A program made the position numbers and the translations under genes. A stretch of DNA of 64,000 bases from contig NZ_CP035108.1 of NCBI RefSeq assembly GCF_004087915.1, positions 2,418,001 through 2,482,000 of the forward strand, given 5' to 3'. The notes beneath the pieces are model-generated. The model worked only from the letters and a program-made list of their open reading frames with translations, was not told where the DNA came from and searched no databases. Source of the DNA: Geovibrio thiophilus (GTDB lineage: Bacteria > Chrysiogenota > Deferribacteres > Deferribacterales > Geovibrionaceae). The first letter of the stretch is position 1. Each line of letters opens with the position of its first letter. Below are positions 1 to 64,000 of this stretch, one piece after another.

Positions 1-1365
1 ATCTCCCCTTCTGTTTTCATCTATTCAGGCTTCACGCCGGAGGAGCTGATCGGCAAAAATCTCGGCTCCGAACTCTATGTATATCCCGCTCTGAGGGAAA
101 CTTTCAAGGAACTCATAGGCAAACACGGCAAGGTCACTGCTTTTGACGCACCGTTATTCAGGAAGGACGGCAGCATCTGGTGGGTGTCCACATCCGCTCA
201 TTTCATTAAAAACATAAACGGAGAGATAATCGGTGTTGAAGGCATAGCCAGAGACATAACCGACCACAAGGAAGGACAGGAAAAGCTGTTGAGAGGAATC
301 GAGACGAGATACAAAACCCTCTTTGAGTCGGCTACTGACGCAATTTTCATATTTGATCTCAGAACAAAGCGCATAGCGGACGCCAACGCCGCCGCACGGA
401 AAATGACCGGATATTCCCTTGAGGAACTGCGGAAACTCATGCCGGAACAGCTTCATCCTAAGTACGAGTTTGAAAAGATTCACAGCTACATAGTACGCAA
501 GCGTGAGGAGTTCGGACTGAAGGAGACGGTAAGGCTGGATTTCCTGAGTAAGCACGGAGATATTGTACCAGCGGAGCTCACGGCGTCCGTAATAACCGAA
601 GACGGTCGGAAATTCTCCATAGATGTCGCCAGAGATATTTCCCAGCGGCTCGCCACCGAGAAAAAACAGCGGGAGCAGGAACAGATGATTGTTCATCAGT
701 CTAAGCTCGCCGCCATGGGGGAAATGATCTCAAACATCGCCCATCAATGGCGCCAGCCGCTGAGCAAGATGACGGGCATACTCACAAACCTTGAGATGGG
801 CATCAAACAGGGAAATCTTGCCAGAGATGAGGCGGAAACACTCATAAAAGAGGCTTTTTCAACACTCAAGTTTATGTCTCACACCATCGACGATTTTAAA
901 AACTTCTTCAGCCCGTCTAAGCCTGTTGAAGAGTTCTGCATAAACACCGCGCTGGACGAAGTGCTTTCCATAATTGAACCGAACCTGAGGTTTCACGGCA
1001 TAAGAGTCATGATAAAAGCACAGGAAAATGTCTTCCTCAGAACCTACAGAAGCGAGTTTTGTCAGGTTCTGCTCAACATTATTCAGAATGCGAAGGATAT
1101 TTTATACCTGCGCCGGATAGCGGAGCCTAAGATAGATATACGCATAACCTCAGGGAGGGGGAAAACAGTAATCCGTGTTGCTGACAACGGCGGCGGCATA
1201 GAGCATGCGGCTATGGGGCGGATTTTTGAGCCTTACTTCACCACCAGACCGGACGGACAGGGCATCGGGCTGTATATGTCGAAGATAATCATAGAGAAAA
1301 ACATAAAGGGAACAATAACCGCCAGAAACACTTTTGAAGGAGCGGAGTTTACTATAGTTTTATAG
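1..1365 (+). CDS. PAS-domain sensor histidine kinase, 5' end outside window
   Basis: The frame is open from the first base, so the N-terminus is missing. The first visible part (to about residue 90) is the end of a PAS domain with its PAC segment (WWVSTSAHFIKN..GIARDITD). A second PAS follows (RYKTLFESATDAIFIFD, about residues 100-215), then a DHp helix with NIAHQWRQPL (His near residue 248 counted from base 1) and a HATPase domain with N box NIIQNAKDIL, G1 DNGGGI and G2 GIGLYMSK. The HQWRQPL phosphoacceptor motif is typical of proteobacterial-style PAS kinases that usually work with a separate response regulator. No transmembrane segment is visible in the part present. The stimulus is unknown. 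It ends at a TAG followed by a dispersed repeat. Confidence 0.93.
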   Translation: MSPSVFIYSGFTPEELIGKNLGSELYVYPALRETFKELIGKHGKVTAFDAPLFRKDGSIWWVSTSAHFIKNINGEIIGVEGIARDITDHKEGQEKLLRGIETRYKTLFESATDAIFIFDLRTKRIADANAAARKMTGYSLEELRKLMPEQLHPKYEFEKIHSYIVRKREEFGLKETVRLDFLSKHGDIVPAELTASVITEDGRKFSIDVARDISQRLATEKKQREQEQMIVHQSKLAAMGEMISNIAHQWRQPLSKMTGILTNLEMGIKQGNLARDEAETLIKEAFSTLKFMSHTIDDFKNFFSPSKPVEEFCINTALDEVLSIIEPNLRFHGIRVMIKAQENVFLRTYRSEFCQVLLNIIQNAKDILYLRRIAEPKIDIRITSGRGKTVIRVADNGGGIEHAAMGRIFEPYFTTRPDGQGIGLYMSKIIIEKNIKGTITARNTFEGAEFTIVL

Positions 1366-1385
1366 GTCATTCACAAAGGCATAAA

Positions 1386-1455
1386 GACTGAGACTGCCAC
1401 GTCGCCTTGCTCCTCGCACGCAGTTCACTGTCATTATTCGGTAAACAATCTCATT
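1386..1455 (+). repeat. dispersed intergenic repeat, copy A
   Basis: This contains GAGACTGCC.CGTCGC..TGCTCCTCGC, then TGTCATT and AACAATCTCAT. The same words recur in intergenic spaces at about 16605-16690 and 39061-39137, so it is a member of a scattered noncoding repeat family. It lies between two converging genes. Confidence 0.6.
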
Positions 1456-1470
1456 TATCTGGAATATCAA

Positions 1471-1504
1471 ATTCGTACAGCCACAAACATGGGGCTGTAC
1501 GAAT
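1471..1504. terminator. hairpin between convergent genes
   Basis: ATTCGTACAGCC at 1471-1482 pairs perfectly with GGCTGTACGAAT at 1493-1504, giving a 12-bp stem with a 10-base loop. It lies between converging genes that end at 1365 and 1519. There is no T-tract on either side, so terminator function is inferred from position only. Confidence 0.5.
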
Positions 1505-1518
1505 GTTGTACCTCAAAA

Positions 1519-2511
1519 TTACAAATCGGCTATCCTGAGAACTATCTTCCCGAAATGCCTGTCCTCTTCCATGGTTTTGTGGGCTTCGGCGATTTCGTCG
1601 ATGGGGAAGACCTTGTAGATTATAGGCACTATGCTTCCATCGGCGAATTTAGGGAGCGCTCTTCCTGTAAATTCCTTAACTATCTCTCCTTTTTCTGAAA
1701 CAGGTCTGGAGCGGAGAACAGAGCCGATGATCTGCTGGCGCTTCACCATCATCAGAGCAAGGTTCAGCTCCGCCTTGATGCCGCTTGTAACGCCTATAAT
1801 CACCAGTCTGCCGGCATAAGCCAGAGAGTTCATATTGGGAGAAAGGTATTTTGCGCCAACGTGATCGAGTATCAGGTTTACGCCCTTCTTATTGGTAAAC
1901 TCTTTTACCATATCGGAAAAATCGGACACTTCACGGAAGTTCACCGTGAGGGACGCGCCAAGTTCCTTAACTTTCGCTTCCTTATCGGGAGCAACGGTGA
2001 CTATGTATTTTGAATTCGGAGTCAGGGCGTTTGAAAGCTGAATAGCAGCAGTATTCACACCGCCGCCGCCGCCGTGGAAGATCGCCGTCTCGCCGTCCTG
2101 AAGTCCGCCGATCATGAAAACATTGAGAAAAGCCGTGATGTATGATTCGCATACGCATGCAGCCTGCTCAAAGCTCATATTGGCTGGTATCGGCATAAGA
2201 TGTTCGGCGTATGCCACGGCATACTCCGCATAACCGCCGCCGCCGACAAGAGTCATGACACGATCCCCGACCTTCCAGCCCGTAACTTTTGAGCCGAGCT
2301 GTTCTATTACACCGGCAACCTCAAGACCGAGTATCTCGGAATCCCCGGGAGGGGGCGGATATTTTCCTTCTCTCTGCACAAGGTCCGGTCTGTTTATTGA
2401 AGTGGCTGCGACTCTTATCAATACCTCGTTCTCTTTCGGCGCAGGTTTCTCAGCCTCGCCAACCTTAAGAACATCAATTCCCCCGAATCCGTTCAAAAGT
2501 ACGGCTTTCAT
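1519..2511 (-). CDS. NAD(P)H:quinone oxidoreductase, zinc-free MDR family
   Basis: This 330-residue protein is a medium-chain dehydrogenase/reductase of the quinone oxidoreductase (zeta-crystallin/PIG3) group. The N-terminal GroES-like half carries SINRPDLVQREGKYPPPP and LGLEVAGVIEQLG. The Rossmann half starts with the glycine-rich HGGGGGVNTAAIQL nucleotide site at about residues 145-158. The cysteine/histidine zinc ligands of alcohol dehydrogenases are absent, as is usual for this group. Expected activity is NAD(P)H-dependent reduction of quinones or enones in the cytoplasm. A GGAGGA Shine-Dalgarno precedes the ATG at 2511. It appears to be monocistronic. Confidence 0.9.
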   Translation of the reverse strand: MKAVLLNGFGGIDVLKVGEAEKPAPKENEVLIRVAATSINRPDLVQREGKYPPPPGDSEILGLEVAGVIEQLGSKVTGWKVGDRVMTLVGGGGYAEYAVAYAEHLMPIPANMSFEQAACVCESYITAFLNVFMIGGLQDGETAIFHGGGGGVNTAAIQLSNALTPNSKYIVTVAPDKEAKVKELGASLTVNFREVSDFSDMVKEFTNKKGVNLILDHVGAKYLSPNMNSLAYAGRLVIIGVTSGIKAELNLALMMVKRQQIIGSVLRSRPVSEKGEIVKEFTGRALPKFADGSIVPIIYKVFPIDEIAEAHKTMEEDRHFGKIVLRIADL

Positions 2512-2605
2512 AACGCTTCCTCCGGTATTTATTTAAAGTATTGTTTGATTTTTAGCACGGGCAGGAAATTTTATAAACAGAAATCTGCTCGGTTTACGTT
2601 ACGGT

Positions 2606-3559
2606 TTACTCGGAAATGGTAAGAACAAGCTTTTTGTTCGCTATGCTGTCATCCCCGCCGTCCGGATCGTTTCCGTCTCTCACCCAGACACTTAGATAAT
2701 ATGATCCGCCGCTGCCGGAGGGCGGTGTTCCGATTACACTCACATTATCGCCCGCAGTCCATGCTGACTCACTTTCGCTGCGGCAGTCGGAGGAGGCTGT
2801 GACATGGCTCCCCTTGGCGGAAAATTCCAAGCTGGCTGAGCTCTTAAGAGGAGTATCGTCCAGACACCATCTGTAGCGCCCGCCTGCTCCGCTATGGGGC
2901 ACACCGCCGTCGGCAAACAGCTTCGCCTCGTACGGTCTTCCGGTATATGCCTGAGGCAGCTCATTATTAAGGATTCTCAGACTTTGACCGGCGCACCCGC
3001 TGCGTGCCTGAAGCTCGCCCAGCGTGACCCACTCCGTTATATCGTCATAGGCTTCGATCCTTGTTCCGTCCGCAGGGTAATCGTCCGCCGCGTCTCCCTG
3101 AATATAGATGCGTATTATTCCGGCTTCGTCCGCTCCTGTCTGTATATTGGCGTTTGCTCCGCCTCCGGCGGTTACGAAAGCTATGTTCCTTACCGCGGTA
3201 TAATCCGTGCATCCGGCGTTTCTGCACCTGCGGAGCTCGAAGGAAGCGGTCTTTCGGCGGCAGACGGCATCATTCGATGTCAGTGCCTCGTCATAGATAT
3301 AAGCCACAGACCTGCCTCCGAAATCATGTGAATAGGAAACCGCCGGAGCGAACCCCTCTTTCACAGGGAGTACTCCGTTGACATTGGAATAGGAAAAGAG
3401 TGAATTTTTCGCTGAGACAAGTCTGGCAGAATCGGTTTCCGCTGATTTCTTTTTCACGGCAAGCGCAAGGAGACTGCTGCCCGAAGCAAGGGCAAAACCT
3501 ATTATAACCAGTACGATAGCAAGCTCAATAAGGGTGAAGCCCTTAGTTTCTGAACGCAT
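2606..3559 (-). CDS. prepilin-like (pseudopilin) protein with Ig-like region
   Basis: The 317-residue protein begins MRSETKG followed by FTLIELAIVLVIIGFALASG, a class III (type IV prepilin) signal: cleavage after Gly, methylated Phe, Glu at +5. The ATG at 3559 is chosen because GGGAG lies about 12 bases upstream and the prepilin leader is then short; the frame is open further upstream to 3631. The globular part has several cysteines and a segment (NNELPQAYTGRPYEAKLFADGG) resembling putative Ig-type repeats. The divergent gene at 3648 has the same plan (LPPVYSGSLYTAEI), so the two look like old duplicates. Assembly into a T4P/T2SS-like filament is inferred; no assembly genes are in the window. 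Confidence 0.8.
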   Translation of the reverse strand: MRSETKGFTLIELAIVLVIIGFALASGSSLLALAVKKKSAETDSARLVSAKNSLFSYSNVNGVLPVKEGFAPAVSYSHDFGGRSVAYIYDEALTSNDAVCRRKTASFELRRCRNAGCTDYTAVRNIAFVTAGGGANANIQTGADEAGIIRIYIQGDAADDYPADGTRIEAYDDITEWVTLGELQARSGCAGQSLRILNNELPQAYTGRPYEAKLFADGGVPHSGAGGRYRWCLDDTPLKSSASLEFSAKGSHVTASSDCRSESESAWTAGDNVSVIGTPPSGSGGSYYLSVWVRDGNDPDGGDDSIANKKLVLTISE

Positions 3560-3647
3560 TGAAAACCAGTCTCCCGTAACGTTAATTGACTGATACTGTT
3601 TAATTTTATAATAATTCCTATTCGCTGTCACCCTATATGAGGCTCAT

Positions 3648-5333
3648 ATGAATGCCGCTGCCGTCCCTGAAAAGGGCTTTTCACTGATAGAACTGATATT
3701 TGTCATAGTCGTCATAGGCTTTCTCGCCTCTTTCGGCTACGGCATGATGAATAATGCGAAAAATTTCTCCTCAGAGAGAAACACGGACGCCGCACTGAAT
3801 GAAGTTCTGCTCCGTGCCTCTTCGGAAGCGGCGGCTGCCCGCCGTATGCCGACCCCGTCATTTTTCGGTGAAATCAAAGACGGCTACGGAAGAAACCTGC
3901 GGATAATGACCGCTGATTCCGCCGACATCTGCTCAGGCTCAGGCGGCATACCCGTTACACTGTGTCGAAACGCAGACTGCACAGAGAAGGAAGTCTTTGA
4001 CGGAGCAGCCGTTTTTGCTGTTAGCGCCGGAGAGGACGGAGTATTCACAACAATTGCAGACCAAACCGCCGTAACTGTCTACCCCGCTTCGCAGTCCAAT
4101 GACGACAAAACCGGATGGACAGGCTTAAACGAAATAGCCCGGCACGCAAACTGCGGAGAGGCGTTTAAAATCGTCACGCCGCAGCTTCCTCCTGTTTACA
4201 GCGGCAGCCTCTACACCGCAGAGATTCAGTCTGTTCCCCCGGCAGAAAAATGGTGTGCGGAATCTGATCCTGAAACAGCCGCTATGCTGAATATAAGGAC
4301 TGACTGCTCTGATGAATCTTCCTATACCGAAGGCAGCTCACTGTTGATCTCATCCTTCGCTGATGTGTTCAGCACGCCGTCCGTCCGTGAAGTCAAGGCT
4401 TACGCTCTCACAGGCGGGCGCAGGGCATCGGCGGTATACGCTGTGCCGTTCTATCAGGCGGGCTTCTCCCCTCCTCAGGATCATGGCTTCAGGCTCCGCA
4501 CAGACAATCTGTCGATCAGCAACGCAGAGGGCGGACAGGGAGAAGGAATATCTCCCGCTGAGGACGAAAACGGAGACACAACCGGTTTTGAGGTGGAGGG
4601 AAACCCTTCCGCTAAATCTGTGTGCATGTGGATAAACAATACATTCAGCCTCAATGAGGTATTCAGGATGTATTATGAGGTCAGAACGGGCTACAGCGAC
4701 AGCGATCCTCTCAGCACCGAATCCTCCTTCGGCGGCTACGGGCTGATTGTTTATCCGGCGGATCAGGCAGGGGAAAATATGAAATGCGGACTTTCCGGCT
4801 CATCCGGTCTCGGTTACGGAGGCTTAAGCTTCGACGGACTGGGCTTCGTTCTGGAAACAGACCTTTACCCCGACAGAAATCTGGATTTTTCGCTGTATCC
4901 TTCACCGAATCACCTTGCTGTTATCCCCTGCGCTTACCCTTCGGGCAGCAAAAAAATATGTCTCGGAGCTCATCTCAGCTCCGTGGTGCCTTCATGTCCG
5001 GATGATTCCGGCTGCGCCGAACCTGATTCATCATCCGTAAACTGGCTGGAGGATAAAGCGGTTCATCCGATGCGCCTTGAGATACATTCAGGCTATGCGG
5101 ACGGAGCCTGCTCCTCCAAATCCGCCGATGGAGATTATATGCTTGTCAAGGCATGGACAGACTGCAAGCTCTGCTCTGAGCTTTCGTACAATTACTCCGG
5201 TGAAAAACCCTCGGTTTCCCAATGTATCCCCTCGGGCGGAGGGAGAATGAAAAGCTTCCGGCTGGGCTTCACCTTCGGAGGAGAAACTGGCTCGCTGCTC
5301 TCCTTTCAAAACATGCTGCTGTCAATCCGGTAG
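3648..5333 (+). CDS. prepilin-like protein with C-terminal L-type-lectin-like domain
   Basis: The 561-residue protein starts MNAAAVPEKG/FSLIELIFVIVVIGFLASFG, a prepilin cleavage/methylation site. Residues about 40-260 parallel the divergent neighbour at 2606-3559. From about residue 270 there is a larger domain with FGGYGLIVYPAD, LGYGGLSFDGLGFVLETDLY and NHLAVIP, which matches the strand pattern of legume-lectin/ConA-like folds (GLGYGG..aVEFDT..NHvai). This suggests a minor pilin carrying a carbohydrate- or surface-binding head. The protein is cysteine-rich in the C-terminal half. The ATG at 3648 has GAGG upstream. The lectin assignment rests on motif resemblance and needs a structural check. 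Confidence 0.75.
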   Translation: MNAAAVPEKGFSLIELIFVIVVIGFLASFGYGMMNNAKNFSSERNTDAALNEVLLRASSEAAAARRMPTPSFFGEIKDGYGRNLRIMTADSADICSGSGGIPVTLCRNADCTEKEVFDGAAVFAVSAGEDGVFTTIADQTAVTVYPASQSNDDKTGWTGLNEIARHANCGEAFKIVTPQLPPVYSGSLYTAEIQSVPPAEKWCAESDPETAAMLNIRTDCSDESSYTEGSSLLISSFADVFSTPSVREVKAYALTGGRRASAVYAVPFYQAGFSPPQDHGFRLRTDNLSISNAEGGQGEGISPAEDENGDTTGFEVEGNPSAKSVCMWINNTFSLNEVFRMYYEVRTGYSDSDPLSTESSFGGYGLIVYPADQAGENMKCGLSGSSGLGYGGLSFDGLGFVLETDLYPDRNLDFSLYPSPNHLAVIPCAYPSGSKKICLGAHLSSVVPSCPDDSGCAEPDSSSVNWLEDKAVHPMRLEIHSGYADGACSSKSADGDYMLVKAWTDCKLCSELSYNYSGEKPSVSQCIPSGGGRMKSFRLGFTFGGETGSLLSFQNMLLSIR

Positions 5334-5453
5334 CGGCATGAAGCCCTGCGTGACTGTTCAGACGCTTTTCATAAAAATTATTATTAATCCTCTTGCACCC
5401 CTAAAATGAGCGGTATATGATGGAATATTGCGCTCTTTTTGCGGAGGAACTAT

Positions 5454-6197
5454 ATGAAAAAAACGCTGCTCCTTGTTTTCCTGCTTTTTTCCGCTCTCCA
5501 GATCCATGCGGGTATAACCGTAACCGAAAAACTCACCGACGGTCAGTCTGTGAGCTATTTCCAGAACGGTCTTATCGCCTCCTTCTCTGACGGAAAACTG
5601 GACACGCTGATCGATATTAGGAAAAAAACCGTCTACACGGTAGATTATGAAAGTGAAATGCTCATGTTCGGAACCTTTGACGACATGAGGGAAATGCAGA
5701 AGCTTGCCGCTGCACAGATTCAGGATATTACAAAGGATGACTACTACAAAAAGCAGCATGAGGAAATCAAAAAACTCAAGGTGAAGACCGAGCCCAAGGG
5801 CAAAGGCTCATACGCAGGATACCCCTGTGAGAAAGTGCTGCTTTCACTCCCGTCTCTCAACATCTCCACTGAGATATGCTACTCAAAACAGCTTCTGGAC
5901 GAAATAGCCAAGGAAGTTGACATAGCCGCCTTCCTCAGCATAGTGAACAATGCTCCTCCATTTTTCATGAGCCCGGAGGAGGTTGTGGAAAACGAAATCA
6001 CAGTGTACGCCTCCAAGGGTTTCAGCCTGTATGAGAAAACCCGCATGCCCGACTTCAGCGGCGGCACAAAGGAAGATGTTACCGAAGTGACGTCTGTTTC
6101 AAAAGGCAGTATCCCCGCTGACAGGTTCCAGCTTCCCAAAGGACTCACCACGGTGAAGATGAAGGATCTCATGACGCAGATAATCAATCAGCAGTAA
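5454..6197 (+). CDS. exported protein of unknown function (DUF4412-like outline)
   Basis: A 247-residue product starts MKKTLLLVFLLFSALQIHA, a clear Sec signal peptide. The ATG at 5454 is preferred over an in-frame start at 5439 because GGAGG sits at 5443 with good spacing. The mature part is rich in beta-strand patterns and repeats the scheme 'ligand string - SDGKLDTLIDIRKKTVYTVD - YPCEKV', seen in periplasmic proteins annotated DUF4412. Two cysteines (in GYPCEKV and TEICYSK) could form a disulfide. No enzymatic motif is visible. It is followed by a hairpin and converges with the hydrogenase operon. Confidence 0.75.
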   Translation: MKKTLLLVFLLFSALQIHAGITVTEKLTDGQSVSYFQNGLIASFSDGKLDTLIDIRKKTVYTVDYESEMLMFGTFDDMREMQKLAAAQIQDITKDDYYKKQHEEIKKLKVKTEPKGKGSYAGYPCEKVLLSLPSLNISTEICYSKQLLDEIAKEVDIAAFLSIVNNAPPFFMSPEEVVENEITVYASKGFSLYEKTRMPDFSGGTKEDVTEVTSVSKGSIPADRFQLPKGLTTVKMKDLMTQIINQQ

Positions 6198-6203
6198 AAA
6201 AAC

Positions 6204-6240
6204 GAAAAAAAACGGGCGCGCTCCGGAAGGAGCCGCCCGT
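6204..6240 (-). terminator. bidirectional intrinsic terminator (hyb operon end)
   Basis: ACGGGCGCGCTCC and GGAGCCGCCCGT form a GC-rich stem at 6212-6240. Read on the minus strand it is followed by an almost uninterrupted T-tract (complement of 6197-6211), which makes it a strong terminator for the hydrogenase operon. It may also stop the plus-strand gene ending at 6197. Confidence 0.85.
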
Positions 6241-6274
6241 ATTATGATTCTGTGCTGTCCGCAGCGGTTCGGGA

Positions 6275-6763
6275 CTAAGCGTCCTTTCTCCTTTCCAGAG
6301 TGATGCCGTGAGAACCTAATTCTTCGAGAATAAGCTCTTCAACAACCGCAACCTTTCCCTGAAGCTCAGGGCTGAGATCGATGCCGCTTTCGAGAGATTT
6401 GGGGATTATGCCCAGAAGCTTCACGCTTTCGGGCACTTTCCCGCGCACTTCGCTGATGAGCAGAACTTCCTGCAAACCTATCTGGTGGGGAGACATCTTG
6501 GCGGGAATCTTGTTGAGTCTTATGTCATCAAGACCGTATGTACGTATCTCCCCGGGCTCACCGTCTGCATCAAGAGTGTCTATGATGATGATGTGCTCGG
6601 CTTCCTCCAGCTTATGGGTGGCAAAAATGCCCATTGTTCCGCCGTCATAGAGTTCCACGTTCGCGTGTGCCCCGAATTTTTTCTCCATGTGTTGGATCAT
6701 GTGCACGCCGAAACCTTCGTCACCAAGCAAAATGTTTCCTGCACCGAATACAAGTACGTTCAT
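6275..6763 (-). CDS. hybD: [NiFe] hydrogenase maturation endopeptidase
   Basis: The 162-residue protein belongs to the HybD/HyaD/HupD peptidase family, which removes the C-terminal tail of the hydrogenase large subunit after nickel insertion. MNVLVFGAGNILLGDEGFGVHMI carries the conserved GxGNxLxxDEGxG signature with the nickel-sensing Glu, and DTLDADG and SPHQIGL supply the conserved Asp and His. The ATG at 6763 is chosen over an upstream frame extension because it follows GGAG and starts exactly at the family N-terminus. It is the last gene of the hyb operon but is separated from hybC by an intrinsic terminator, so its expression is probably lower or has its own promoter. Confidence 0.93.
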   Translation of the reverse strand: MNVLVFGAGNILLGDEGFGVHMIQHMEKKFGAHANVELYDGGTMGIFATHKLEEAEHIIIIDTLDADGEPGEIRTYGLDDIRLNKIPAKMSPHQIGLQEVLLISEVRGKVPESVKLLGIIPKSLESGIDLSPELQGKVAVVEELILEELGSHGITLERRKDA

Positions 6764-6782
6764 ATGTGCTCCGTATAAATCA

Positions 6783-6834
6783 TTGCGGAACAAACCGCAA
6801 CTTAAAAAAACGGGGCAGGCTCGTCACCTGCCCT
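6783..6834 (-). terminator. intrinsic terminator between hybC and hybD, plus small hairpin
   Basis: On the minus strand GGGCAGG (complement of 6827-6833) pairs with CCTGCCC (complement of 6813-6819), followed by seven Ts (complement of 6804-6810). A second hairpin, TTGCGG/CCGCAA at 6783-6800, follows just before the hybD ribosome binding site. The arrangement looks like an attenuator that reduces hybD relative to hybOABC. Confidence 0.8.
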
Positions 6835-6846
6835 GCTTTGTCTTTA

Positions 6847-8529
6847 TTATCTTACTTTTATGTTTGTAAGTTCTTTTCCTTCGGGGTCGATTGAGTGCAC
6901 GGCGCACGCAATGCAGGGGTCGAAGGAGTGGATTGTCCGTATCACCTCAAGGGGCTGATGGGCGTCAGCAACGGGGTTGCCTACAAGACTCGCCTCATAG
7001 GGACCTGCCTGTCCTTTTTCGTCTCTGGGACCGGCGTTCCATGTCGAAGGCACAACCGCCTGATAGTTGGCAATTTTTTTATCTTTAATAACGATCCAGT
7101 GTGAAAGTGTTCCTCTGGGAGCTTCGTGGAAGCCTACGCCTCTGTATTCTCCCATGGGCATTTCAACATGGTTCGCGTACGCAGTTTCGCCTTTTGCAAG
7201 GTTTTCAATGAGCATATCAAGGTATTTAAGTGATTTGTCAGCCATTACAACAGAGCGGATTGCTCTTGTAACGTGTCTTCCCATGGTGGACTCAAGGTCG
7301 CCCACGCTTATGCCGAGAGTTTTAACCGATGAGTTGACAAGGTCAACAACCTCTTTGTCCTTGTTGTAGTAAGATGCAAGGATCTGAGCAACGGGACCTA
7401 CCTGCACAGGCTTGTCGGCGAGTCTGGGCGCTTTTGACCATGAGTATTTGCCGTTTTCGCTGAAGTCTGTGTAATTGGGCTCGGTAACGCCTTCAAAAGG
7501 ATTCTTGGGCGCGCCGTCCTCGTACCACGCGTGAGCGACGGATTCGGTAACGTTATCAATAAGGTAAGCGTCCTTGTGATCTTTAAGGACTCTCATTTTA
7601 TTGAACTCGCTGTTGAAAACTATTCCGCCGTTCATGTCGAACTTAGTCATTTTTTCATCAAGAGGAAATTCCGGTACAGCAAGATAGTTATTCACGCCTT
7701 TGCCGTATTTGAACCAGTCCTTGTACATAGAGCCGATAGCCACGACATCAGGAAAGAGAACTTTTTTCACGAAGTCTCTTGTTTCGGTCATGAGAACACG
7801 AAGCTGAGCGAATCTCTCCATGTTAAGCGTTGCCTGATTGTCCACGTTAACGGCAGTGGCTACACCGCCGAGGCAGAGGTTCTGTATGTGGGGGTTTTTA
7901 CCGCCGAGAATAGCCACAGCCTGAGCCGCTTTTCTCTGGTAGTCAAGGGCTTTAAGGTAATGAGCAACAGCCATAAGGTTCACTTCGGGGCTGAGTTTCA
8001 TTGCGGGGTGCCCCCAGTAGCCTGAGCCGAAGATGCCGAGCTTGCCTGTGGCAACGAAGCTTTTAAGCTTTTCTTTTACAGCGGCGAATTCAGTAACGCT
8101 GTTGCCGGGCCAGTCGGAAAGGCTCTGAGCTATGGCAGCGGTTTTCTTGGGGCTGGCTGAAAGAGCGGAAACAATGTCCACCCAGTCAAGAGCGGAGAGG
8201 TGATAGAAATGCACTATATGATCCTGTACGGAGTGCTGAGCTATCATCATGTTTCTTATGAGCTGACCGTTAACTGGAACGTCAACGTTCATAGCCGCTT
8301 CAAGGGAGCGGATTGAGCTTATAGCGTGTACAGTGGTGCAGACACCGCAGAATCTCTGCGCGAAAACCCATGCGTCTCTGGGGTCACGCCCCATAAGGAT
8401 CTTCTCGATCCCTCTCCACATCTGCGCAGAGGACCATGCCTTAGTAACCTGACCGCCGTCCACCTCAACATCTATTCTGAGGTGTCCTTCTATACGGGTA
8501 ATAGGGTCAATCGTTATTCTTTTTCCCAT
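6847..8529 (-). CDS. hybC: [NiFe] hydrogenase large subunit
   Basis: The 560-residue catalytic subunit oxidises H2 at a Ni-Fe centre in the periplasm. The N-terminal L1 motif RFCGVCTTVHA supplies Cys61 and Cys64, and the C-terminal L2 motif DPCIACAVH supplies Cys539 and Cys542, the four metal ligands. The 15-residue tail after His545 (SIDPEGKELTNIKVR) is the part expected to be removed by HybD. It has no export signal, as expected for a subunit that travels with the Tat-carrying small subunit. AGGAG precedes the ATG at 8529. The small-A-B-large order and the ferredoxin/NrfD-type partners place it with group 1 Hyb uptake hydrogenases. Confidence 0.97.
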   Translation of the reverse strand: MGKRITIDPITRIEGHLRIDVEVDGGQVTKAWSSAQMWRGIEKILMGRDPRDAWVFAQRFCGVCTTVHAISSIRSLEAAMNVDVPVNGQLIRNMMIAQHSVQDHIVHFYHLSALDWVDIVSALSASPKKTAAIAQSLSDWPGNSVTEFAAVKEKLKSFVATGKLGIFGSGYWGHPAMKLSPEVNLMAVAHYLKALDYQRKAAQAVAILGGKNPHIQNLCLGGVATAVNVDNQATLNMERFAQLRVLMTETRDFVKKVLFPDVVAIGSMYKDWFKYGKGVNNYLAVPEFPLDEKMTKFDMNGGIVFNSEFNKMRVLKDHKDAYLIDNVTESVAHAWYEDGAPKNPFEGVTEPNYTDFSENGKYSWSKAPRLADKPVQVGPVAQILASYYNKDKEVVDLVNSSVKTLGISVGDLESTMGRHVTRAIRSVVMADKSLKYLDMLIENLAKGETAYANHVEMPMGEYRGVGFHEAPRGTLSHWIVIKDKKIANYQAVVPSTWNAGPRDEKGQAGPYEASLVGNPVADAHQPLEVIRTIHSFDPCIACAVHSIDPEGKELTNIKVR

Positions 8530-8549
8530 TATTTAATCTCCTAAAAATA

Positions 8550-9749
8550 TTAAGCGTTCTTCTTGTGCCCTTCAAGGTTGGGCATGATGGGGAACATTTT
8601 CACCAGCACCATGTAGCCGAGGATTTCAAAAGCCACGAGACCGAGGGTTATGAAAAACTCAGGCAGTGAGGGGAAATATTCCCATCCCTTAGCGGGGTTG
8701 AAGCCGATGATGTAAACGCTGAACCTGTACCATGAACCGCCTACGCAGAGCATAACGGCGGATACGAAGACCCATCTCGGCGACATTCTGAAATGCTTCC
8801 ATGTCAGCATGTAAGCACCGCCGGCTATGAGCAGTGTTTCGACGAGGAACATTTTTGAATAGTAGTCTCCTGAAAAAGCCGTTGAGAGGTGTCCTCTGTG
8901 ATAGAGGTCTGCAAAGCGGATAATAAGCCATGCCGCAGTGAGGTAGGGAACAACTTTAGCTATTACCCTTACCTCTTTCTCAAACGGTCTCCCGAAAACA
9001 ACAGATGACAGTGTGGATTCAAAAATGATCACTGAGTAGCCTATGTACATGGCGTTTATGAGGAAAAGGATCGGGAGAAAGCCCGTCTGCCATATGGGGT
9101 TCAGTTTTGACCCGGCGATAATCATCATAGAGCCCAATGAGGACTGGTGCATAGTGGGAAGCGTGATACCCAGAACTATGAAGAAGATAAGTATCTTATC
9201 AAGCTTAGGGTATACTTTTCTGGCATATTCCTTGAGTTTCGGAAAACGGGGATTCTTGGAGTGCACGAACCTTTCCAGAATCGCAGGAAGAAGCTCAATG
9301 GCAAGAACCACGTTGTACGCCATAACGCAGACCGCAACCTCAAACATTACCGAGTTTACCTGCCAGCGTGAAGGCATGAAGAAGCTGTAAGCGTTCCAGT
9401 ATCTTCCGAGATCCACCATAACGGAGAAGCCCGCGAGGGCGTAGCCGAAGAGTGATGTAACGATCGCAGAACGGATAAGGGGGTGATATTTCCAGCCGTT
9501 CATGATGTAGATCACGATCGCGAGAGCATAACCGCCGCAGGCAAGAGCCGTACCGGTGGCAACGTCATAGGCGATCCAGATACCCCACGGGAAACCGTCC
9601 GAAAGGTTACTCACAGCGCCGATACCCATTACATAACGGAGACCGATGCAGTAGAAGCCGATTACCGTGAAGGCAAGAAGCACCCAGAAAGACGGGGTGA
9701 GAATCTTCTCACGGTGTAGTGCCATATATTCATTACTTTTCGGAACCAT
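8550..9749 (-). CDS. hybB: hydrogenase membrane subunit HybB (NrfD-like)
   Basis: The 399-residue polytopic protein has about ten hydrophobic segments and the HybB/NrfD-family pattern near the N-terminus (GLRYVMGIGAVSNLSDGFPWGIWIAYDV). It passes electrons from the HybA iron-sulfur protein to menaquinone in the inner membrane; E. coli HybB also couples this to proton movement. The ATG at 9749 is chosen because GAGG lies about 8 bases upstream; two upstream in-frame ATGs lack a ribosome site. It overlaps the end of hybA by 17 bp, indicating translational coupling. Confidence 0.92.
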   Translation of the reverse strand: MVPKSNEYMALHREKILTPSFWVLLAFTVIGFYCIGLRYVMGIGAVSNLSDGFPWGIWIAYDVATGTALACGGYALAIVIYIMNGWKYHPLIRSAIVTSLFGYALAGFSVMVDLGRYWNAYSFFMPSRWQVNSVMFEVAVCVMAYNVVLAIELLPAILERFVHSKNPRFPKLKEYARKVYPKLDKILIFFIVLGITLPTMHQSSLGSMMIIAGSKLNPIWQTGFLPILFLINAMYIGYSVIIFESTLSSVVFGRPFEKEVRVIAKVVPYLTAAWLIIRFADLYHRGHLSTAFSGDYYSKMFLVETLLIAGGAYMLTWKHFRMSPRWVFVSAVMLCVGGSWYRFSVYIIGFNPAKGWEYFPSLPEFFITLGLVAFEILGYMVLVKMFPIMPNLEGHKKNA

Positions 9750-10662
9750 GTTTATCCTCGTGTTTGGCATCGTGCCCGTGTCCGTGACCATGGTGATTTT
9801 TGCGGTTCTTAAGCGCTACGAAAGCGAGGAAACCGTAAAGAGCCACAGGCGCTACGAAGCCTTTGTAAATCGTGTGCTGAATGTTTTCGGAGAAAGCTGC
9901 GTTTGAGTCATGCTCAAGCTCTCTGAAACCGAGATTGTCGAAAGTTTCACCGGCGATATAGATAACGTTTGTTCCGCCGACTTCAAACTCTCCGTATATC
10001 TCTTTCTGATATTTATCAGGGTTTTCAGCAATCCTCTTTTTAGCTTCGGCAAGGAGGAAGTCCCTTTTGCCGAAGATTACCGCCTTCGTGGGGCAAACAT
10101 CACAGCATGCCGGAATGCCTTTATCCTTAAGGTTGGTAAATTTGCAGAGGTCACATTTCACTATTTTCGGGAAAGCCTTGGGCCATTCAAACTTAGGAAT
10201 GTTGAACGGGCAGGCAACCTGACAATAGCGGCAGCCGATGCAGATGTCTTTATCGTAGAAGACGATGCCTCTGCCCTTTTCCTGCTGCATTGCGCCAACA
10301 GGGCAGGCGGAAACGCATGAAGGCTTGATGCAGTGCATGCACTGGTACTTCACGTATGAGAAGTCACCTTCACCGTCTTTATAAAGTTTTATTATGTTTC
10401 TTGTCCTGTAGTCGAGGTCTTCGGGAGCGTCCCAAAGTCTGTCAGCGTCATTGGGCGCGGGAGCCGCGTCCATATCGTTGACATTTTTACAACTCGCTAC
10501 GCATGCCTTACAGCCGACGCAGAGCGTGGCATCGTAAAGCATACCCACGGCTTCTTCATTTGCGGCGATGGGAGCAGAAGCTTCCGCCGCCAGCGGAGCG
10601 GCAGCAATTCCTGCGCCGCTGAGAGCCGCGAGTTTTATAAACTCACGCCTCGTCTTCTTCAT
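9733..10662 (-). CDS. hybA: hydrogenase iron-sulfur electron transfer subunit with His-rich tail
   Basis: The 309-residue protein has a Tat signal (MKKTRREFIKLAALSGAG) and four cysteine clusters for 4Fe-4S centres: CVGCKACVASC, CMHCIKPSCVSAC, CIGCRYCQVAC and CDLCK...CCDVC. A C-terminal hydrophobic helix (FVAPVALYGFLAFVAL) would anchor it in the membrane from the periplasmic side. It links the small subunit to HybB. The start at 10662 is favoured over the adjacent ATG at 10665 by distance from AGGAGG. After the anchor comes an unusual tail, HHGHGHGHDAKHEDKHG, which could bind Ni(II) or other metals. It overlaps the end of hybO by about 20 bp. Confidence 0.94.
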   Translation of the reverse strand: MKKTRREFIKLAALSGAGIAAAPLAAEASAPIAANEEAVGMLYDATLCVGCKACVASCKNVNDMDAAPAPNDADRLWDAPEDLDYRTRNIIKLYKDGEGDFSYVKYQCMHCIKPSCVSACPVGAMQQEKGRGIVFYDKDICIGCRYCQVACPFNIPKFEWPKAFPKIVKCDLCKFTNLKDKGIPACCDVCPTKAVIFGKRDFLLAEAKKRIAENPDKYQKEIYGEFEVGGTNVIYIAGETFDNLGFRELEHDSNAAFSENIQHTIYKGFVAPVALYGFLAFVALKNRKNHHGHGHGHDAKHEDKHGSEK

Positions 10663-11746
10663 CATTTTCCTCCTTCGGAAGGTTCGCAGCCACCATTGCG
10701 CTGGCACCTATCGCTGCGCCGCCTATGAGACCGACTATACCCGTAGTGAGCGGGTCAGCGCCTTTACCCCTGCTTTCAGGGTTGGCATTAGGGTAGAAAT
10801 CAGGAGGAGTGGGGTGATGCACCTGAACTTTATCGAAGATGGAAAGATGGAACATAATATCAGGCTCAGTACAGCCTATGCAGGGGTGACCCACGGAAAC
10901 AGGCCATACGCCCACGTCATTGAATCTCTGAACGGAACAGTTGGCGAAAGTCGCGGGACCTTTGCAGCCGAGCTTGTAAAGGCAGTAGCCGAGTCTGTGA
11001 CCTTCATCATCGAAGTTTTCGGCAAATCTGCCGGCATCGAAGTGAGGTCTTCTTTCGCAATGCTCATGGATTTTCCTGCCGTAAGCGAACATGGGTCTTT
11101 TCTTGTCGTCAAGCTCGGGAAGCTTGCCGAGAGTGAGTATGTAAAGAACGGTGGCGAGCAGGTTATAGGGACTGGGAGGACAGCCGGGAATGTTGATTAC
11201 CGGTTTGTCTTTTATAAGACTGTCCGCTGAAACCGCCTGAGTGGGGTTGGGAGCCGCAGCCTGTACGCCGCCGAATGATGAACATGTGCCGATGTTGATA
11301 ACCGCGGCAGCGCCGGCGGCAGCCTCAAGGAGAGAATCCTTGGCTGTTTTGCCTGCGACTTTGCAGTAAATACCGTTCTCAGCGAGAGGCACAGCGCCTT
11401 CTACTATGAGAATGTATTTTCCTTTGTTCGCTTCCATTGAATCATGAAGCGATTTCTCAGCCTGATGTCCGGAGCCCACCATGAGAGTTTCATGGTAGTC
11501 GAGTGAAATCATGTCGAGAAGAAGGGCGGCAGGTGTCGGGTGGTCAGACCTTAAAAGCGACTCTGAACAACCTGTACACTCCTGAAAATGGAGCCAGATG
11601 ACGGGCGGACGGTTATCGGACGTTGCCGCATCTGCTATTGCCGTATGCATTGAATAAGGAAGTCCCATCAAAGCCGTGACCCCTACGCTGAATTTCAGCA
11701 CGTCACGTCTTGAGACATTAGCCCCGAAAAGGCTGTTTCTGCTCAT
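10643..11746 (-). CDS. hybO: [NiFe] hydrogenase small subunit
   Basis: The 367-residue subunit carries the electron-relay iron-sulfur clusters. It has a twin-arginine signal (VSRRDVLKFSVGVTALMGL) for export together with the large subunit. Downstream are the proximal-cluster motif ECTGCSESLLR and further cysteines and histidines for the medial and distal clusters. A C-terminal helix (GIVGLIGGAAIGASAM) acts as the usual membrane anchor. GAGGTG precedes the ATG at 11746. It is the first gene of hybOABCD on the minus strand, with a long AT-rich leader region upstream. Confidence 0.96.
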   Translation of the reverse strand: MSRNSLFGANVSRRDVLKFSVGVTALMGLPYSMHTAIADAATSDNRPPVIWLHFQECTGCSESLLRSDHPTPAALLLDMISLDYHETLMVGSGHQAEKSLHDSMEANKGKYILIVEGAVPLAENGIYCKVAGKTAKDSLLEAAAGAAAVINIGTCSSFGGVQAAAPNPTQAVSADSLIKDKPVINIPGCPPSPYNLLATVLYILTLGKLPELDDKKRPMFAYGRKIHEHCERRPHFDAGRFAENFDDEGHRLGYCLYKLGCKGPATFANCSVQRFNDVGVWPVSVGHPCIGCTEPDIMFHLSIFDKVQVHHPTPPDFYPNANPESRGKGADPLTTGIVGLIGGAAIGASAMVAANLPKEENDEEDEA

Positions 11747-12331
11747 ACTACACCTCTATTCTTTAAACCTAACCTAAAGTTAGCACTGTACAAATTACTA
11801 GTGCGTAACAGAATACCAAATAAATGAATTAAAACGCGCTATAGTTGCATACTAATTTTTTTGATGCAAGCCATAGACTAATCCTATAGCGTATCAAAAT
11901 TGCGTTTGAATTTTTTTCCGCAAATACCCCCGGCAAAACAGTGCAAGGGAGTTTTGAGCATCTGATTTAAAGTTATGAGCAAAATCAGCGAAAACGGAGA
12001 GAGAGGCATGATCTGCTGAAATCCTTTTTTCAAGGGGGTTCAGCGGATAATTTTGAACTGCCGGCTGCTAAAACGATAATAATAACTATCAACTCATCTA
12101 AATCATCTGACCATTTTTTCTCACAGGAAAATATGTGTAAATTTTTTGAATAAAATTTATCGGAATAATTTCTTAAAACACGATTTTTTTAAGCTGTGCA
12201 TTTAGAAAGTAAAATATAGGTCAACTGATTGACATAAACGGTTCATAACTCAGCCGAGATCGTAGCACGAAAACCATTGCCCGTATTACAATGCACCGTA
12301 TATTTCACCATATGAAACCGTACTTAACATA
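11747..12331. other. 585-bp intergenic region upstream of hybO
   Basis: AT-rich noncoding spacer between hybO and the hybrid kinase gene, both on the minus strand. It must hold the hyb promoter, but no convincing sigma-70 or sigma-54 site was recognised. It contains inverted repeats (listed separately) and no credible open reading frame. Confidence 0.6.
11837..11891 (-). promoter_or_regulatory. nested inverted repeats in the hyb leader
   Basis: CGCTATAG at 11837-11844 is repeated inverted as CTATAGCG at 11884-11891. Inside this pair, CTATAGTTGCAT (11839-11850) can also pair with ATGCAAgcCATAG (11864-11876). The alternatives are mutually exclusive, either as RNA switch or as paired operator sites. 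It lies about 90-145 bp upstream of the hybO start. Function is not known. Confidence 0.4.
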
Positions 12332-15300
12332 TTACTTAATTGATACAACAGCTGCTTCCAGATACTTTACCTGAAGGGCGAGGTATTCAAACAGAAACGG
12401 ATATTCGCAGTCGTGCCCGTTCTTAGCACACTCGGAAATCTCTCTGGCTTTCTCCGCGATCCGCTTCAGGCGCAGGTTGCTGGCGGCTCCGTATATGCTG
12501 TGCGCCACTGCGCCTATCCTTGCGTAATTGCGCTCAGCTAACGCATGTTCAAGATTTTCGTACTGTTCTTTAAACTGTTCGATAAAATTGTCCAGCAGTA
12601 TAATAACGTCTTCTTTTTTGAGCCTTAGACCGTCAATGACATCTGTAATCAGCTCTCCGCCCGCCCCCATGCCGGATGTTGGGTACGCGCGCTTCTGTCT
12701 CATTGTTTCAAGACCGCCGGCTGATTCGTCCAGATATTTATGGAGAAGTCCGTGGAGTTCAGCAAAATCCAGAGGCTTGGGCAGAAACTCGTCCATTCCG
12801 AATTTGCGGAAATTTTCATCCACAAAAAGCCCTATATTGGCTGTGAAAGCCGCTATGGGAGTTCTTTCCCTGTTTTGTCTCGCCTCCAGTTTGCGTATTT
12901 CCGCCACTGCCTCACACCCGCTCATAACAGGCATGTTCTCATCTATCAGAATGAGATTGAATTTATCCGCAGTGAAAGCCGTTACAGCCTCTTTACCGTT
13001 TTTCGCCCATACATATTCAAGCTCGTATGAACCGAGGATCAGTTCAACAAGCTTTGCAGTGGTCTCATTGTCATCCGCTATCAGCACCTTTCCCCTGAAC
13101 GCTCCGGCAGGGCTTTCCTGAGAGGCAAGGCGTGTGCCGCCGTAGCCTTCGGGAAGCAGGAAGTCATTTATATCCAGCGAGAAGAAGAAGCGGCTGCCCT
13201 CCCCCTGATCACTTTCGAGCTCAAGCCTTCCGCCCATCATATCAACAAGGCTGGAGGATATAGCAAGTCCCAGACCGCTTCCGCCGTGGCTTTTTGTTGA
13301 AATATCCTTATCGGTATCCACATAAAAGCGGAAGATCCTCTTCTGGTTCTCCTTAGGTATGCCTATGCCGTTGTCTGTTACGCTGAACCGCACTTTTTTC
13401 TCGCTCTCCAGATACTCAGCCCTCAGCTCCGTCCTGCCGCCGGCGGGGGTGAATTTCAGGGCATTGCTGATCAGATTGCAGAGTATCTGCTTCAGCCTCA
13501 GCGGGTCTGAAACCATATAAACAGGCAGGGATTCATCCTTATTCAGTATGAGCTCTATATCCTTTTCCCGCGCCTTTATCCTGAATGTGGATATAACCGC
13601 CTTGAGCTCATGCTCAAGTCTGAACGGCATATAGCGTATCTCCATCCTGCCGTTGTCTATTTTGGAGTAGTCCAGTATGTCGTTTATGACGGAGAGAAGT
13701 CCGGCGCCGTTCTCCCTTATTACGGAGATCAGCTCTTTTTTCTCAGGAGCGGTTTCCATCTGTCCCAGAATATCCAGAAAGCCAAGCATGCCCCCCAGCG
13801 GGGTTTTGATTTCGTGGCTGATGTTCGCTAGGAAGTCGGATTTTGCTTTCTCCGCAAATACCGCGGTGTTTACGGCGTTTTCTAGGTCTGTAACGTCATT
13901 GAGCGTTACAAGCATATAAGGAGGCTCACCGAAGTTCAGCTTGGACGCGCGAACCTTATAAACACGGACTATGCCCTTCGGATCGCGCATTTTGCATTTC
14001 TCGTTTATTATAATGTCAACATCATCAAAACAACCGCCCTCCAGATAGCCCTCCTGAGATATGAAAAGCTCGCTGACGCATCTGTGCTTCCCTTTAAAAT
14101 CCCTGAGATCCGCGAAGCCGAACAGGTCGAAGAAGGTTCGGTTTATCTTCACTGCCCCGTCAGACTCGGAACGGAGAATCACGATACTCTCCTGATTATC
14201 CAGAATTACCGATGACAGCTCTTTTTCAAAATTAAGCTCAGAGGAGGTGGTGCGAACAAGGGTTGTGAGAGCTTTCAGCGAACGGTTGGAGCTGCGCTTC
14301 CGTTCTGTCTTATGCCGTTTAAGCGCATCCTTGGATTCGCTGAGAGTGATAAAGGTTGTGGTGATGTTGAGCAGCTCGTTGCAGCGGTTTTTATGAAAAT
14401 ACTCGCCGTAGGTAAAGAAGCCTGCGGAGCTGCCCATTGAGGAGAGAAGCCGCAGCTCCGTCTCCATACCGTATTTCAGGAAGAATCTGCGCCCCGAGCA
14501 GGTGTATATGAACACACATTCCACCGGAACCTCGCTCATGGCGTCATATTTCACATATGCGCCTGAATCGGCGAAATCCAGATTGCCGAACCCGAAGCGC
14601 ACACGGTTCCCAGTTTCAAGTCCGCCAGCGAAAAGCACCGAACCGTCATCGTATTTGGCGACAGGGCTTCTTGCCACCTCTATGCCCCTGCGGAAGGTGA
14701 TGAGAGGGAACTCAATACCGGCGTCAGGCAGTCCGTCCGCAACTTCATGCCCCAGATAATGGCGGTAGATCTCCACAGCGGGAGTGTCATTTATGGTGTA
14801 GACCCTGCCCCCTTTAGCGGAGGTGACTGTCATCATTTCGCCTACGGGTTCCCAGCTGAAAAGATAGTCTGTGTTCAGAATCAGCTCATCACCGCTGAGC
14901 GCGGCGCAGACCACGCCGCAGTCGCAGAACTCCTCATCCGTAAAAACAAAGGTTTCCGTATATGAATAGTCGTCCGCTGCTTTTCCTCCTGCTATCTGAA
15001 CATGCGGGGCAGTCTCCGCCAGACGTGCAATCAGCGCCTGACCGTCGCTTTTCAAGCCGTCGGTAAGGATGATCAGCCCTTTTGTTTTTTCATCTATTAT
15101 ATTCGACGTTATTTCATCCGCTGCTCTGACCATGTCGCTGCCAGCGAAGAAGAATGATTTGACTTCCGAGAACTCAAAATCAGCAATGGAGACAACCACG
15201 GAGCCTTCGAGAATTTTCCCTTCCAGAACCTCACCCGCGCTTGTGCACCCTATTACGCATGAGTTTTCTATTTTTCCGGCAGCGGCGGCAATGGCTGTTA

Positions 15301-15427
15301 TCTGACGCATGCTGCCGCTTCCGCCGAATATCTGCACAAGCCTGTGCCCTTTTTCGTAAAACTCTGTGTCCGCAAGCTGTCTGCGCAGTTCTTCCGTGTC
15401 TCTGCAACTGAAATTGAAAACCTTCAT
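12332..15427 (-). CDS. FIST-domain hybrid histidine kinase with REC and Hpt domains
   Basis: This 1031-residue protein starts with a FIST sensor region (about 1-370; GCTSAGEVLEG, AGGKAADDYSYTETFVF), a fold thought to bind small ligands such as amino acids. A PAS-like region (about 405-510) follows. The DHp motif NISHEIKTPLGG holds His538, and the HATPase domain has NLISNALKF, DNGIGIP and GGSGLGLAIS. A receiver domain has Asp829 in LILIDENMP. A C-terminal Hpt domain has His976 in AVAHSIYGAAS. It has no transmembrane segment, so it should be cytoplasmic. This is a complete phosphorelay in one chain that still needs an output regulator. The HD-GYP protein transcribed divergently is a natural candidate partner. 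Confidence 0.93.
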   Translation of the reverse strand: MKVFNFSCRDTEELRRQLADTEFYEKGHRLVQIFGGSGSMRQITAIAAAAGKIENSCVIGCTSAGEVLEGKILEGSVVVSIADFEFSEVKSFFFAGSDMVRAADEITSNIIDEKTKGLIILTDGLKSDGQALIARLAETAPHVQIAGGKAADDYSYTETFVFTDEEFCDCGVVCAALSGDELILNTDYLFSWEPVGEMMTVTSAKGGRVYTINDTPAVEIYRHYLGHEVADGLPDAGIEFPLITFRRGIEVARSPVAKYDDGSVLFAGGLETGNRVRFGFGNLDFADSGAYVKYDAMSEVPVECVFIYTCSGRRFFLKYGMETELRLLSSMGSSAGFFTYGEYFHKNRCNELLNITTTFITLSESKDALKRHKTERKRSSNRSLKALTTLVRTTSSELNFEKELSSVILDNQESIVILRSESDGAVKINRTFFDLFGFADLRDFKGKHRCVSELFISQEGYLEGGCFDDVDIIINEKCKMRDPKGIVRVYKVRASKLNFGEPPYMLVTLNDVTDLENAVNTAVFAEKAKSDFLANISHEIKTPLGGMLGFLDILGQMETAPEKKELISVIRENGAGLLSVINDILDYSKIDNGRMEIRYMPFRLEHELKAVISTFRIKAREKDIELILNKDESLPVYMVSDPLRLKQILCNLISNALKFTPAGGRTELRAEYLESEKKVRFSVTDNGIGIPKENQKRIFRFYVDTDKDISTKSHGGSGLGLAISSSLVDMMGGRLELESDQGEGSRFFFSLDINDFLLPEGYGGTRLASQESPAGAFRGKVLIADDNETTAKLVELILGSYELEYVWAKNGKEAVTAFTADKFNLILIDENMPVMSGCEAVAEIRKLEARQNRERTPIAAFTANIGLFVDENFRKFGMDEFLPKPLDFAELHGLLHKYLDESAGGLETMRQKRAYPTSGMGAGGELITDVIDGLRLKKEDVIILLDNFIEQFKEQYENLEHALAERNYARIGAVAHSIYGAASNLRLKRIAEKAREISECAKNGHDCEYPFLFEYLALQVKYLEAAVVSIK

Positions 15428-15552
15428 GCGCTACCCTCGGGCTGTCTGACGTTTTGCCGCATATACAAACACAAAACCGTTGTCAAAGCTTGATTCAAAT
15501 GCAACAATAATAGATTATAATGTCTAATAATTATTAATACTAGGAATCTTGG

Positions 15553-16593
15553 ATGGATTTTTTCTTTAACATTATCGCGGTTGACGACAACAAAGTTAAT
15601 CTCATGCTTATAGAGCACTTGGCTGGTGCCATAGGACACAGGGTCAAAAGCTTTTCCAACCCTGTGGACGCACTGGAATATGTTCAGACAAACGAAATTG
15701 ATGTGGCCCTTGTCGATTACATGATGCCGAAAATGAACGGCATCGAGCTCACCAAAATGATTAAAGCAATCCAGCCTGATGTGCCCATCATAATGATTAC
15801 CGCTGTTAACGATGACAATACCGTAAAAATCGGGGCTTTTGAATCCGGCGCCACGGAGTTTCTCACCAAGCCCATAGACACCACGGAGTTTAAAGCGCGC
15901 CTGAACAATATCCTCACCATCAGAAAATACAGAAAAATGCTCAGCGAACGGGCACTCCATCTTCAGTCCGAAGTGGAAAAGGCGACAGAGGTTATCCGTG
16001 CCAGAGAGTTTGAGGCGCTTGCCCTTCTCGGACGTGTTGCTGAATACAGAGACGAAGAAACCGGCGAGCACATTCTCAGGGTTGGAAACTACGCCAGAAT
16101 CATTGCGGAAGGGATGGGCTGCACGCCGGAATTCTGCGAACAGATTTTCCATACCGCTCCTCTTCATGATATTGGCAAAATCGCAGTGAGCGACACGATA
16201 CTCAACAAACAGGGGAAGCTCACTCCTGAAGAATTCCAGATAATGAAAAAGCACACTGTCTTCGGATGCGACATACTGAAAAACGCTGATTCTCCCTACA
16301 TACGGGGGGGAGCTGCAATCGCCGGATGCCATCACGAAAAATATGACGGTTCCGGCTACCCCGAAGGGCTGAAAGAGGAGGACATTCCGCTGGACGCACG
16401 GATTGTGGCTCTGGCGGATGTTTTTGACGCGCTCACATCCAAGCGCCCGTATAAAGAGGCTTGGCCTTTTGAACAGGCTGTGGAGTATATTCTGGGAGAA
16501 AGAGGAAAGCACTTTGACCCGAAAGCCGTTGACGCATTTATGGAAGGCATAGACAGGGTTGTTGAGGTATATAACAACCATAAACACGTGTGA
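15553..16593 (+). CDS. response regulator with HD-GYP c-di-GMP phosphodiesterase domain
   Basis: The 346-residue protein is RpfG-like. The N-terminal receiver domain has acidic DD at residues 11-12 and the phosphoacceptor Asp55 in ALVDYMMP. A linker helix leads to an HD-GYP domain with EHILRVGNYA, LHDIGKIAVSD (the HD pair) and HHEKYDGSGYPEG (the GYP loop). It is expected to hydrolyse cyclic di-GMP when phosphorylated. It is divergent from the FIST hybrid kinase across a 125-bp gap and probably takes phosphate from it. The opposite activity, diguanylate cyclase, is encoded at 56713-57849. Confidence 0.93.
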   Translation: MDFFFNIIAVDDNKVNLMLIEHLAGAIGHRVKSFSNPVDALEYVQTNEIDVALVDYMMPKMNGIELTKMIKAIQPDVPIIMITAVNDDNTVKIGAFESGATEFLTKPIDTTEFKARLNNILTIRKYRKMLSERALHLQSEVEKATEVIRAREFEALALLGRVAEYRDEETGEHILRVGNYARIIAEGMGCTPEFCEQIFHTAPLHDIGKIAVSDTILNKQGKLTPEEFQIMKKHTVFGCDILKNADSPYIRGGAAIAGCHHEKYDGSGYPEGLKEEDIPLDARIVALADVFDALTSKRPYKEAWPFEQAVEYILGERGKHFDPKAVDAFMEGIDRVVEVYNNHKHV

Positions 16594-16604
16594 ATACGAA
16601 TAAA

Positions 16605-16690
16605 CCGAGACTGCCGCGTCGCTCTGCTCCTCGCTGTGACATTAATTGCCGTCATTGCGAACCCTGAAAGGGTGAAGCAATCTCTCACAT
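16605..16690 (+). repeat. dispersed intergenic repeat, copy B
   Basis: GAGACTGCCGCGTCGC.CTGCTCCTCGC followed by GTCATTGCGAACCCTGAAAG and GGGTGAAGCAATCTC. The first half matches copies A and C; the second half matches the block at 47991-48374. It sits between converging genes. Confidence 0.65.
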
Positions 16691-16727
16691 AATAATGTGA
16701 AACTGCGCAGCCCGATCCGTGAGGCTG

Positions 16728-18566
16728 TTACCCCAGCCCTGCCAAAACGCCGCCTTTGGCGAAAAGAGAATCCACCCTTTTCTGCACGTCCTTATCCATC
16801 TCAAGAGCCGGAGCATGGTGAGGCTTTATGCGTGCGTCTATGACCAATGAGCCGCGGCACCCGAAGTGCTTGCTCACGGTTTCAGCCTCTATGCCGTAAA
16901 CATCGCTAGCGGGGTTTGACCTTGTAAAACTCACCCATAGGAGATTTGATAAATTCCTTGCCGTAAACTCGCTGTCGTCAGCTATTATAATAAGCGGAAA
17001 GCGGTTTATGGGATGCTCCGCATCGAAACGGCGGACGAAGGCGTGCATCCTCTCATCCTCCATTCCTCTGGGGGCGTCTGCCTTAGTTCCCTTAATCACA
17101 AGCACACCGGGCATTGCGACTCTCGGTTCTGAAAAGCCGTCGGGCAGATTAAGCCCGTTCTTTATCTCCGTCGGAAGTTCACGTCTTTTTTCTCCGCAGG
17201 CGGCTATAACAAGCTTTGAACCCTCATTCAGCCCGCTGCCGGAGTAGTCCAGAGTATCTATGGTCGTGGATGTCTGAAAATGCAGATCCCGCCGCCAGTC
17301 CGCCCTTTCAAGCATATGGACAAGAAACGCCTCCGCATCATTTATATCAAGTTCCTCATTGTCGAAATAATTAGAAATAAACAGATATTTCGCCAAAGAG
17401 AGCTGTCCCTGCCCCAGCACGGCATTAGCCTGAGTGAGAAGCTCCTTCGGGCGGGGATTGTCCTCATACGGCGCGTAACGTTCGCTGCCCACGGCAAACA
17501 GAAGCGGATGCACACCCGCGGCGTCCACGGCATGCACAGCCTTTACCCCGGGCAGAACCTCGGGTATCAGTCCGCCTGTGAGTTCATGTATGAACTCCCC
17601 GAAGCTTGTATCCTCCTGAGGGGGTCTGCCGACACTAGTGAAAGGATATACGGCATTATCCCTGTGGTACACGGCATCAACCTTCATCACGGGAAAATCA
17701 TGCCTGAGACTGTAGTATCCTATATGATCACCGAAGGGTCCCTCCGGTTTGGTTTCGTTTCCGTAAATATGACCTGATATGCAGAAATCCGCCTCAGACG
17801 GAACGGGAAGCCCGTTCGGGGTTCTGCCGTATCCTATGCGTCTTCCGCCGAGAACACCCGCAAAGGCAAGCTCAGGCATGCCCTCAGGCAGAGGCATAAC
17901 GGCGGCAACGGTCAGAGCCGGAGCGCCGCCGATAAAAATATTCACAGGGAGAGGCTCGCCCCGCCGCAGAGCCTCCCTGTGGTGAACGCCTATTCCTCTG
18001 TGAATCTGGTAGTGAAGCCCCGCCTCATTTTCAAGGTATTCGTTGCCCGAAATCTGCACTCTGTACATGCCGAGATTTGAGGAGCGAAACCCTCTTGAGG
18101 CGGGATTTTCGGTATATACAAGCGGCAGGGTCACAAAAGCCCCGCCGTCCATAGGCCATGAAACAAGCTGAGGAAGATCCTTAAGAGTGCATATGTTTTT
18201 GAGAACAGGAGAAAAACGTTTTCCGGACGGAAGCAGCCTGTAAGCTCCCGCAATTGCTTTCAGCAGTGAAGGAAAATCTGCAGCAGCCTCCTTGGGGCTG
18301 ATTTTCATCTTAACCATAGCCTCGATAACCCTGAGACTGTCCCTGAAAATATATCTTGTTCTCTCTGTTGTTCCGAAGAGATTGCCGAGCATGGGAAACC
18401 GGCTCCCCCTCACATTGGCGAACAGAAGTGCAGGTCCGCCCGCCTCGTATACGCGCCGCTGAACGCAGCCTATTTCCAGATGAGGATCAAGCTCCGCGTC
18501 AACCCTGACAAGCATTCCCTTTTTTTCAAGGTCAAAAGCGCATTCCGAAAGATTTCTGTATCCCAT
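16728..18566 (-). CDS. ubiD: UbiD-family decarboxylase
   Basis: The 612-residue protein is a prenylated-FMN-dependent decarboxylase of the UbiD family. Family features include DPHLEIGCVQRRVYEAGGPALLF near the N-terminus, SSNLGMYRVQ and PEGPFGDHIGYYSLRHDFPV, the loop carrying catalytic acidic residues. In this type of anaerobe the likely role is menaquinone biosynthesis (removal of an aromatic carboxylate), though UbiD relatives also act on other aromatic acids. The prFMN synthase UbiX is not nearby. It is longer than typical E. coli UbiD (about 500 residues). Translation begins at the ATG at 18566 after GGTGATGGC. Confidence 0.88.
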   Translation of the reverse strand: MGYRNLSECAFDLEKKGMLVRVDAELDPHLEIGCVQRRVYEAGGPALLFANVRGSRFPMLGNLFGTTERTRYIFRDSLRVIEAMVKMKISPKEAAADFPSLLKAIAGAYRLLPSGKRFSPVLKNICTLKDLPQLVSWPMDGGAFVTLPLVYTENPASRGFRSSNLGMYRVQISGNEYLENEAGLHYQIHRGIGVHHREALRRGEPLPVNIFIGGAPALTVAAVMPLPEGMPELAFAGVLGGRRIGYGRTPNGLPVPSEADFCISGHIYGNETKPEGPFGDHIGYYSLRHDFPVMKVDAVYHRDNAVYPFTSVGRPPQEDTSFGEFIHELTGGLIPEVLPGVKAVHAVDAAGVHPLLFAVGSERYAPYEDNPRPKELLTQANAVLGQGQLSLAKYLFISNYFDNEELDINDAEAFLVHMLERADWRRDLHFQTSTTIDTLDYSGSGLNEGSKLVIAACGEKRRELPTEIKNGLNLPDGFSEPRVAMPGVLVIKGTKADAPRGMEDERMHAFVRRFDAEHPINRFPLIIIADDSEFTARNLSNLLWVSFTRSNPASDVYGIEAETVSKHFGCRGSLVIDARIKPHHAPALEMDKDVQKRVDSLFAKGGVLAGLG

Positions 18567-18609
18567 GCCATCACCGAATTATTTTTTTTCAGGCTCTATT
18601 TAACAACAT

Positions 18610-19458
18610 TCAGTCCGTTTCAGTCAAAAAGTTTTTCCTTAATAAAGAGGCAAACGCATCCGCAGCGGCGGACGGTTTTACGTCCCTGCGGTATATGTAG
18701 TTGGTTTCAACCAAGCTGAAGTCCTCTTCAATCTCCTCAAAAGGCACGCCGTACTTCCTCAGCACCTTCTCAGGCATGCACGTGACTCCAAGTCCGGCGC
18801 TCACGCAGCCAAGTATTCCGTCCAGCGTGCTGAACTCAATAATCTTTATATTCTGTTTCCCAGACGAGAGCGCCCACTTCTCCGTCACGTCCCTGTAAGA
18901 GCAGCCCTTTTTGAAAACAATCATAGCGGACGGCGACTCGATCTCCTTTTTCACGCCGCCCAAAACAGCGGGAACCCTGCACACATGGACAGACTCGATA
19001 TTCTCGTTTCCTCCCACGCTTCCAGTAAAAGCTCCGTCCAGTCTGTATCCGATAATATCCTCCACAAGAGCTGATGAGGCGTCTGTTTTGATAGTCAGTT
19101 CCACCTCCGGATATTTTTTTTTATAGGCTGCCATGGCGGATGGAAGGCATTCGGCAAATGTGGTGTCGGTGAGTCCGATGCGCACCTCGCCTTTGCACAG
19201 GGGTTTAAACTTAAATTCCGCGTTTATTTCCGCCGCCGCGGACATAATCTTTTTTGCGAACGGCAGGAGCCTCTTGCCGTCAGATGTGATTTCCACCCCT
19301 CTGCTTTTGCGGTAAAACAGGCACACATTAAGCTCGTCCTCAAGCTTCTTGAGGCGGGCGGTAACATTAGACTGCACCGTATTGAGCTTTTCCGCAGCAG
19401 ATGAAATTGTCCCTGTCCTGTAAACCTCCAAAAAGATTTTCAGTTCGTTTAAATCCAT
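18610..19458 (-). CDS. LysR-family transcriptional regulator
   Basis: The 282-residue protein has an N-terminal winged helix (MDLNELKIFLEVYRTGTISSAAEKLNTVQSNVTARLKKLE, residues about 1-40) and a LysR substrate-binding domain (from about residue 88, GEVRIGLTDTTFAECLP). It is transcribed away from an MFS carrier and tautomerase gene pair starting at 19966; by the usual LysR arrangement it may control that pair, although the 507-bp gap is long. The ligand is unknown. Confidence 0.92.
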   Translation of the reverse strand: MDLNELKIFLEVYRTGTISSAAEKLNTVQSNVTARLKKLEDELNVCLFYRKSRGVEITSDGKRLLPFAKKIMSAAAEINAEFKFKPLCKGEVRIGLTDTTFAECLPSAMAAYKKKYPEVELTIKTDASSALVEDIIGYRLDGAFTGSVGGNENIESVHVCRVPAVLGGVKKEIESPSAMIVFKKGCSYRDVTEKWALSSGKQNIKIIEFSTLDGILGCVSAGLGVTCMPEKVLRKYGVPFEEIEEDFSLVETNYIYRRDVKPSAAADAFASLLRKNFLTETD

Positions 19459-19965
19459 ACATCACCATAAAATAAGCATATTTTGTGATATATGATATAT
19501 CTGCGGAGTAATATTTGTTATCACTTGTGTTGATGTAAACTCATGATAATATCGCTAAAAATGAAGTTTTTACTGAGGACGGGGATATTTTTCACATATA
19601 AGAGAACAGTGTCTGCGTGCTGTAAAAAACCGGAACGGTTCAAAAAGCGGACGCAGAAATCGCTCACGGGGATAAATAAACAATATGAAATCTACAGCCG
19701 TCCTCCGGATAAAAGTTCTTTGCCTGCTTATTAGTTTGCCTCAGGTTAAGTATATCCCCTGTTTGTTTGAAAAAGGAATTAAATCTGAGGAAAATTTTCC
19801 ATTTCTCAACAATATAATCAGAACCAAGGTAAAATGAACGGCAGAAGGATTTTTCGGAACAGCCGGATGTATGAGCGTAATTACGTACATAAATTATCCG
19901 CTGAACCGCCTTTAATGGTTGTATTGGTTCAAGTATATGATAATATCGCAGAAAAGGGAGGCGTG
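19459..19965. other. divergent intergenic region, LysR to MFS
   Basis: A 507-bp AT-rich spacer. Near the LysR start it contains an ATATATGATATAT dyad (about 19488-19502) that could serve as an autoregulatory site. Nearer the MFS gene is CGTAATTACG (about 19878-19887), a perfect short palindrome. An in-frame extension of the MFS gene back to 19834 shows no protein-like character. No RNA gene was recognised. Confidence 0.45.
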
Positions 19966-21120
19966 ATGAAGCATTACGGGGCGGTTCTTCTGGGCGGGGC
20001 GGCGGCAATGTTTACCGCTATGGGCATCGGACGTTTTGCCTATACTCCAGCGATCACATTCATGCTGGAGGCGGGCGCACTCAATACAGCTCAGGCAGGT
20101 TTCATAGCCTCCGCCAATTTCGCCGGTTATCTCGCAGGCGCAGTGTACTACAGCATCAGTCCGCCCAAGAAGCGCACATTTGAAATATCACTGGCGCTGA
20201 GTGTGCTCACCACCGCGGCTATGCCTGTGTTTGACGGAATGCTTTGGTGGAGTACCATACGCTTTTTCTCAGGCTTTTACAGCGCCGCTGTTTTTGTATG
20301 CGCGGCGGAAAAAGTTTACACCGCCCTATATGAGAACATGAAACAAACCTTAGGCGGTTTTCTTTTCAGCGGCATAGGGGCGGGAATCGCTTTTTCCTCA
20401 TGGGCAGTACCCTTCGCCTCGCACTACGGCGGCTGGCGTGTGTCATGGTATTTCATAGGCGCGGTCTGCACCTTAACCGCTCTGACCGCTGTGTGGCTCT
20501 CAGGGGGCAGATCTGCTTCCGCGCGCAGAAGCACGGAGGTAGATAATCGCGGTCTTTTCAGCCCGCCGATGCTCCTTCTGGCGTTTGCCTACCTTCTGGA
20601 AGGTTCGGGATACATAATAGCCGGGACATTTCTCGTGGATATAATAAAGCTGTCATCCGGCTCTTCAGGCGCAGGATTCACAGGCTGGGCGCTGGCAGGC
20701 GGAACTGCGGTTTTCTCAAACTTCCTGTGGTCATGGGCAGGGCACAGATTCGGTCTTTTCAGGGTACTCTTCCTACTGCTGATGCTTCAGGCGGCGGGAA
20801 TGCTCCTTCCCGTATTCAGCAATTCCATATCAGCCGCCTACCTCTTCTCAATAATTTTCGGAGGAACATTCCTCGGCGCCGTAACCCTTGCCCTTGCGTG
20901 CGGGAGGCATATAATGCCCAAGGGGAACACCGCTCCGTTTCTTACCGTATTTTTCGGAATAGGACAGATAATCAGTCCTTGGATAGGCGGTCTTATGGCT
21001 TATAAATCCGGCAGCTTCGCCGCGCCCCTGATCTTTTCATCTGCCAATATCATAGTCGGGGCGGCGCTTACCGCCCTTGCCGGAACAGTATACATAAGGA
21101 GGAAAAAATGCCGTTCGTAA
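19966..21120 (+). CDS. MFS transporter, YbfB/YjiJ family
   Basis: The 384-residue protein has about twelve hydrophobic segments. GIGRFAYTPAITFM near the N-terminus matches the GIGRFxYTPLLP signature of the YbfB/YjiJ family of major facilitator proteins. The ATG at 19966 is chosen because GGGAGG lies just upstream and the protein then begins at the family N-terminus; an upstream start at 19834 would add an unlikely hydrophilic leader. The stop overlaps the downstream tautomerase start by 13 bp, so the two genes are co-translated. The substrate is unknown. Confidence 0.88.
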   Translation: MKHYGAVLLGGAAAMFTAMGIGRFAYTPAITFMLEAGALNTAQAGFIASANFAGYLAGAVYYSISPPKKRTFEISLALSVLTTAAMPVFDGMLWWSTIRFFSGFYSAAVFVCAAEKVYTALYENMKQTLGGFLFSGIGAGIAFSSWAVPFASHYGGWRVSWYFIGAVCTLTALTAVWLSGGRSASARRSTEVDNRGLFSPPMLLLAFAYLLEGSGYIIAGTFLVDIIKLSSGSSGAGFTGWALAGGTAVFSNFLWSWAGHRFGLFRVLFLLLMLQAAGMLLPVFSNSISAAYLFSIIFGGTFLGAVTLALACGRHIMPKGNTAPFLTVFFGIGQIISPWIGGLMAYKSGSFAAPLIFSSANIIVGAALTALAGTVYIRRKKCRS

Positions 21121-21308
21121 ATATCAGAATCACCAGAGAGGGCGCAACAAAGGAACAGAAGGAAAAACTCATCAGAGGGGTTACAGATCTGCTTGCGGAC
21201 GTACTCGGCAAAAACCCCAAGACAACATTCGTCATCATAGACGAGGTTGAAACAGACAACTGGGGTGTCGGCGGGGAATCCGTCACGGAACTGCGGAAGA
21301 AGCAGTAA
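21108..21308 (+). CDS. 4-oxalocrotonate tautomerase family protein
   Basis: The 66-residue protein begins MPFVNIRITREGATKEQKE. Removal of Met exposes Pro1, the catalytic base of 4-OT enzymes. The length matches the small hexameric 4-OT type. The middle TTFVIIDEVETDNWGVGG is the conserved segment of the YusQ/XylH group. It is translationally coupled to the MFS carrier, suggesting the carrier and tautomerase handle the same enol/keto acid or a related compound. It is followed by an intrinsic terminator. Confidence 0.92.
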   Translation: MPFVNIRITREGATKEQKEKLIRGVTDLLADVLGKNPKTTFVIIDEVETDNWGVGGESVTELRKKQ

Positions 21309-21312
21309 ATTA

Positions 21313-21342
21313 AACGGGGCGTCTTCTGCCCCGCGTTTTTTA
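21313..21342 (+). terminator. intrinsic terminator after tautomerase gene
   Basis: ACGGGGC pairs with GCCCCGC around a TCTTCT loop and is followed by GTTTTTTAAA. It lies directly after the stop at 21308 and also just touches the end of the converging nitroreductase gene. Confidence 0.85.
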
Positions 21343-21858
21343 AAACCTGTTGAGACGTATCTTGTGTTTCTGAAGATAGTTATCAGGATGAGGCTCAGGC
21401 GTTTCCGCTGCGTAGCCAATGGCAACCATCGCCAGCACAAGGTAGCTGTCCGGTATGCCCAGAAGCCTGCGTACATAGTCCTCTGACTTGGTTCTTTCGT
21501 CTTTTTCCCTTTCCCTGAGCTGAATCCAGCAGCTTCCGAGTCCGAGAGAAACAGCGGTATAATGCAGAGTGACCGCGGCTATGGAGCAGTCCTCAACGCA
21601 CATGTCGCTCATGTCCCTGTCTCCGGTAATGACATAAATCAGACCGGCGTCCTTGGCAAAGGATGAGCCGTGTTTTTTTGCCTCCGCAAGTTTAGCTATA
21701 TTCTCTCTGTCGTCCACGAGGATGAATTCCCAAGGGTTTCTCCCCCTTGAACTGGGAGAGCGGAGAAGGGCTTCGGAAAGTATATCCCTTTTCTCCTTTT
21801 CCACAGGCTTATCAGTGTATTGCCTGACGCTTCTTCTTTTTCTGAGCAGTTCTATCAT
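21340..21858 (-). CDS. nitroreductase-family FMN oxidoreductase
   Basis: The 172-residue protein starts MIELLRKRRSVRQYTDKPV, the FMN-binding RRSxRxY motif of the nitroreductase superfamily. SPSSRGRNPWEFILV and SLGLGSCWIQLRER are further family blocks. It probably works as a homodimer that reduces a flavin-accessible nitro, quinone or enone substrate with NAD(P)H. A GGGAGGA ribosome site precedes the ATG at 21858. It converges with the tautomerase gene. Confidence 0.9.
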   Translation of the reverse strand: MIELLRKRRSVRQYTDKPVEKEKRDILSEALLRSPSSRGRNPWEFILVDDRENIAKLAEAKKHGSSFAKDAGLIYVITGDRDMSDMCVEDCSIAAVTLHYTAVSLGLGSCWIQLREREKDERTKSEDYVRRLLGIPDSYLVLAMVAIGYAAETPEPHPDNYLQKHKIRLNRF

Positions 21859-22150
21859 ATTCTGTCCTCCCTATGCTATATGATGATTATCACGGTATTA
21901 AGTTCCGGCGCAATATAATAAACATCTGAATTTTCTCCTGACGGAATACCTTAACCTATAATAAAATATACACGCAGACCTCCGGGTGTTCCGCGAGAAC
22001 CCCGCATACTGAGCAAATCATAGCTAATATATAGTTAATTATTAATACCAATAGATAAATACTTACAGAAGCAAAAGACTGAAAAAAGCAATATCAAAAG
22101 CATAGCAGGATTATAAGTTACCAAATTATCACATTTAAGCAGAATAACAG
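21859..22150. other. intergenic region upstream of nitroreductase
   Basis: About 290 bp of AT-rich noncoding DNA. It should contain the nitroreductase promoter but no specific site was recognised. No gene seen. Confidence 0.5.
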
Positions 22151-22179
22151 AAAACAGGCGGCTTCATGAAAGCCGCCTG
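22151..22179 (-). terminator. intrinsic terminator after rhodanese gene
   Basis: CAGGCGGCTT and AAGCCGCCTG form a stem around TCATGA at 22155-22179. On the minus strand it is followed by TTTTCTGTT. It lies just downstream of the rhodanese stop at 22187. Confidence 0.85.
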
Positions 22180-22186
22180 CCTAATA

Positions 22187-22672
22187 TCAGTTGGAAAATC
22201 TGTAGTCCAAGGGTTTTATCTCGCCGATATAGGTCTGCACGCCATATCCGGCTTCTAGCCAGCCGACTATTCCGCCTTTCATGTTTACGGCGTTTCTGTA
22301 GCCGAGCTCATTGAGCAGATGTGTGGCGAAAGCTCCTCTGGCGCCGGTCTTGCAGTAGACCACAATTTTATCATCAGAGTTAAGCTGACCGCCTGCGACC
22401 CACTCAAGAAGCCCTCTTGGGATTTTTTTAAGAGTTCCGACGGCGATAACCATCCCCTGTTCCTCAGGCTCCCTTATGTCAAGCATAATAAATGCTTCAC
22501 CTTTGGCGCTCATTTCAGCCACCTCGGCGGGGGAAACCTCTTTGATTGATTTTCTCGCCTCAGCGAGCTTCGCCTCACGGGTTTTGACCAGATTCTCAGG
22601 AGCCGAAGCATGGGCGGTGACGCTCAGGAGCATTGCCGTGAGCGCAGCGGCGACAATTAAAATCCTGTTCAT
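22187..22672 (-). CDS. exported rhodanese-like sulfurtransferase
   Basis: The 161-residue protein has a signal peptide (MNRILIVAAALTAMLLSVTAHASA) and one rhodanese domain. The active loop is VVYCKTGARGAF with Cys107 as persulfide-bearing nucleophile and the usual CxxGxR spacing. LDIREPEEQGMV and NMKGGIVGWLEAG are family blocks. The ATG at 22672 is chosen because GGAGG precedes it and it opens on the signal peptide. A periplasmic rhodanese beside a Psr/Phs-type reductase would fit carrying sulfane sulfur to or from that enzyme; this is inferred from context. Confidence 0.9.
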   Translation of the reverse strand: MNRILIVAAALTAMLLSVTAHASAPENLVKTREAKLAEARKSIKEVSPAEVAEMSAKGEAFIMLDIREPEEQGMVIAVGTLKKIPRGLLEWVAGGQLNSDDKIVVYCKTGARGAFATHLLNELGYRNAVNMKGGIVGWLEAGYGVQTYIGEIKPLDYRFSN

Positions 22673-22972
22673 ACGGTACCTCCAAATAAACATATGTAAA
22701 GTATAAACAGTGTGACACGGAGGCGTCAAGCGAAGTGTGATATTTTTATCACTCATACTGATAAGAAACTGATGAGCCGGATAAAAAAAGGACGGATAAA
22801 AAATCAGAAAATTAAAATGAGATTATTGCGCTTTGCATTGATGAAGCCCTGAAAACAGCGGCTTGAGTCTGCCAATTGAATTTATATGAAGTCAGGGTGT
22901 TCTTTCAGTGTATGAATAGCGGAAGTGCTATAGAAAAAAGAAATACCTTAAACAGCAAAACCTAAATAATCA
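22673..22972. other. spacer between ArsR and rhodanese genes
   Basis: 300 bp of AT-rich noncoding DNA upstream of the rhodanese gene and downstream of the ArsR gene. Apart from GATGAGCCGG/GATAAAAAA-like low-complexity text nothing recognisable was found. Confidence 0.4.
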
Positions 22973-23287
22973 CTAAGCTTTAGAATTTTCAATCAGCTTG
23001 TCGTGCTCGATGCACCCAAGCAAACTGCTTTTGATGTGACCGGTCTGAAGCACAAAAAGTGTTTTTCTTCCTTCTTTGTAAGCTTTCAGCAGTCCTGCAT
23101 CCTTCATCAGATTAACATGCTTTGTAATATTGGTTCTTTCGCAGTCGAAGGCTTCTTCGATCTCGTATCCGTAGCGGGGTCTCTCGCAAACCATTCTGGC
23201 TATGAGCAGACGCACAGGGCTTGCAAGCGCTTTGAATATTTCGAGAACATCGTCCAATTCTTTGTCGTTAAGATCTCTTAATGCCAT
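22973..23287 (-). CDS. ArsR-family winged-helix regulator, possibly thiol-based
   Basis: The 104-residue protein has the ArsR/SmtB pattern: LKALASPVRLLIARMV, then the recognition helix region ERTNITKHVNLMKDAGLLKAYKEGRKTLFVL. It holds Cys34 in the helix after the SPVRL motif, Cys49 in the recognition region and Cys92 near the C-terminus. Cys34 and Cys92 sit roughly where the two cysteines of BigR/SqrR-type persulfide sensors lie, so a reactive-sulfur sensing role is possible. No clear ribosome site is seen; 23287 is preferred to 23326 because the latter would place an operator-like dyad within the coding region. It is divergent from psrA. Confidence 0.8.
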   Translation of the reverse strand: MALRDLNDKELDDVLEIFKALASPVRLLIARMVCERPRYGYEIEEAFDCERTNITKHVNLMKDAGLLKAYKEGRKTLFVLQTGHIKSSLLGCIEHDKLIENSKA

Positions 23288-23294
23288 ATTATTT

Positions 23295-23313
23295 CTATAT
23301 GTTATATATATAG
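23295..23313. promoter_or_regulatory. AT-rich dyad at ArsR promoter
   Basis: CTATAT and ATATAG are inverted around a 7-base GTTATAT spacer, directly upstream of the preferred ArsR start. Its position suits autorepression by the ArsR protein. Confidence 0.4.
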
Positions 23314-23352
23314 GATAGTCAATCATTTTGTCATGTTTAAAAATATAAGATT

Positions 23353-23373
23353 AATTGATAGACATGTTCAATT
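23353..23373. promoter_or_regulatory. inverted repeat AATTGA-N9-TCAATT
   Basis: AATTGA at 23353-23358 and TCAATT at 23368-23373 are separated by 9 bases in the arsR-psrA divergent region, upstream of the predicted psrA promoter. It is a second candidate operator for the ArsR protein or another regulator. Confidence 0.35.
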
Positions 23374-23417
23374 TTAGTTATTATACGCCGTAATCGTGAT
23401 TAAATTGTCACTTTTTA

Positions 23418-23446
23418 TTGACACTTTTTTCTCACGGAACTAATCT
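23418..23446 (+). promoter_or_regulatory. candidate sigma-70 promoter for psrA
   Basis: TTGACA at 23418-23423 matches the -35 consensus fully. TAATCT at 23441-23446 is a weak -10 at exact 17-bp spacing. The start codon is about 68 bases downstream of the -10. Confidence 0.4.
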
Positions 23447-23513
23447 ACCTTTAATGTTTATTTAAAGTTCAAACATGCGTTAATTCGCATATAATCTTCA
23501 AACGAGGGAATCC

Positions 23514-25718
23514 ATGACAAAATGCAGAATCTCCCGAAGACGTTTTATTCAGGGAACGGCCTCAGTGGGCGCAGCATTGGCGTCCATGTCATCTTTCCGT
23601 CTGCTCACAGGCAGCTCACCCGCCTCTGCGGAACCGCAGCAGGGAGTAACATACGCTCAGAACTGGTGCGAAATGTGCTTCTGGAAATGCGGGCTTACTG
23701 CAAAAGTTGTCGACGGAAAAGTGAAAAAACTCGAAGGACAGCCTGACTGCCCCAGCAACTACGGCAAACTTTGCGCAAAAGGAAATGCAGGCGTATTCCA
23801 GCTTTATGATCCGGACAGACTCAAGACTCCTCTCATAAGAGACGGCGAAAGAGGCTCCGGCAAATTCAGAAAAGCGACATGGGAAGAAGCGCTCACATAT
23901 GTTGCGCAGAAAACAAACGAACTGAAAGAGAAATACGGTCCGGAAACCTTCAGCATCTTTGCTCACGGTTCGGGCGAACACTCTTTTGTTGAGCTTGTTG
24001 AAATCATAGGCTCACCGAACTACTGCATACCTTCCTACGCTCAGTGTACGGGCAGCCGTGACATAGGCTGGGCGCTTTCGTACGGAAAAGCCGTAGGCGG
24101 CAAAGAACCCGTGGACTCCCAGAACTCCAAGTGCATCATGCTTCTGGGCAGAAACATTGTCGAGGCGCTCCATGTGGGCGAAATGCAGGATTTCGTGGAA
24201 GGCGTGGCAAAAGGCGCGCACGTAATCTATGTTGATCCCCGCTTCACAAAGACAGCGGCAAAGGCAAACCAGTACATGATGATTAAACCCGGGACAGATT
24301 CAGCTCTGCTTCTCGGCATGATTAACTACATAATAGAAAAAGAGATCTACAACAAAAACTTTGTAGACGGCTACACCCACGGCTTTGACCTGTTTAAGGA
24401 GCATGTGGCGGAATACACGGTTGAGTGGGCATCACAGATAACTGAAATCCCTCAGACGGAAATAATAAAAGCCGCTGAAAAACTCTGTGAGGCAGCTCCC
24501 CACTGCTATATTCACCCGGGCAGAAGGCTCACCAGATACGGCAACGACACCCAGTTCACAAGGATAGTGGCATGCCTTAACATGCTCATGGGCAACTGGG
24601 AAGTGCGCGGCGGAATTTACCGCACAGTCGGTTTCAAATATGACGCGCCGCACATGGTTCACTTTGACAAACCCTATGCGGACAGGGCGGACGGCGCCGG
24701 TTCCGAAGAGTTCCCTCTCGGACCGAAAAACCTCGGTTTCGCCAATAAACTCATGGAGCATATAGCCAATCAGGATGTCTATCCCCTTAAGGGCATGTTT
24801 GTATACGGCTGTAACCCGCTTCACCACCACGGCAGTACGGAAATGGTGAAAAAGGCTCTGGAGAACACTGAGCTTCTTGTCACATGTGAAATTTATATGA
24901 CAGATACAGCGTGGCTTTCAGATGTTATCCTTCCAGAATCCACATACCTTGAGCGTTATGACCCCGTAATAAGTACCGGACGCAGAAAAGGCTACATCCA
25001 GTTCAGAGAGCCCGCCGTAAATCCCGTATTCGATACTAAAGGCGGATGGGAAATAGCAGCACAGCTTTCTGCCGCCATGGGACACGAAAACGAGTTCCTT
25101 GACGTGAGGGAGTACAACAGACTGGCTTTTGAGGCACTCGGCATCACAGAAGAATACATGAAGAAGCACGGAGTCTGGGTGGCAAATGAGAGCACACCCT
25201 ATCCTGTTGAAGACGGAGAGGAAGAGCCCTCCTTCAGAACTCCTTCGGGAAAAGCCGAATTCTACAGTAACCTGTGCGAGCATTTTTCCTACCCGCCGAT
25301 GCCTTCATACGAAGAAAACCCCGTTCCGGCGGAAGACGAGTTCAGGTTCCTTTTCGGCAGACTGAGCTTCCACACCCACGCACGCACTCAGAACAACGCA
25401 TGGCTTCTCGCACTCCATAAATCCGAAGTGCCCCTGTGGATACACACGGATAGAGCGAAAGCACTGGGGATTAAAGACGGAATGCAGGTGCGCCTAGTGA
25501 AGGAAGGCTTCAAGAGCAACCCCTGTACGGCAAGGGTTGTGGACTACATCCATCCTCAGGCGGTGTTCCTCCCCTACGGCTTCGGTCATGAAACCAAGGG
25601 GCTCACGCGGATCACAGGGAAAGGAGCCAGAACCTCCGACTTCACTTCAAACCTCACAGACCCCATAAGCGGCGCCGCAGGCTTTCACAACGGCTTCGTG
25701 AAACTTGAAATCGCTTAG
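23514..25718 (+). CDS. psrA: molybdopterin oxidoreductase, polysulfide/thiosulfate reductase-type catalytic subunit
   Basis: This 734-residue protein has a Tat signal (ISRRRFIQGTASVGAALASM) and a [4Fe-4S] motif with Cys52, Cys55, Cys59 and Cys87. It then follows the DMSO-reductase family fold with two bis-MGD binding regions. PSYAQCTGSRDIG places Cys178 where PsrA/PhsA enzymes use cysteine as the molybdenum ligand, separating it from serine- (DMSO) and selenocysteine-type enzymes. With the following FeS and NrfD subunits it forms a PsrABC/PhsABC-type periplasmic reductase of polysulfide, thiosulfate or a related sulfur compound. Sequence alone cannot fix the substrate; other Cys-ligated oxyanion reductases are possible. 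Confidence 0.88.
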   Translation: MTKCRISRRRFIQGTASVGAALASMSSFRLLTGSSPASAEPQQGVTYAQNWCEMCFWKCGLTAKVVDGKVKKLEGQPDCPSNYGKLCAKGNAGVFQLYDPDRLKTPLIRDGERGSGKFRKATWEEALTYVAQKTNELKEKYGPETFSIFAHGSGEHSFVELVEIIGSPNYCIPSYAQCTGSRDIGWALSYGKAVGGKEPVDSQNSKCIMLLGRNIVEALHVGEMQDFVEGVAKGAHVIYVDPRFTKTAAKANQYMMIKPGTDSALLLGMINYIIEKEIYNKNFVDGYTHGFDLFKEHVAEYTVEWASQITEIPQTEIIKAAEKLCEAAPHCYIHPGRRLTRYGNDTQFTRIVACLNMLMGNWEVRGGIYRTVGFKYDAPHMVHFDKPYADRADGAGSEEFPLGPKNLGFANKLMEHIANQDVYPLKGMFVYGCNPLHHHGSTEMVKKALENTELLVTCEIYMTDTAWLSDVILPESTYLERYDPVISTGRRKGYIQFREPAVNPVFDTKGGWEIAAQLSAAMGHENEFLDVREYNRLAFEALGITEEYMKKHGVWVANESTPYPVEDGEEEPSFRTPSGKAEFYSNLCEHFSYPPMPSYEENPVPAEDEFRFLFGRLSFHTHARTQNNAWLLALHKSEVPLWIHTDRAKALGIKDGMQVRLVKEGFKSNPCTARVVDYIHPQAVFLPYGFGHETKGLTRITGKGARTSDFTSNLTDPISGAAGFHNGFVKLEIA

Positions 25719-25731
25719 GGAGGCAGAAAAT

Positions 25732-26310
25732 ATGTACTCAGCAGATAAAACAAAAAAATTCGCAATGGCTTACATAGTGGACAGATGCGTGGACTGTAAA
25801 GCCTGCATGGTGGCATGCAAGGCGGAATGGCAGATTCCGGACAATGATTTCCGTACGCATATAGACACCGGCATAGCCCCCGCCGCAACGGAAAGACTCA
25901 GCATGCACTTTCTGCCCCATCAGTGCAACCACTGTGACGACGCTCCCTGCGTTACGGTCTGCCCCACAAAGGCAAGCCACAAAAGGGCGGACGGCGTTGT
26001 GGACATCGACAACCGCAAGTGTGTGGGCTGCCGCTACTGCATCCCCTCCTGCCCGTACAACGCAAGGTTCTTTAACAATCAGCTTGGCGTAGCGGACAAA
26101 TGCACCTTCTGCCTTCCAAGGATTTATGACGGTCTCATGCCCGCGTGCGTGACCACATGTCCCGGCAGGGCAAGGGTTTTCGGCGATATAAACGATCCTG
26201 AAAGCGAAATCTCCAAGGCTCTCAAAGACGCCGCCGACAACAGGTACAGGGTCTGGACGCTCCGTAAGGACTTGGGCACTGAGCCGAATATTTATTACAT
26301 CCAGAAGTAG
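25732..26310 (+). CDS. psrB: iron-sulfur electron transfer subunit of Psr/Phs-type reductase
   Basis: The 192-residue protein has four complete cysteine clusters for four [4Fe-4S] centres: CVDCKACMVAC, CNHCDDAPCVTVC, CVGCRYCIPSC and CTFCLPRIYDG...ACVTTC. No signal peptide is present, so it is exported bound to the Tat-carrying PsrA. The ATG at 25732 is chosen over an upstream in-frame start at 25705 because AGGGAGG lies immediately before it and it does not overlap psrA. It carries electrons from the PsrC quinol site to the molybdenum subunit. Confidence 0.93.
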   Translation: MYSADKTKKFAMAYIVDRCVDCKACMVACKAEWQIPDNDFRTHIDTGIAPAATERLSMHFLPHQCNHCDDAPCVTVCPTKASHKRADGVVDIDNRKCVGCRYCIPSCPYNARFFNNQLGVADKCTFCLPRIYDGLMPACVTTCPGRARVFGDINDPESEISKALKDAADNRYRVWTLRKDLGTEPNIYYIQK

Positions 26311-26319
26311 GAGGACAAA

Positions 26320-27255
26320 ATGGAATTTCAGACAGGTTTCCATTGGTACATAGCGGTCTATCTGTTCCTCGCGGGTGTGGGCGCCGGCTCCATTGTTGTG
26401 GCGTCCCTTGCGGACATGTACGACAGACAGAAATATTTATCATTCATAAAAGCGGCAAGCGTGATAGGCATGCCCCTTGTATCCATAGGTATATTCTTCC
26501 TCTACATCGACCTCGGTCAGGGGATGTACAAGCCGTGGCTTCTCCTGCTGCTGTTTGTCAACACTACCTCCGCGATCATGTGGGGTACGCTTATACTTAC
26601 TATCTTCACAATACTTTCGCTCCTTTACGGTGCTTACAACCTCGGCATACTAGACTGGTTCATCAAGAAAGCTGGATTTCTGAAAATCTTCAAACCCCTT
26701 GCCGCAAGCGGCTTCATGAACTGGGCGCTGATCATCACCGGCATACTCACGGCGGGCTATACAGCGGTTCTCCTCGGTGTTCTGAAGGCTATCCCCTTCT
26801 GGCATCAGACTGCGCTGCCGATCCTTTTCATAATCTCCGCCTCGTCCACAGGGATTTCAGGCGCTATGGTGGTAAAGGAGCTCTTTTTTAAAGAGGAGGC
26901 TCATCTGGCGAAAATCGAAACCACGCATTTCTACCTGATAATGCTTGAGATACTGCTGCTCATAGGCATGCTTCTCATAGCCCTTCAGGGCGTGCCTGAG
27001 ATGAAGTTCTCTGCCCTTGCCCTCCTCACCGGAGAGTTCGCGGTTGAGTTTTGGGTGTTCCTTGTGCTGCTCGGTCTCGTGGTTCCCGCCGTGGTGTTCG
27101 CTTTTGTTGAGGCGGGCAAGCTCCATGTGAGCGGCGGCAAGCTGGTTTTCTTTGAGCTGCTTGTTCTCGCCGGCGGATACTTCCTGCGTCATCTTATTCT
27201 CCACGCAGGTGTTTACACTCAGAAATTTACAGACTATATTATGATTCATTACTAA
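26320..27255 (+). CDS. psrC: NrfD/PsrC-type membrane quinol oxidoreductase subunit
   Basis: The 311-residue membrane protein has about eight hydrophobic helices. FHWYIAVYLFLAGVGAGSIV is the characteristic NrfD/PsrC N-terminal helix. It binds (mena)quinol and hands electrons to PsrB. Ten bases and a strong GTAGGAGG site separate it from psrB, so psrABC is one operon. A hairpin with a T-tract follows it before the Rieske gene. Confidence 0.93.
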   Translation: MEFQTGFHWYIAVYLFLAGVGAGSIVVASLADMYDRQKYLSFIKAASVIGMPLVSIGIFFLYIDLGQGMYKPWLLLLLFVNTTSAIMWGTLILTIFTILSLLYGAYNLGILDWFIKKAGFLKIFKPLAASGFMNWALIITGILTAGYTAVLLGVLKAIPFWHQTALPILFIISASSTGISGAMVVKELFFKEEAHLAKIETTHFYLIMLEILLLIGMLLIALQGVPEMKFSALALLTGEFAVEFWVFLVLLGLVVPAVVFAFVEAGKLHVSGGKLVFFELLVLAGGYFLRHLILHAGVYTQKFTDYIMIHY

Positions 27256-27262
27256 ATCAGAC

Positions 27263-27304
27263 AGCCGCGGGCGGGCAAACCCCGTCTGCGGCATCACTTT
27301 TTTT
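27263..27304 (+). terminator. terminator/attenuator between psrC and Rieske gene
   Basis: GCCGCGGGCGGG and CCCGTCTGCGGC form a GC-rich stem (27263-27292), followed by ATCAC and seven Ts. Only 62 bp separate psrC and the next gene, so partial readthrough into the Rieske/cytochrome b genes is likely. Confidence 0.75.
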
Positions 27305-27317
27305 CGGGACTGTTTGA

Positions 27318-27734
27318 ATGACAGAACAAAAAAACATCTCCAGAAGGGGATTTTTAGGTCGGCTGGCAGGACTTGCCGCTTCCGCCTTTTCCCTCTGGTT
27401 TATTTACAGATTCCTTACCCCCGAAAGCTCGGGCGGCGAAATACTGATTCAGGCACAGGAAGCGGACGTTCCTGAAGGCGGAGCCGTTATCTTTCCCGAT
27501 AAAAACACAGCCGTAATGCGGATGGACGGCGAAATAACCGCCATGTCGCTCGTGTGCACCCATCTGGGCTGTACAATAGCCCTCGACGGAGACAGGTTCG
27601 CCTGCCCTTGCCATGGAAGCATATTCGCCCTCGACGGCACAGTTGTTCAGGGTCCCGCCGAACGCAGGCTCGATACATACAGAACAGAAATAAGGGATGG
27701 ACAGATAACCGTTTACAGACAGGTGAACGCGTGA
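27318..27734 (+). CDS. Rieske [2Fe-2S] protein
   Basis: The 138-residue protein begins with a Tat-like signal anchor (ISRRGFLGRLAGLAASAFSLWFIYRF). The cluster-binding loops are CTHLGC and CPCHG, giving the two Cys and two His ligands and the pair of structural cysteines of bc/b6f-type Rieske proteins. It is shorter than mitochondrial Rieske proteins and matches menaquinol-oxidising anaerobe types. The stop codon overlaps the GTG start of the cytochrome b gene (GTGA), so the two are translationally coupled. Confidence 0.93.
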   Translation: MTEQKNISRRGFLGRLAGLAASAFSLWFIYRFLTPESSGGEILIQAQEADVPEGGAVIFPDKNTAVMRMDGEITAMSLVCTHLGCTIALDGDRFACPCHGSIFALDGTVVQGPAERRLDTYRTEIRDGQITVYRQVNA

Positions 27735-28756
27735 TTAAGCGTTATCTTATTCATCTTTATCCTAAAACATTCAGCAGGGCTGCGGTAAACGGAACTCTCC
27801 TTATGGGCGGGCTGATAACCGCTCTCTTCCTCAGCCTGTGCGTAACGGGAGTTCTGCTGCTTTTCTACTATTCACCCGAAGCATCGTCCGCATACTCATC
27901 CATCATTTACCTTGAGGAGAAGGTGTTCGGCGGACGCTTCATCCGTGCCCTGCATCTCTGGAGCTCACACATACTTCTCATAACCATCGCACTGCATATG
28001 GTGAGAACAATATTTACGGGCACATACACAGTCAGGGCATCCAACTGGAAGCTGGGCTATATTCTCTTCGGTCTCATGGTGTTTGAAGCGTATACCGGAG
28101 TTCTGCTCCCAATGGATCAGCTCTCATACTGGGCTACTAAAACCGGAATGGAGCTGGTGAATATTCTCCCCTTCGGTGAGTACATACGCAAGCTGCTCAC
28201 ACCGGATGATGTCGGCGGCAGGCTGACGCTTATAAGATTTTTCGCCATGCACATAGCGCTTATTCCGCTTGTGTGCGTGTTTCTCATATCCGCCCACCTG
28301 TACAATGTCCGCAGGGACGGCGGTCTGCACCCTAAATCAGACACGGCAAAGACCAAAAGCGACCCGTTCCTCTTTAATCTCACATGGTTCATAGCGGCTG
28401 CGGCAGTCACAGTCCCCGCTGTGCTGGCAGTTGTCTCAGGGGCTCCCCTTGAGGAGCCGGCAGATCCGGCTCTGCCACCGAACCCTGCGAAAAGCGCATG
28501 GTTCCTGCTGTGGATTCAGGAGATAGTAAGCTGGAAGGCGTGGCTGTTCAACCCTTTTGCGGTGCTGTTCGTACTCTATTTCTTTCTGCCTGATTTCCGC
28601 AGAAAATATCAGCCGGAAACCTCAGAATGGTTTTCTAAAAACGATGCTTCCGTCTGGGGGCTGACACTGTTTCTATGCGCTGCCGTCCTTGTGCTTACGG
28701 CTGTGGCAATGTTTTTCAGAGGTGAGAATTGGTCGCTCGTGCCCTTTTACTTCTGA
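27731..28756 (+). CDS. cytochrome b of a bc/b6f-type complex
   Basis: The 341-residue membrane protein begins with GTG at 27731, overlapping the Rieske stop, with AGGTGA just upstream; a longer frame back to 27554 is only the Rieske gene read in another frame. Helix B carries HLWSSHILLITIALH (haem His pair 14 apart) and helix D carries HIALIPLVCVFLISAH (15 apart, the b6-type spacing). The C-terminal part has NPAKSAWFLLWIQEI, the subunit-IV-like segment, so cytochrome b6 and part of subunit IV are fused. I do not see a PEWY Qo motif. It should oxidise menaquinol together with the Rieske protein. Confidence 0.92.
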   Translation: MIKRYLIHLYPKTFSRAAVNGTLLMGGLITALFLSLCVTGVLLLFYYSPEASSAYSSIIYLEEKVFGGRFIRALHLWSSHILLITIALHMVRTIFTGTYTVRASNWKLGYILFGLMVFEAYTGVLLPMDQLSYWATKTGMELVNILPFGEYIRKLLTPDDVGGRLTLIRFFAMHIALIPLVCVFLISAHLYNVRRDGGLHPKSDTAKTKSDPFLFNLTWFIAAAAVTVPAVLAVVSGAPLEEPADPALPPNPAKSAWFLLWIQEIVSWKAWLFNPFAVLFVLYFFLPDFRRKYQPETSEWFSKNDASVWGLTLFLCAAVLVLTAVAMFFRGENWSLVPFYF

Positions 28757-29502
28757 TTTTTATCACGCTCCCCTTCTTTCCGTCCTTTGCGTCGATGTGC
28801 GTGAAGTGCCACAAGCCCCATTATGAAAAAACTGGCTCGTGCGCCGTCTGCCACAGGGGCAATGAGGATACAGCCCGCAAAAACATAGCCCACGGCGGAC
28901 TGATAACGAAAAAGTACGCCGACTTCATCATAAACGGGAAAGCCGTTGAAAACGGAAGCAAAACCGCAGACAGCGCCCATTGCAGAAGATGCCACATCAC
29001 AGAGGGCAGGGGGAACGATGTCGCCCCTAATCTGGATACGGAAAGCAGGCGCAAAACCGCCGAAACACTCAAGGAAAAACTGATAAAGCCGACCGATTAC
29101 ATGCCCGATTTTCATATGAACGATCCGACAGCGGAAAATACGGTGAAATATATCCTCAATGCGGGAGGCTCCGCGAAAAGCGTTTCCAGAACAGCGCCAT
29201 ATGTGGTTTTCATCACTCAGGGAAAGAAAAGCGTTTTCGAGGAGAAATGCGGCGGCTGCCACAGGCTGCTCACCCGTAAAAGAGGCGGAACAGGTCACGG
29301 AGACACAGCGCCGAATCTGTCCGGACTGTTCAGCGGGTTTTATCCCGCTGATACAGTAAAGGCGGAAGGAAACCGCTGGAACGGAGAAATACTGGTGAAA
29401 TGGATTAAGAACCCGCGCAGGATAAAGAAAGAGGCGCTCATGCCGCCCGTCCTCCTCACTGAGGAGGAGGAGAAAAGCATAACGGCGGAGTTCGCAAACT
29501 GA
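28729..29502 (+). CDS. exported tetraheme c-type cytochrome
   Basis: The 257-residue protein has a signal peptide (MVARALLLLIFITLPFFPSFA) and four CxxCH haem sites: CVKCH and CAVCH at the mature N-terminus, CRRCH in the middle and CGGCH in the C-terminal half. Translation probably starts at TTG 28729 after AGGTGA, overlapping cytochrome b by 28 bp. The position replaces cytochrome c1 in a Rieske/cytochrome b operon, so it should take electrons from the Rieske protein. It combines a short two-haem N-terminal segment with two class-I-like halves. Its acceptor is unknown. Confidence 0.9.
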   Translation: MVARALLLLIFITLPFFPSFASMCVKCHKPHYEKTGSCAVCHRGNEDTARKNIAHGGLITKKYADFIINGKAVENGSKTADSAHCRRCHITEGRGNDVAPNLDTESRRKTAETLKEKLIKPTDYMPDFHMNDPTAENTVKYILNAGGSAKSVSRTAPYVVFITQGKKSVFEEKCGGCHRLLTRKRGGTGHGDTAPNLSGLFSGFYPADTVKAEGNRWNGEILVKWIKNPRRIKKEALMPPVLLTEEEEKSITAEFAN

Positions 29503-29512
29503 TTTAAACTTT

Positions 29513-30694
29513 TCAGGACAGTCTTTTCCTGATAAAGATCCAGCTTATCATCACAAGCACCGCTACTGCGGCAAACAGCAGGTTAAAAACCTCAAGCCGG
29601 TGACCGTGGGTTCCGGACACCGCGAACATGCAGAGCGCACCGAACATAAGCTGCGTGAAAACCATGAAAGATGACGCTGAGCCTATGTCCGTATTAACCT
29701 GCTCAATTATCAGGTTGTTGCTCAGGGGTCTGTTCATGCAGATGAAAAACGTGGTCAGGAACGTGAAGCAGGTGAAGAAATACCACGCTGAAAAACTGAA
29801 AAGCCAAAGCCCGCCTGCTGCAAAAACCGCACCGCCGAGACATATTGTTATCAGCTTATTCGGCTTGACGTATTTCAGCATCCGAGTGCATACAAAAGCC
29901 CCGAACATGGCTCCGAAAGCGTTAAACGCAAACAGAAAACCGAACTTGGTCTCGGAAAATCCGTTTATGCCTATGTAGTAAATAGGCGAAAACGCTATAA
30001 AAGCGTACAGCGGTCCGGCGGAGAGCCCCAAGGCAAGATTTGTCCGCATAAACTTCCAGTTTGAGAAGACATTGCGGTATCTGAAAAAAACCTTGTACCA
30101 TTCTCCTCTGTATCTATCCTGAATTGTCTCCCTAAACAGGAACGAGACAACAAACGTGCAGGCTACCATGGAAGCCTGAGTGAGGAAGATATATCTCCAT
30201 GAGCCCAGCCCGAGAAGGAATGCCCCAATCATCGGCGCCACCATCGGCGCAACAGCCAGAACCGTTCCGAGATAAGCGAGCGCCTTTCTGCGCTCCTCAC
30301 CCTCGTACTTGTCTCTGCATATCGCCATAACCATGGCTGACGGAGCGGCGGCGCCCATCCCCTGTAATATGCGGAAAGCTATGAGCTGCCAGACATTGGC
30401 GCTGAGAGTGCACAGAACGGAGGAAACCACAAACAGGAAAAGCCCGCCCATAAGAACCGGACGCCTGCCGAATTTATCGGACAAGGGACCGTACAGAAGA
30501 AGTGAGGAGCTGAAGCTCACAAACCACAGCACAAGGGAAAGATTCACCAGATGCTCTCCGACCCCCCACTCTCTGGCAATAACGGGAATCGCCGCCAGAT
30601 ACATATCCGTAGCCAGCGGTGGAGTGGCTCCTATCATTGCGAGAAAAATTATGAAAAGTCCTCTGTGCTTGTTAATATCAATCATTATTGTCAT
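29513..30694 (-). CDS. Bcr/CflA-family drug resistance MFS transporter
   Basis: The 393-residue protein has twelve predicted membrane helices and the drug:H+ antiporter pattern GPLSDKFGRRPVLMGG after helix 2. LATDMYLAAIPVIAREWG at the N-terminus is typical of the Bcr/CflA group. The ATG at 30694 is preferred because AGGTGA precedes it. It converges with the cytochrome gene and is divergent from modA, sharing about 160 bp of upstream DNA that contains a ModE-like box. The substrate is unknown. Confidence 0.9.
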   Translation of the reverse strand: MTIMIDINKHRGLFIIFLAMIGATPPLATDMYLAAIPVIAREWGVGEHLVNLSLVLWFVSFSSSLLLYGPLSDKFGRRPVLMGGLFLFVVSSVLCTLSANVWQLIAFRILQGMGAAAPSAMVMAICRDKYEGEERRKALAYLGTVLAVAPMVAPMIGAFLLGLGSWRYIFLTQASMVACTFVVSFLFRETIQDRYRGEWYKVFFRYRNVFSNWKFMRTNLALGLSAGPLYAFIAFSPIYYIGINGFSETKFGFLFAFNAFGAMFGAFVCTRMLKYVKPNKLITICLGGAVFAAGGLWLFSFSAWYFFTCFTFLTTFFICMNRPLSNNLIIEQVNTDIGSASSFMVFTQLMFGALCMFAVSGTHGHRLEVFNLLFAAVAVLVMISWIFIRKRLS

Positions 30695-30795
30695 TCAATC
30701 ACCTATGCGAATTTATAACTATGCACATATGTTTTCATATTTTCAATGCCTATTACATTTTTTTACACTCACTATAAGCAGATGAATCAAAAGCA

Positions 30796-30838
30796 TTGAC
30801 TTTCTTTACTCATACGCTATATACATTTATACATAACG
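30796..30838 (+). promoter_or_regulatory. modA promoter with ModE-type operator
   Basis: TTGACT (30796-30801) and TATATA (30818-30823) form a -35/-10 pair with 16-bp spacing. Overlapping the -10 is CGCTATATA-N6-TACATAACG at 30815-30838. The right half is identical to that of the E. coli modA operator and the total length (24 bp) is the same. Molybdate-loaded ModE would block the promoter. No modE gene is in the window. Confidence 0.75.
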
Positions 30839-30858
30839 ACTTCAAAGAGGTAGAGCTT

Positions 30859-31608
30859 ATGAGAATACTCCTGATAGCAATGTGCTTACTTATCAGTGTT
30901 TCAGCCTTCGCCAAGGATGTCACGGTCTTCGGTGCGGCTTCAGTAACAAACGCTATGAACGAAATTATCGCAACCTACAAAAAAGAAAAAGGCGTTAACG
31001 TTATAGCGTCCTATGCTTCCTCCGGTCCCCTTGCGAAGCAGATCGAAAACGGCGCTCCCGCCGACATTTTCGTGTCTGCAAACATGAGCTGGATGGATTA
31101 TCTTATTGAAAAAGGCAAAATAGAGGAAGGAACAAACATACCCTACCTCGCCAATAAGCTCGCTTTTATCGCTCCTGTTTCATCTCCTACAGGTAAAATA
31201 GCAAACCTTGACGGCGCCGCGGTGAAAAAACTCATCGGCAGCGGAAAGTTCGCAATGGGCGACCCTGAGCATGTCCCCGCAGGCAAATACACTCAGAAAG
31301 CTCTTGAAGGCTGGGGAATCTGGAAGGATATTGAATCTCAGGCAGCGAGAATGCAGGACGTAAGAGCCACACTCGCCATGGTTGAACGTGCAGTTCCTTA
31401 CGGCTTTGTCTACTTCTCTGACTCAGCGATCAGCGACAAGGTGAAAGTCATTTCCCTTGTGGACGATTCTCTCACAGGGAAAATCATATACCCCATGGGA
31501 ATAGTTAAAGGCAAACGCACTCCCGAGACAGAAGCGTTTTACAATTTCCTCAAAACAGACTATGCTGCGGAAGTTTTCCTGAAATACGGATTTATCGCGG
31601 TGAAATAA
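30859..31608 (+). CDS. modA: molybdate-binding protein of ABC transporter
   Basis: The 249-residue periplasmic protein has a signal peptide (MRILLIAMCLLISVSAFA) and the ModA fold: VFGAASVTNAMNEI at the mature N-terminus, YASSGPLAKQIENGAPADIFVSA and DPEHVPAGKYT. The ATG at 30859 is preferred over the upstream frame since it follows AGAGGT and opens on the signal peptide. It delivers molybdate (and probably tungstate) to ModBC. It is first in modABC and is predicted to be ModE-repressed. Supply of molybdenum is consistent with the two molybdoenzymes in this window. Confidence 0.95.
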   Translation: MRILLIAMCLLISVSAFAKDVTVFGAASVTNAMNEIIATYKKEKGVNVIASYASSGPLAKQIENGAPADIFVSANMSWMDYLIEKGKIEEGTNIPYLANKLAFIAPVSSPTGKIANLDGAAVKKLIGSGKFAMGDPEHVPAGKYTQKALEGWGIWKDIESQAARMQDVRATLAMVERAVPYGFVYFSDSAISDKVKVISLVDDSLTGKIIYPMGIVKGKRTPETEAFYNFLKTDYAAEVFLKYGFIAVK

Positions 31609-31610
31609 AA

Positions 31611-32315
31611 ATGTTTAACCTCTCGCCGATAGAGATTGAGGCGATTTATCTCAGTATGAAAATTTCTTTCTGGGCGGTACTCGTCGGTCTGATCCCCGGC
31701 GTTGCCGCCGCTTATCTGCTCGCCCGCAAAAACTTCCCCGGCAAACTCCTGCTGGACGGGCTGATACACGTTCCGCTGGTTATACCTCCGGTGGTAACTG
31801 GCTACATTCTCCTCATAACCTTTAACGACAACGCGCCAATGGGTAAGCTGCTTATAAGCATCTTCGGTTCGGGCATAGCCTTTTCATGGAAGGGCGCCGT
31901 GGTTGCCTCTGTTGTTATGTCCATGCCTCTTCTGGTGCGCAGTGTGCGCCTTTCCATAGAGAGCATAGACAGAGGGCTTGAGGAGGCAGCAAAAACCCTC
32001 GGCGCTAAAAGATGGCGGGTTTTCCTCACGGTCACCCTTCCCCTTTCGGTTCCCGGGATAATAACCGGAACAGTGCTCGCCTTCGCCAGAAGCCTCGGCG
32101 AGTTCGGAGCGACTATCACTTTCGTCTCCAACATTCCGGGCGAAACAAGGACACTCCCCGTTGCGCTGTATAACCTTACCCAGACCCCGGGCACTGAGGC
32201 GGCTGCGCTGAGGCTCTGTCTTATCTCAATCGGGCTTTCCATCGCCGCGATAGCCGCGTCCGAATACCTCTCCAGAAGAGCGGCTCTCAGGCTGAGGGGA
32301 GCGGTTAATGCTTGA
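31611..32315 (+). CDS. modB: molybdate ABC transporter permease
   Basis: The 234-residue protein has about five membrane helices and the permease EAA-type loop EEAAKTLGAKRWRVFLTVTLP followed by RSLGEFGATITF, the ModB signature. It starts two bases after modA and overlaps modC by 8 bp. Confidence 0.96.
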   Translation: MFNLSPIEIEAIYLSMKISFWAVLVGLIPGVAAAYLLARKNFPGKLLLDGLIHVPLVIPPVVTGYILLITFNDNAPMGKLLISIFGSGIAFSWKGAVVASVVMSMPLLVRSVRLSIESIDRGLEEAAKTLGAKRWRVFLTVTLPLSVPGIITGTVLAFARSLGEFGATITFVSNIPGETRTLPVALYNLTQTPGTEAAALRLCLISIGLSIAAIAASEYLSRRAALRLRGAVNA

Positions 32316-33390
32316 ATTCAGCGCCATAAAGCGCTATCCGGCATTTACGCTGGATGTCAGCTTCAAAATGAACGAAGGTATGGTCACGGGGCTTTTCGGA
32401 CGCTCAGGCTCCGGTAAAACAAGCATAATCAACATTGCCGCCGGTCTCATAAACCCCGACGAAGGTTATGTGTCGCTGGACGGCAAAGTCCTCTACGACA
32501 GCAGCAACAAAATAAATCTCCCCGCTCCGGCGCGCAGCTCAGGCTATATCTTTCAGGACGGCAGGCTTTTCCCTCATATGACAGTGGAAGCCAATCTCCG
32601 CTACGGCATGAAGAGAAGCATGCGCAACGGGCATAAAGCAGGCTTTGACGATGTTGTGGAGCTTCTGGGAATAGGCGATCTGCTGAAACGCAGACCGCAC
32701 AGGCTCTCCGGCGGAGAAAAGCAGAGGGTGGCTATAGGGCGCGCCCTTCTCTCGTCACCGGATTTCCTTCTGATGGACGAGCCTCTTTCCGCTCTGGATT
32801 CTCACCGCAAAGAGGAGCTTATCCCCTTCATAGGGAAGATGGTGCAGACTTTTAAGCTTCCAGTGCTTTATGTAACCCACTCGATAGATGAGCTTTTCAG
32901 CCTCTGCGACAACGTAGTGCTGATGAAAGACGGCAGATGCACCGACTTCGGAACTGTGGAGGAGGCTGTATCCCGCCCGGCAAACAGAGAAATACTCGGT
33001 CTCAGCGGAAGAGTCAGCGTTCTCAGGGCTTCGGCTGTTTCGGAGAAAGAGCCTTCAATCATCACATTTGAAAACGGCAGACTCGGCATCCCCACATCGA
33101 AATACGCAACAGGCACGGAGCTTCGCGTCGCTGTTCACTCGGACGACGTAACCCTCGCGCTGAACAAGCCCACGGGCTTAAGCGCCAGAAACATAATGAA
33201 AGGCATGATAACCGCCGTGGACAGCAGCGATGACGGCGCAGTTGCCGTAACTGTGGATGTGGGAGTTCCCGTTTACGCCACTATAACACGCTCAGCGGCA
33301 TCGGAACTCGGCATAAGAACGGGAACAGAGGTCTATATAATAATGAAAACCATCGCCCTCTCAAGGCTCAGCGTGCCTTTTATACATTAA
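32308..33390 (+). CDS. modC: molybdate ABC transporter ATP-binding protein
   Basis: The 360-residue protein has Walker A GRSGSGKTS, signature LSGGEKQRVAIGRALL, Walker B FLLMDEPLSALD and the H-loop VTHSIDE. The C-terminal region from about residue 285 is a TOBE/Mop domain (SARNIMKGMITAV) that binds oxyanion and regulates transport. The length is normal for ModC. Confidence 0.96.
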   Translation: MLEFSAIKRYPAFTLDVSFKMNEGMVTGLFGRSGSGKTSIINIAAGLINPDEGYVSLDGKVLYDSSNKINLPAPARSSGYIFQDGRLFPHMTVEANLRYGMKRSMRNGHKAGFDDVVELLGIGDLLKRRPHRLSGGEKQRVAIGRALLSSPDFLLMDEPLSALDSHRKEELIPFIGKMVQTFKLPVLYVTHSIDELFSLCDNVVLMKDGRCTDFGTVEEAVSRPANREILGLSGRVSVLRASAVSEKEPSIITFENGRLGIPTSKYATGTELRVAVHSDDVTLALNKPTGLSARNIMKGMITAVDSSDDGAVAVTVDVGVPVYATITRSAASELGIRTGTEVYIIMKTIALSRLSVPFIH

Positions 33391-33404
33391 TTACAGCCAC
33401 GGAC

Positions 33405-33424
33405 GGCAGATAAGCCTGCCTTCG
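33405..33424. terminator. weak hairpin between modC and EamA gene
   Basis: GGCAG and CTGCC pair around a 6-base loop, followed by TTCGTTT. The stem is short; function is suggested only by its place between converging genes. Confidence 0.35.
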
Positions 33425-33425
33425 T

Positions 33426-34298
33426 TTATGTTCCCTTTCTCACCACATCCCGCATCTGGAGCAGAACAGACAGAATGATTATTCCCAGACCAGCAAAAAA
33501 TGAGGCGTTGACCTCGCTCATTTCCCTGAAAATCACCGCCGCCAGAATAATCGTATAAACAGGTTCAAGATTGTATGAAAGATTTACTGTGAAAGCAGAA
33601 ATCCGTTTCAGGGCATAAATCTGCAAAAGCTGCAATCCGATTGTGCAGAATACGGCGAGTATTACAATGAAAAACATATTCCGTGCATCGGGGATGACTG
33701 CTCCGGCACCAAAAAAATACAGGTATGCGGGAGCAAGGAATGAAAGAAAGACCATACCGCCCGCTATTTCATAAAAAGTGAGCAGCGGAATATAGGAAAA
33801 CTTAGGGATAACAAGCTTGTTGAACGTGATAGCCAAAGCGCAGACAAGGGATGAGACTACTCCCAGACCTATGCCCAGCCTGTAGCGGCTGTCAAAATGG
33901 AATATAAGCAGGATACCCGCCACGGCGAAGCAGCCGTAGAAAAGCTCTTTATAATTAAAACGGATTCGGAGCATTAATGGCTCAACAAGGGCGGTGAAAA
34001 ACCCTGTGAGCGAGAAGCAGACCACGCCGACGCTCACGTTTGATGCCTTGATGCTGCCGTAAAAGAGCACCCAGTGAAGGCACATAACAGCTCCCACGGC
34101 GCCCGCCTGCAAAATCTCCGCAGGAGAGTACAGTTTGAATTTTCCGACTGCTTTCAGAATTATATAGAAGCACAGAGCAGCGACAAACACACGCCACCAG
34201 ACAAGGACTCCGGCATCCAGAGTGATCAGACGGCCGAAAAGCCCTGTGAAGCCCGCTACAAAGATAGAAAGATGGAGCGCTATGAATGCCTGTTTCAT
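33426..34298 (-). CDS. EamA/DMT-superfamily transporter
   Basis: The 290-residue protein has ten predicted membrane helices arranged as two five-helix EamA repeats. FTGLFGRLITLDAGVLVWWRV is typical of the first repeat of this family. The ATG at 34298 is chosen because the protein then starts directly at helix 1, but no clear ribosome site is seen and the frame is open to 34388. The substrate is unknown; relatives export amino acids or other metabolites. Confidence 0.82.
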   Translation of the reverse strand: MKQAFIALHLSIFVAGFTGLFGRLITLDAGVLVWWRVFVAALCFYIILKAVGKFKLYSPAEILQAGAVGAVMCLHWVLFYGSIKASNVSVGVVCFSLTGFFTALVEPLMLRIRFNYKELFYGCFAVAGILLIFHFDSRYRLGIGLGVVSSLVCALAITFNKLVIPKFSYIPLLTFYEIAGGMVFLSFLAPAYLYFFGAGAVIPDARNMFFIVILAVFCTIGLQLLQIYALKRISAFTVNLSYNLEPVYTIILAAVIFREMSEVNASFFAGLGIIILSVLLQMRDVVRKGT

Positions 34299-34467
34299 AA
34301 GTTTCGGAAAAATCTGCCGGAAGGCAAAATGAGACTGATTTTGTAAGTTTTCATACACGTTTATAGCATCGGCGCGAAACGCTTGCAAATCATTTCATAT
34401 TATCTGAAAATTATTTAATTTTATGGTGATTTTTTCTTAAGAAAGGTATAAAGATCAGGTTATACAC

Positions 34468-34540
34468 GCGGGCGTAGCTCATCAGGTAGAGCGACAGCTT
34501 CCCAAGCTGTAGGTGGCGGGTTCGAGCCCCGTCGCCCGCT
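34468..34540 (+). tRNA. tRNA-Gly (anticodon CCC)
   Basis: A full cloverleaf can be folded by eye: acceptor GCGGGCG/CGCCCGC, D arm GCTC...GAGC, anticodon arm ACAGC-TTCCCAA-GCTGT, T arm GCGGG-TTCGAGC-CCCGT. The loop places CCC at positions 34-36. The CCA end is not encoded. It is followed by a strong hairpin. Confidence 0.95.
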
Positions 34541-34556
34541 TTCATCACATTAAAAA

Positions 34557-34590
34557 AGGGCGCCCTCCCTTCAGGGCGCCCTCTCTTTAT
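34557..34590. terminator. terminator after tRNA-Gly
   Basis: AGGGCGCCCT at 34557-34566 and 34573-34582 forms a 10-bp stem around CCCTTC. It is followed by CTCTTTAT and preceded by a run of As, so it can act on both strands. Confidence 0.75.
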
Positions 34591-34596
34591 GGAGGT

Positions 34597-34622
34597 CAAA
34601 ACCGGATGAACAAACTTCCGGT
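34597..34622 (-). terminator. terminator after DASS transporter 1
   Basis: ACCGGA (34601-34606) and TCCGGT (34617-34622) pair. Read on the minus strand the stem is followed by TTTTGACC. It lies directly after the stop of the transporter gene at 34636. Confidence 0.55.
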
Positions 34623-34635
34623 GTTGCGCACTTTA

Positions 34636-36384
34636 TTATTTCCCGGCAATAACCTTAGCCCACTCGGGGATAACGCCTAATTCCACGCCGAAAGTCGGAA
34701 CGACTATAAGGTAAGTAACCGCCACAGTGACAATTATGCCGATTATGTTAAGCCCGAAGCCGCTTTTCACCATCTGCGGGATAGTGACATAGCCCGAACC
34801 GAAAACAATGGCGTTCGGAGGTGTAGCCACAGGCAGCATGAACGCGCACGAAGCCGCAATCGCCGCGGGAACAGTGAGCAGAAGCGGGCTCTGCCCCAGA
34901 CCGACCGCAACAGCCGCGAGAATGGGCATAACCATTGCCGCAGTTGCAGTATTGGATGTGAGTTCCGTAAGGAAAATAATAAGAGTTGTGACCGCAATTA
35001 TCAATACAAATATGGGCGCATGCTCAAGAAGTCCGACCTGCATACCAATCCAATCCGCAAGCTTCGTCACCTTGAAGCCGTCCGAAAGCGCAAGTCCGCC
35101 TCCGAAAAGTATTAGAACGCCCCAAGGCATTTTGGTAGCCCAATGCCAGTCCATTACAAATTCGTTTTTCTTCATATTGATGGGAATAAGAAAAAGCACC
35201 AGACCGCCCACCATGGCGATAGCAGCGTCAGTTACCATCTTGGGCTCAGGGAAAAGAAAAGCGAGCTTTGCCCTGAATATCCACGCAAAGGCTGTAAGGG
35301 CGAACACAAGGGCTGTCCAACGTTCGCCGGTGCTCATGCTCCCCATCTTTTTCAATTCAGAATCGATAAGCTCCCTGCCGCCGGGAACCTTTTTCAGCTT
35401 CATAGGGTTAGCAATCTTGATAAGCCAGAGCCAGCAGAGCGGAAGAGTGACAAGCACAATGGGTACGCCGACAATGAGCCATTTTGCGAAGGTAATCTCA
35501 TAACCGAAAGTCTTGGAAAGGTAACCGGCAAGAACGGTGTTGGGCGGAGTTCCTATAAGAGTAGCTATACCGCCGATTGAAGCGGCATACGCTATCCCCA
35601 GCATGAGGTTAAGACCGAAAGCGAATTTCTCTGGCGAAAAATCTATAACTTTGTCGAGACCTTCTTTTTTCCCTTCCTCGACAACATGATAAATAATAGC
35701 AAGACCGATGGGCATCATCATAACCGCTGTGGCGGTGTTGGAAACGAAAGCGGAGAGAACGGCTGTAGCCGCCATGAAGCCGAAAATAAGTCTGCTGGGC
35801 GAAAAACCGACTGTTTTCACTATATTCATGGCAATTCTGCGGTGGAGATTCCATCTCTGCATGGCAAGCGCGATTATGAAGCCGCCCATGAACAGGTAGA
35901 TGAGGTCACTGGCGTAAGGTGCTGTCGCCTTGCCCGTGGGCATTATGCCCAGAACCGGAAAAAGCGGTATCGGAAGAAGACTTGTAGCGGGGATCGGAAT
36001 AGATTCACACATCCACCAGCACGCCATGAGGAACGCTACTGCCGCCATTTTCTGCGCTGAGGGTTCCATGCCGGCAGGCGCGTGAACGGCAAGCATAAGA
36101 AAAAAAAGAACAGGTCCCAGAATCAGCCCTATAAGCTGGCGTTTGGTGTATTCACGGGGTTCATCCTCTTTTACTCCGTCCGGTCCGGTCTGAAGTCTGC
36201 GGACATGTTCGGCTGGCGCCTGCTCCATCTCATCAGCGAGATCGATGCTTTTTTCCTCCTTTTCATCAGCGGATGAAAAGTGTTGGTTGTGGAACTTACT
36301 GAGTAATGCTTTGGGACTATAAAGCACGAGTGCCTTTGTCTCGTCGTGCCAGTCCCAAAGCCTGCTCCAAATAGCTGTCATCAT
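34636..36384 (-). CDS. DASS/SLC13-family anion:Na+ symporter, copy 1
   Basis: The 582-residue protein has an about 85-residue hydrophilic N-terminal extension and a DASS (divalent anion:sodium symporter) core. Two SNTAT signatures (SNTATAVMMMPIG and SNTATAAMVMPIL) mark the inverted-repeat carboxylate/sodium sites. The family carries C4-dicarboxylates, citrate or sulfate. It is highly similar throughout to the gene at 36935-38689, so they are tandem duplicates. Its upstream region has a sigma-54 promoter and enhancer-like sites conserved with that of the paralogue. The adjacent DctB/NtrC-type two-component pair favours dicarboxylates as substrate. AGGAG precedes the ATG at 36384. Confidence 0.9.
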   Translation of the reverse strand: MMTAIWSRLWDWHDETKALVLYSPKALLSKFHNQHFSSADEKEEKSIDLADEMEQAPAEHVRRLQTGPDGVKEDEPREYTKRQLIGLILGPVLFFLMLAVHAPAGMEPSAQKMAAVAFLMACWWMCESIPIPATSLLPIPLFPVLGIMPTGKATAPYASDLIYLFMGGFIIALAMQRWNLHRRIAMNIVKTVGFSPSRLIFGFMAATAVLSAFVSNTATAVMMMPIGLAIIYHVVEEGKKEGLDKVIDFSPEKFAFGLNLMLGIAYAASIGGIATLIGTPPNTVLAGYLSKTFGYEITFAKWLIVGVPIVLVTLPLCWLWLIKIANPMKLKKVPGGRELIDSELKKMGSMSTGERWTALVFALTAFAWIFRAKLAFLFPEPKMVTDAAIAMVGGLVLFLIPINMKKNEFVMDWHWATKMPWGVLILFGGGLALSDGFKVTKLADWIGMQVGLLEHAPIFVLIIAVTTLIIFLTELTSNTATAAMVMPILAAVAVGLGQSPLLLTVPAAIAASCAFMLPVATPPNAIVFGSGYVTIPQMVKSGFGLNIIGIIVTVAVTYLIVVPTFGVELGVIPEWAKVIAGK

Positions 36385-36426
36385 AAACCACTCCTGAACA
36401 AAACTTAATGAACTGGCGCTACAAAA

Positions 36427-36441
36427 GCAACAAACATACCA
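36427..36441 (-). promoter_or_regulatory. sigma-54 promoter of DASS copy 1
   Basis: The minus strand reads TGGTATGTTTGTTGC, followed by T, matching the sigma-54 -24/-12 consensus TGGCACG-N4-TTGCW at GG and GC with correct 12-base spacing. It lies about 43 bases upstream of the start codon and is nearly identical to the site at 38736-38750. Confidence 0.85.
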
Positions 36442-36574
36442 TTTACTTGATAATCTTATGATATTTTATTAATAACACCTCTAAACACCTTATAAAAAAG
36501 GGATAGAAATTTTTAAATCCATAACGGGATATAATCTTGTTATAATCCCGAAGCATATTAAAACATCATAATAC

Positions 36575-36588
36575 GGCGGAAATTCGCC
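36575..36588. promoter_or_regulatory. enhancer-like site GGCGGAAATTCGCC
   Basis: An imperfect palindrome with GGCG/CGCC ends, about 147 bp upstream of the -12 GC. The counterpart in the paralogue promoter is at 38885-38898, 148 bp upstream. Confidence 0.7.
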
Positions 36589-36653
36589 TTTTATCGATCA
36601 TTTTTATTGATAAATATTTTGTAAACAAGAACTAACTCACAATATAATGAAAT

Positions 36654-36667
36654 GGCTGAAATTCGCC
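36654..36667. promoter_or_regulatory. enhancer-like site GGCTGAAATTCGCC
   Basis: Second copy of the motif, about 226 bp upstream of the -12 GC. The counterpart in the paralogue promoter is at 38967-38980, 230 bp upstream. Confidence 0.7.
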
Positions 36668-36846
36668 TATTATCTTAAATAGAACATCAAGGTATTAAAT
36701 TCACATGAAATATTAACTTAAAAAATAAGAAATGAATGTGGAATTAAGGTATTTTAACAAAATAAACTGATTTGTTTTATTTTAACTATCTATATTTTAT
36801 AACAAGGTGTCTTTTGTGTCTCATTTCTGTCGATTATTTTACGCAT

Positions 36847-36861
36847 GTGCAAATTTCCGCC
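36847..36861. promoter_or_regulatory. third motif copy, GTGCAAATTTCCGCC
   Basis: The complement reads GGCGGAAATTTGCAC, matching the enhancer motif except at one end. It lies about 419 bp upstream of the -12 element, just beyond the stop of the upstream paralogue. Confidence 0.5.
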
Positions 36862-36876
36862 ACCAGTCCGGTAAAT

Positions 36877-36903
36877 TCCCGGAGCCGTGATTTGGCTCCG
36901 GGA
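36877..36903 (-). terminator. hairpin after DASS copy 2
   Basis: TCCCGGAGCC and GGCTCCGGGA form a perfect 10-bp stem around GTGATTT. It lies 32 bp after the stop at 36935. Only a short T-rich stretch follows on the minus strand. Confidence 0.65.
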
Positions 36904-36934
36904 TAAGATGATGCGGCAAATTGCCGAAAAAGTC

Positions 36935-38689
36935 TTATTTTGTAACAGCTTCTGTCAGAACCGCCCAGTCGGGAAGAACACCTATTTCAACACCGAAGAA
37001 AGGGATAACCAGTACATAAGTTACTATCACTGTAATAATTATGCAAAGGATGTTCAATCCGAAACCGCTTTTTGCCATCTGCGGAATTGTCACATAACCC
37101 GAACCGAAAACAATCGCGTTCGGAGGTGTGGCAACAGGAAGCATGAATGCGCATGAAGCCGCAATAGCCGCGGGAACAACTAGCAGAAGCGGGTTCTGAC
37201 CGAGACCGATTGCGACTGCTGAGAGAATAGGCATGACCATGGCAGCAGTCGCCGTGTTTGACGTAAGCTCAGTAAGGAAGATGAGAAGCGTTGTGACCGC
37301 TATAACAAGCACCAGTATGGGCGCATGCTCAAGAAGCCCTACCTGAAGACCTATCCAGTCAGCAAGCTTGGTAACCTTGAACCCGTCAGAAAGGCAGAGA
37401 CCGCCGCCGAAGAGTATGAGGACGCCCCAAGGCATTTTTGCCGCCCAGTGCCAGTCCATGACGAACTCGTTTTTTTTCAGGTTTATGGGAATAAGAAACA
37501 GTATACAGCCGCCCACCATGCCTATTGCCGCATCCGTAACCATTTTAGGATCGGGGAAGAGAAAGTTAAGCTGTGCTCTGAATATCCAAGCAAGAGCAGT
37601 AAGGGAGAAAACAAGCAGGGTCCAGCGTTCACCGGTGCTCATTTTGCCCATTTTTTTAAGCTCTGCCTCAATAAGATCTTTGCCCCCGGGAACCTTTTTA
37701 AGCTTCATGGGGTTTGCGACCTTGATAAGCCACAGCCAGCAGAGAGGAAGAGTCACAAGTACAAACGGAACGCCTATTACAAGCCATTTGGCGAAGGTTA
37801 TTTCGTAACCGAAGCTTTTTGACAGATAACCGGCAAGAACAGTGTTGGGAGGCGTGCCGATCAGGGTGGCGATACCGCCTATTGATGCGGCATACGCTAT
37901 ACCGAGCATGAGGTTGAGACCGAAAGCGAACTTCTCCGGCGAAAAATCTATCACCTTGTCGAGCCCTTCTCTTTTACCTTCATCCACGACGTGAGCGATG
38001 ATGGCAAGACCGATGGGCATCATCATGACCGCTGTCGCTGTGTTGGAAACGAAAGCGGAGATTATGCCTGTGGCGATCATAAAGCCGAGTATAAGTCTGC
38101 TGGGAGAGAAGCCCACAACCTTGACTATGTTCATCGCTATTCTGCGGTGAAGGTTCCACTTCTGCATGGAAAGCGCTATTATGAAGCCGCCCATGAAAAG
38201 GTAGATAAGGTCATTTGCGTAGGGAGCTGTCGCCTTGCCCGTGGGCATAAGTCCCATTATGGGGAAAAGAGGTATGGGCAGAAGGCTTGTCACGGGAATG
38301 GGCAGTGATTCGCACATCCACCACGTAGCCATAAGGAAAGTGATTGCCGCCATTTTCTGCGCTTCAGGGCTCATGCCTGAGGGTGTTGGGATAAAAAGCA
38401 TAAGAAAAAACAGTGCAGGTCCGAGAAACAGACCTATTTTCTGCCTTGTCGAGTATTCTCTCGGTTCGCCCTCTTCGATCCCGCCGGGACCGGATTTGAG
38501 TCTGCGGGCGTGCTCCGCCGGGGCATCGGACATTTCGTCCGCAAGGTCAACACTTTTCTCCTCCTTCTCGGTTGCAGACGAGAAGTGTGTGTTGACAAAC
38601 TTTTTGAGCATTGCCTTGGGGCTGTAAAGCACGAGAGCTTTGGTATCGTCGTGCATGTCCCAGAGTCTGTTCCAGAATGCTGCCATCAT
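36935..38689 (-). CDS. DASS/SLC13-family anion:Na+ symporter, copy 2
   Basis: The 584-residue protein is a close paralogue of the 34636-36384 product, with the same hydrophilic N-terminal extension (MMAAFWNRLWDMHDDTKALVLYSPKA) and both SNTAT signatures. The variation is scattered, with the most divergence in the C-terminal 20 residues. Like copy 1 it should import di- or tricarboxylates or another divalent anion with Na+. It has its own sigma-54 promoter and enhancer-like sites, so the two copies are separately transcribed but co-controlled. Keeping two copies with separate matching promoters may reflect different affinity or substrate preference. Confidence 0.9.
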   Translation of the reverse strand: MMAAFWNRLWDMHDDTKALVLYSPKAMLKKFVNTHFSSATEKEEKSVDLADEMSDAPAEHARRLKSGPGGIEEGEPREYSTRQKIGLFLGPALFFLMLFIPTPSGMSPEAQKMAAITFLMATWWMCESLPIPVTSLLPIPLFPIMGLMPTGKATAPYANDLIYLFMGGFIIALSMQKWNLHRRIAMNIVKVVGFSPSRLILGFMIATGIISAFVSNTATAVMMMPIGLAIIAHVVDEGKREGLDKVIDFSPEKFAFGLNLMLGIAYAASIGGIATLIGTPPNTVLAGYLSKSFGYEITFAKWLVIGVPFVLVTLPLCWLWLIKVANPMKLKKVPGGKDLIEAELKKMGKMSTGERWTLLVFSLTALAWIFRAQLNFLFPDPKMVTDAAIGMVGGCILFLIPINLKKNEFVMDWHWAAKMPWGVLILFGGGLCLSDGFKVTKLADWIGLQVGLLEHAPILVLVIAVTTLLIFLTELTSNTATAAMVMPILSAVAIGLGQNPLLLVVPAAIAASCAFMLPVATPPNAIVFGSGYVTIPQMAKSGFGLNILCIIITVIVTYVLVIPFFGVEIGVLPDWAVLTEAVTK

Positions 38690-38735
38690 ATAAAGCCACT
38701 CCTAAATGAAAGTTATAAAACCGTCATATTTAAAA

Positions 38736-38750
38736 GCAACTCACATACCA
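38736..38750 (-). promoter_or_regulatory. sigma-54 promoter of DASS copy 2
   Basis: The minus strand reads TGGTATGTGAGTTGC, followed by T, with GG and GC 12 bases apart as required for sigma-54. It lies about 47 bases upstream of the start codon. Confidence 0.85.
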
Positions 38751-38884
38751 GTTTATGAAATTTCTCTGACATAAAATATGAACAACCGCTGAGAGCCTTG
38801 CGGGTATGGGATTAAAGGATTTTCAATGTTCGCAGGAGTTATAATTCCGTTATAGAATACGGACATATTATGGACATAATCAGG

Positions 38885-38898
38885 GGCGGAAAACTGCC
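38885..38898. promoter_or_regulatory. enhancer-like site GGCGGAAAACTGCC
   Basis: Imperfect palindrome 148 bp upstream of the -12 element of DASS copy 2; the counterpart of 36575-36588. Confidence 0.65.
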
Positions 38899-38966
38899 AT
38901 CGGATTCGGCTATAGGTGTTATAAGTTCCCGCAAATACAGGAAAATCGGTTTTTCTCATACCCTGT

Positions 38967-38980
38967 GGCAAATTTCCGCC
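38967..38980. promoter_or_regulatory. enhancer-like site GGCAAATTTCCGCC
   Basis: The complement reads GGCGGAAATTTGCC. It lies 230 bp upstream of the -12 element; the counterpart of 36654-36667. Confidence 0.7.
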
Positions 38981-39060
38981 TTTTCAGAGCAATAGAACAA
39001 ATACCGCAGCACGTTGTAAAATATTATTATCTGCGGGCATAAAAATATCGTATTCAAAAA

Positions 39061-39137
39061 GCTGAAACCGCTGCGCCGCACTGCTCCTCGCAGCGGCATA
39101 ACCTACTGTCATTGCAGATGAAGCAATACAATCTCAT
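39061..39137 (+). repeat. dispersed intergenic repeat, copy C
   Basis: GCTGAAACCGCTGCGCCGCA, CTGCTCCTCGC, TGTCATTGCAGATGAAGCAA and CAATCTCAT follow the same order as copies A and B. It lies between the regulator gene and the enhancer sites of DASS copy 2. Confidence 0.6.
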
Positions 39138-39196
39138 CTATTTTTATTTCAGATTCCAAGTTTGCCGTCGGTCTGTTTCTTACTTATAAAAGCGGT

Positions 39197-40582
39197 TTAA
39201 TGATCATTGTGCTCTATCTTATACTTCTCCAGTTTATAACGGAGTGTTCCCCTAGCCGTTCCGAGAAGCTTAGAGGCCTGAGCCACGTTGCCGTCGGTCA
39301 TGCTGAGAGCTTTTCTTATTATCCCTTCCTCGTAACGTGATACAGCGTCCTCAAGCACAAGCCCTTCCGCCGGAACCTCAACCCCCGCCGGAGCCTCCTT
39401 CTTTGGCTTGTTCCCTTTTATCTCCTGCGGGAGGACATCCTCGGTTATCACCTCGGCGTCGGTCATGATGCAGATCCTCTCCACAACATTTTTCAGCTCA
39501 CGCACATTCCCCGGCCACTGGTATTCCATGAACAGGTTGAGAGCCGGACGGGCAACGTCCTTCACCTTCTTCTTGAAGTCGGCGCTGAATTTTTTTATGA
39601 AAAAGTCAAGCAGGTTGGGAATATCGTCACGGCGTTCCCTGAGAGCGGGAAGGCGTATGGGAAAAACGTTGAGCCTGTAGTAGAGGTCTTCCCGAAACTG
39701 CTTTTCGTCTATGGCTTTCTTGAGGTTTCTGTTTGTAGCGGCGATAATCCGCACATCTATATCAATATTTCTGGTGTTGCCCAGCCTGCGGAATTTTCTG
39801 TCCTCTATGACACGAAGCAGCTTAACCTGAAGGCTCATGTCCATCTCCCCTATCTCGTCAAGAAACAGAGTTCCTCCGGATGCCTCCTCCAGAAGACCTA
39901 TTTTACGGGTTTTCGCGTCGGTAAAGGCTCCTTTTTCATAGCCGAAAAGCTCGGATTCCAGAAGATTATACGGGAGAGATCCGCAGTTTATCTCCACAAA
40001 GGGCTTTGCGCTGCGGGGGGAGAGGTTGTGTATTGCTTTTGCCACCAGCTCCTTGCCTGTGCCCGACTCACCGGTGATCAGCACTGTTGCCGTCTCATGC
40101 TTCGCCACTTCCTGAATCTGCGAATAGATGCGCTTCATCTCTTCGCTGGCGCCGACAATCTGCATTGCCGCGGAGAGAACACCGCTCCCTCTTTTCAGAT
40201 GGCGAACCTCCCTTCTCAGTTCCTGAGTTTCAAGGGCGAGACGGACAATGAGGTGAATGGCGTCAGCCTTGAAGGGCTTCTTTATATAGTCATAGGCGCC
40301 CATTTTCAGCGATTCCACGGCGCTTTCAACTGTTCCGTATCCGGTTATAATAATCACGAGAAGCTCGGGGTCAATGTCTCTCAGAGTTTTAAGAACATCA
40401 AGCCCGCTGGTGGAGCCGAGATTGAGATCAAGCAGAACAAGGTCGATCTCCTCCTCCACAACTATATCAAGGGCGTCCTCGCCGCTGTGGGTTATGAACA
40501 CCTTGTACCCGTCAGCGCTGAGAACCCTCTGGAGGTTTTCGCAGATGAAAACCTCGTCATCCACAATCAGTATCTTTTCCAT
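39197..40582 (-). CDS. NtrC-family sigma-54-dependent response regulator
   Basis: The 461-residue protein has a receiver domain (Asp52 in LVLLDLNLG), an AAA+ domain with Walker A GESGTGKE, the sigma-54-contact loop GAFTDAK and Walker B GGTLFLDEIGEM, and a C-terminal Fis-type helix-turn-helix (VAQASKLLGTARGTLRYKLEKY). It is partnered with the sensor kinase gene upstream at 40663-43134. DctD/AtoC-like regulators activate sigma-54 promoters from upstream sites; both DASS genes next door have such promoters and matching upstream palindromes, so they are its most likely targets. Confidence 0.94.
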   Translation of the reverse strand: MEKILIVDDEVFICENLQRVLSADGYKVFITHSGEDALDIVVEEEIDLVLLDLNLGSTSGLDVLKTLRDIDPELLVIIITGYGTVESAVESLKMGAYDYIKKPFKADAIHLIVRLALETQELRREVRHLKRGSGVLSAAMQIVGASEEMKRIYSQIQEVAKHETATVLITGESGTGKELVAKAIHNLSPRSAKPFVEINCGSLPYNLLESELFGYEKGAFTDAKTRKIGLLEEASGGTLFLDEIGEMDMSLQVKLLRVIEDRKFRRLGNTRNIDIDVRIIAATNRNLKKAIDEKQFREDLYYRLNVFPIRLPALRERRDDIPNLLDFFIKKFSADFKKKVKDVARPALNLFMEYQWPGNVRELKNVVERICIMTDAEVITEDVLPQEIKGNKPKKEAPAGVEVPAEGLVLEDAVSRYEEGIIRKALSMTDGNVAQASKLLGTARGTLRYKLEKYKIEHNDH

Positions 40583-40662
40583 AGTCTTATGCCTCTCTCC
40601 CCTGAAAAGCCGTAAAGTGAGTTATATACAGCAGGGTGAGAATTTACGCCATCTATAATATT

Positions 40663-43134
40663 TTACTTGAGATTGCCTTCAAAAGGGAAAAAGAGTATGA
40701 ACCTGCTGCCTGTTCCCTGCCTGCTTTCCGCCTCTATCTTGCCGCCGTGTTCGGAAACTATGTTATGGGTTATGGCAAGCCCCAGACCTGTACCTTCCGC
40801 TTTCGTTGTATAAAACGGCTCGAAGATATTAGGCAGATCCGCAGGGCTTATTCCCACTCCCGTATCGCTGAAGATCAGCTCTATGCCGTTTTCCGTTTTT
40901 TTAGCGGAAATGCGGAGACCGCCGCCGCTTTTCATTGCGTCCAGAGCGTTGGTGAGCAGGTTCAGAAACGCCTGCTTTATCTTGTCCGGGTCTATGTTTA
41001 TCATCGGCAGATCAGGTTCAACATCAGTCTCAAGAGTGATCCGCTGTCTTTCGCACTGCTTCTTCACAAAGAAGAGAGTGTCGGACAGAATATCCGCCAT
41101 GTTCGCCATGCGAAGCTTGGGCGGCACTGCGGAGGCAAAATTAAGAAGCCCGTCCACAAGCCCCTCAAGCCGCTCTATTTCCTTAAGCGAGCGCTGGATA
41201 AGCTGCCTGTCCGCGTCGTTTTTCAGGAGCCTGTCGTGCAGATCGTCCAGCATGAGGCTTATTCCGGTCAGCGGGTTGCGTATCTCGTGCGCCAGCCCTG
41301 CCGAGAGCCTGCCCATGGAGGCGAATCTGTCCATCCTCGCCATCTGCTTCCGCAGACCGACCCTTTCGGTGAGATCCTCCACAGTAATTATGTTTCCGTC
41401 CGCATGCTCCATTACCATGGGCAGACCGGCTATTCTCAGGTGCATGTTGCGTCCGCCGTCCTCGGAGTCTATGTATCGGCTCCAGCGTTTGGTGCGCCCT
41501 TCGGACTGAAACTCCCTGATCACCTCCACGACCTCCGGCTTATGCGCAAGCGCAGCCTCCAGAAGCCCGCCCTCCGCTGACTTCGCCAGCCTGAGAATCG
41601 TCATGGCGGGTTTGTTTATGAAGGTTATGCGGTTATCCTTATCAAGGGTGAGGATCCCCGTCTCTATATTCTCAAAAACCGTTGTTTTGAAGTTCTGCTC
41701 CCTAATCACCGCCTCTCTGGAAGCCTCAAGCTTCTGCATGGACTCCATGAGGCTCACACGCCTTTGCTCCAGCTCACGAGCCATATCATTAAAAGATCTG
41801 GTAAGCTGAGCCACCTCATCCCCGCCGGAGACGTCAACATTGGGCACTGCGCCGTCTTTGGTGACACTCTTTATGGCGATATTCAGCCGCTCTATCGGGT
41901 TAGTTATGCTCCATGAAAGCCTGTAGGCGACAGCAAGCACCATCACCGCCATTACAGTGACAAAAATAGCCATGCTGCTCACGAACTTGTCAAGCTCGCC
42001 GCGGATAACGTCAGAGATTCTCACAGCAGGCATGTGGAAGCGGCTGATCTCCGCTCCTATGGTCACGCCGCCGAAGACGCCGTGCTCCGAGTAAGCCCCC
42101 GAAGCATAGCGTATGGGAGCGTAAGCCATTATCTTTCGGGAGCCGCCGACATTGGTTACATCCACAACGCCGCCCTTGCCCTCAGTAACATCTGACGCCG
42201 CCGCGGGGTAGTTTTCATGTATGAAGCCTGTCTTGAACAGATTAAAGGGGACATCCCCCGCCTGAAGCCTTGCAGCGCTGTATTCCCCTCTGGTTCCCGT
42301 GAGAGTTCCGTCGGAGTTGTACCCTCTTATATCCCACTGCTTCGGGTGGGTGATTATCCAGCCTTCGTCATCAAACATAAAGGAATAGTCGGCGCTTTCG
42401 TAGGATGCCTTCCTGCTGCTGTCCTTTCCGTCCGGTGAGATGTGGCGGGTAAACTCCATGAGGTGCAGATGATCAAGAGAGATAACGGCAACGCCTTTCA
42501 GACTGCCGTTGTCATCATAAACTGCTCTGGCAAAACGAATAACTCCTCTAAACCAAGTATCGCCGCCATTTTTTTCGACTTCTTTTTTATGGATAAACCA
42601 GCCACTTACCCGTGAAACGTAAACCTCGCCGTCGGGAAGTTCCAGCGCGCGGACAAAATAGTCTTCGGTTTTATATGTGGTATTCGCAGGAACCGAGACA
42701 TTCCTCAGTTCATTCGCAGGCACTCCGTCCGTAAGGCGGATGCGCTCAGTTCCGTCGGGATTGATAAAAGTGAGCTCGCTGTAAAGCGGAACATCGTGAA
42801 ATTTTTCTGTTCCGTTGTCCCAAACACGGACAGTGCCTCTGTGTCTGTTATAGAAGTCGGCGTATTCCGCTTCTTCGGCATCAAGAAGAACAAAGCTGTT
42901 CAGGTCGTTCTCTACACTTCTGAGAAAGATCGACACAGTATCCGCAACTGTCTGCGCACTGAGAACAAGGGATCGGGTTGCCTGAGCCTCAAGAGCGGAG
43001 GAAGCGCTTTTGCGCAGATACTGCTCCACAGAACTGAGGTTCCGCGCGGCGTAAAAACCCAGAACCGCCAGAGGTAAAAGCGAGAGTGCCAGAAACGCTA
43101 TAAGAACTTTTTTGTGCAGGCTGTAAAATTTCAT
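40663..43134 (-). CDS. DctB-like membrane sensor histidine kinase
   Basis: The 823-residue protein begins with a transmembrane helix (KVLIAFLALSLLPLAVLGFYAA), followed by a large periplasmic region with the double-Cache pattern (FINPDGTERIRLTDG; YVSRVSGWFIHKK). A second membrane helix (SMAIFVTVMAVMVLAVAY) leads to HAMP, PAS, DHp (AGLAHEIRNPLTG, His616) and HATPase (FLNLLTNALDAM, DTGVGIS, GTGLGLAI) domains. dCache periplasmic domains bind carboxylates and amino acids. The start at 43134 is at the family N-terminus but lacks an obvious ribosome site; the frame extends to 43185. It is cotranscribed with the NtrC-type regulator. Confidence 0.92.
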   Translation of the reverse strand: MKFYSLHKKVLIAFLALSLLPLAVLGFYAARNLSSVEQYLRKSASSALEAQATRSLVLSAQTVADTVSIFLRSVENDLNSFVLLDAEEAEYADFYNRHRGTVRVWDNGTEKFHDVPLYSELTFINPDGTERIRLTDGVPANELRNVSVPANTTYKTEDYFVRALELPDGEVYVSRVSGWFIHKKEVEKNGGDTWFRGVIRFARAVYDDNGSLKGVAVISLDHLHLMEFTRHISPDGKDSSRKASYESADYSFMFDDEGWIITHPKQWDIRGYNSDGTLTGTRGEYSAARLQAGDVPFNLFKTGFIHENYPAAASDVTEGKGGVVDVTNVGGSRKIMAYAPIRYASGAYSEHGVFGGVTIGAEISRFHMPAVRISDVIRGELDKFVSSMAIFVTVMAVMVLAVAYRLSWSITNPIERLNIAIKSVTKDGAVPNVDVSGGDEVAQLTRSFNDMARELEQRRVSLMESMQKLEASREAVIREQNFKTTVFENIETGILTLDKDNRITFINKPAMTILRLAKSAEGGLLEAALAHKPEVVEVIREFQSEGRTKRWSRYIDSEDGGRNMHLRIAGLPMVMEHADGNIITVEDLTERVGLRKQMARMDRFASMGRLSAGLAHEIRNPLTGISLMLDDLHDRLLKNDADRQLIQRSLKEIERLEGLVDGLLNFASAVPPKLRMANMADILSDTLFFVKKQCERQRITLETDVEPDLPMINIDPDKIKQAFLNLLTNALDAMKSGGGLRISAKKTENGIELIFSDTGVGISPADLPNIFEPFYTTKAEGTGLGLAITHNIVSEHGGKIEAESRQGTGSRFILFFPFEGNLK

Positions 43135-43430
43135 GGGATACAGAATATAACTTCGGAAGCGGAAAATAAACCCAAAAGAAAACAATTACTATATAAGGCT
43201 ACAGCCAAACATACATAACTTTATACCGCTATATTCGCATCTGCCCTTAGTTTATAATACCTTATCCATTGAGATTAATAAGGATATTATTATAAACTAT
43301 TTATAAACAGGGATATTATTTTTTTGTAATAATTCTTACAATTACTGTGTTTTCATGTATAATGAATCTGTCAGGAAATTTATTGATTGTTTTCCTAAAA
43401 AACAAATGTAACGGATGCAGGAGTATTTGA

Positions 43431-44780
<1,350 letters not shown>

Positions 44781-44837
44781 CTTAAAACATCCAAGGGGAG
44801 GTCTTTCACGGCTTCCCCGAACCTTTTAAGGATGCGG

Positions 44838-47414
44838 ATGAACGCTAAGCAGGAAAGGGTAAAAACCGGTCTCAGCGGGCTGGATTCTGTTATCGACAGC
44901 CTCCGCATCGGAGACAATGTGGTGTGGAATGTTCCGTCCTTTGCGGAATACGCGGCATTCGTGCGCCCTTTTATCCGTCAGGCGCAAAAAGACGGCAGAA
45001 AGCTCTGCTATATCCGCTTTGCCGACCACCCTCCTCTTATCGAGAATGACGAAGCTGAGGTTTTCAGCCTTGAGGCGGACATAGGCTTCGGTCAGTTCGC
45101 CGAACATGCCTGCCGTATAATAAAGGCTCAGGGCAGGCGCACCTTCTATATTTTCGACTGTCTTTCGTATCTGCTCTCCTCATGGGCTTCCGACAACTCA
45201 GTGGCAAACTTCTTCCGCATAATCTGCCCCTATCTCTACAAGCTTGATACCGTGGCGTTTTTCGCAGTCTACAAAAACCATCACTCCTTTGAAACCATCA
45301 GCCGCATACGTGAAACCACACAGGTAATGATTGAACTCTACAATGACGGAACAAGCCTTTATGCCCACCCTCAGAAGGTTTTTGAACGCACAAGCCCCAC
45401 AATGTTCCTTCCCCACAGGTTTGACAATGCTGAGGTTTTCACCCCTGTGAAGAACAGCCTTGAGGCAACAAGCCTGTTCCGCACACTCTGCACTGCGCCG
45501 GGAGCCGGCATAAGACGGGCAATGGACGCTTGGGACAGGGAATTCATAAGGGCGGAGGCTCTCCTCGGCACTAACAAGGAAACTGAAAAAAACGCGGCGA
45601 AGGAGAAGCTGGTCAGCATGCTCATGGGAAAGGATCAGCGGATAATCTACCTCATAAACCGTCATTTCAGCCTGTCCGATATGCTGGAGATAAAAAACCG
45701 CATGATAGGCACAGGCTGCATAGGGGGCAAATCCGTCGGTTTTCTTCTGGCGAGAAAAATTCTTGATAACAGGCAGGGCAGACCATATGAAAAATACATG
45801 GAACCTCATGATTCCTTCTACATAGGCTCGGATGTCTTCCACTCGTTCATAGTCCACAACGGCTGGTGGGGGCTCCTTATGGAACAAAAAACCCCCGAAG
45901 GCTATTTCAGGGCGGGCAGCAGACTTGAGAGGCTTTTCCCCGAAGGCGGGCTTCCTCCCGAGATAAAATCAAAGATAAAGGAGATGCTGGACTATTTCGG
46001 TCAGTACCCGATAATCATACGCTCAAGCAGCCTTCTGGAAGACGGTTACGGAAACGCCTTCGCAGGTAAATACGAAAGCTTCTTCTGCTCCGTCATGGGC
46101 ACTCCTGAGGAACGTTATGAAGACTTCTTCCGCTGCATGAAGCTCATATACGCCAGCTCCATGAGCAGAGACGCTCTTGAATACAGACGCAGCAGAGGGC
46201 TTGAGGAAGCGGATGAACAGATGTCGCTTCTGGTGCAGAGAGTGTCGGGCAGCTATCAGGATCACTTTTATTATCCCCATGCCGCAGGAGTGGGGCTGTC
46301 GTATAATACTTATGTATGGAACAGAAACATAGATCCTGAGGCGGGAATGCTCCGCATAGTCATGGGGCTGGGAACAAGAGCTGTAAACAGGGTGGAAGGA
46401 GATTACCCCCGGATAGTTTCCCTCTCCGACCCTGAACTGATCCCTCTTTCCGACATACACAACAAAATGCGTTACTCACAAAGGGATCTTGATGTTCTGG
46501 ATGTCCGCAGGGAGGGCAAGCACTGCGTGTCACTCATGCAGATAACTAAGGGGGAGCTGAACTTTGACCTCAACGAATTCGCCCTCAGAGACTTTGAAAC
46601 CGAACGCCGGCTTGAGGAGCGGGGACGGCTTAAACAGCATATATGGATACTCACCTTTCAGAAGCTTCTGCGGGGCTCCTTTCCGGAAGTCATGAAAAAT
46701 ATGATGAATATTCTTGAGGCTGAATATAAAAATCCGGTAGAGATTGAGTTCACCCTCAATTTCACCGAAGGCTCCGAATATGTGATAAACCTTCTGCAAT
46801 GCCGCCCAGTACAGAAAAGCGCCCGAAGCGGCGCGGCGCACAAGCTCGGGGATACGCAGCACAACAGGATCCTGCTGGAGTCAAACGGTCATTTCATGGG
46901 CGGGAACGTGCATATGCCGGTTCACTGGCTTGTATTTGTGGACGCCGAAAAATATTCAGCCCTGAGCCTCACGGACAAATACACCACAGCAAAGACAATA
47001 TCAATAATAAACAAAAGCATCCGTGCCCTCGGCAAAAGCGCTGTCCTTTTCGGTCCGGGCAGATGGGGCACAAGCACCCCCTCCCTAGGTGTGCCGATTG
47101 TTTTCGCCGATATAAACAGCTTCGCCGCAATCTGCGAAATGGAGTATGACGCAGGCGGGCTCTATCCTGAGCTCTCGTTCGGTTCGCACTTTTTTCAGGA
47201 TCTGGTGGAAAACGGCACATTCTACATGGCTCTCTTCACGGGAAAAAGAGAAAGCGTAATAAATTTTGATGAAATAGCGCGTTTTAAGGAAATATCCGGA
47301 ACGATTATAGAAGCAGAAGCGCATGTGACTGATGCAATTAAAATTTATGACACCGGAGGGAGAGCTTTCCTCAACTCCGACATAGAAACCCAGAAAGCCG
47401 TCATACTCGCCTGA
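44838..47414 (+). CDS. KaiC-like/PPDK-N fusion protein of unknown function
   Basis: The 858-residue protein is a fusion. The first about 230 residues look like a RecA/KaiC fold (KTGLSGLDSVIDSLRIGDNV), but the P-loop GxxxxGKT is replaced by GDNVVWNVPS, so ATP binding there is doubtful. From about residue 295 comes the ATP-grasp domain of PEP synthase/PPDK type (TGCIGGKSVGFLLARKI; YPIIIRSSSLLEDGYGNAFA; INLLQCRPVQ). The C-terminal 200 residues carry LFGPGRWGTSTPSLGVPIVF. The swivelling phosphohistidine domain and PEP-binding barrel are missing, so it cannot be a complete PEP synthase. ATG 44838 is favoured over 44832 by distance from AAGGA. Role unknown. Confidence 0.8.
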   Translation: MNAKQERVKTGLSGLDSVIDSLRIGDNVVWNVPSFAEYAAFVRPFIRQAQKDGRKLCYIRFADHPPLIENDEAEVFSLEADIGFGQFAEHACRIIKAQGRRTFYIFDCLSYLLSSWASDNSVANFFRIICPYLYKLDTVAFFAVYKNHHSFETISRIRETTQVMIELYNDGTSLYAHPQKVFERTSPTMFLPHRFDNAEVFTPVKNSLEATSLFRTLCTAPGAGIRRAMDAWDREFIRAEALLGTNKETEKNAAKEKLVSMLMGKDQRIIYLINRHFSLSDMLEIKNRMIGTGCIGGKSVGFLLARKILDNRQGRPYEKYMEPHDSFYIGSDVFHSFIVHNGWWGLLMEQKTPEGYFRAGSRLERLFPEGGLPPEIKSKIKEMLDYFGQYPIIIRSSSLLEDGYGNAFAGKYESFFCSVMGTPEERYEDFFRCMKLIYASSMSRDALEYRRSRGLEEADEQMSLLVQRVSGSYQDHFYYPHAAGVGLSYNTYVWNRNIDPEAGMLRIVMGLGTRAVNRVEGDYPRIVSLSDPELIPLSDIHNKMRYSQRDLDVLDVRREGKHCVSLMQITKGELNFDLNEFALRDFETERRLEERGRLKQHIWILTFQKLLRGSFPEVMKNMMNILEAEYKNPVEIEFTLNFTEGSEYVINLLQCRPVQKSARSGAAHKLGDTQHNRILLESNGHFMGGNVHMPVHWLVFVDAEKYSALSLTDKYTTAKTISIINKSIRALGKSAVLFGPGRWGTSTPSLGVPIVFADINSFAAICEMEYDAGGLYPELSFGSHFFQDLVENGTFYMALFTGKRESVINFDEIARFKEISGTIIEAEAHVTDAIKIYDTGGRAFLNSDIETQKAVILA

Positions 47415-47506
47415 GCCTATCCGTGAGACTCTTTGCACTTCTTAACAATCACCCATAAAGAAATGTGCCATATTATTCCTTAGCAAGCAAAGGGAAGGTG
47501 GAATTT

Positions 47507-47974
47507 ATGGAGCGAAAACTATTTCTGCATCTGTTTTTAAACATTTCAAAGCTTCTTGAAGACCGGATCCGTGAAGACCTTGACCCAATGGGCATCTTCC
47601 ACGGACAGGGGAAAGTTCTTGCCGAGTTATACAAGAATGACGGCATGACTCAGATAAGCATAGCTAAAACCTTGGGCATATCACCCGCCACTGTCACCAA
47701 CATGGTGAAAAGAATGGAATCGGGCGGACTGGTTAAGCGCCACAGCGACAAACACGATGACAGAGTAATCCGTGTTCACCTCACCAAAGAGGGGAACAGG
47801 TCGGCGGAAAAAGTTATCGAAGTATGGGAAAATATTGACAGCTATATAAGAACTCTTATGCCTGAAACCGATCTTGAATCACTCCACAAGGTTCTGAACA
47901 AGGTCAAATTCGGTCTGGGCGGAGCGGATGAGGGATGCGAATCCGGCTGTAGGGAATCAGTTTTACAGTCCTGA
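47507..47974 (+). CDS. MarR-family transcriptional regulator
   Basis: The 155-residue protein has the MarR winged helix (MTQISIAKTLGISPATVTNMVKRMESGGLVKRHSDKHDDR, about residues 45-85) between dimerisation helices. The ATG at 47507 follows AAGGTGG. C-terminal residues include two cysteines (GCESGCRES) which might add redox or metal sensing. No obvious target is adjacent; it probably autoregulates. It is terminated by a hairpin that is also the start of a repeat block. Confidence 0.9.
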   Translation: MERKLFLHLFLNISKLLEDRIREDLDPMGIFHGQGKVLAELYKNDGMTQISIAKTLGISPATVTNMVKRMESGGLVKRHSDKHDDRVIRVHLTKEGNRSAEKVIEVWENIDSYIRTLMPETDLESLHKVLNKVKFGLGGADEGCESGCRESVLQS

Positions 47975-47983
47975 CTTGATAGC

Positions 47984-48011
47984 AAAAATCCGCACATCCT
48001 GTCGGATTTTT
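47984..48011. terminator. intrinsic terminator after MarR gene
   Basis: AAAAATCCG and CGGATTTTT form a perfect 9-bp stem around CACATCCTGT, with T-run on either strand. It lies 10 bp after the MarR stop. The copies of this sequence further on (48136 and 48281) have lost the left arm. Confidence 0.85.
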
Positions 48012-48374
48012 GCACACGCTCGCGGCGGGATGAACCCGCCTTCGCTTCGCACGGCGCAGTTCCTTCCATGGAACTGTCTGCGTAATTACTAACCCTGAAA
48101 GGGTGAAGCAACCTCTCGTCTTGATAACATCAAACCGTACATCCTGTCGGATTTTTGCACACGCTCGCGGCGGGATGAACCCGCCTTCGCTTCGCACGGC
48201 GCAGTTCCTTCCATGGAACTGTCTGCGTAATTACTAACCCTGAAAGGGTGAAGCAACCTCTCGTCTTGATAACATCAAACCGTACATCCTGTCGGATTTT
48301 TGCACACGCTCGCGGGTGAATAAATCGCCCTTCGCTTTGTAGGGCGCAACTCCATCAATGGAGTTGTTGATGTT
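47991..48374. repeat. 145-bp tandem repeats (2 full, 1 degenerate)
   Basis: Units begin at 47991, 48136 and 48281 with CGYACATCCTGTCGGATTTT, an exact period of 145 bp. Units 1 and 2 are almost identical. The third diverges after about 35 bp but keeps the arrangement of hairpins. Each unit has the stems GGCGGG/CCCGCC and CAGTTCC/GGAACTG and the word CCCTGAAAGGGTGAAGCAA, which also occurs in dispersed repeat copy B. It is not a CRISPR: unit size, lack of spacers and absence of cas genes exclude it. Confidence 0.9.
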
Positions 48375-48749
48375 GATCATCGGCGTTTAATGCACTGCCG
48401 AATATCATATCTGTCAGAGCTATACAAAGTTCGATATTCATAGGAATTTCAGATGCCCGCAAGCGGCAGGCAGGCAAAACAGCATCACAAACAGAAAGAT
48501 CTATACACAAAAGTGCTTATTATAAAACAACTTTTACTTCCCGAAGCAATCCTGTACATCTGATCAGCAGCAGTTTTTATTTTCTCTCATCCGCACTTTC
48601 TCCACGCTTTGTTATTTGTTGCCTGTGGGCAATAAGTGTGTTAACTTAGTTACATACTTATAAATAGTGACTGACAGTAACTATAAATATGTATAATTAC
48701 ATCTGATAACCAAATAAAGGCTGCTGCCTTAAATTTGAGAAGGGGAAAA
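48375..48749. other. intergenic region upstream of PAS kinase
   Basis: About 375 bp of AT-rich noncoding DNA. The 100 bp nearest the kinase include an imperfect inverted repeat (TTACATACTTATAAATAGT and ACTATAAATATGTATAA, about 48649-48697) that might be regulatory. No gene was recognised. Confidence 0.45.
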
Positions 48750-49868
48750 ATGTTTATTAAAGCTGACCTGCACAGGGTGTTTGACGGAGTCCCGGTTGCT
48801 GTTCATTCCATTAATCCCGAAGGCGTTTTTGAATACGTCAACGCCAAATGGCTTAATCTCTTCGGCTATATGGAATCTGAAGTCCTCGGAAGGCATTTTG
48901 CTGATTTACTTCATTCTGATTACAAAACTAAGGCAATAAAGAAATTCAGGGAATTTGCGGAGAAAGGAGAACTGGAAGAACTGCAAATGAAATTTATCAA
49001 AAAGGACGGCGGTGAACTGAAAATATCCATACAGTCATTCGCAGTTTATGATGATAACGGTTCCTTTGTCCGTTCGTACGCATTTCTGGAGCCATGCAGA
49101 GTCCAGCCGGAGCGGGCTGATGAATATCCGGCGCCCTCCTCGGCTGATGTAAAAAATGAGTTCGTGAACGAGCTGCTTGCAGCCATATCCCACCACTGGC
49201 GTCAGCCGCTGAACGCCCTCGGGCTGAACATACAGAACCTTTCCGAATCGTTCTCATCCTCCGAACATGAGGAAATGTTTAAAGAGTTCGAGACCCTCAG
49301 CATGTCGATAATACTGGAAATGTCCGAGACAATAGATAGCTTCAAAGATTTTTTCAAGGTTCATGAGGAAGGCTGGTTCACGCTGGCTAAGGCTGTTGAG
49401 CAGACCTTATGTATGTATGATTCGCTGCTTAATGAATCCGGCATAACAGTCTGCGTCACATGCAACTGCGAAGAAGGACAGACGACCTTCACTGCCGATC
49501 ATAAACCTCTTTGCGGAGGCTTCTGCAAGCTGGCGGCGGGAAGCGAGATCAACTTCAAGCAGGTGATGATGCACCTTCTGAGCAATGCCGTAAACGCCAT
49601 CAGACGCTCCGGACAGATCCGCGGAAGAATAGCGATAAACATAGCAAACTACAAAAACAGGAAGACTGTTGAGATAACAAACAACGGCGGCGGTATAAGC
49701 GAAGACATTCTGGAGAGAATCTTCGAGCCCTATTTTACCACTTCCGAAGTGGGACAAAACAAGGGACTGGGGCTTTATCTGGCAAAAACCCTTGTGGAAA
49801 AATCCCTTAACGGAAGCCTCATCTGCTCCGCTGAAAAAAGCACTACCACATTTACCATTGTGATGTAG
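48750..49868 (+). CDS. PAS sensor histidine kinase with cysteine-rich insert
   Basis: The 372-residue cytoplasmic kinase has one PAS domain (about 8-115; EGVFEYVNAKWLNLFGY), a DHp motif ISHHWRQPLNALG (His148 as phosphoacceptor by analogy with HQWRQPL kinases), and a HATPase domain with HLLSNAVNAI, NNGGGIS and KGLGLYLAK. Between the first strands of the ATPase domain is an unusual insert with Cys235, Cys238, Cys240, Cys255 and Cys259 (CVTCNC...CGGFC) that could bind a metal or iron-sulfur cluster. AAGGGG precedes the ATG at 48750. No response regulator is adjacent. Confidence 0.9.
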   Translation: MFIKADLHRVFDGVPVAVHSINPEGVFEYVNAKWLNLFGYMESEVLGRHFADLLHSDYKTKAIKKFREFAEKGELEELQMKFIKKDGGELKISIQSFAVYDDNGSFVRSYAFLEPCRVQPERADEYPAPSSADVKNEFVNELLAAISHHWRQPLNALGLNIQNLSESFSSSEHEEMFKEFETLSMSIILEMSETIDSFKDFFKVHEEGWFTLAKAVEQTLCMYDSLLNESGITVCVTCNCEEGQTTFTADHKPLCGGFCKLAAGSEINFKQVMMHLLSNAVNAIRRSGQIRGRIAINIANYKNRKTVEITNNGGGISEDILERIFEPYFTTSEVGQNKGLGLYLAKTLVEKSLNGSLICSAEKSTTTFTIVM

Positions 49869-49872
49869 CAGT

Positions 49873-50994
49873 CTATTCCAGCCGCCGTCTGAACAGAGCT
49901 CCGGCAAAAGCAAGGCAGGCGGCGGCGATAGCTGCAACGGGCAGAGTGTTCGCAAGCACATTCGCCGCGCTCATGTCTTTCAGGTAGATCCCTTTCAGCA
50001 CAATGAGGAAGTGCTTCAGCGGATTAACCTGCATTAAGGTCTGAAGCCACGGAGGCATGTTCTCAAACGGTGAGGCGAAGCCGGACAGGGCAATTGCCGG
50101 AACCATGAATACAAAAGCGCCCAGTATCGCCTGCTGCTGGGTTTTCGCAAGAGAAGAGATGAAAAGCCCTATCCCCGTTACGGAAAGAGCGAATACGAAC
50201 AGAGCAGCATAAAGCATCAGAACCGAGCCCCTGAACGGTATTCCGAAGATGAAATAAGAAAACAGAAGAATAAAGCTTCCCTGAGTCATCCCCACAGCCA
50301 TGGGCGGAACGGTTTTCCCTATGAGTATCTCCCACGGCATGAGCGGTGACACCAGAAGCTGATCAAATGTTCCCTGCTCCCTTTCTCTGGCGACCGAGAG
50401 CGAAGTAAGCACCAGAGTCCCCACCATTGTGAGTATTCCCATCAGCGAAGGAACAATAAACCACATATAGATAAGGTTTTCATTATAAAAACTCCGTCCG
50501 CTCACCACGGCGGGAAGCGGTGCAGCGCCCGCCTTTTCTCTCAGCTCATCGGAATATTGATTAATCACAGAGTTTATATAACCCATGACAATCTGCGAGG
50601 CGTTGGACTTGCGCCCGTCCAGAAGCACCTGAATCTTCCCCTGCTCCCCCGCCTCTATCCTGCGGGAGAAGTCCTGCGGAATGCTCACAACTGCGAGCAC
50701 CTTCTGTTCGTCCGCAGCCTTTACCGCCTCTTCCGGACTGTTGAGGAAAATCATGCGGCTGAATGTTTTTGAGCCTGCAAACCTCTGCACCAGCTCATAG
50801 CCGTGCTTTCCTCCGTCAAGATTGTATATGCCGAGGGCTACATTCTTCACCTCAAGCGTTGCGGCGAAAGAGAATATGAAGAGCTGAATAGTCAGAGGCG
50901 CTATGAGCACAATGCGGCTTTTCGGATCACGCCATATGGCATGTATCTCTTTTATCATCAGCGCTTTTATTCTTACTATCCTGTTCATTTTCAT
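49873..50994 (-). CDS. ABC-2-type exporter permease (YbhR/YbhS-like), second
   Basis: The 373-residue membrane protein has an N-terminal helix (IVLIAPLTIQLFIFSFAATLEV), a periplasmic domain to about residue 170 and five C-terminal helices with VAREREQGTFDQLLVSPL, the ABC-2 signature. The ATG at 50994 follows GAGGAAGGGC. It overlaps nothing but lies 8 bp after its paralogous neighbour and is last in the exporter operon. With the partner permease it forms the membrane channel of a YbhFSR-type exporter. Confidence 0.9.
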   Translation of the reverse strand: MKMNRIVRIKALMIKEIHAIWRDPKSRIVLIAPLTIQLFIFSFAATLEVKNVALGIYNLDGGKHGYELVQRFAGSKTFSRMIFLNSPEEAVKAADEQKVLAVVSIPQDFSRRIEAGEQGKIQVLLDGRKSNASQIVMGYINSVINQYSDELREKAGAAPLPAVVSGRSFYNENLIYMWFIVPSLMGILTMVGTLVLTSLSVAREREQGTFDQLLVSPLMPWEILIGKTVPPMAVGMTQGSFILLFSYFIFGIPFRGSVLMLYAALFVFALSVTGIGLFISSLAKTQQQAILGAFVFMVPAIALSGFASPFENMPPWLQTLMQVNPLKHFLIVLKGIYLKDMSAANVLANTLPVAAIAAACLAFAGALFRRRLE

Positions 50995-51002
50995 GCCCTT
51001 CC

Positions 51003-52121
51003 TCAATCGAGAGTCTTTTTTGTTTTCGCCGCGATTATAATGAAAAATACCGAAGCAACGGCGGCTATGGCGGCGGTGTTGGCAATCAGCAGACTCCGCA
51101 CATTCCCTGCCAGAAAGAGAGTCTGGAGAACCGTCACAAAATAACGCGCGGCGAAGAGGTACGTCAGCCCCCTTATCGCTGCGGGCATGGAGCTGATCTC
51201 AAAGATGAAGCCCGACAGCATGAACGCCGGCAGAAAAGCGCTGAGAAGAGCAATCTGCGCAGCCACAAACTGATTTCTCGCAAGGGTCGATATAAGAAGC
51301 CCCTGTCCCAGAGAAGCAAGCAGGAACACGGCGGAAACACCCGTGAGAACCATAAAGGAGCCCCTGAATGGAACACCATATAAGAAGACAGATACAAAAA
51401 CACACAGAGCCATGGAGCCCATGCCGAGGATAAAATACGGAATAAGCTTCCCGAGAATTATCTCAGGGACTGTCACCGGTTTTGCCATCATCGCCTCCAT
51501 CGTTCCCCGCTCCCACTCTCTGGCGACAACAAGGGAGGTAAGCATGGTTCCGATCAGAGTCATGATGATAGCGATGGAGCCGGGCAGGAGAAAGTTACGG
51601 CTTTTGAGCTCCGGATTAAAGAGAAAGCGGGGCTCGGCGGCAAGGGGCATGCGGATTTCAAGCCCGTTCTCCTGAGCATACTGTAAAAGCCACGTCTGCC
51701 ATATTCCCGACGCATAGCTGTGAACGAACGAGGCCGTATTCGGTTCGCTGCCGTCCGCAATTACCTGAATAACAGCGCTTTCTGATTCAAGGGCGGATTT
51801 GGCGCTGAAATCCTGCGGAATGATTATTATCCCTCTTATCCTGCCTGCGTCCAGTTCAGGAATAAGCTCTCTTCTGTCGTTTGCGGTGTGCGCATTGAGA
51901 AACTTTGAGCTGATGAAAGCGGCGGCAAGCCGATCGGCATCAGTCCCGTGCCCCTCCATGGCAATACCTATATTTATCCTTGTAGTGTCAAGATTTATGC
52001 CGTTTCCGAAGATGAAGAGAAGAACAAACGGCAGAACAAACGCGATAATTATCGAGCTGGGATCTCTGACTATCTGATAACTTTCCTTTTTAACAAGGGC
52101 ACCCACCCTGCGGAGATTCAC
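51003..52121 (-). CDS. ABC-2-type exporter permease (YbhR/YbhS-like), first
   Basis: The 372-residue membrane protein is a paralogue of the downstream permease: N-terminal helix (IIIAFVLPFVLLFIFGNGI), periplasmic loop and C-terminal helices with VAREWERGTMEAMMAKPV. The start ATG overlaps the stop of the ATPase gene (ATGA). The two permeases presumably form a heterodimer. Confidence 0.92.
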   Translation of the reverse strand: MNLRRVGALVKKESYQIVRDPSSIIIAFVLPFVLLFIFGNGINLDTTRINIGIAMEGHGTDADRLAAAFISSKFLNAHTANDRRELIPELDAGRIRGIIIIPQDFSAKSALESESAVIQVIADGSEPNTASFVHSYASGIWQTWLLQYAQENGLEIRMPLAAEPRFLFNPELKSRNFLLPGSIAIIMTLIGTMLTSLVVAREWERGTMEAMMAKPVTVPEIILGKLIPYFILGMGSMALCVFVSVFLYGVPFRGSFMVLTGVSAVFLLASLGQGLLISTLARNQFVAAQIALLSAFLPAFMLSGFIFEISSMPAAIRGLTYLFAARYFVTVLQTLFLAGNVRSLLIANTAAIAAVASVFFIIIAAKTKKTLD

Positions 52122-53836
52122 AGCTTCCTCCCTTCGTCAAAACGCTTTATCAGCTCTATGAAAGCATCCTCCAGAGACGGGGAAGGCAAAACGCCCGAAC
52201 GGACAGACTCCTTAAGCTGATCCGGTGTGCCGGAGGCTATGTTCTCGCCTCTGTAGATAAGCCCTATACGGTCGCAGTATTCCGCCTCATCCATAAAATG
52301 GGTAGTGACCATCACCGTAACCCCCTTTTTTACCATACCGTTGATGTGATTCCAGAACTCGCGCCTTGTAACAGGATCCACGCCGGAGGTGGGCTCATCA
52401 AGAAACAGCACGTCCGGCGAGTGCATCACCGCGCAGGCAAGTGCAAGCCTCTGCTTAAAGCCCAAGGGGAGCGTGTCGGCATTCACCGAACGGTATCGTC
52501 CGAGATCAAAAATCTCCGTCATCTCATCCGCCGCTCTTTCCGCCTCCCTTCCCGCAAGTCCGTAGACACCGGAGAAAAAGCTCAGGTTCTGCCGTACACT
52601 CAGATTGCCGTAAAGAGAAAACTTCTGCGCCATGTAGCCGATGCGGGATCTGGCGGCGGAGGTTGCGGTCTTAAGATCCAGCCCCGTCACATGTGCGCTT
52701 CCGGAGGTGGGCTGAAGCAGCCCGCACATCATCTTAAAGGTGGTTGACTTTCCGGCGCCGTTGGGACCGAGAAGTCCGAAGATCTCCCCTCTTCTTATGG
52801 CAAAGCTGTTGTCACGCACAGCGGTAAAATCACCGAAACGCTTGGTGAGCCCAAGCGCTTCGATCACTGCGCCGCTGTTTTCCGGTTTTTCATTCATCAT
52901 ATCCGCCAGAGGGGAATGTCCGCCCGGACCTCCGCCGAGTCTGTCTATGAAACCGTCCTCAAAGGACGGAGCGGCAGGCTCCGCATGGATCGAATCTGGA
53001 ACCTGCGGCATTGGCGCGTCTTTTTTCAGAACAATTCTTATTCCGCTGCCCTGTATTATTCCGTCCGCCACCTCCGCCTTATTCAGAAGCTCCGTAAGAA
53101 CGGAACGCTTTTCAGCGGCGCACGCTCCGCGAAAAATGAATACACGCCCCTTCATATCCGCCAGAAGTGCCGAAGGTCTGCCTTCAAACAGCATCCTCCC
53201 CTCATTCAGCAGGATCACGTCATCGCACTTTTCCGCCTCATCCAAGTAAGCAGTTGACCACACAACCCCCATGCCTCTGTCCAGAAGTGCCTTAACCATC
53301 TTCCACAGCTCACGCCTTGATATGGGATCAACCCCGACGCTGGGCTCATCCAGCAGGAGAAGCTCAGGCTCACCGAGAAGAGCACAGGCAAGCCCCAGCT
53401 TCTGTTTCATGCCGCCGGAAAGCCTTCCGGCGAGCCTGTTCGTAAACTCCCGCAAAGCTGTAAATTCAAGGAGTCTGCGGAAGCTTTCCCCACGCTTTCC
53501 CTTTTCCAGCCCGCAGAGATCAGCGTACAGATTCAGGTTCTCCTGAACTGTAAGGTCTTCATAAAGTCCGAATTTCTGGGGCATATAACCTGTGATCTCC
53601 CTGATCTCCGGCGCATCGGTGACAGCGTTCATGCCTTTGACCGTGACCGTGCCGCTGTCTCCGTGCAGAAGCCCGATCATGTGGCGCATAAGGGTTGTTT
53701 TACCTGCTCCGTCCGGTCCCACAAGCCCTGTCATGCGTCCTCTGAATATTTTCAGGGAGATATTGTCAAGGGCGGGAGCGGTGTCTGCTGCAAAGCGTTT
53801 GGTGAGGTTTTTGACCTCCGCCAGAAGTTCTTCCAT
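52118..53836 (-). CDS. ABC exporter ATPase with two nucleotide-binding domains (YbhF-like)
   Basis: The 572-residue protein has tandem ABC domains. The first has Walker A GPDGAGKTT, signature LSGGMKQKLGLA and Walker B LLLLDEPSVGVD. The second (from about residue 320) has GPNGAGKSTT, the signature replaced by LPLGFKQRLALA, and VLFLDEPTSGVD. It powers the two ABC-2 permeases downstream. The variant signature in the second domain suggests one regular and one degenerate ATP site, as in other two-domain exporters. Confidence 0.94.
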   Translation of the reverse strand: MEELLAEVKNLTKRFAADTAPALDNISLKIFRGRMTGLVGPDGAGKTTLMRHMIGLLHGDSGTVTVKGMNAVTDAPEIREITGYMPQKFGLYEDLTVQENLNLYADLCGLEKGKRGESFRRLLEFTALREFTNRLAGRLSGGMKQKLGLACALLGEPELLLLDEPSVGVDPISRRELWKMVKALLDRGMGVVWSTAYLDEAEKCDDVILLNEGRMLFEGRPSALLADMKGRVFIFRGACAAEKRSVLTELLNKAEVADGIIQGSGIRIVLKKDAPMPQVPDSIHAEPAAPSFEDGFIDRLGGGPGGHSPLADMMNEKPENSGAVIEALGLTKRFGDFTAVRDNSFAIRRGEIFGLLGPNGAGKSTTFKMMCGLLQPTSGSAHVTGLDLKTATSAARSRIGYMAQKFSLYGNLSVRQNLSFFSGVYGLAGREAERAADEMTEIFDLGRYRSVNADTLPLGFKQRLALACAVMHSPDVLFLDEPTSGVDPVTRREFWNHINGMVKKGVTVMVTTHFMDEAEYCDRIGLIYRGENIASGTPDQLKESVRSGVLPSPSLEDAFIELIKRFDEGRKL

Positions 53837-53838
53837 AT

Positions 53839-54819
53839 CTATTCCGCAAGTTTCACAGTAACAGGCATTCCCTGCCGGAGAGCTCTGTCGGGATCATCAA
53901 CGGTAATACGCAGACGGTATACAAGGTCAGTCCGCAGAGCTGTTGTCTCCACGCTTTTCGGCGTGAACTCAGCCTGAGGAGAGATAAAGCCTACCTGCCC
54001 GGTGTATGGCTTATCCGGATTTGTATCCGTGTATATTTCAGCCTTCTGCCCCGGGTGCACACGCCCTAACTGGGGCTCGCTGACATATGTCCTCACCCAT
54101 ACGGGGCTGTCCAGAGCGACCGTATAAACCGCGGCGCCGGACGCTATCACAGAGCCTTTTTCCCTTACACGGGTCAGTATGGTTCCGTCGGACGGTGAAA
54201 TTATTTCAGTATCCGCCAGTGATGTTTCAGCCGATTCCACAGAAGCGGCGGCAGCGTTGTATTCGGCTTCCGCAGATTTAATGTCCTCATCCCTGTAGCC
54301 CGCCAGAGCAAGCTCAAAGGATTTTTTCGCCATCGTAAGCCTTGCCCTTGCCTCATCTCTGGCGGCAAGTGACTGATCATGAGTCTGAGCGGACACGGCA
54401 CCGAGCTTAAAGAGCTCCGCCTGCCGTTTATACGTCTGCTCCAGATTGATGAGCGTAGCCTCACGCTCGCTCACCTGAGCCCTAGCCTCTTCTATCTCCT
54501 GCGGACGCAAGCCTTTCGAGAGCTTGGCAAAGTTAGCCGCTGCCGCTTCAAGGCGTGCTGCCGCCACTGCAAGCTGATCCTCATAGGGTTTTTTATCCAG
54601 AACGGCGAGAAGTTCTCCCGCCTTCACCCTGTCGCCCTCTTCAAACATAAGCTCCGCAACCCGCCCCGAAACACGGAAGCCGAGGGCTACATCCCTTATG
54701 TCTACATTGCCGTAAAGGGTGAGAACGCCTGCTTCCTTCTGCTGTCCTGCGCTGTAAAACAAGAAGCCCGCTCCGGCAGCTGCCAGCACCAGAATTATTA
54801 TAACTATTCTCTTCTTCAT
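53839..54819 (-). CDS. HlyD-family periplasmic adaptor (YbhG-like)
   Basis: The 326-residue protein has an N-terminal signal anchor (IVIIILVLAAAGAGFLFYSA), a lipoyl/barrel-sandwich half (GNVDIRDVALGFRVSGRV), a long coiled-coil hairpin (about residues 75-200) and the second half (SPSDGTILTRVREKGSVI). It bridges the ABC transporter to an outer-membrane channel. Its start overlaps the TetR stop (ATGA) and it ends 2 bp before the ATPase gene. Confidence 0.93.
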   Translation of the reverse strand: MKKRIVIIILVLAAAGAGFLFYSAGQQKEAGVLTLYGNVDIRDVALGFRVSGRVAELMFEEGDRVKAGELLAVLDKKPYEDQLAVAAARLEAAAANFAKLSKGLRPQEIEEARAQVSEREATLINLEQTYKRQAELFKLGAVSAQTHDQSLAARDEARARLTMAKKSFELALAGYRDEDIKSAEAEYNAAAASVESAETSLADTEIISPSDGTILTRVREKGSVIASGAAVYTVALDSPVWVRTYVSEPQLGRVHPGQKAEIYTDTNPDKPYTGQVGFISPQAEFTPKSVETTALRTDLVYRLRITVDDPDRALRQGMPVTVKLAE

Positions 54820-55487
54820 GGTTCAGTCCCGTATATTTCAGCATCCAACGTTGAAACAGCCATAGCGGGAAGAAGCATATCAAGCAGACGAAGGTGCTCC
54901 TCCGTATAGTCATCAGTTCCGAGTCTGCGCAGCGCCGTCTCTCTGGCGGAAAGGAATACCAGTACACTCCCTATGACGGCATGAGCCCTGAGATGAGCCT
55001 CCGCGCTGTCCGGCTCAATTCCCGTTCCGGCGGCTATAATGCGGCTTAAAAGCCCGTGCGCTTCCTTCATAACCGATTCATACAGAATATCAAACGCCGC
55101 CGTCGGCTTAGCCTGCTCTCTGAGGATTATGAGCGACCAGCGTCTTGGACCCTCCGATTTTATCATCATATTCATCAGCCCCGTGACTGCCTTCTTTATA
55201 CATACTGCCGCTACCTCTCTGCCGGCGGCGCTTTTCTCAAACTCTTTCCGTATTTCCGCCGCAAGCGGGTTGATGTACCCGCCTATGCTTTCGGCAATAT
55301 GCACCACCGCCGCACGGTAAAGCCCTTCCTTCCCGCCGAAATAATACTGAATGGCGGAGATGTTCGCCCCTGCCTTTTCGGCTATCATCCTTGTTCCCGT
55401 GGCGGTGAATCCGTGCTCCCCGAAGAGCTCTATCCCCGCTTCAATGAGGCTCAGTTTTGTTCTTTCGCCTTTATTCTTTTCTTTCAT
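54816..55487 (-). CDS. TetR-family regulator with CecR-like C-terminal domain
   Basis: The 223-residue protein has an N-terminal TetR helix-turn-helix (FTATGTRMIAEKAGANISAIQYYFGGKEGLY) and a C-terminal ligand domain resembling YbiH/CecR. The ATG at 55487 is chosen because the frame then starts at the family N-terminus; an upstream start at 55514 lies within 4 bp of the operator-like palindrome. It is the first gene of the exporter operon and should repress it until a toxic ligand is bound. Confidence 0.92.
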   Translation of the reverse strand: MKEKNKGERTKLSLIEAGIELFGEHGFTATGTRMIAEKAGANISAIQYYFGGKEGLYRAAVVHIAESIGGYINPLAAEIRKEFEKSAAGREVAAVCIKKAVTGLMNMMIKSEGPRRWSLIILREQAKPTAAFDILYESVMKEAHGLLSRIIAAGTGIEPDSAEAHLRAHAVIGSVLVFLSARETALRRLGTDDYTEEHLRLLDMLLPAMAVSTLDAEIYGTEP

Positions 55488-55517
55488 TTCGTTGCCCCGT
55501 ATATTCATAATCATATT

Positions 55518-55539
55518 TTAAATCAATCGATTGATTTAA
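55518..55539. promoter_or_regulatory. 22-bp perfect palindrome, TetR operator
   Basis: TTAAATCAATC is followed directly by its exact inverted complement. It lies 31 bp upstream of the TetR start, in the divergent gap shared with the Rrf2 gene. The size and symmetry suit a TetR dimer site for autorepression. Confidence 0.75.
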
Positions 55540-55563
55540 TCAAGACTGCATGCAAGATTTTTC

Positions 55564-55596
55564 TTGCCTTTTATTTTGTTACTATTAAAATAACAA
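55564..55596 (+). promoter_or_regulatory. Rrf2 promoter and operator-like dyad
   Basis: TTGTTACT and TAACAA are inverted at 55576-55596. TTGCCT (55564-55569) and TAAAAT (55586-55591) make a 16-bp-spaced -35/-10 pair. The expected transcription start coincides with the ATG at 55598, which has no ribosome site, so the message may be leaderless. A near-identical dyad stands before the flavoprotein gene at 56031-56051. Confidence 0.6.
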
Positions 55597-55597
55597 T

Positions 55598-56014
55598 ATG
55601 ACTTCAAAAAATATCCAGTTTTCAATAGCAGTGCACATAATGACGGGTCTCGGCTTCCATGCCGGCGAATTTGTCTGTTCCTGTGATCTGGCAAGGAGTG
55701 TCAACGCCTGCCCGAGCTTCGTCAGGCGGATTATCTCCAAGCTTTCAAAGGCGGGGCTTGTGCGCACCACTAGGGGCAAGAACGGCTCCTGTGCACTGGC
55801 GAAGGAACCGGAATCCGTCACCCTGCTCGACATATACAAGGCTGTAGAGGCACCTAAGGCGTTTGCTGTTCACGCATATCCGGTTCAGGAAGCATGCGCG
55901 GTGAGCTGCAACATGAAGCCCGCTCTGGAAAAAATCCTCGATAACGCTCAGAAATCTTTTGAGGACAACCTGAAACAGACCAGACTTTCAGAGCTTGTTT
56001 CTCAGGTAAGCTGA
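55598..56014 (+). CDS. Rrf2-family transcriptional regulator
   Basis: The 138-residue protein has the Rrf2 fold: QFSIAVHIMTGLGFHAG, winged-helix segment CPSFVRRIISKLSKAGLVRTTRGKNGS and the C-terminal dimer helix. Cysteines include Cys28, Cys30, Cys38, Cys98 and Cys103; the last two lie where FeS-binding Rrf2 proteins hold cluster ligands, though the three-Cys IscR pattern is not complete. It resembles YwnA-type members. It most likely autoregulates and controls the downstream flavoprotein through the shared dyads. Confidence 0.9.
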   Translation: MTSKNIQFSIAVHIMTGLGFHAGEFVCSCDLARSVNACPSFVRRIISKLSKAGLVRTTRGKNGSCALAKEPESVTLLDIYKAVEAPKAFAVHAYPVQEACAVSCNMKPALEKILDNAQKSFEDNLKQTRLSELVSQVS

Positions 56015-56030
56015 TTTTTTTTGTGAATAA

Positions 56031-56051
56031 TTGTTACTTTAAAAGTTACAA
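56031..56051 (+). promoter_or_regulatory. operator-like dyad before flavoprotein gene
   Basis: TTGTTACT and TTACAA flank TTAAAAG, the same 21-bp length and outer bases as the dyad before the Rrf2 gene. A ribosome site AAAGGAGG and the ATG at 56068 follow. Confidence 0.6.
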
Positions 56052-56067
56052 ATAAAAGGAGGAACAA

Positions 56068-56712
56068 ATGAAAGTAATCGCATTTAACGGAAGCCCCAGA
56101 AAAAACTTCAGCACGGCGCTTCTGCTCCGGAAAGCTCTGGAAGGCGCAGAAGCGACCGGAGCGGAAACAGAACTTGTGAATCTTTACGACATTGACTTCA
56201 AGGGCTGCGTGAGCTGCTTTCTCTGTAAGGTGAGAAACGGAAAAACATACGGCAGATGCGCCCACAGGGACGGCATACTCCCCTATCTTGAGAAGGCTGC
56301 GGAAGCGGACGCAGTCATAATCGGTTCGCCCGTTTATCTCGGCAGAGTGAGCGGAGAAACCGCCTCGTTCCTTGAGCGTCTCGTTTTCCCTTTCATATCA
56401 TACGCCGACTACAGAACACTGGCACCTAGAAAATCTGCAACAGCAATGATTTACGCAATGAACGTAACCGAACCGGAAAAGAATGAGTATGAATATGACA
56501 CACACTTCCGCCTGAATGAAAGCTTCATGAAAAGAACCTTCGGCTCATGTGAAACCCTTTGCAGCTTTAACACGCTTCAGGGAACAGAGAAGGATTACGA
56601 AAGATTCGAGCTGAGAGGAACAATCGAAGAAAAAATGCAGTACCGCAGCGAACATTTCGACAGCGATCTGAGGAAGGCATTTGAACTGGGAGGAAGACTC
56701 TGCCGCGTCTGA
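56068..56712 (+). CDS. flavodoxin-like FMN protein, possible iron-sulfur flavoprotein
   Basis: The 214-residue protein has the NADPH-dependent FMN reductase fold: MKVIAFNGSPRKNFST (FMN phosphate loop) and IIGSPVYLGRVSGETASFLERL. Residues 47-64 hold Cys47, Cys50, Cys53 and Cys64 (GCVSCFLCK...RC), close to the compact cluster motif of archaeal-type iron-sulfur flavoproteins. It may reduce quinones, oxygen species or nitro compounds. It lies downstream of the Rrf2 gene behind a matching dyad, so it probably responds to the same stress. It ends one base before the converging cyclase gene. Confidence 0.88.
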   Translation: MKVIAFNGSPRKNFSTALLLRKALEGAEATGAETELVNLYDIDFKGCVSCFLCKVRNGKTYGRCAHRDGILPYLEKAAEADAVIIGSPVYLGRVSGETASFLERLVFPFISYADYRTLAPRKSATAMIYAMNVTEPEKNEYEYDTHFRLNESFMKRTFGSCETLCSFNTLQGTEKDYERFELRGTIEEKMQYRSEHFDSDLRKAFELGGRLCRV

Positions 56713-57849
56713 TTAAATTACCGGTCTGACGCAGTTTCTCCCGCTGCGTTTAGCCTCGTACAGATACCTGTCCGCTTCCTTCAGTATATCTTCCGCTGTG
56801 GTTCCCCTGCCGGACTGCGCAGTACCGAAGGAAGCGGTGATGCTCACGGCGTCGGCGAAACGGGCGCACTCTATGATTTCACGGAGCTTTTCCGCAATGC
56901 GGAGTGCTGACACCCTGTCCGTATCCGGCAGAAGGATAACGAACTCCTCTCCGCCGAACCGTGCGAGCATATCATTCCTGCGTATATTTTTTCTGAGCAG
57001 ATCCGCAACGCCCACAAGCACCTTGTCCCCTGCGTCATGCCCGTAGGTATCATTAACGTTTTTAAAGTAGTCCAGATCTGCTATAATCAGCGAAAATTTT
57101 CTGTTCATGAGCTCATTCATTTTTATCTGCTCATCCAGAACATCGTTCAGCATCAGCCTGTTAAAAACACCGGTGAGCGGATCGACAGAGGCTATATGCT
57201 GGTATCTGTCAATGTCCGATTCATACAGTATTTTTTTGCTCTCCTCGTGCATCATGTAATAAACAATATAAATGAGAGAGATAAAGAAGATGCCCGCCGC
57301 CGCGTTTGCAACAAAAGCTATCCTGTCAAGACGTGAGGTAATCATATAATAAAACGGCACGCTCTGCTTTACGCGCAGATACAGACCATTATCCGCTTTA
57401 TGGAGAGATTCGTGTTTTGAATCCAGAAAAAAATTCACGTTTGAAGAGTTTTCCCCCGAATCAAGCGCGTTTCTCTCCGCTTCCCGCAGTTCAGGGTACC
57501 TCACGGAGTCTATTTCAACAACCGTAAAGCTGTTTATAGCCTTGAACATCTGCTGAGCCTTGCCAACAGGAGAGGACGCGACTATCTCTCTGTAGTACTC
57601 CTGTTTTTCGGCGGCTTCCTCATCATTCACATAAAAGTGTGTGTCATCTGTTATTCCGCCGTACTTAACCACTTCAAACAGCAATACGCTGTTTCTCTCA
57701 ATATGTTTCAGAAACAGTGACTTCATCGAAGCAAACGAAATATTAAGGAGAAAAACAAGAATTATTATAGAGAAAGAGGCTGTTGCTGCGTAACTGTATC
57801 TTTTGTGCTGTTTCAGCAGGTAAAAACTTTTAAACATCTCGCCAAGCAT
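56713..57849 (-). CDS. membrane-bound diguanylate cyclase (GGDEF)
   Basis: The 378-residue protein has an N-terminal helix (YSYAATASFSIIILVFLLNI), a periplasmic region of about 140 residues, a second helix (IAFVANAAAGIFFISLIYIVYY) and a GGDEF domain with the active loop GGEEF. RRND lies five residues before it, matching the RxxD inhibitory site, so product inhibition is expected. It makes c-di-GMP from two GTP. The ATG at 57849 has AGGA at a plausible distance. The signal is unknown. It opposes the HD-GYP phosphodiesterase at 15553. Confidence 0.93.
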   Translation of the reverse strand: MLGEMFKSFYLLKQHKRYSYAATASFSIIILVFLLNISFASMKSLFLKHIERNSVLLFEVVKYGGITDDTHFYVNDEEAAEKQEYYREIVASSPVGKAQQMFKAINSFTVVEIDSVRYPELREAERNALDSGENSSNVNFFLDSKHESLHKADNGLYLRVKQSVPFYYMITSRLDRIAFVANAAAGIFFISLIYIVYYMMHEESKKILYESDIDRYQHIASVDPLTGVFNRLMLNDVLDEQIKMNELMNRKFSLIIADLDYFKNVNDTYGHDAGDKVLVGVADLLRKNIRRNDMLARFGGEEFVILLPDTDRVSALRIAEKLREIIECARFADAVSITASFGTAQSGRGTTAEDILKEADRYLYEAKRSGRNCVRPVI

Positions 57850-57988
57850 ATGGCTTATCCTGAAACTATCATTGTTTCCGATAGCATGTTTTCGGAAATC
57901 GTTCAGAAATGTTAGCTCTTAAGAAATCACATGTCAAGACAAAGATAAGAAAGTTTGAAATAACTAACAACTCCCCATAAGGCAGAAA

Positions 57989-58022
57989 AAAACGCCGCAC
58001 TCCTAACGAATGCAGCGTCAGG
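57989..58022 (-). terminator. intrinsic terminator after hemerythrin-like gene
   Basis: On the minus strand GACGCTGCA pairs with TGCGGCGTT, then TTTTTTC follows. It lies 7 bp after the stop at 58029. Confidence 0.85.
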
Positions 58023-58028
58023 GGGGGT

Positions 58029-58418
58029 TCATGAATTTACTTTGTCATACAAGGGATAGAGCTGAATCTCCTCCCTGTTTATGCGGAGCCTCAGTGTGGT
58101 GATGATCCTCCCGAGATCTTTGGCATATTCCATATTCAGCTCCGCTTTTTCCATACGGTTTATGAAGCCGAGTATCTCGGCGGTGAGCTTCTTCATCTCA
58201 TCTGCGAACTGATCGCTGACATTCTTTGCCGCCGGGTTGTTTTTCAATGCGGGATAAAGCCTTGTATCCTCCTTCTGAAGATGTCCGGCGAGAAGCCTTT
58301 TTCCCTCAAGAAGTTTCTTGCGCCCGGCATCATTGCCGAGTCCTGTTATCTGAACTTCCTGAAGAAGTTTAAGAAGCTGGAGATGGTCGTTTTTGAGTTC
58401 TGTGATTAATGCGCTCAT
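58029..58418 (-). CDS. hemerythrin-like protein lacking several iron ligands
   Basis: The 129-residue four-helix-bundle protein aligns with the bacterial hemerythrin/HHE family: NDHLQLLKLL (His12), HLQKEDTRLYPAL (His46, Glu50) and LRINREEIQLYP. Only His12 and His46 are histidines in the whole chain; the position normally His in the fourth helix (HxxxE) is Arg and the middle-helix His is also missing. A normal di-iron site is therefore unlikely. It could be a regulatory or scaffold relative. A perfect FNR-type box lies upstream, so expression should follow oxygen or NO. GGAGG precedes the ATG. Confidence 0.8.
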   Translation of the reverse strand: MSALITELKNDHLQLLKLLQEVQITGLGNDAGRKKLLEGKRLLAGHLQKEDTRLYPALKNNPAAKNVSDQFADEMKKLTAEILGFINRMEKAELNMEYAKDLGRIITTLRLRINREEIQLYPLYDKVNS

Positions 58419-58469
58419 GATTTTTCCTCCATCTGTTTTTTATTAAAATAGTACAAATAGTGGAAATTG

Positions 58470-58487
58470 TTTTGATCCCGATCAAAA
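58470..58487. promoter_or_regulatory. FNR/CRP-family box TTGAT-N4-ATCAA
   Basis: TTTTGAT and ATCAAAA are exact inverted arms around CCCG, matching the FNR consensus TTGATNNNNATCAA fully. The centre is about 60 bp upstream of the hemerythrin-like start, suitable for class II activation. It could also affect the divergent tag gene at 58586. Confidence 0.75.
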
Positions 58488-58585
58488 GTTGCGGATTTTT
58501 AAGAAATATTGCGGAAGAGGTTATCTGAAATTGTCCGGTCCGTTTTTTTAATATACAGTATTCTCACACTATCAGGGGGACGCTT

Positions 58586-59134
58586 ATGTCATACTGCGAC
58601 GCTATAAAGACCATGAACGCCGAAAAAGCCGCACTCCACGGCAATTACCACGACAACCACTACGGATTTCCGCTGCATGACGACAATGAGCTTTTCTGCC
58701 GTCTGGTGCTTGAAATAAATCAGGCTGGCTTAAGCTGGGAAACAATACTGAAAAAAGAGCAGGCGTTCAGAAAAGCCTACGACGGTTTTGACGTGAAAAC
58801 CGTTGCCGCATATACAGACAAAGACAGGGAACGGCTTCTTGCCGACGCGGGAATCATCCGCAACAGGCTGAAAGTCAACGCCGCAATTGAGAATGCAAAA
58901 ACCATTCTGTGCATCCAAAAAGATCACGGCTCATTCAAAAGCTGGCTGGATAAGCACCATCCCCTCACCAAAGACGAGTGGACAAAGCTCTTCAAAAAAA
59001 CATTCAAATTCACCGGAGGAGAGATAGTGAATGAATTTCTCATGAGCACAGGCTACCTGAGAGGCGCCCACGCTGAGCACTGTCCGGTGCATAAGAAAGT
59101 GCTTGAAGCAAAACCAATGTGGGCGGAGAAATAG
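58586..59134 (+). CDS. tag: DNA-3-methyladenine glycosylase I
   Basis: The 182-residue protein is a TagI base-excision enzyme that removes 3-methyladenine from DNA. Cys4 and the C-terminal HAEHCPVH block supply the zinc-site ligands. LEINQAGLSWETILKK is the conserved helix with the catalytic Glu, and a NRLKVNAAIENAK block is also present. AGGGGG precedes the ATG at 58586. It is followed by a hairpin. Confidence 0.95.
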   Translation: MSYCDAIKTMNAEKAALHGNYHDNHYGFPLHDDNELFCRLVLEINQAGLSWETILKKEQAFRKAYDGFDVKTVAAYTDKDRERLLADAGIIRNRLKVNAAIENAKTILCIQKDHGSFKSWLDKHHPLTKDEWTKLFKKTFKFTGGEIVNEFLMSTGYLRGAHAEHCPVHKKVLEAKPMWAEK

Positions 59135-59135
59135 A

Positions 59136-59163
59136 AAAGCCGCTCTTTCACGAAAGCGGCTTT
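59136..59163. terminator. bidirectional hairpin after tag
   Basis: AAAGCCGCT and AGCGGCTTT pair around CTTTCACGAA, with T-rich ends on both strands. It lies between tag and the converging PAS/LuxR gene. Confidence 0.7.
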
Positions 59164-59234
59164 AAAAAATATGTACGGGCACTTCCAGAACTCTTTAGGA
59201 ATATTGATCTGCACGATATATCAGAAGCCGCCTC

Positions 59235-60953
59235 CTATAAGTAATCAAAACTTCCGATCTGCGCATATATATCTTTTCCAACGGATTGAATATGCCTGAC
59301 ATATGCTGTAATCCCTATTTGTTTTTTATTTAAATCCAGCTTTTTCCTTATATTTCTGCGATGTGTCTGAACAGTGTATTCACTTATGCAGAGAGATTCG
59401 GCAATCTCCTTTGTTGTCTGACCTTTAACAACCATTTTAAGGATCCTTTCCTCAGCCTGTGAAAGTTTACTGAGAATCTCTATGTAGGCATCAGAATCTT
59501 CGCTTTCGCTTGAAAAGTCTGACAAGACACTCAGTTTCTTACAGATTTTATGGTAACATTCATACTTTTCATTTTCACAGTCAGTCGTATAAATTTTTTT
59601 CAATAGGGGCAGAAGCTCTCTTTCAAAGTCAGAAAAAAATGATGTCTGAAAATCTTCATTTTGCTGTCGTATTGTTTCAATAATATTTCTCAATGATATG
59701 TTTTTTTCTTCAACGATTCTTTTTTCCCATATAAGAGCCTTTTCAACTTTCTTTAATTCACTTATATCTTTAATAGATAAACAGCAATAACTTACATCTC
59801 TCAGTAAAAACTTGCTCAATGAAACATACGTATGTATTTCGCCGTGCGGAAGAGTAAGCCTGAACTCGCCTGCCCACTTATCACCATTATTAAGTCTATG
59901 AAATTTCTGTACCAAATGTTTATTATTATTTAAGTCCAAAAACTCGCTGATAAGTCTCTGTATGCTTTCATTGTCACATCCTTTATTAATTTTAAACAAT
60001 TCACAGGCACTATGGTTGATTTTATTAAGCCTGTTACCGTCTTCAAGAACAATCAAAGCTTCTCCTGTGGTAAAAAACACTGATTCAAAAAATAGTTTTT
60101 CATCAAGGAGTTCCTGAGTCCTTTCAGAAATTTCATGTTCAAGATTACTTCTGCGGTAGACTGCTGTTGTAACATCTGCCATAGAAAGGAGATATTCTCT
60201 CTGAGTAAGATAATCATCCCCCAAAAACTTGATTCTGAGGTCGAAATAATGACCATCACCGAGATTGATTTCGGTTTCTTTGTACCTGTCGATAAAATGC
60301 TCAACAGCACAATCTTCAAGCCTGAGCAGCTTCATTATCTTAACAGACGTGATTTCATCACCGAAAAATGCCTTAGCCATAAAATTATACTGTTTGACAT
60401 ATCCCTCTTCATTAAATGTGAGTACTATGTTATCCACAGAATCAAGAATGTTTTGAATTTTGCATTTTGTAACAGAAAGTTCCGCCGCATTCTCCAATAA
60501 TTTGCCGGATATATCATTCTTAATCTTGTTGTCCCATTCGGATATAATAACCGTTTCCCCGAAGTTAAACTTGTCAATAACTGTTTTCATCGCACCAAAC
60601 TTAAAGCTTTCCGGTTCACTGCTTTCCATAATAAGTCTGATGAAGGAGTTATACATTTTTTTGAAGGCTCCCATATACAAACTTAAACCAATGCCTCTCA
60701 TATGGTGCCTTTGGGCTATAGCAACGAACTCTGACAATGCTTTATTTTTCCGCATACACTCGGTGTAATCACTGTTGACTGTTAAATCAAAATCATCTTC
60801 GAGAAAATCCAGTATTATAGCCATCGCCTTATCCGCATCTTTTTTTCTCGCGGTAGAAAGAGATGAATAACTTTCTCTGTTTATGTCATCAATAAGAAGG
60901 GAGTAAAATTTGTTTGAATTTTCATAGATAAATTCCCGTATTGTTTTGTTCAT
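59235..60953 (-). CDS. PAS-domain LuxR-type transcriptional regulator
   Basis: The 572-residue protein has no kinase domain. The first about 165 residues are a helical domain (FYSLLIDDINRESYSSL; RHHMRGIGLSLYMGAFKKMY) resembling RsbR/RsbRD-type N-terminal sensors. Two PAS-like regions follow (about 175-285 and 290-415), then a coiled linker and a C-terminal LuxR helix-turn-helix (LSQAEERILKMVVKGQTTKEIAESLCISEYTVQTHRRNI). It seems a one-component regulator. The gene is clearly AT-richer than most of the window. It lies just downstream of the DmsAB-like genes on the same strand and is a candidate regulator for them. GGAGG precedes the ATG. Confidence 0.87.
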   Translation of the reverse strand: MNKTIREFIYENSNKFYSLLIDDINRESYSSLSTARKKDADKAMAIILDFLEDDFDLTVNSDYTECMRKNKALSEFVAIAQRHHMRGIGLSLYMGAFKKMYNSFIRLIMESSEPESFKFGAMKTVIDKFNFGETVIISEWDNKIKNDISGKLLENAAELSVTKCKIQNILDSVDNIVLTFNEEGYVKQYNFMAKAFFGDEITSVKIMKLLRLEDCAVEHFIDRYKETEINLGDGHYFDLRIKFLGDDYLTQREYLLSMADVTTAVYRRSNLEHEISERTQELLDEKLFFESVFFTTGEALIVLEDGNRLNKINHSACELFKINKGCDNESIQRLISEFLDLNNNKHLVQKFHRLNNGDKWAGEFRLTLPHGEIHTYVSLSKFLLRDVSYCCLSIKDISELKKVEKALIWEKRIVEEKNISLRNIIETIRQQNEDFQTSFFSDFERELLPLLKKIYTTDCENEKYECYHKICKKLSVLSDFSSESEDSDAYIEILSKLSQAEERILKMVVKGQTTKEIAESLCISEYTVQTHRRNIRKKLDLNKKQIGITAYVRHIQSVGKDIYAQIGSFDYL

Positions 60954-61022
60954 CTGGAACCTCCAGAATAAAATATAATAAATTATTTAGGATCAAATAC
61001 AGAGACGGTTTCCCGCTCTATT

Positions 61023-61038
61023 AAACTGATCACAGTTT
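61023..61038. promoter_or_regulatory. inverted repeat AAACTG-ATCA-CAGTTT
   Basis: A 6-4-6 dyad about 70 bp upstream of the PAS/LuxR gene start. The position suits an operator, possibly of a CRP/FNR-family protein or the gene's own product. Confidence 0.4.
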
Positions 61039-61092
61039 TTATCTGTATTAATTAAGTTAGTACTTTTTTTGTTTTTTTCGAGTTTTTATTGA

Positions 61093-61132
61093 AATAGGAA
61101 TCTGCCCCGCCGAAGCGGGGCAGATTCCTATT
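61093..61132 (-). terminator. very stable hairpin after dmsB-like gene
   Basis: An 18-bp perfect stem (AATAGGAATCTGCCCCGC with its complement) closes a four-base loop. On the minus strand the loop reads C(TTCG)G, the extra-stable UUCG tetraloop. It starts 8 bp after the stop at 61140. Only a modest T-stretch follows, so it may protect the mRNA 3' end as much as terminate. Confidence 0.8.
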
Positions 61133-61139
61133 GTGGCTC

Positions 61140-61757
61140 CTAGTTCTTCGGTTTAAAGAAAATGGAGGGTACTGTGTCTCCGGAGGTAAGGGTATTACCG
61201 TTGGAGTCCTTTGTTGAATCGGGCATACCTACAGCGGTTCTCTGTGCTGTGGGGTATTTCGCGCTGATCTCCTCAACTGTGCCGAAGTCAAGCGCTCTCT
61301 GCGGGCATGATGCAACGCAGGAGGGAGCAAGACCGTCGTCAAGCCTGTCCCAGCAGAAAGTACATTTCTGTACGGGGTGAGCAACAGCCCAGCTTGCTTT
61401 CTTAACAGGTTCGGACCTGTCGTCTCCGAACTGAGGAGCGCCGTAAGGGCACGCAACTGCGCAGGAACGGATGTTCTGGCACTTGTCGCGGTCTACTATT
61501 ACTATGCCGTCCTCGGCTCTTTTATAAATCGCTCCCACGGGGCAGGCTGCCGTGCAGGCAGGGTTTGCGCAGTGGTTGCAGGAAAGGACAAGGTTGAAAA
61601 CCTTAACATCGGGGAAAGCGCCGCTTTCAGTAATATTCAGTTTTCTCCAGCTTGCCTTGCCGGGTTTAACATTATTCCAGTCTTTACATGCCACAACACA
61701 CGTGTTGCAGCCCATACATCTGTTCTGATCAAAGTAAAATGCCATCTGTTTAGCCAT
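61140..61757 (-). CDS. DmsB-like iron-sulfur subunit with one substituted cluster
   Basis: The 205-residue protein is the electron-transfer partner of the molybdoenzyme upstream. Clusters: Cys14/17/20/24 (CMGCNTCVVAC), Cys60/63/68/72 (CNHCANPACTAAC), Cys93/99/103 (CQNIRSCAVAC) and Cys132/135/147/151. In the third group the expected second cysteine is Ile96, so it has 15 instead of 16 ligands; a [3Fe-4S] centre would be expected there, as in NarH where Trp replaces a Cys. No signal peptide. GGAGG precedes the ATG at 61757. No DmsC-type anchor follows downstream. Confidence 0.9.
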   Translation of the reverse strand: MAKQMAFYFDQNRCMGCNTCVVACKDWNNVKPGKASWRKLNITESGAFPDVKVFNLVLSCNHCANPACTAACPVGAIYKRAEDGIVIVDRDKCQNIRSCAVACPYGAPQFGDDRSEPVKKASWAVAHPVQKCTFCWDRLDDGLAPSCVASCPQRALDFGTVEEISAKYPTAQRTAVGMPDSTKDSNGNTLTSGDTVPSIFFKPKN

Positions 61758-61770
61758 GGTATTCCTCCGC

Positions 61771-64000
61771 CTATCCTTTTCTTATATTGATTCGAGTGTC
61801 GGCACCTAAAGTCATACCCTGACATATTCTCGAAGGACGAAGTTTTGTGAGAACATTGATAGCTCCTCCTATATCAGGTTTACCGTCAGCATTATCACCA
61901 TTAGCCCAGCCGCCTTGTCCCATTGCAGGCCAGCCTGCTCTTACTCTCTGAGTCACAACTGCAGTTGCATATATACTGCCTCTCGGACTTTCAACAATTA
62001 CTCTATCACCGGTAAGAATACCTTCAGCAACAGCATCTGCCGGATTAATCCATATCGGTTCATAAACATTATTGTCCCAAACTTCTCCAAGCTCACGTTC
62101 AGGATCCAGATACGCACTGTTACCGTCAGCGTCTTTTTTGAAAACTTCATTGATGTAGGCATTGTTAGAGTGTGTAGAGTGAGAACGGTAATAGATGTGC
62201 CATCCATTAAGGCAATATGGATAATTAGTTTTGTAACCTTGTGGATCTGCTGCAGAGCCATCTGCAAAAGAACCTTCAAGCATAGGAATAACCATAGGAA
62301 TAGCGTACACAAATTTCCCTGTTGTTTTCCCATCGTGAAGTGGGCCCTCAAGAGTAACTCTTGCATCATCATTATCGTAAAACCTTGCTTCGTAGTCTTC
62401 TACCATAGCCTGAGAATATATTTCAAACTTTCCGGTGGGAGTATAAAGCGCACCAACATGCGGATCCGTTCTGTAGGCGGCAAGCGGATCAGTTATCCCG
62501 TATGACGAATCCATATGGAAAAGACCTTTCTCCTTCCATTCATCATAAGTCATTCCTGCGTTGTAAGCTGTAAGCAGAGGTTCAATGGCTTCTTTTCTCC
62601 AGTCATCAACAGTTTTGCCTTCGGTGTATTCGCTGAGAACACCCAGTTTATCCGCAATCTTCGCGACAATGTCATAATCAGGCAATGCTTCACCGAGAGG
62701 TTCCACTGCTTTATTCATACATATTAGTGCATCGCCGGCAAGCCAGCCTGAGCAGGCACCTTCTTTCTCAAAAGCAGTAGCAGCAGGAAGAACATAATCT
62801 GAAAATTTTGCTGATGCTGTCATAAACTGGTCAGCAGTTACAATTAACTCTACATTATTTCTGTCTTTAATAATCCCAGAAACCGTATTGTAGTCACCAC
62901 ATTGATTAACAAGGCAATTTCCGCCAAAATTGAGTATAGCCTTCATTGGAGTGGGAAAGTTTTTAACCTGTCCATCATTCCACATTGATTTCCCAGTTCC
63001 ACCGTATTTGGCTATATCCGGCCAGAGAAATACAGGATAGGACGATCTGGTTACAGCAGGAGTATAGTCAGGAGCTGTGAGCTTGCTTAAATCATATATA
63101 CCTGTAAAATCCGCATATGCGTTATTTGTTCCGGTAGGGAATGTAACACCGAAAGATAACGGCTGCCTGTCGGTGTACACTCCGACATGCCTTCCGGGTT
63201 CGCCAAAGTTTTTGGTTATGACTCCAAGAGTATAACCATTCAGGGGTAATTGTTCACCTTCAGACTGCCTCTGAAAACCACCGCCAAACCAGAGTGTTAC
63301 TTTCTTTTTTGCAAAAATTTCAGCAAGCTCTCTTATTTTAGCTGCCGGTATACCGCATATAGATTCAGCCCACTCAGGAGTTTTGGCAACTTTTCCGTAT
63401 ACTGAAACAAGTGCATCCTTAAGATTATCATTCGGATCATCGGCATTGTAGTTGTTGTAGCCTATCTGTGACGGGTAAACAGATACATCTCCGTTAAGCC
63501 CTGCCTGAACAAGCCTGTCGTCAGTACCCATTATATAAGCACTGAGGGAAGAACCGTCGGGAACAATATAATCTGTGCTCCTGTCCACATCAGCGTGGTA
63601 TGTTTTGGCTATTGCAGGATACAGCGTAAAAGCCTCATCATCGAAAAATCCGTGAGTATATCTGAGAATGAACTCAGCATCCAGCCAAGGATCTGCTTTC
63701 AATGAACCGTCGGTGTTCCATGTATTTACTATGAGTTCGTGCATAATAGCCTGTACCAAGGCAGCATCCGTTCCGGGAACAACTGCTATGTGTTCACTGG
63801 CATGGGATACAACAGTTTGAGAAACTCGCCCGTCAATAACAAAGACCTTTGTGCCTTTTTCTTTAATCTGCTGTATATACCATGCAGTATTTGTTCCCCA
63901 AATGCTTTCCGCGAAGTTTCCGCTCCAAATGAACAGTGCATCAGAGTTAAAAGCGTCCTGTCTGGATTTTCCCGGAGGAAAATAAAAATTCTGTCCGAAA
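61771..64000 (-). CDS. DMSO-reductase-family molybdopterin oxidoreductase, N-terminus outside window
   Basis: The frame is open to the window edge, so about 743 C-terminal residues are seen and the Tat signal, FeS motif and Mo ligand region lie beyond it. Visible family blocks are ALFIWSGNFAESIWG, VVPGTDAALVQAIMHELI, LNFGGNCLVNQCGDY, YVLPAATAFEKEGAC and the C-terminal MGD-binding region WINPADAVAEGILTGDRV. It lies 13 bp before the DmsB-like gene. This suits a DmsA-like reductase of S- or N-oxides or an oxyanion; substrate unknown. The gene is AT-richer than the hyb and psr operons. Confidence 0.88.
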   Translation of the reverse strand, partial: FGQNFYFPPGKSRQDAFNSDALFIWSGNFAESIWGTNTAWYIQQIKEKGTKVFVIDGRVSQTVVSHASEHIAVVPGTDAALVQAIMHELIVNTWNTDGSLKADPWLDAEFILRYTHGFFDDEAFTLYPAIAKTYHADVDRSTDYIVPDGSSLSAYIMGTDDRLVQAGLNGDVSVYPSQIGYNNYNADDPNDNLKDALVSVYGKVAKTPEWAESICGIPAAKIRELAEIFAKKKVTLWFGGGFQRQSEGEQLPLNGYTLGVITKNFGEPGRHVGVYTDRQPLSFGVTFPTGTNNAYADFTGIYDLSKLTAPDYTPAVTRSSYPVFLWPDIAKYGGTGKSMWNDGQVKNFPTPMKAILNFGGNCLVNQCGDYNTVSGIIKDRNNVELIVTADQFMTASAKFSDYVLPAATAFEKEGACSGWLAGDALICMNKAVEPLGEALPDYDIVAKIADKLGVLSEYTEGKTVDDWRKEAIEPLLTAYNAGMTYDEWKEKGLFHMDSSYGITDPLAAYRTDPHVGALYTPTGKFEIYSQAMVEDYEARFYDNDDARVTLEGPLHDGKTTGKFVYAIPMVIPMLEGSFADGSAADPQGYKTNYPYCLNGWHIYYRSHSTHSNNAYINEVFKKDADGNSAYLDPERELGEVWDNNVYEPIWINPADAVAEGILTGDRVIVESPRGSIYATAVVTQRVRAGWPAMGQGGWANGDNADGKPDIGGAINVLTKLRPSRICQGMTLGADTRINIRKG

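Follow-up and report, generated by a model that had tools for sequence, protein, structure and literature searches.

A Psr-type molybdoenzyme adjoins an ExtOPQS bc-type module in Geovibrio thiophilus, suggesting one exported-chalcogen redox system

In Geovibrio thiophilus, the genes of a Psr-type molybdoenzyme (psrABC) directly precede a Rieske/cytochrome b/tetrahaem cytochrome trio that, judged by profile matches and gene order, is the ExtO-ExtPQ-ExtS module of the Geobacter ext (selenite/tellurite) cluster. We suggest, at about even odds, that psrABC and extOPQS together make up the inner-membrane half of an Ext system in which the Psr-type enzyme takes the catalytic slot, the two parts being separable units of expression. 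The best reading of the data is a single exported-chalcogen redox system joined to menaquinone by two arms; the kit is widespread among bacteria and apparently serves to process sulfur- or selenium-type compounds on the surface of the cell. A polysulfide reductase and a selenite/tellurite or metal-reduction conduit, hitherto annotated apart, would thus be joined as one system in three phyla; in the literature searched, we found no description of the pairing as one system. The one-system view would account for PsrABC adjoining a bc-type complex.

The locus lies in a window of 64,000 nucleotides (NZ_CP035108.1, positions 2,418,001 to 2,482,000), to which the coordinates in Table 1 refer. psrA, psrB and psrC are followed, after a gap of 62 bp, by the Rieske, cytochrome b and tetrahaem cytochrome genes; the cytochrome b start overlaps the Rieske stop by 4 bp and extS overlaps the cytochrome b gene by 28 bp. 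The arrangement given in a preliminary description (six genes on one strand, a 62-bp gap, overlaps within the second trio) was thus seen again in the sequence.

Table 1. Features of the psr-ext locus and its upstream neighbours (window coordinates).
Feature	Coordinates	Strand	Details
Exported rhodanese	22187..22756	-	PF00581 46.6 bits; active-site loop CKTGAR
ArsR-type regulator	22973..23326	-	divergent from psrA; HTH_metalloreg 51.2 of 55 bits
psrA, Mo-bisPGD catalytic subunit of ext-linked Psr clade	23514..25718	+	734 aa
psrB, four-cluster Fe-S subunit	25732..26310	+	ATG start; 16 Cys; Fer4_11 101.5 bits
psrC, NrfD-type membrane anchor	26320..27255	+	PF03916 124.9 bits
Terminator- or attenuator-like hairpin and T-run	27264..27292	+	12 pairs (10 G-C); folding z-score -4.8
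extO, Rieske protein	27318..27734	+	PF00355 53.1 bits; CTHLGC at residue 80, CPCHGS at 96
extPQ, cytochrome b, ExtP and ExtQ in one chain	27731..28756	+	GTG start; ExtP 177 of 290 bits, ExtQ 114 of 150 bits (both below curated cut-offs)
extS, tetrahaem cytochrome c	28729..29502	+	TTG start; NF040971 263.8 bits, cut-off 100

Assignment of the second trio to the Ext family follows from the ExtS match, which clears its curated cut-off, and from coverage of the cytochrome b by the ExtP and ExtQ models, which are the best models and come in the fitting order at scores below their own cut-offs. Comparison with relatives makes the grouping of the Rieske protein and cytochrome b with ExtO, ExtP and ExtQ clear. 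Features of bc1/b6f complexes are present, namely the Rieske ligands and the four haem-b histidines, all kept in ExtPQ. A canonical cytochrome bc1/b6f complex was ruled out, as the ExtS family replaces c1/f and SAWF replaces PEWY at the quinol site (AAWF or SGWF in single relatives). The four haem motifs of ExtS (residues 24, 38, 85 and 174) are invariant in 23 relatives; beyond them the protein gives only weak class-I cytochrome c matches and a predicted fold of mean pLDDT 65. A tetrahaem cytochrome in the c1 position had been called unusual at the outset, a view that falls away with the finding that ExtS is the regular partner in the ExtOPQS module. Searches of the genome found no second bc complex: the other Rieske match, at 1.924 Mb, lacks an adjacent cytochrome b match, and PF13631 has a single match. 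ExtP is also the sole bc-type cytochrome b in our sample of the phylum, which raises the question of what the Deferribacterota use their only bc complex for.

The first trio has the make-up of a Psr/Phs/Srr complex, with a Tat-exported Mo-bisPGD subunit carrying a Cys ligand, a four-cluster B subunit and a membrane anchor. PsrA bears the Tat motif SRRRF and the Mo-bisPGD domains, and its Cys178 aligns with the Cys in the 'SLCTAPRE' stretch of Thermus PsrA (2vpw). It is related to the thiosulfate reductase PhsA and is not filed there, scoring below the PhsA equivalog cut-off (463.7 of 694 bits). In the PsrA tree, the PsrAs linked to ext genes group together; an unlinked psr set is also present besides the ext-linked one.

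The rest of the Ext system is encoded in the same genome. extH-I-J-M-N lie about 0.53 Mb from the psr-extOPQS locus, with ExtI at 510.6 bits (cut-off 150), ExtM at 928.3 bits (cut-off 800), ExtJ and ExtN also present, and a frameshift in extH. The Ext unit is wider than the six genes, as it includes a porin, rhodaneses and two multihaem cytochromes; its genes occupy two separate sites in this genus and are contiguous in the family's other genera. No ExtK-like gene (for the five-haem ExtKL) was found at the two ext places of the genome, where psrABC is present instead. Unexpectedly, a Gly-Cys pair closes the C-terminus of exported Ext proteins (22 of 22 cases for ExtJ), a sequence feature which suggests that these ends may serve as thiol carrier arms. 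The predicted fold of ExtJ (pLDDT 63), with an unstructured tail, is too weak to use.

Conservation of the gene order in relatives had been set beforehand as a test, and the order held: it occurs in all 11 ExtS-bearing genomes of the family, either exactly or with extM-extN inserted. The proposed linkage of the molybdoenzyme to the bc-type module is borne out by this recurrence. Because the link is also found in other families and other phyla, the gene order is beyond chance. In most relatives extH-I-J-M-N adjoins psrABC, and psrABC and the ext core occur together in three bacterial phyla. All genomes with the linked PsrA clade have ExtS, both within the phylum (15/15) and in the Desulfuromonadia (39/39, usually no more than 30 kb away). 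Where copies of this clade share a contig with ext, 27 of 28 lie within 30 kb of it; more distant PsrA copies, belonging to paralogous psr sets, are never close to ext. The partner beside one ext core is swapped among psrABC, extKL and another molybdoenzyme. Rhodaneses and YeeE/YedE transporters adjoin psr in other phyla, and in Bacteroidota several of the rhodaneses carry a Gly-Cys C-terminal tail.

Upstream of psrA, the signal peptide of the rhodanese points to a start near residue 29. An exported rhodanese also adjoins psr in one relative (G021), with a partial match in another (G020), and the protein is likely to be an accessory to the system. The ArsR-type regulator belongs to a set of five family members adjoining psrA in which three cysteines are kept. 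This pattern is suggestive of a BigR/SqrR persulfide sensor, but the BigR model gives 25.6 of 155 bits and the solved structures closest to the regulator belong to other ArsR proteins, including several metal sensors, so that it is no more than a possible sensor of this kind.

The gap between psrC and the Rieske gene holds a strong, G-C-rich hairpin followed by a T-run, and hairpins occur in the equivalent gap of seven relatives. Because of this terminator-like element, simple co-transcription of psrABC and extOPQS appears doubtful, and the two halves may be expressed as separable units. Of the earlier proposal that both halves share the quinone pool under one control, the pool stands as their natural meeting point, while the hairpin speaks against one simple transcript.

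Based on these results, we propose that ExtO/ExtPQ carries out a bc-type oxidation of menaquinol, and that the electrons would travel through ExtS and on to the multihaem cytochromes ExtN and ExtM, in the direction of ExtI, the porin of the outer membrane. PsrABC would trade electrons with the same menaquinone pool via PsrC and convert a periplasmic zero-valent or sulfane chalcogen, such as polysulfide or protein persulfide and perhaps selenium, which the rhodaneses (ExtH and the one encoded near psrA) and the Gly-Cys-tailed ExtH and ExtJ might deliver or remove. We tentatively favour a reductive net direction, at slightly under even odds: the bc arm would supply the step of higher potential, whether extracellular or on an oxyanion, and Psr would carry out the final, low-potential reduction to hydrogen chalcogenide. 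In Geobacter sulfurreducens, loss of extI, the one ext gene with a known role of this kind, hampers the reduction of both selenite and tellurite (PMC5877670). It is also possible, albeit rather less probable, that ext-psr acts as an exported sulfur/selenium relay, in which the invariant Gly-Cys tails of ExtJ, ExtH and several Bacteroidota rhodaneses are thiol arms that shuttle zero-valent chalcogen between PsrABC and sulfur outside the cell, through the periplasm and the outer membrane, while ExtOPQS, ExtN and ExtM balance the electrons. The proposed system has to contend with the observation that its presence does not track the ability of cultured strains to reduce S0 (PMC6896113, Table 2; strains matched to genomes by inference). 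The literature covered yielded no experiment on an ext cluster linked to psr. Its two quinol-oxidising arms would, moreover, be energetically independent of each other.

Menaquinone has a higher potential than the sulfide/polysulfide couple, and a bc complex in turn depends on acceptors of higher potential than menaquinone. This favours a Psr running in reverse, with PsrABC oxidising sulfide or protein persulfide to yield menaquinol, ExtOPQS re-oxidising the menaquinol via ExtS, ExtN and ExtM at the expense of an acceptor outside the cell, for example Fe(III), and the rhodaneses and ExtI exporting sulfur. The pairing makes most sense if one enzyme forms the menaquinol that the other consumes; a separate, unlinked psr is present for reduction, and ExtI homologues have been reported from the sulfur-oxidising Thioalkalivibrio and Thiohalobacter (PMC5877670). 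However, the sole ext phenotype is reductive (PMC5877670), the Psr/Phs/Srr enzymes characterised so far are reductases (PMC7331816), and two cultured Deferribacterota, one seemingly without a linked psr, were reported not to oxidise sulfide (PMC6896113, PMC11896075), so that we regard the reverse reaction as unlikely, if a serious contender.

Selenite respiration, with PsrABC acting as a respiratory selenite reductase akin to Srr and the ext genes providing uptake and extracellular electron transfer, seems improbable: the ext annotation does stem from selenite/tellurite work and SrrA shares the PsrA/PhsA/SrrA lineage (PMC7331816), but sulfur-type neighbours (rhodaneses, YeeE/YedE) predominate and selenite is scarce in most environments where these bacteria live. 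The one-system view suggests that the selenite/tellurite label of ext may reflect sulfur chemistry of which selenite and tellurite reduction is a side reaction. A chance neighbourhood of two independent respiratory units would fit the terminator-like hairpin and the variable order, with psr replaced by other modules; given the clade-specific linkage in two well-sampled groups and three phyla, and paralogous psr sets never linked to ext, this is very improbable.

Among known systems, extHIJKLMNOPQS of G. sulfurreducens (GSU2940 to GSU2930), whose bc part is apparently the complex elsewhere named CbcMNOPQR, shares with the present system the ExtH-type rhodanese, ExtI porin, ExtJ, ExtM, ExtN, ExtO, ExtPQ, ExtS and the core order. 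In contrast to it, psrABC here replaces or accompanies the five-haem ExtKL, ExtP and ExtQ are fused in one chain, and in the present genus the cluster is divided between two loci. In Deferribacter desulfuricans and Deferrivibrio metallireducens, a porin and a rhodanese adjoining psr/ttr-type genes were proposed as polysulfide porin and carrier (PMC11896075); these are very probably extI and extH beside psr, although that account draws no link to the ext family, a bc-type module or other phyla. Repression of nrfD by nitrate in Deferrivibrio metallireducens may concern a different copy of the gene and was left out of account. The PsrA of Thermus thermophilus PsrABC (2vpw) is the nearest solved relative (508 bits), nested in the ext-linked clade; the Cys ligand position and the NrfD-type anchor family agree, whereas the present PsrC gave no match in a sequence search of solved chains. 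SrrABC of Bacillus selenitireducens, likened here by description rather than sequence, is of the common PsrA/PhsA/SrrA lineage (PMC7331816), but its host is Gram-positive and thus has no porin or outer-membrane conduit. In other pathways, SoxY and DsrC play a thiol-arm role similar to that proposed for the Gly-Cys tails.

The six genes are organized as the preliminary description had them, with slightly corrected start sites, and no domain, cluster ligand or haem motif in them is disrupted. The second trio represents ext genes, known from the extHIJKLMNOPQS cluster of Geobacter sulfurreducens, which encodes a rhodanese, a porin, multihaem cytochromes and bc-like proteins; without extI, that species is impaired in reducing selenite and tellurite (PMC5877670, PMC6148476). 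The tetrahaem cytochrome matches the ExtS model (NCBIfam NF040971; 263.8 bits, cut-off 100), and a single cytochrome b chain is covered by both the ExtP (177 bits) and ExtQ (114 bits) NCBIfam models. The presence of this tetrahaem protein "in the c1 position", initially considered unusual, is therefore not odd, as ExtS is the regular partner in the ext module. The four ExtS haem motifs are the same in all 23 sequences of the alignment, and the protein's similarity is to class-I cytochrome c domains rather than to c1. The cytochrome b resembles b6, retains the four His ligands and bears SAWF in place of the PEWY of bc1; SAWF is kept in the aligned relatives except for one AAWF and one SGWF. The letters of the CbcMNOPQR complex, which includes the ten-haem CbcN and the b-type CbcP (PMC10989804), correspond, and we infer that this complex and the bc-like part of ext are the same. 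As a naming pitfall, NCBIfam NF040968, titled "ExtO iron-sulfur subunit", matches decahaem ExtN (497 bits, locus L069), and the Rieske protein has no match to this model.

Features of the psr–ext region and its surroundings (window coordinates; L080, locus of the window genome holding extH)
Feature	Position	Strand	Remarks
psrA upstream region	23327-23513		GTGA-N8-TCAC palindrome; repeated TTGNCACTTTTT; perfect TTGACA hexamer; all three elements common to three congeners
psrB	start 25732	+	corrected start site
Promoter-like site (candidate)	27212-27240		psrC end; consensus match only
Hairpin between psrC and extO	27264-27292		12 pairs, GC-rich, then T-run; z -4.8
Cytochrome b (extPQ)	start 27731	+	GTGA overlap with Rieske stop
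extS	start 28729	+	TTG, position kept in relatives
modABC molybdate transporter	30796-33390		a little downstream, past MFS gene of Bcr/CflA family; same neighbours in both other species of genus
DMSO/selenate-reductase-type molybdoenzyme (further)	61771-63999	minus	cut by window end; dmsA_ynfE model, 328 bits
Gly-Cys tail, exported ext-psr protein	L080:10342-10560	minus
extH	L080:11838-13158	minus	frameshift at A-run

Across the phylum, ExtS scored above the cut-off in 27 of 51 genomes. The PsrA clade, delimited in this sample at no less than 48% identity, is found in 15 genomes, every one of which has ExtS, with psrA in or near the ext cluster. Moreover, all 26 genomes with a PF13631 bc-type cytochrome b (a single match in 25) have ExtS, and no bc complex other than ExtOPQS occurs in the 51 sampled genomes of the phylum. 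Locus L064 (genome G015), an ext cluster in a genome with neither a PF13631 match nor a linked psr, is apparently a decaying copy. Among the sampled Desulfuromonadia, 92 of 194 have ExtS; 41 PsrA copies with 49% identity or more to the PsrA of locus L041 are found in 39 genomes, again all with ExtS, and 28 of these copies share a contig with ExtS, 27 of them within 30 kb. None of 26 Desulfuromonadia PsrA copies of 40% identity or less is close to ExtS. Hypergeometric P values (5e-6 for the phylum, 1e-15 for Desulfuromonadia) are descriptive only, because species are not independent. A psrABC set is also present in six Bacteroidota- and Chlorobiota-type genomes, in four of which the same contig also carries a Rieske gene, genes of the ExtH or ExtI kind and a fused cytochrome b/eleven-haem gene. 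In the one such locus read from end to end, two YeeE/YedE-type transporters and two rhodaneses come after psrABC. In addition, at least 12 of 20 Desulfuromonadia loci have, near psrA, a gene for a triple rhodanese that bears one haem motif.

In a quick PsrA tree, computed without bootstrap, ext-linked PsrA of three groups join Thermus PsrA in a single clade (SH-aLRT 97), with unlinked paralogues of the same genomes falling outside; the sole Psr that lies next to an ext cluster but is encoded on the other strand (locus L096) groups with unlinked PsrA. On the ExtS tree, the neighbour state (psr, extKL, other Mo enzyme, none) switches no fewer than seven times, and thus the ext core stays constant while the module beside it is exchanged. 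In family f7 of the phylum (L070, L072–L077, L079), ExtOPQS is preceded by a different Mo enzyme (~840 aa), an Fe-S subunit and an FdnI-type cytochrome b, and extM-extN adjoin, in the loci read, a second large Mo enzyme (~1000 aa).

The extH-extI-extJ-extM-extN genes of the window genome lie at about 2.971-2.977 Mb, ~0.53 Mb from psrABC-extOPS, and psrABC-OPS and extHIJMN sit on separate contigs in the two remaining species of the genus. In the family's other genera these parts adjoin one another, so the contiguous cluster is likelier to be ancestral. Two relatives (G018, G027) show the order extH-I-J-M-N-psrABC-O-PQ-S; in G018, an IS256 element separates extN from psrA. Four (G023, G025, G026, G028) share this order from extI onward, and G019 and G020 have psrABC-TPR-M-N-O-PQ-S. 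In other families, the order is H-I-J-psrABC-TPR-O-P-Q-S (G011, G017) or O-PQ-S-M-N...H-I-psrABC (G013). As extH is intact in both congeners, its frameshift in the window genome may be a sequencing artefact or a recently acquired lesion.

The psrC–extO gap holds hairpins in seven relatives; their sequences are similar among congeners but differ in other genera. Such a conserved position with differing sequence points to selection for a putative terminator or attenuator. The psr and ext halves thus appear to be joined in function, but are probably not expressed as one simple transcript.

Beyond the observed parts, psr–ext linkage and module swap, we infer the following electron and chalcogen roles. 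ExtO/PQ would oxidise menaquinol and feed ExtS, ExtN and ExtM, PsrC would connect PsrA to the same menaquinone pool, and chalcogen handling would fall to ExtI and the rhodaneses. Rhodaneses and YeeE/YedE transporters in the neighbourhood point to sulfane sulfur, and the Geobacter phenotype to selenium and tellurium oxyanions. With regard to net direction, we tentatively favour reduction over operation in reverse, which we consider somewhat less likely, because cultured carriers are reducers and the sole ext phenotype is reductive; energetics favour the reverse. Compared with Table 2 of PMC6896113, for which genome names were inferred, presence of the ext-psr cluster does not track S0 reduction, and the cluster is therefore unlikely to be just the S0 reductase.

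All 22 ExtJ sequences have a Gly-Cys terminus, at a mean column identity of only 25%, and 23 of 34 ExtH-like proteins end in Cys, those without it including the f7 proteins and frames that are interrupted or incomplete. Gly-Cys tails were seen on exported ext-psr proteins of many loci, most ExtH among them, and are very rare elsewhere in these loci. A C-terminal Cys is also found in some TPR proteins and in Bacteroidota rhodaneses adjoining psr; it terminates 22 of the 1107 remaining ORFs in these loci. Of these 22, the 17 with a Gly-Cys end are all in Bacteroidota clusters, and those examined are rhodaneses. By analogy to SoxY and DsrC, for which carrier arms are known, the tails suggest a mobile terminal thiol that may serve as a carrier arm; a function in sorting or cross-linking is also conceivable.

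In a search of the openly accessible literature, we found no paper joining psr to ext or to the bc module. A porin and a rhodanese adjoining psr-type genes have already been noted and tied to polysulfide uptake (PMC11896075).
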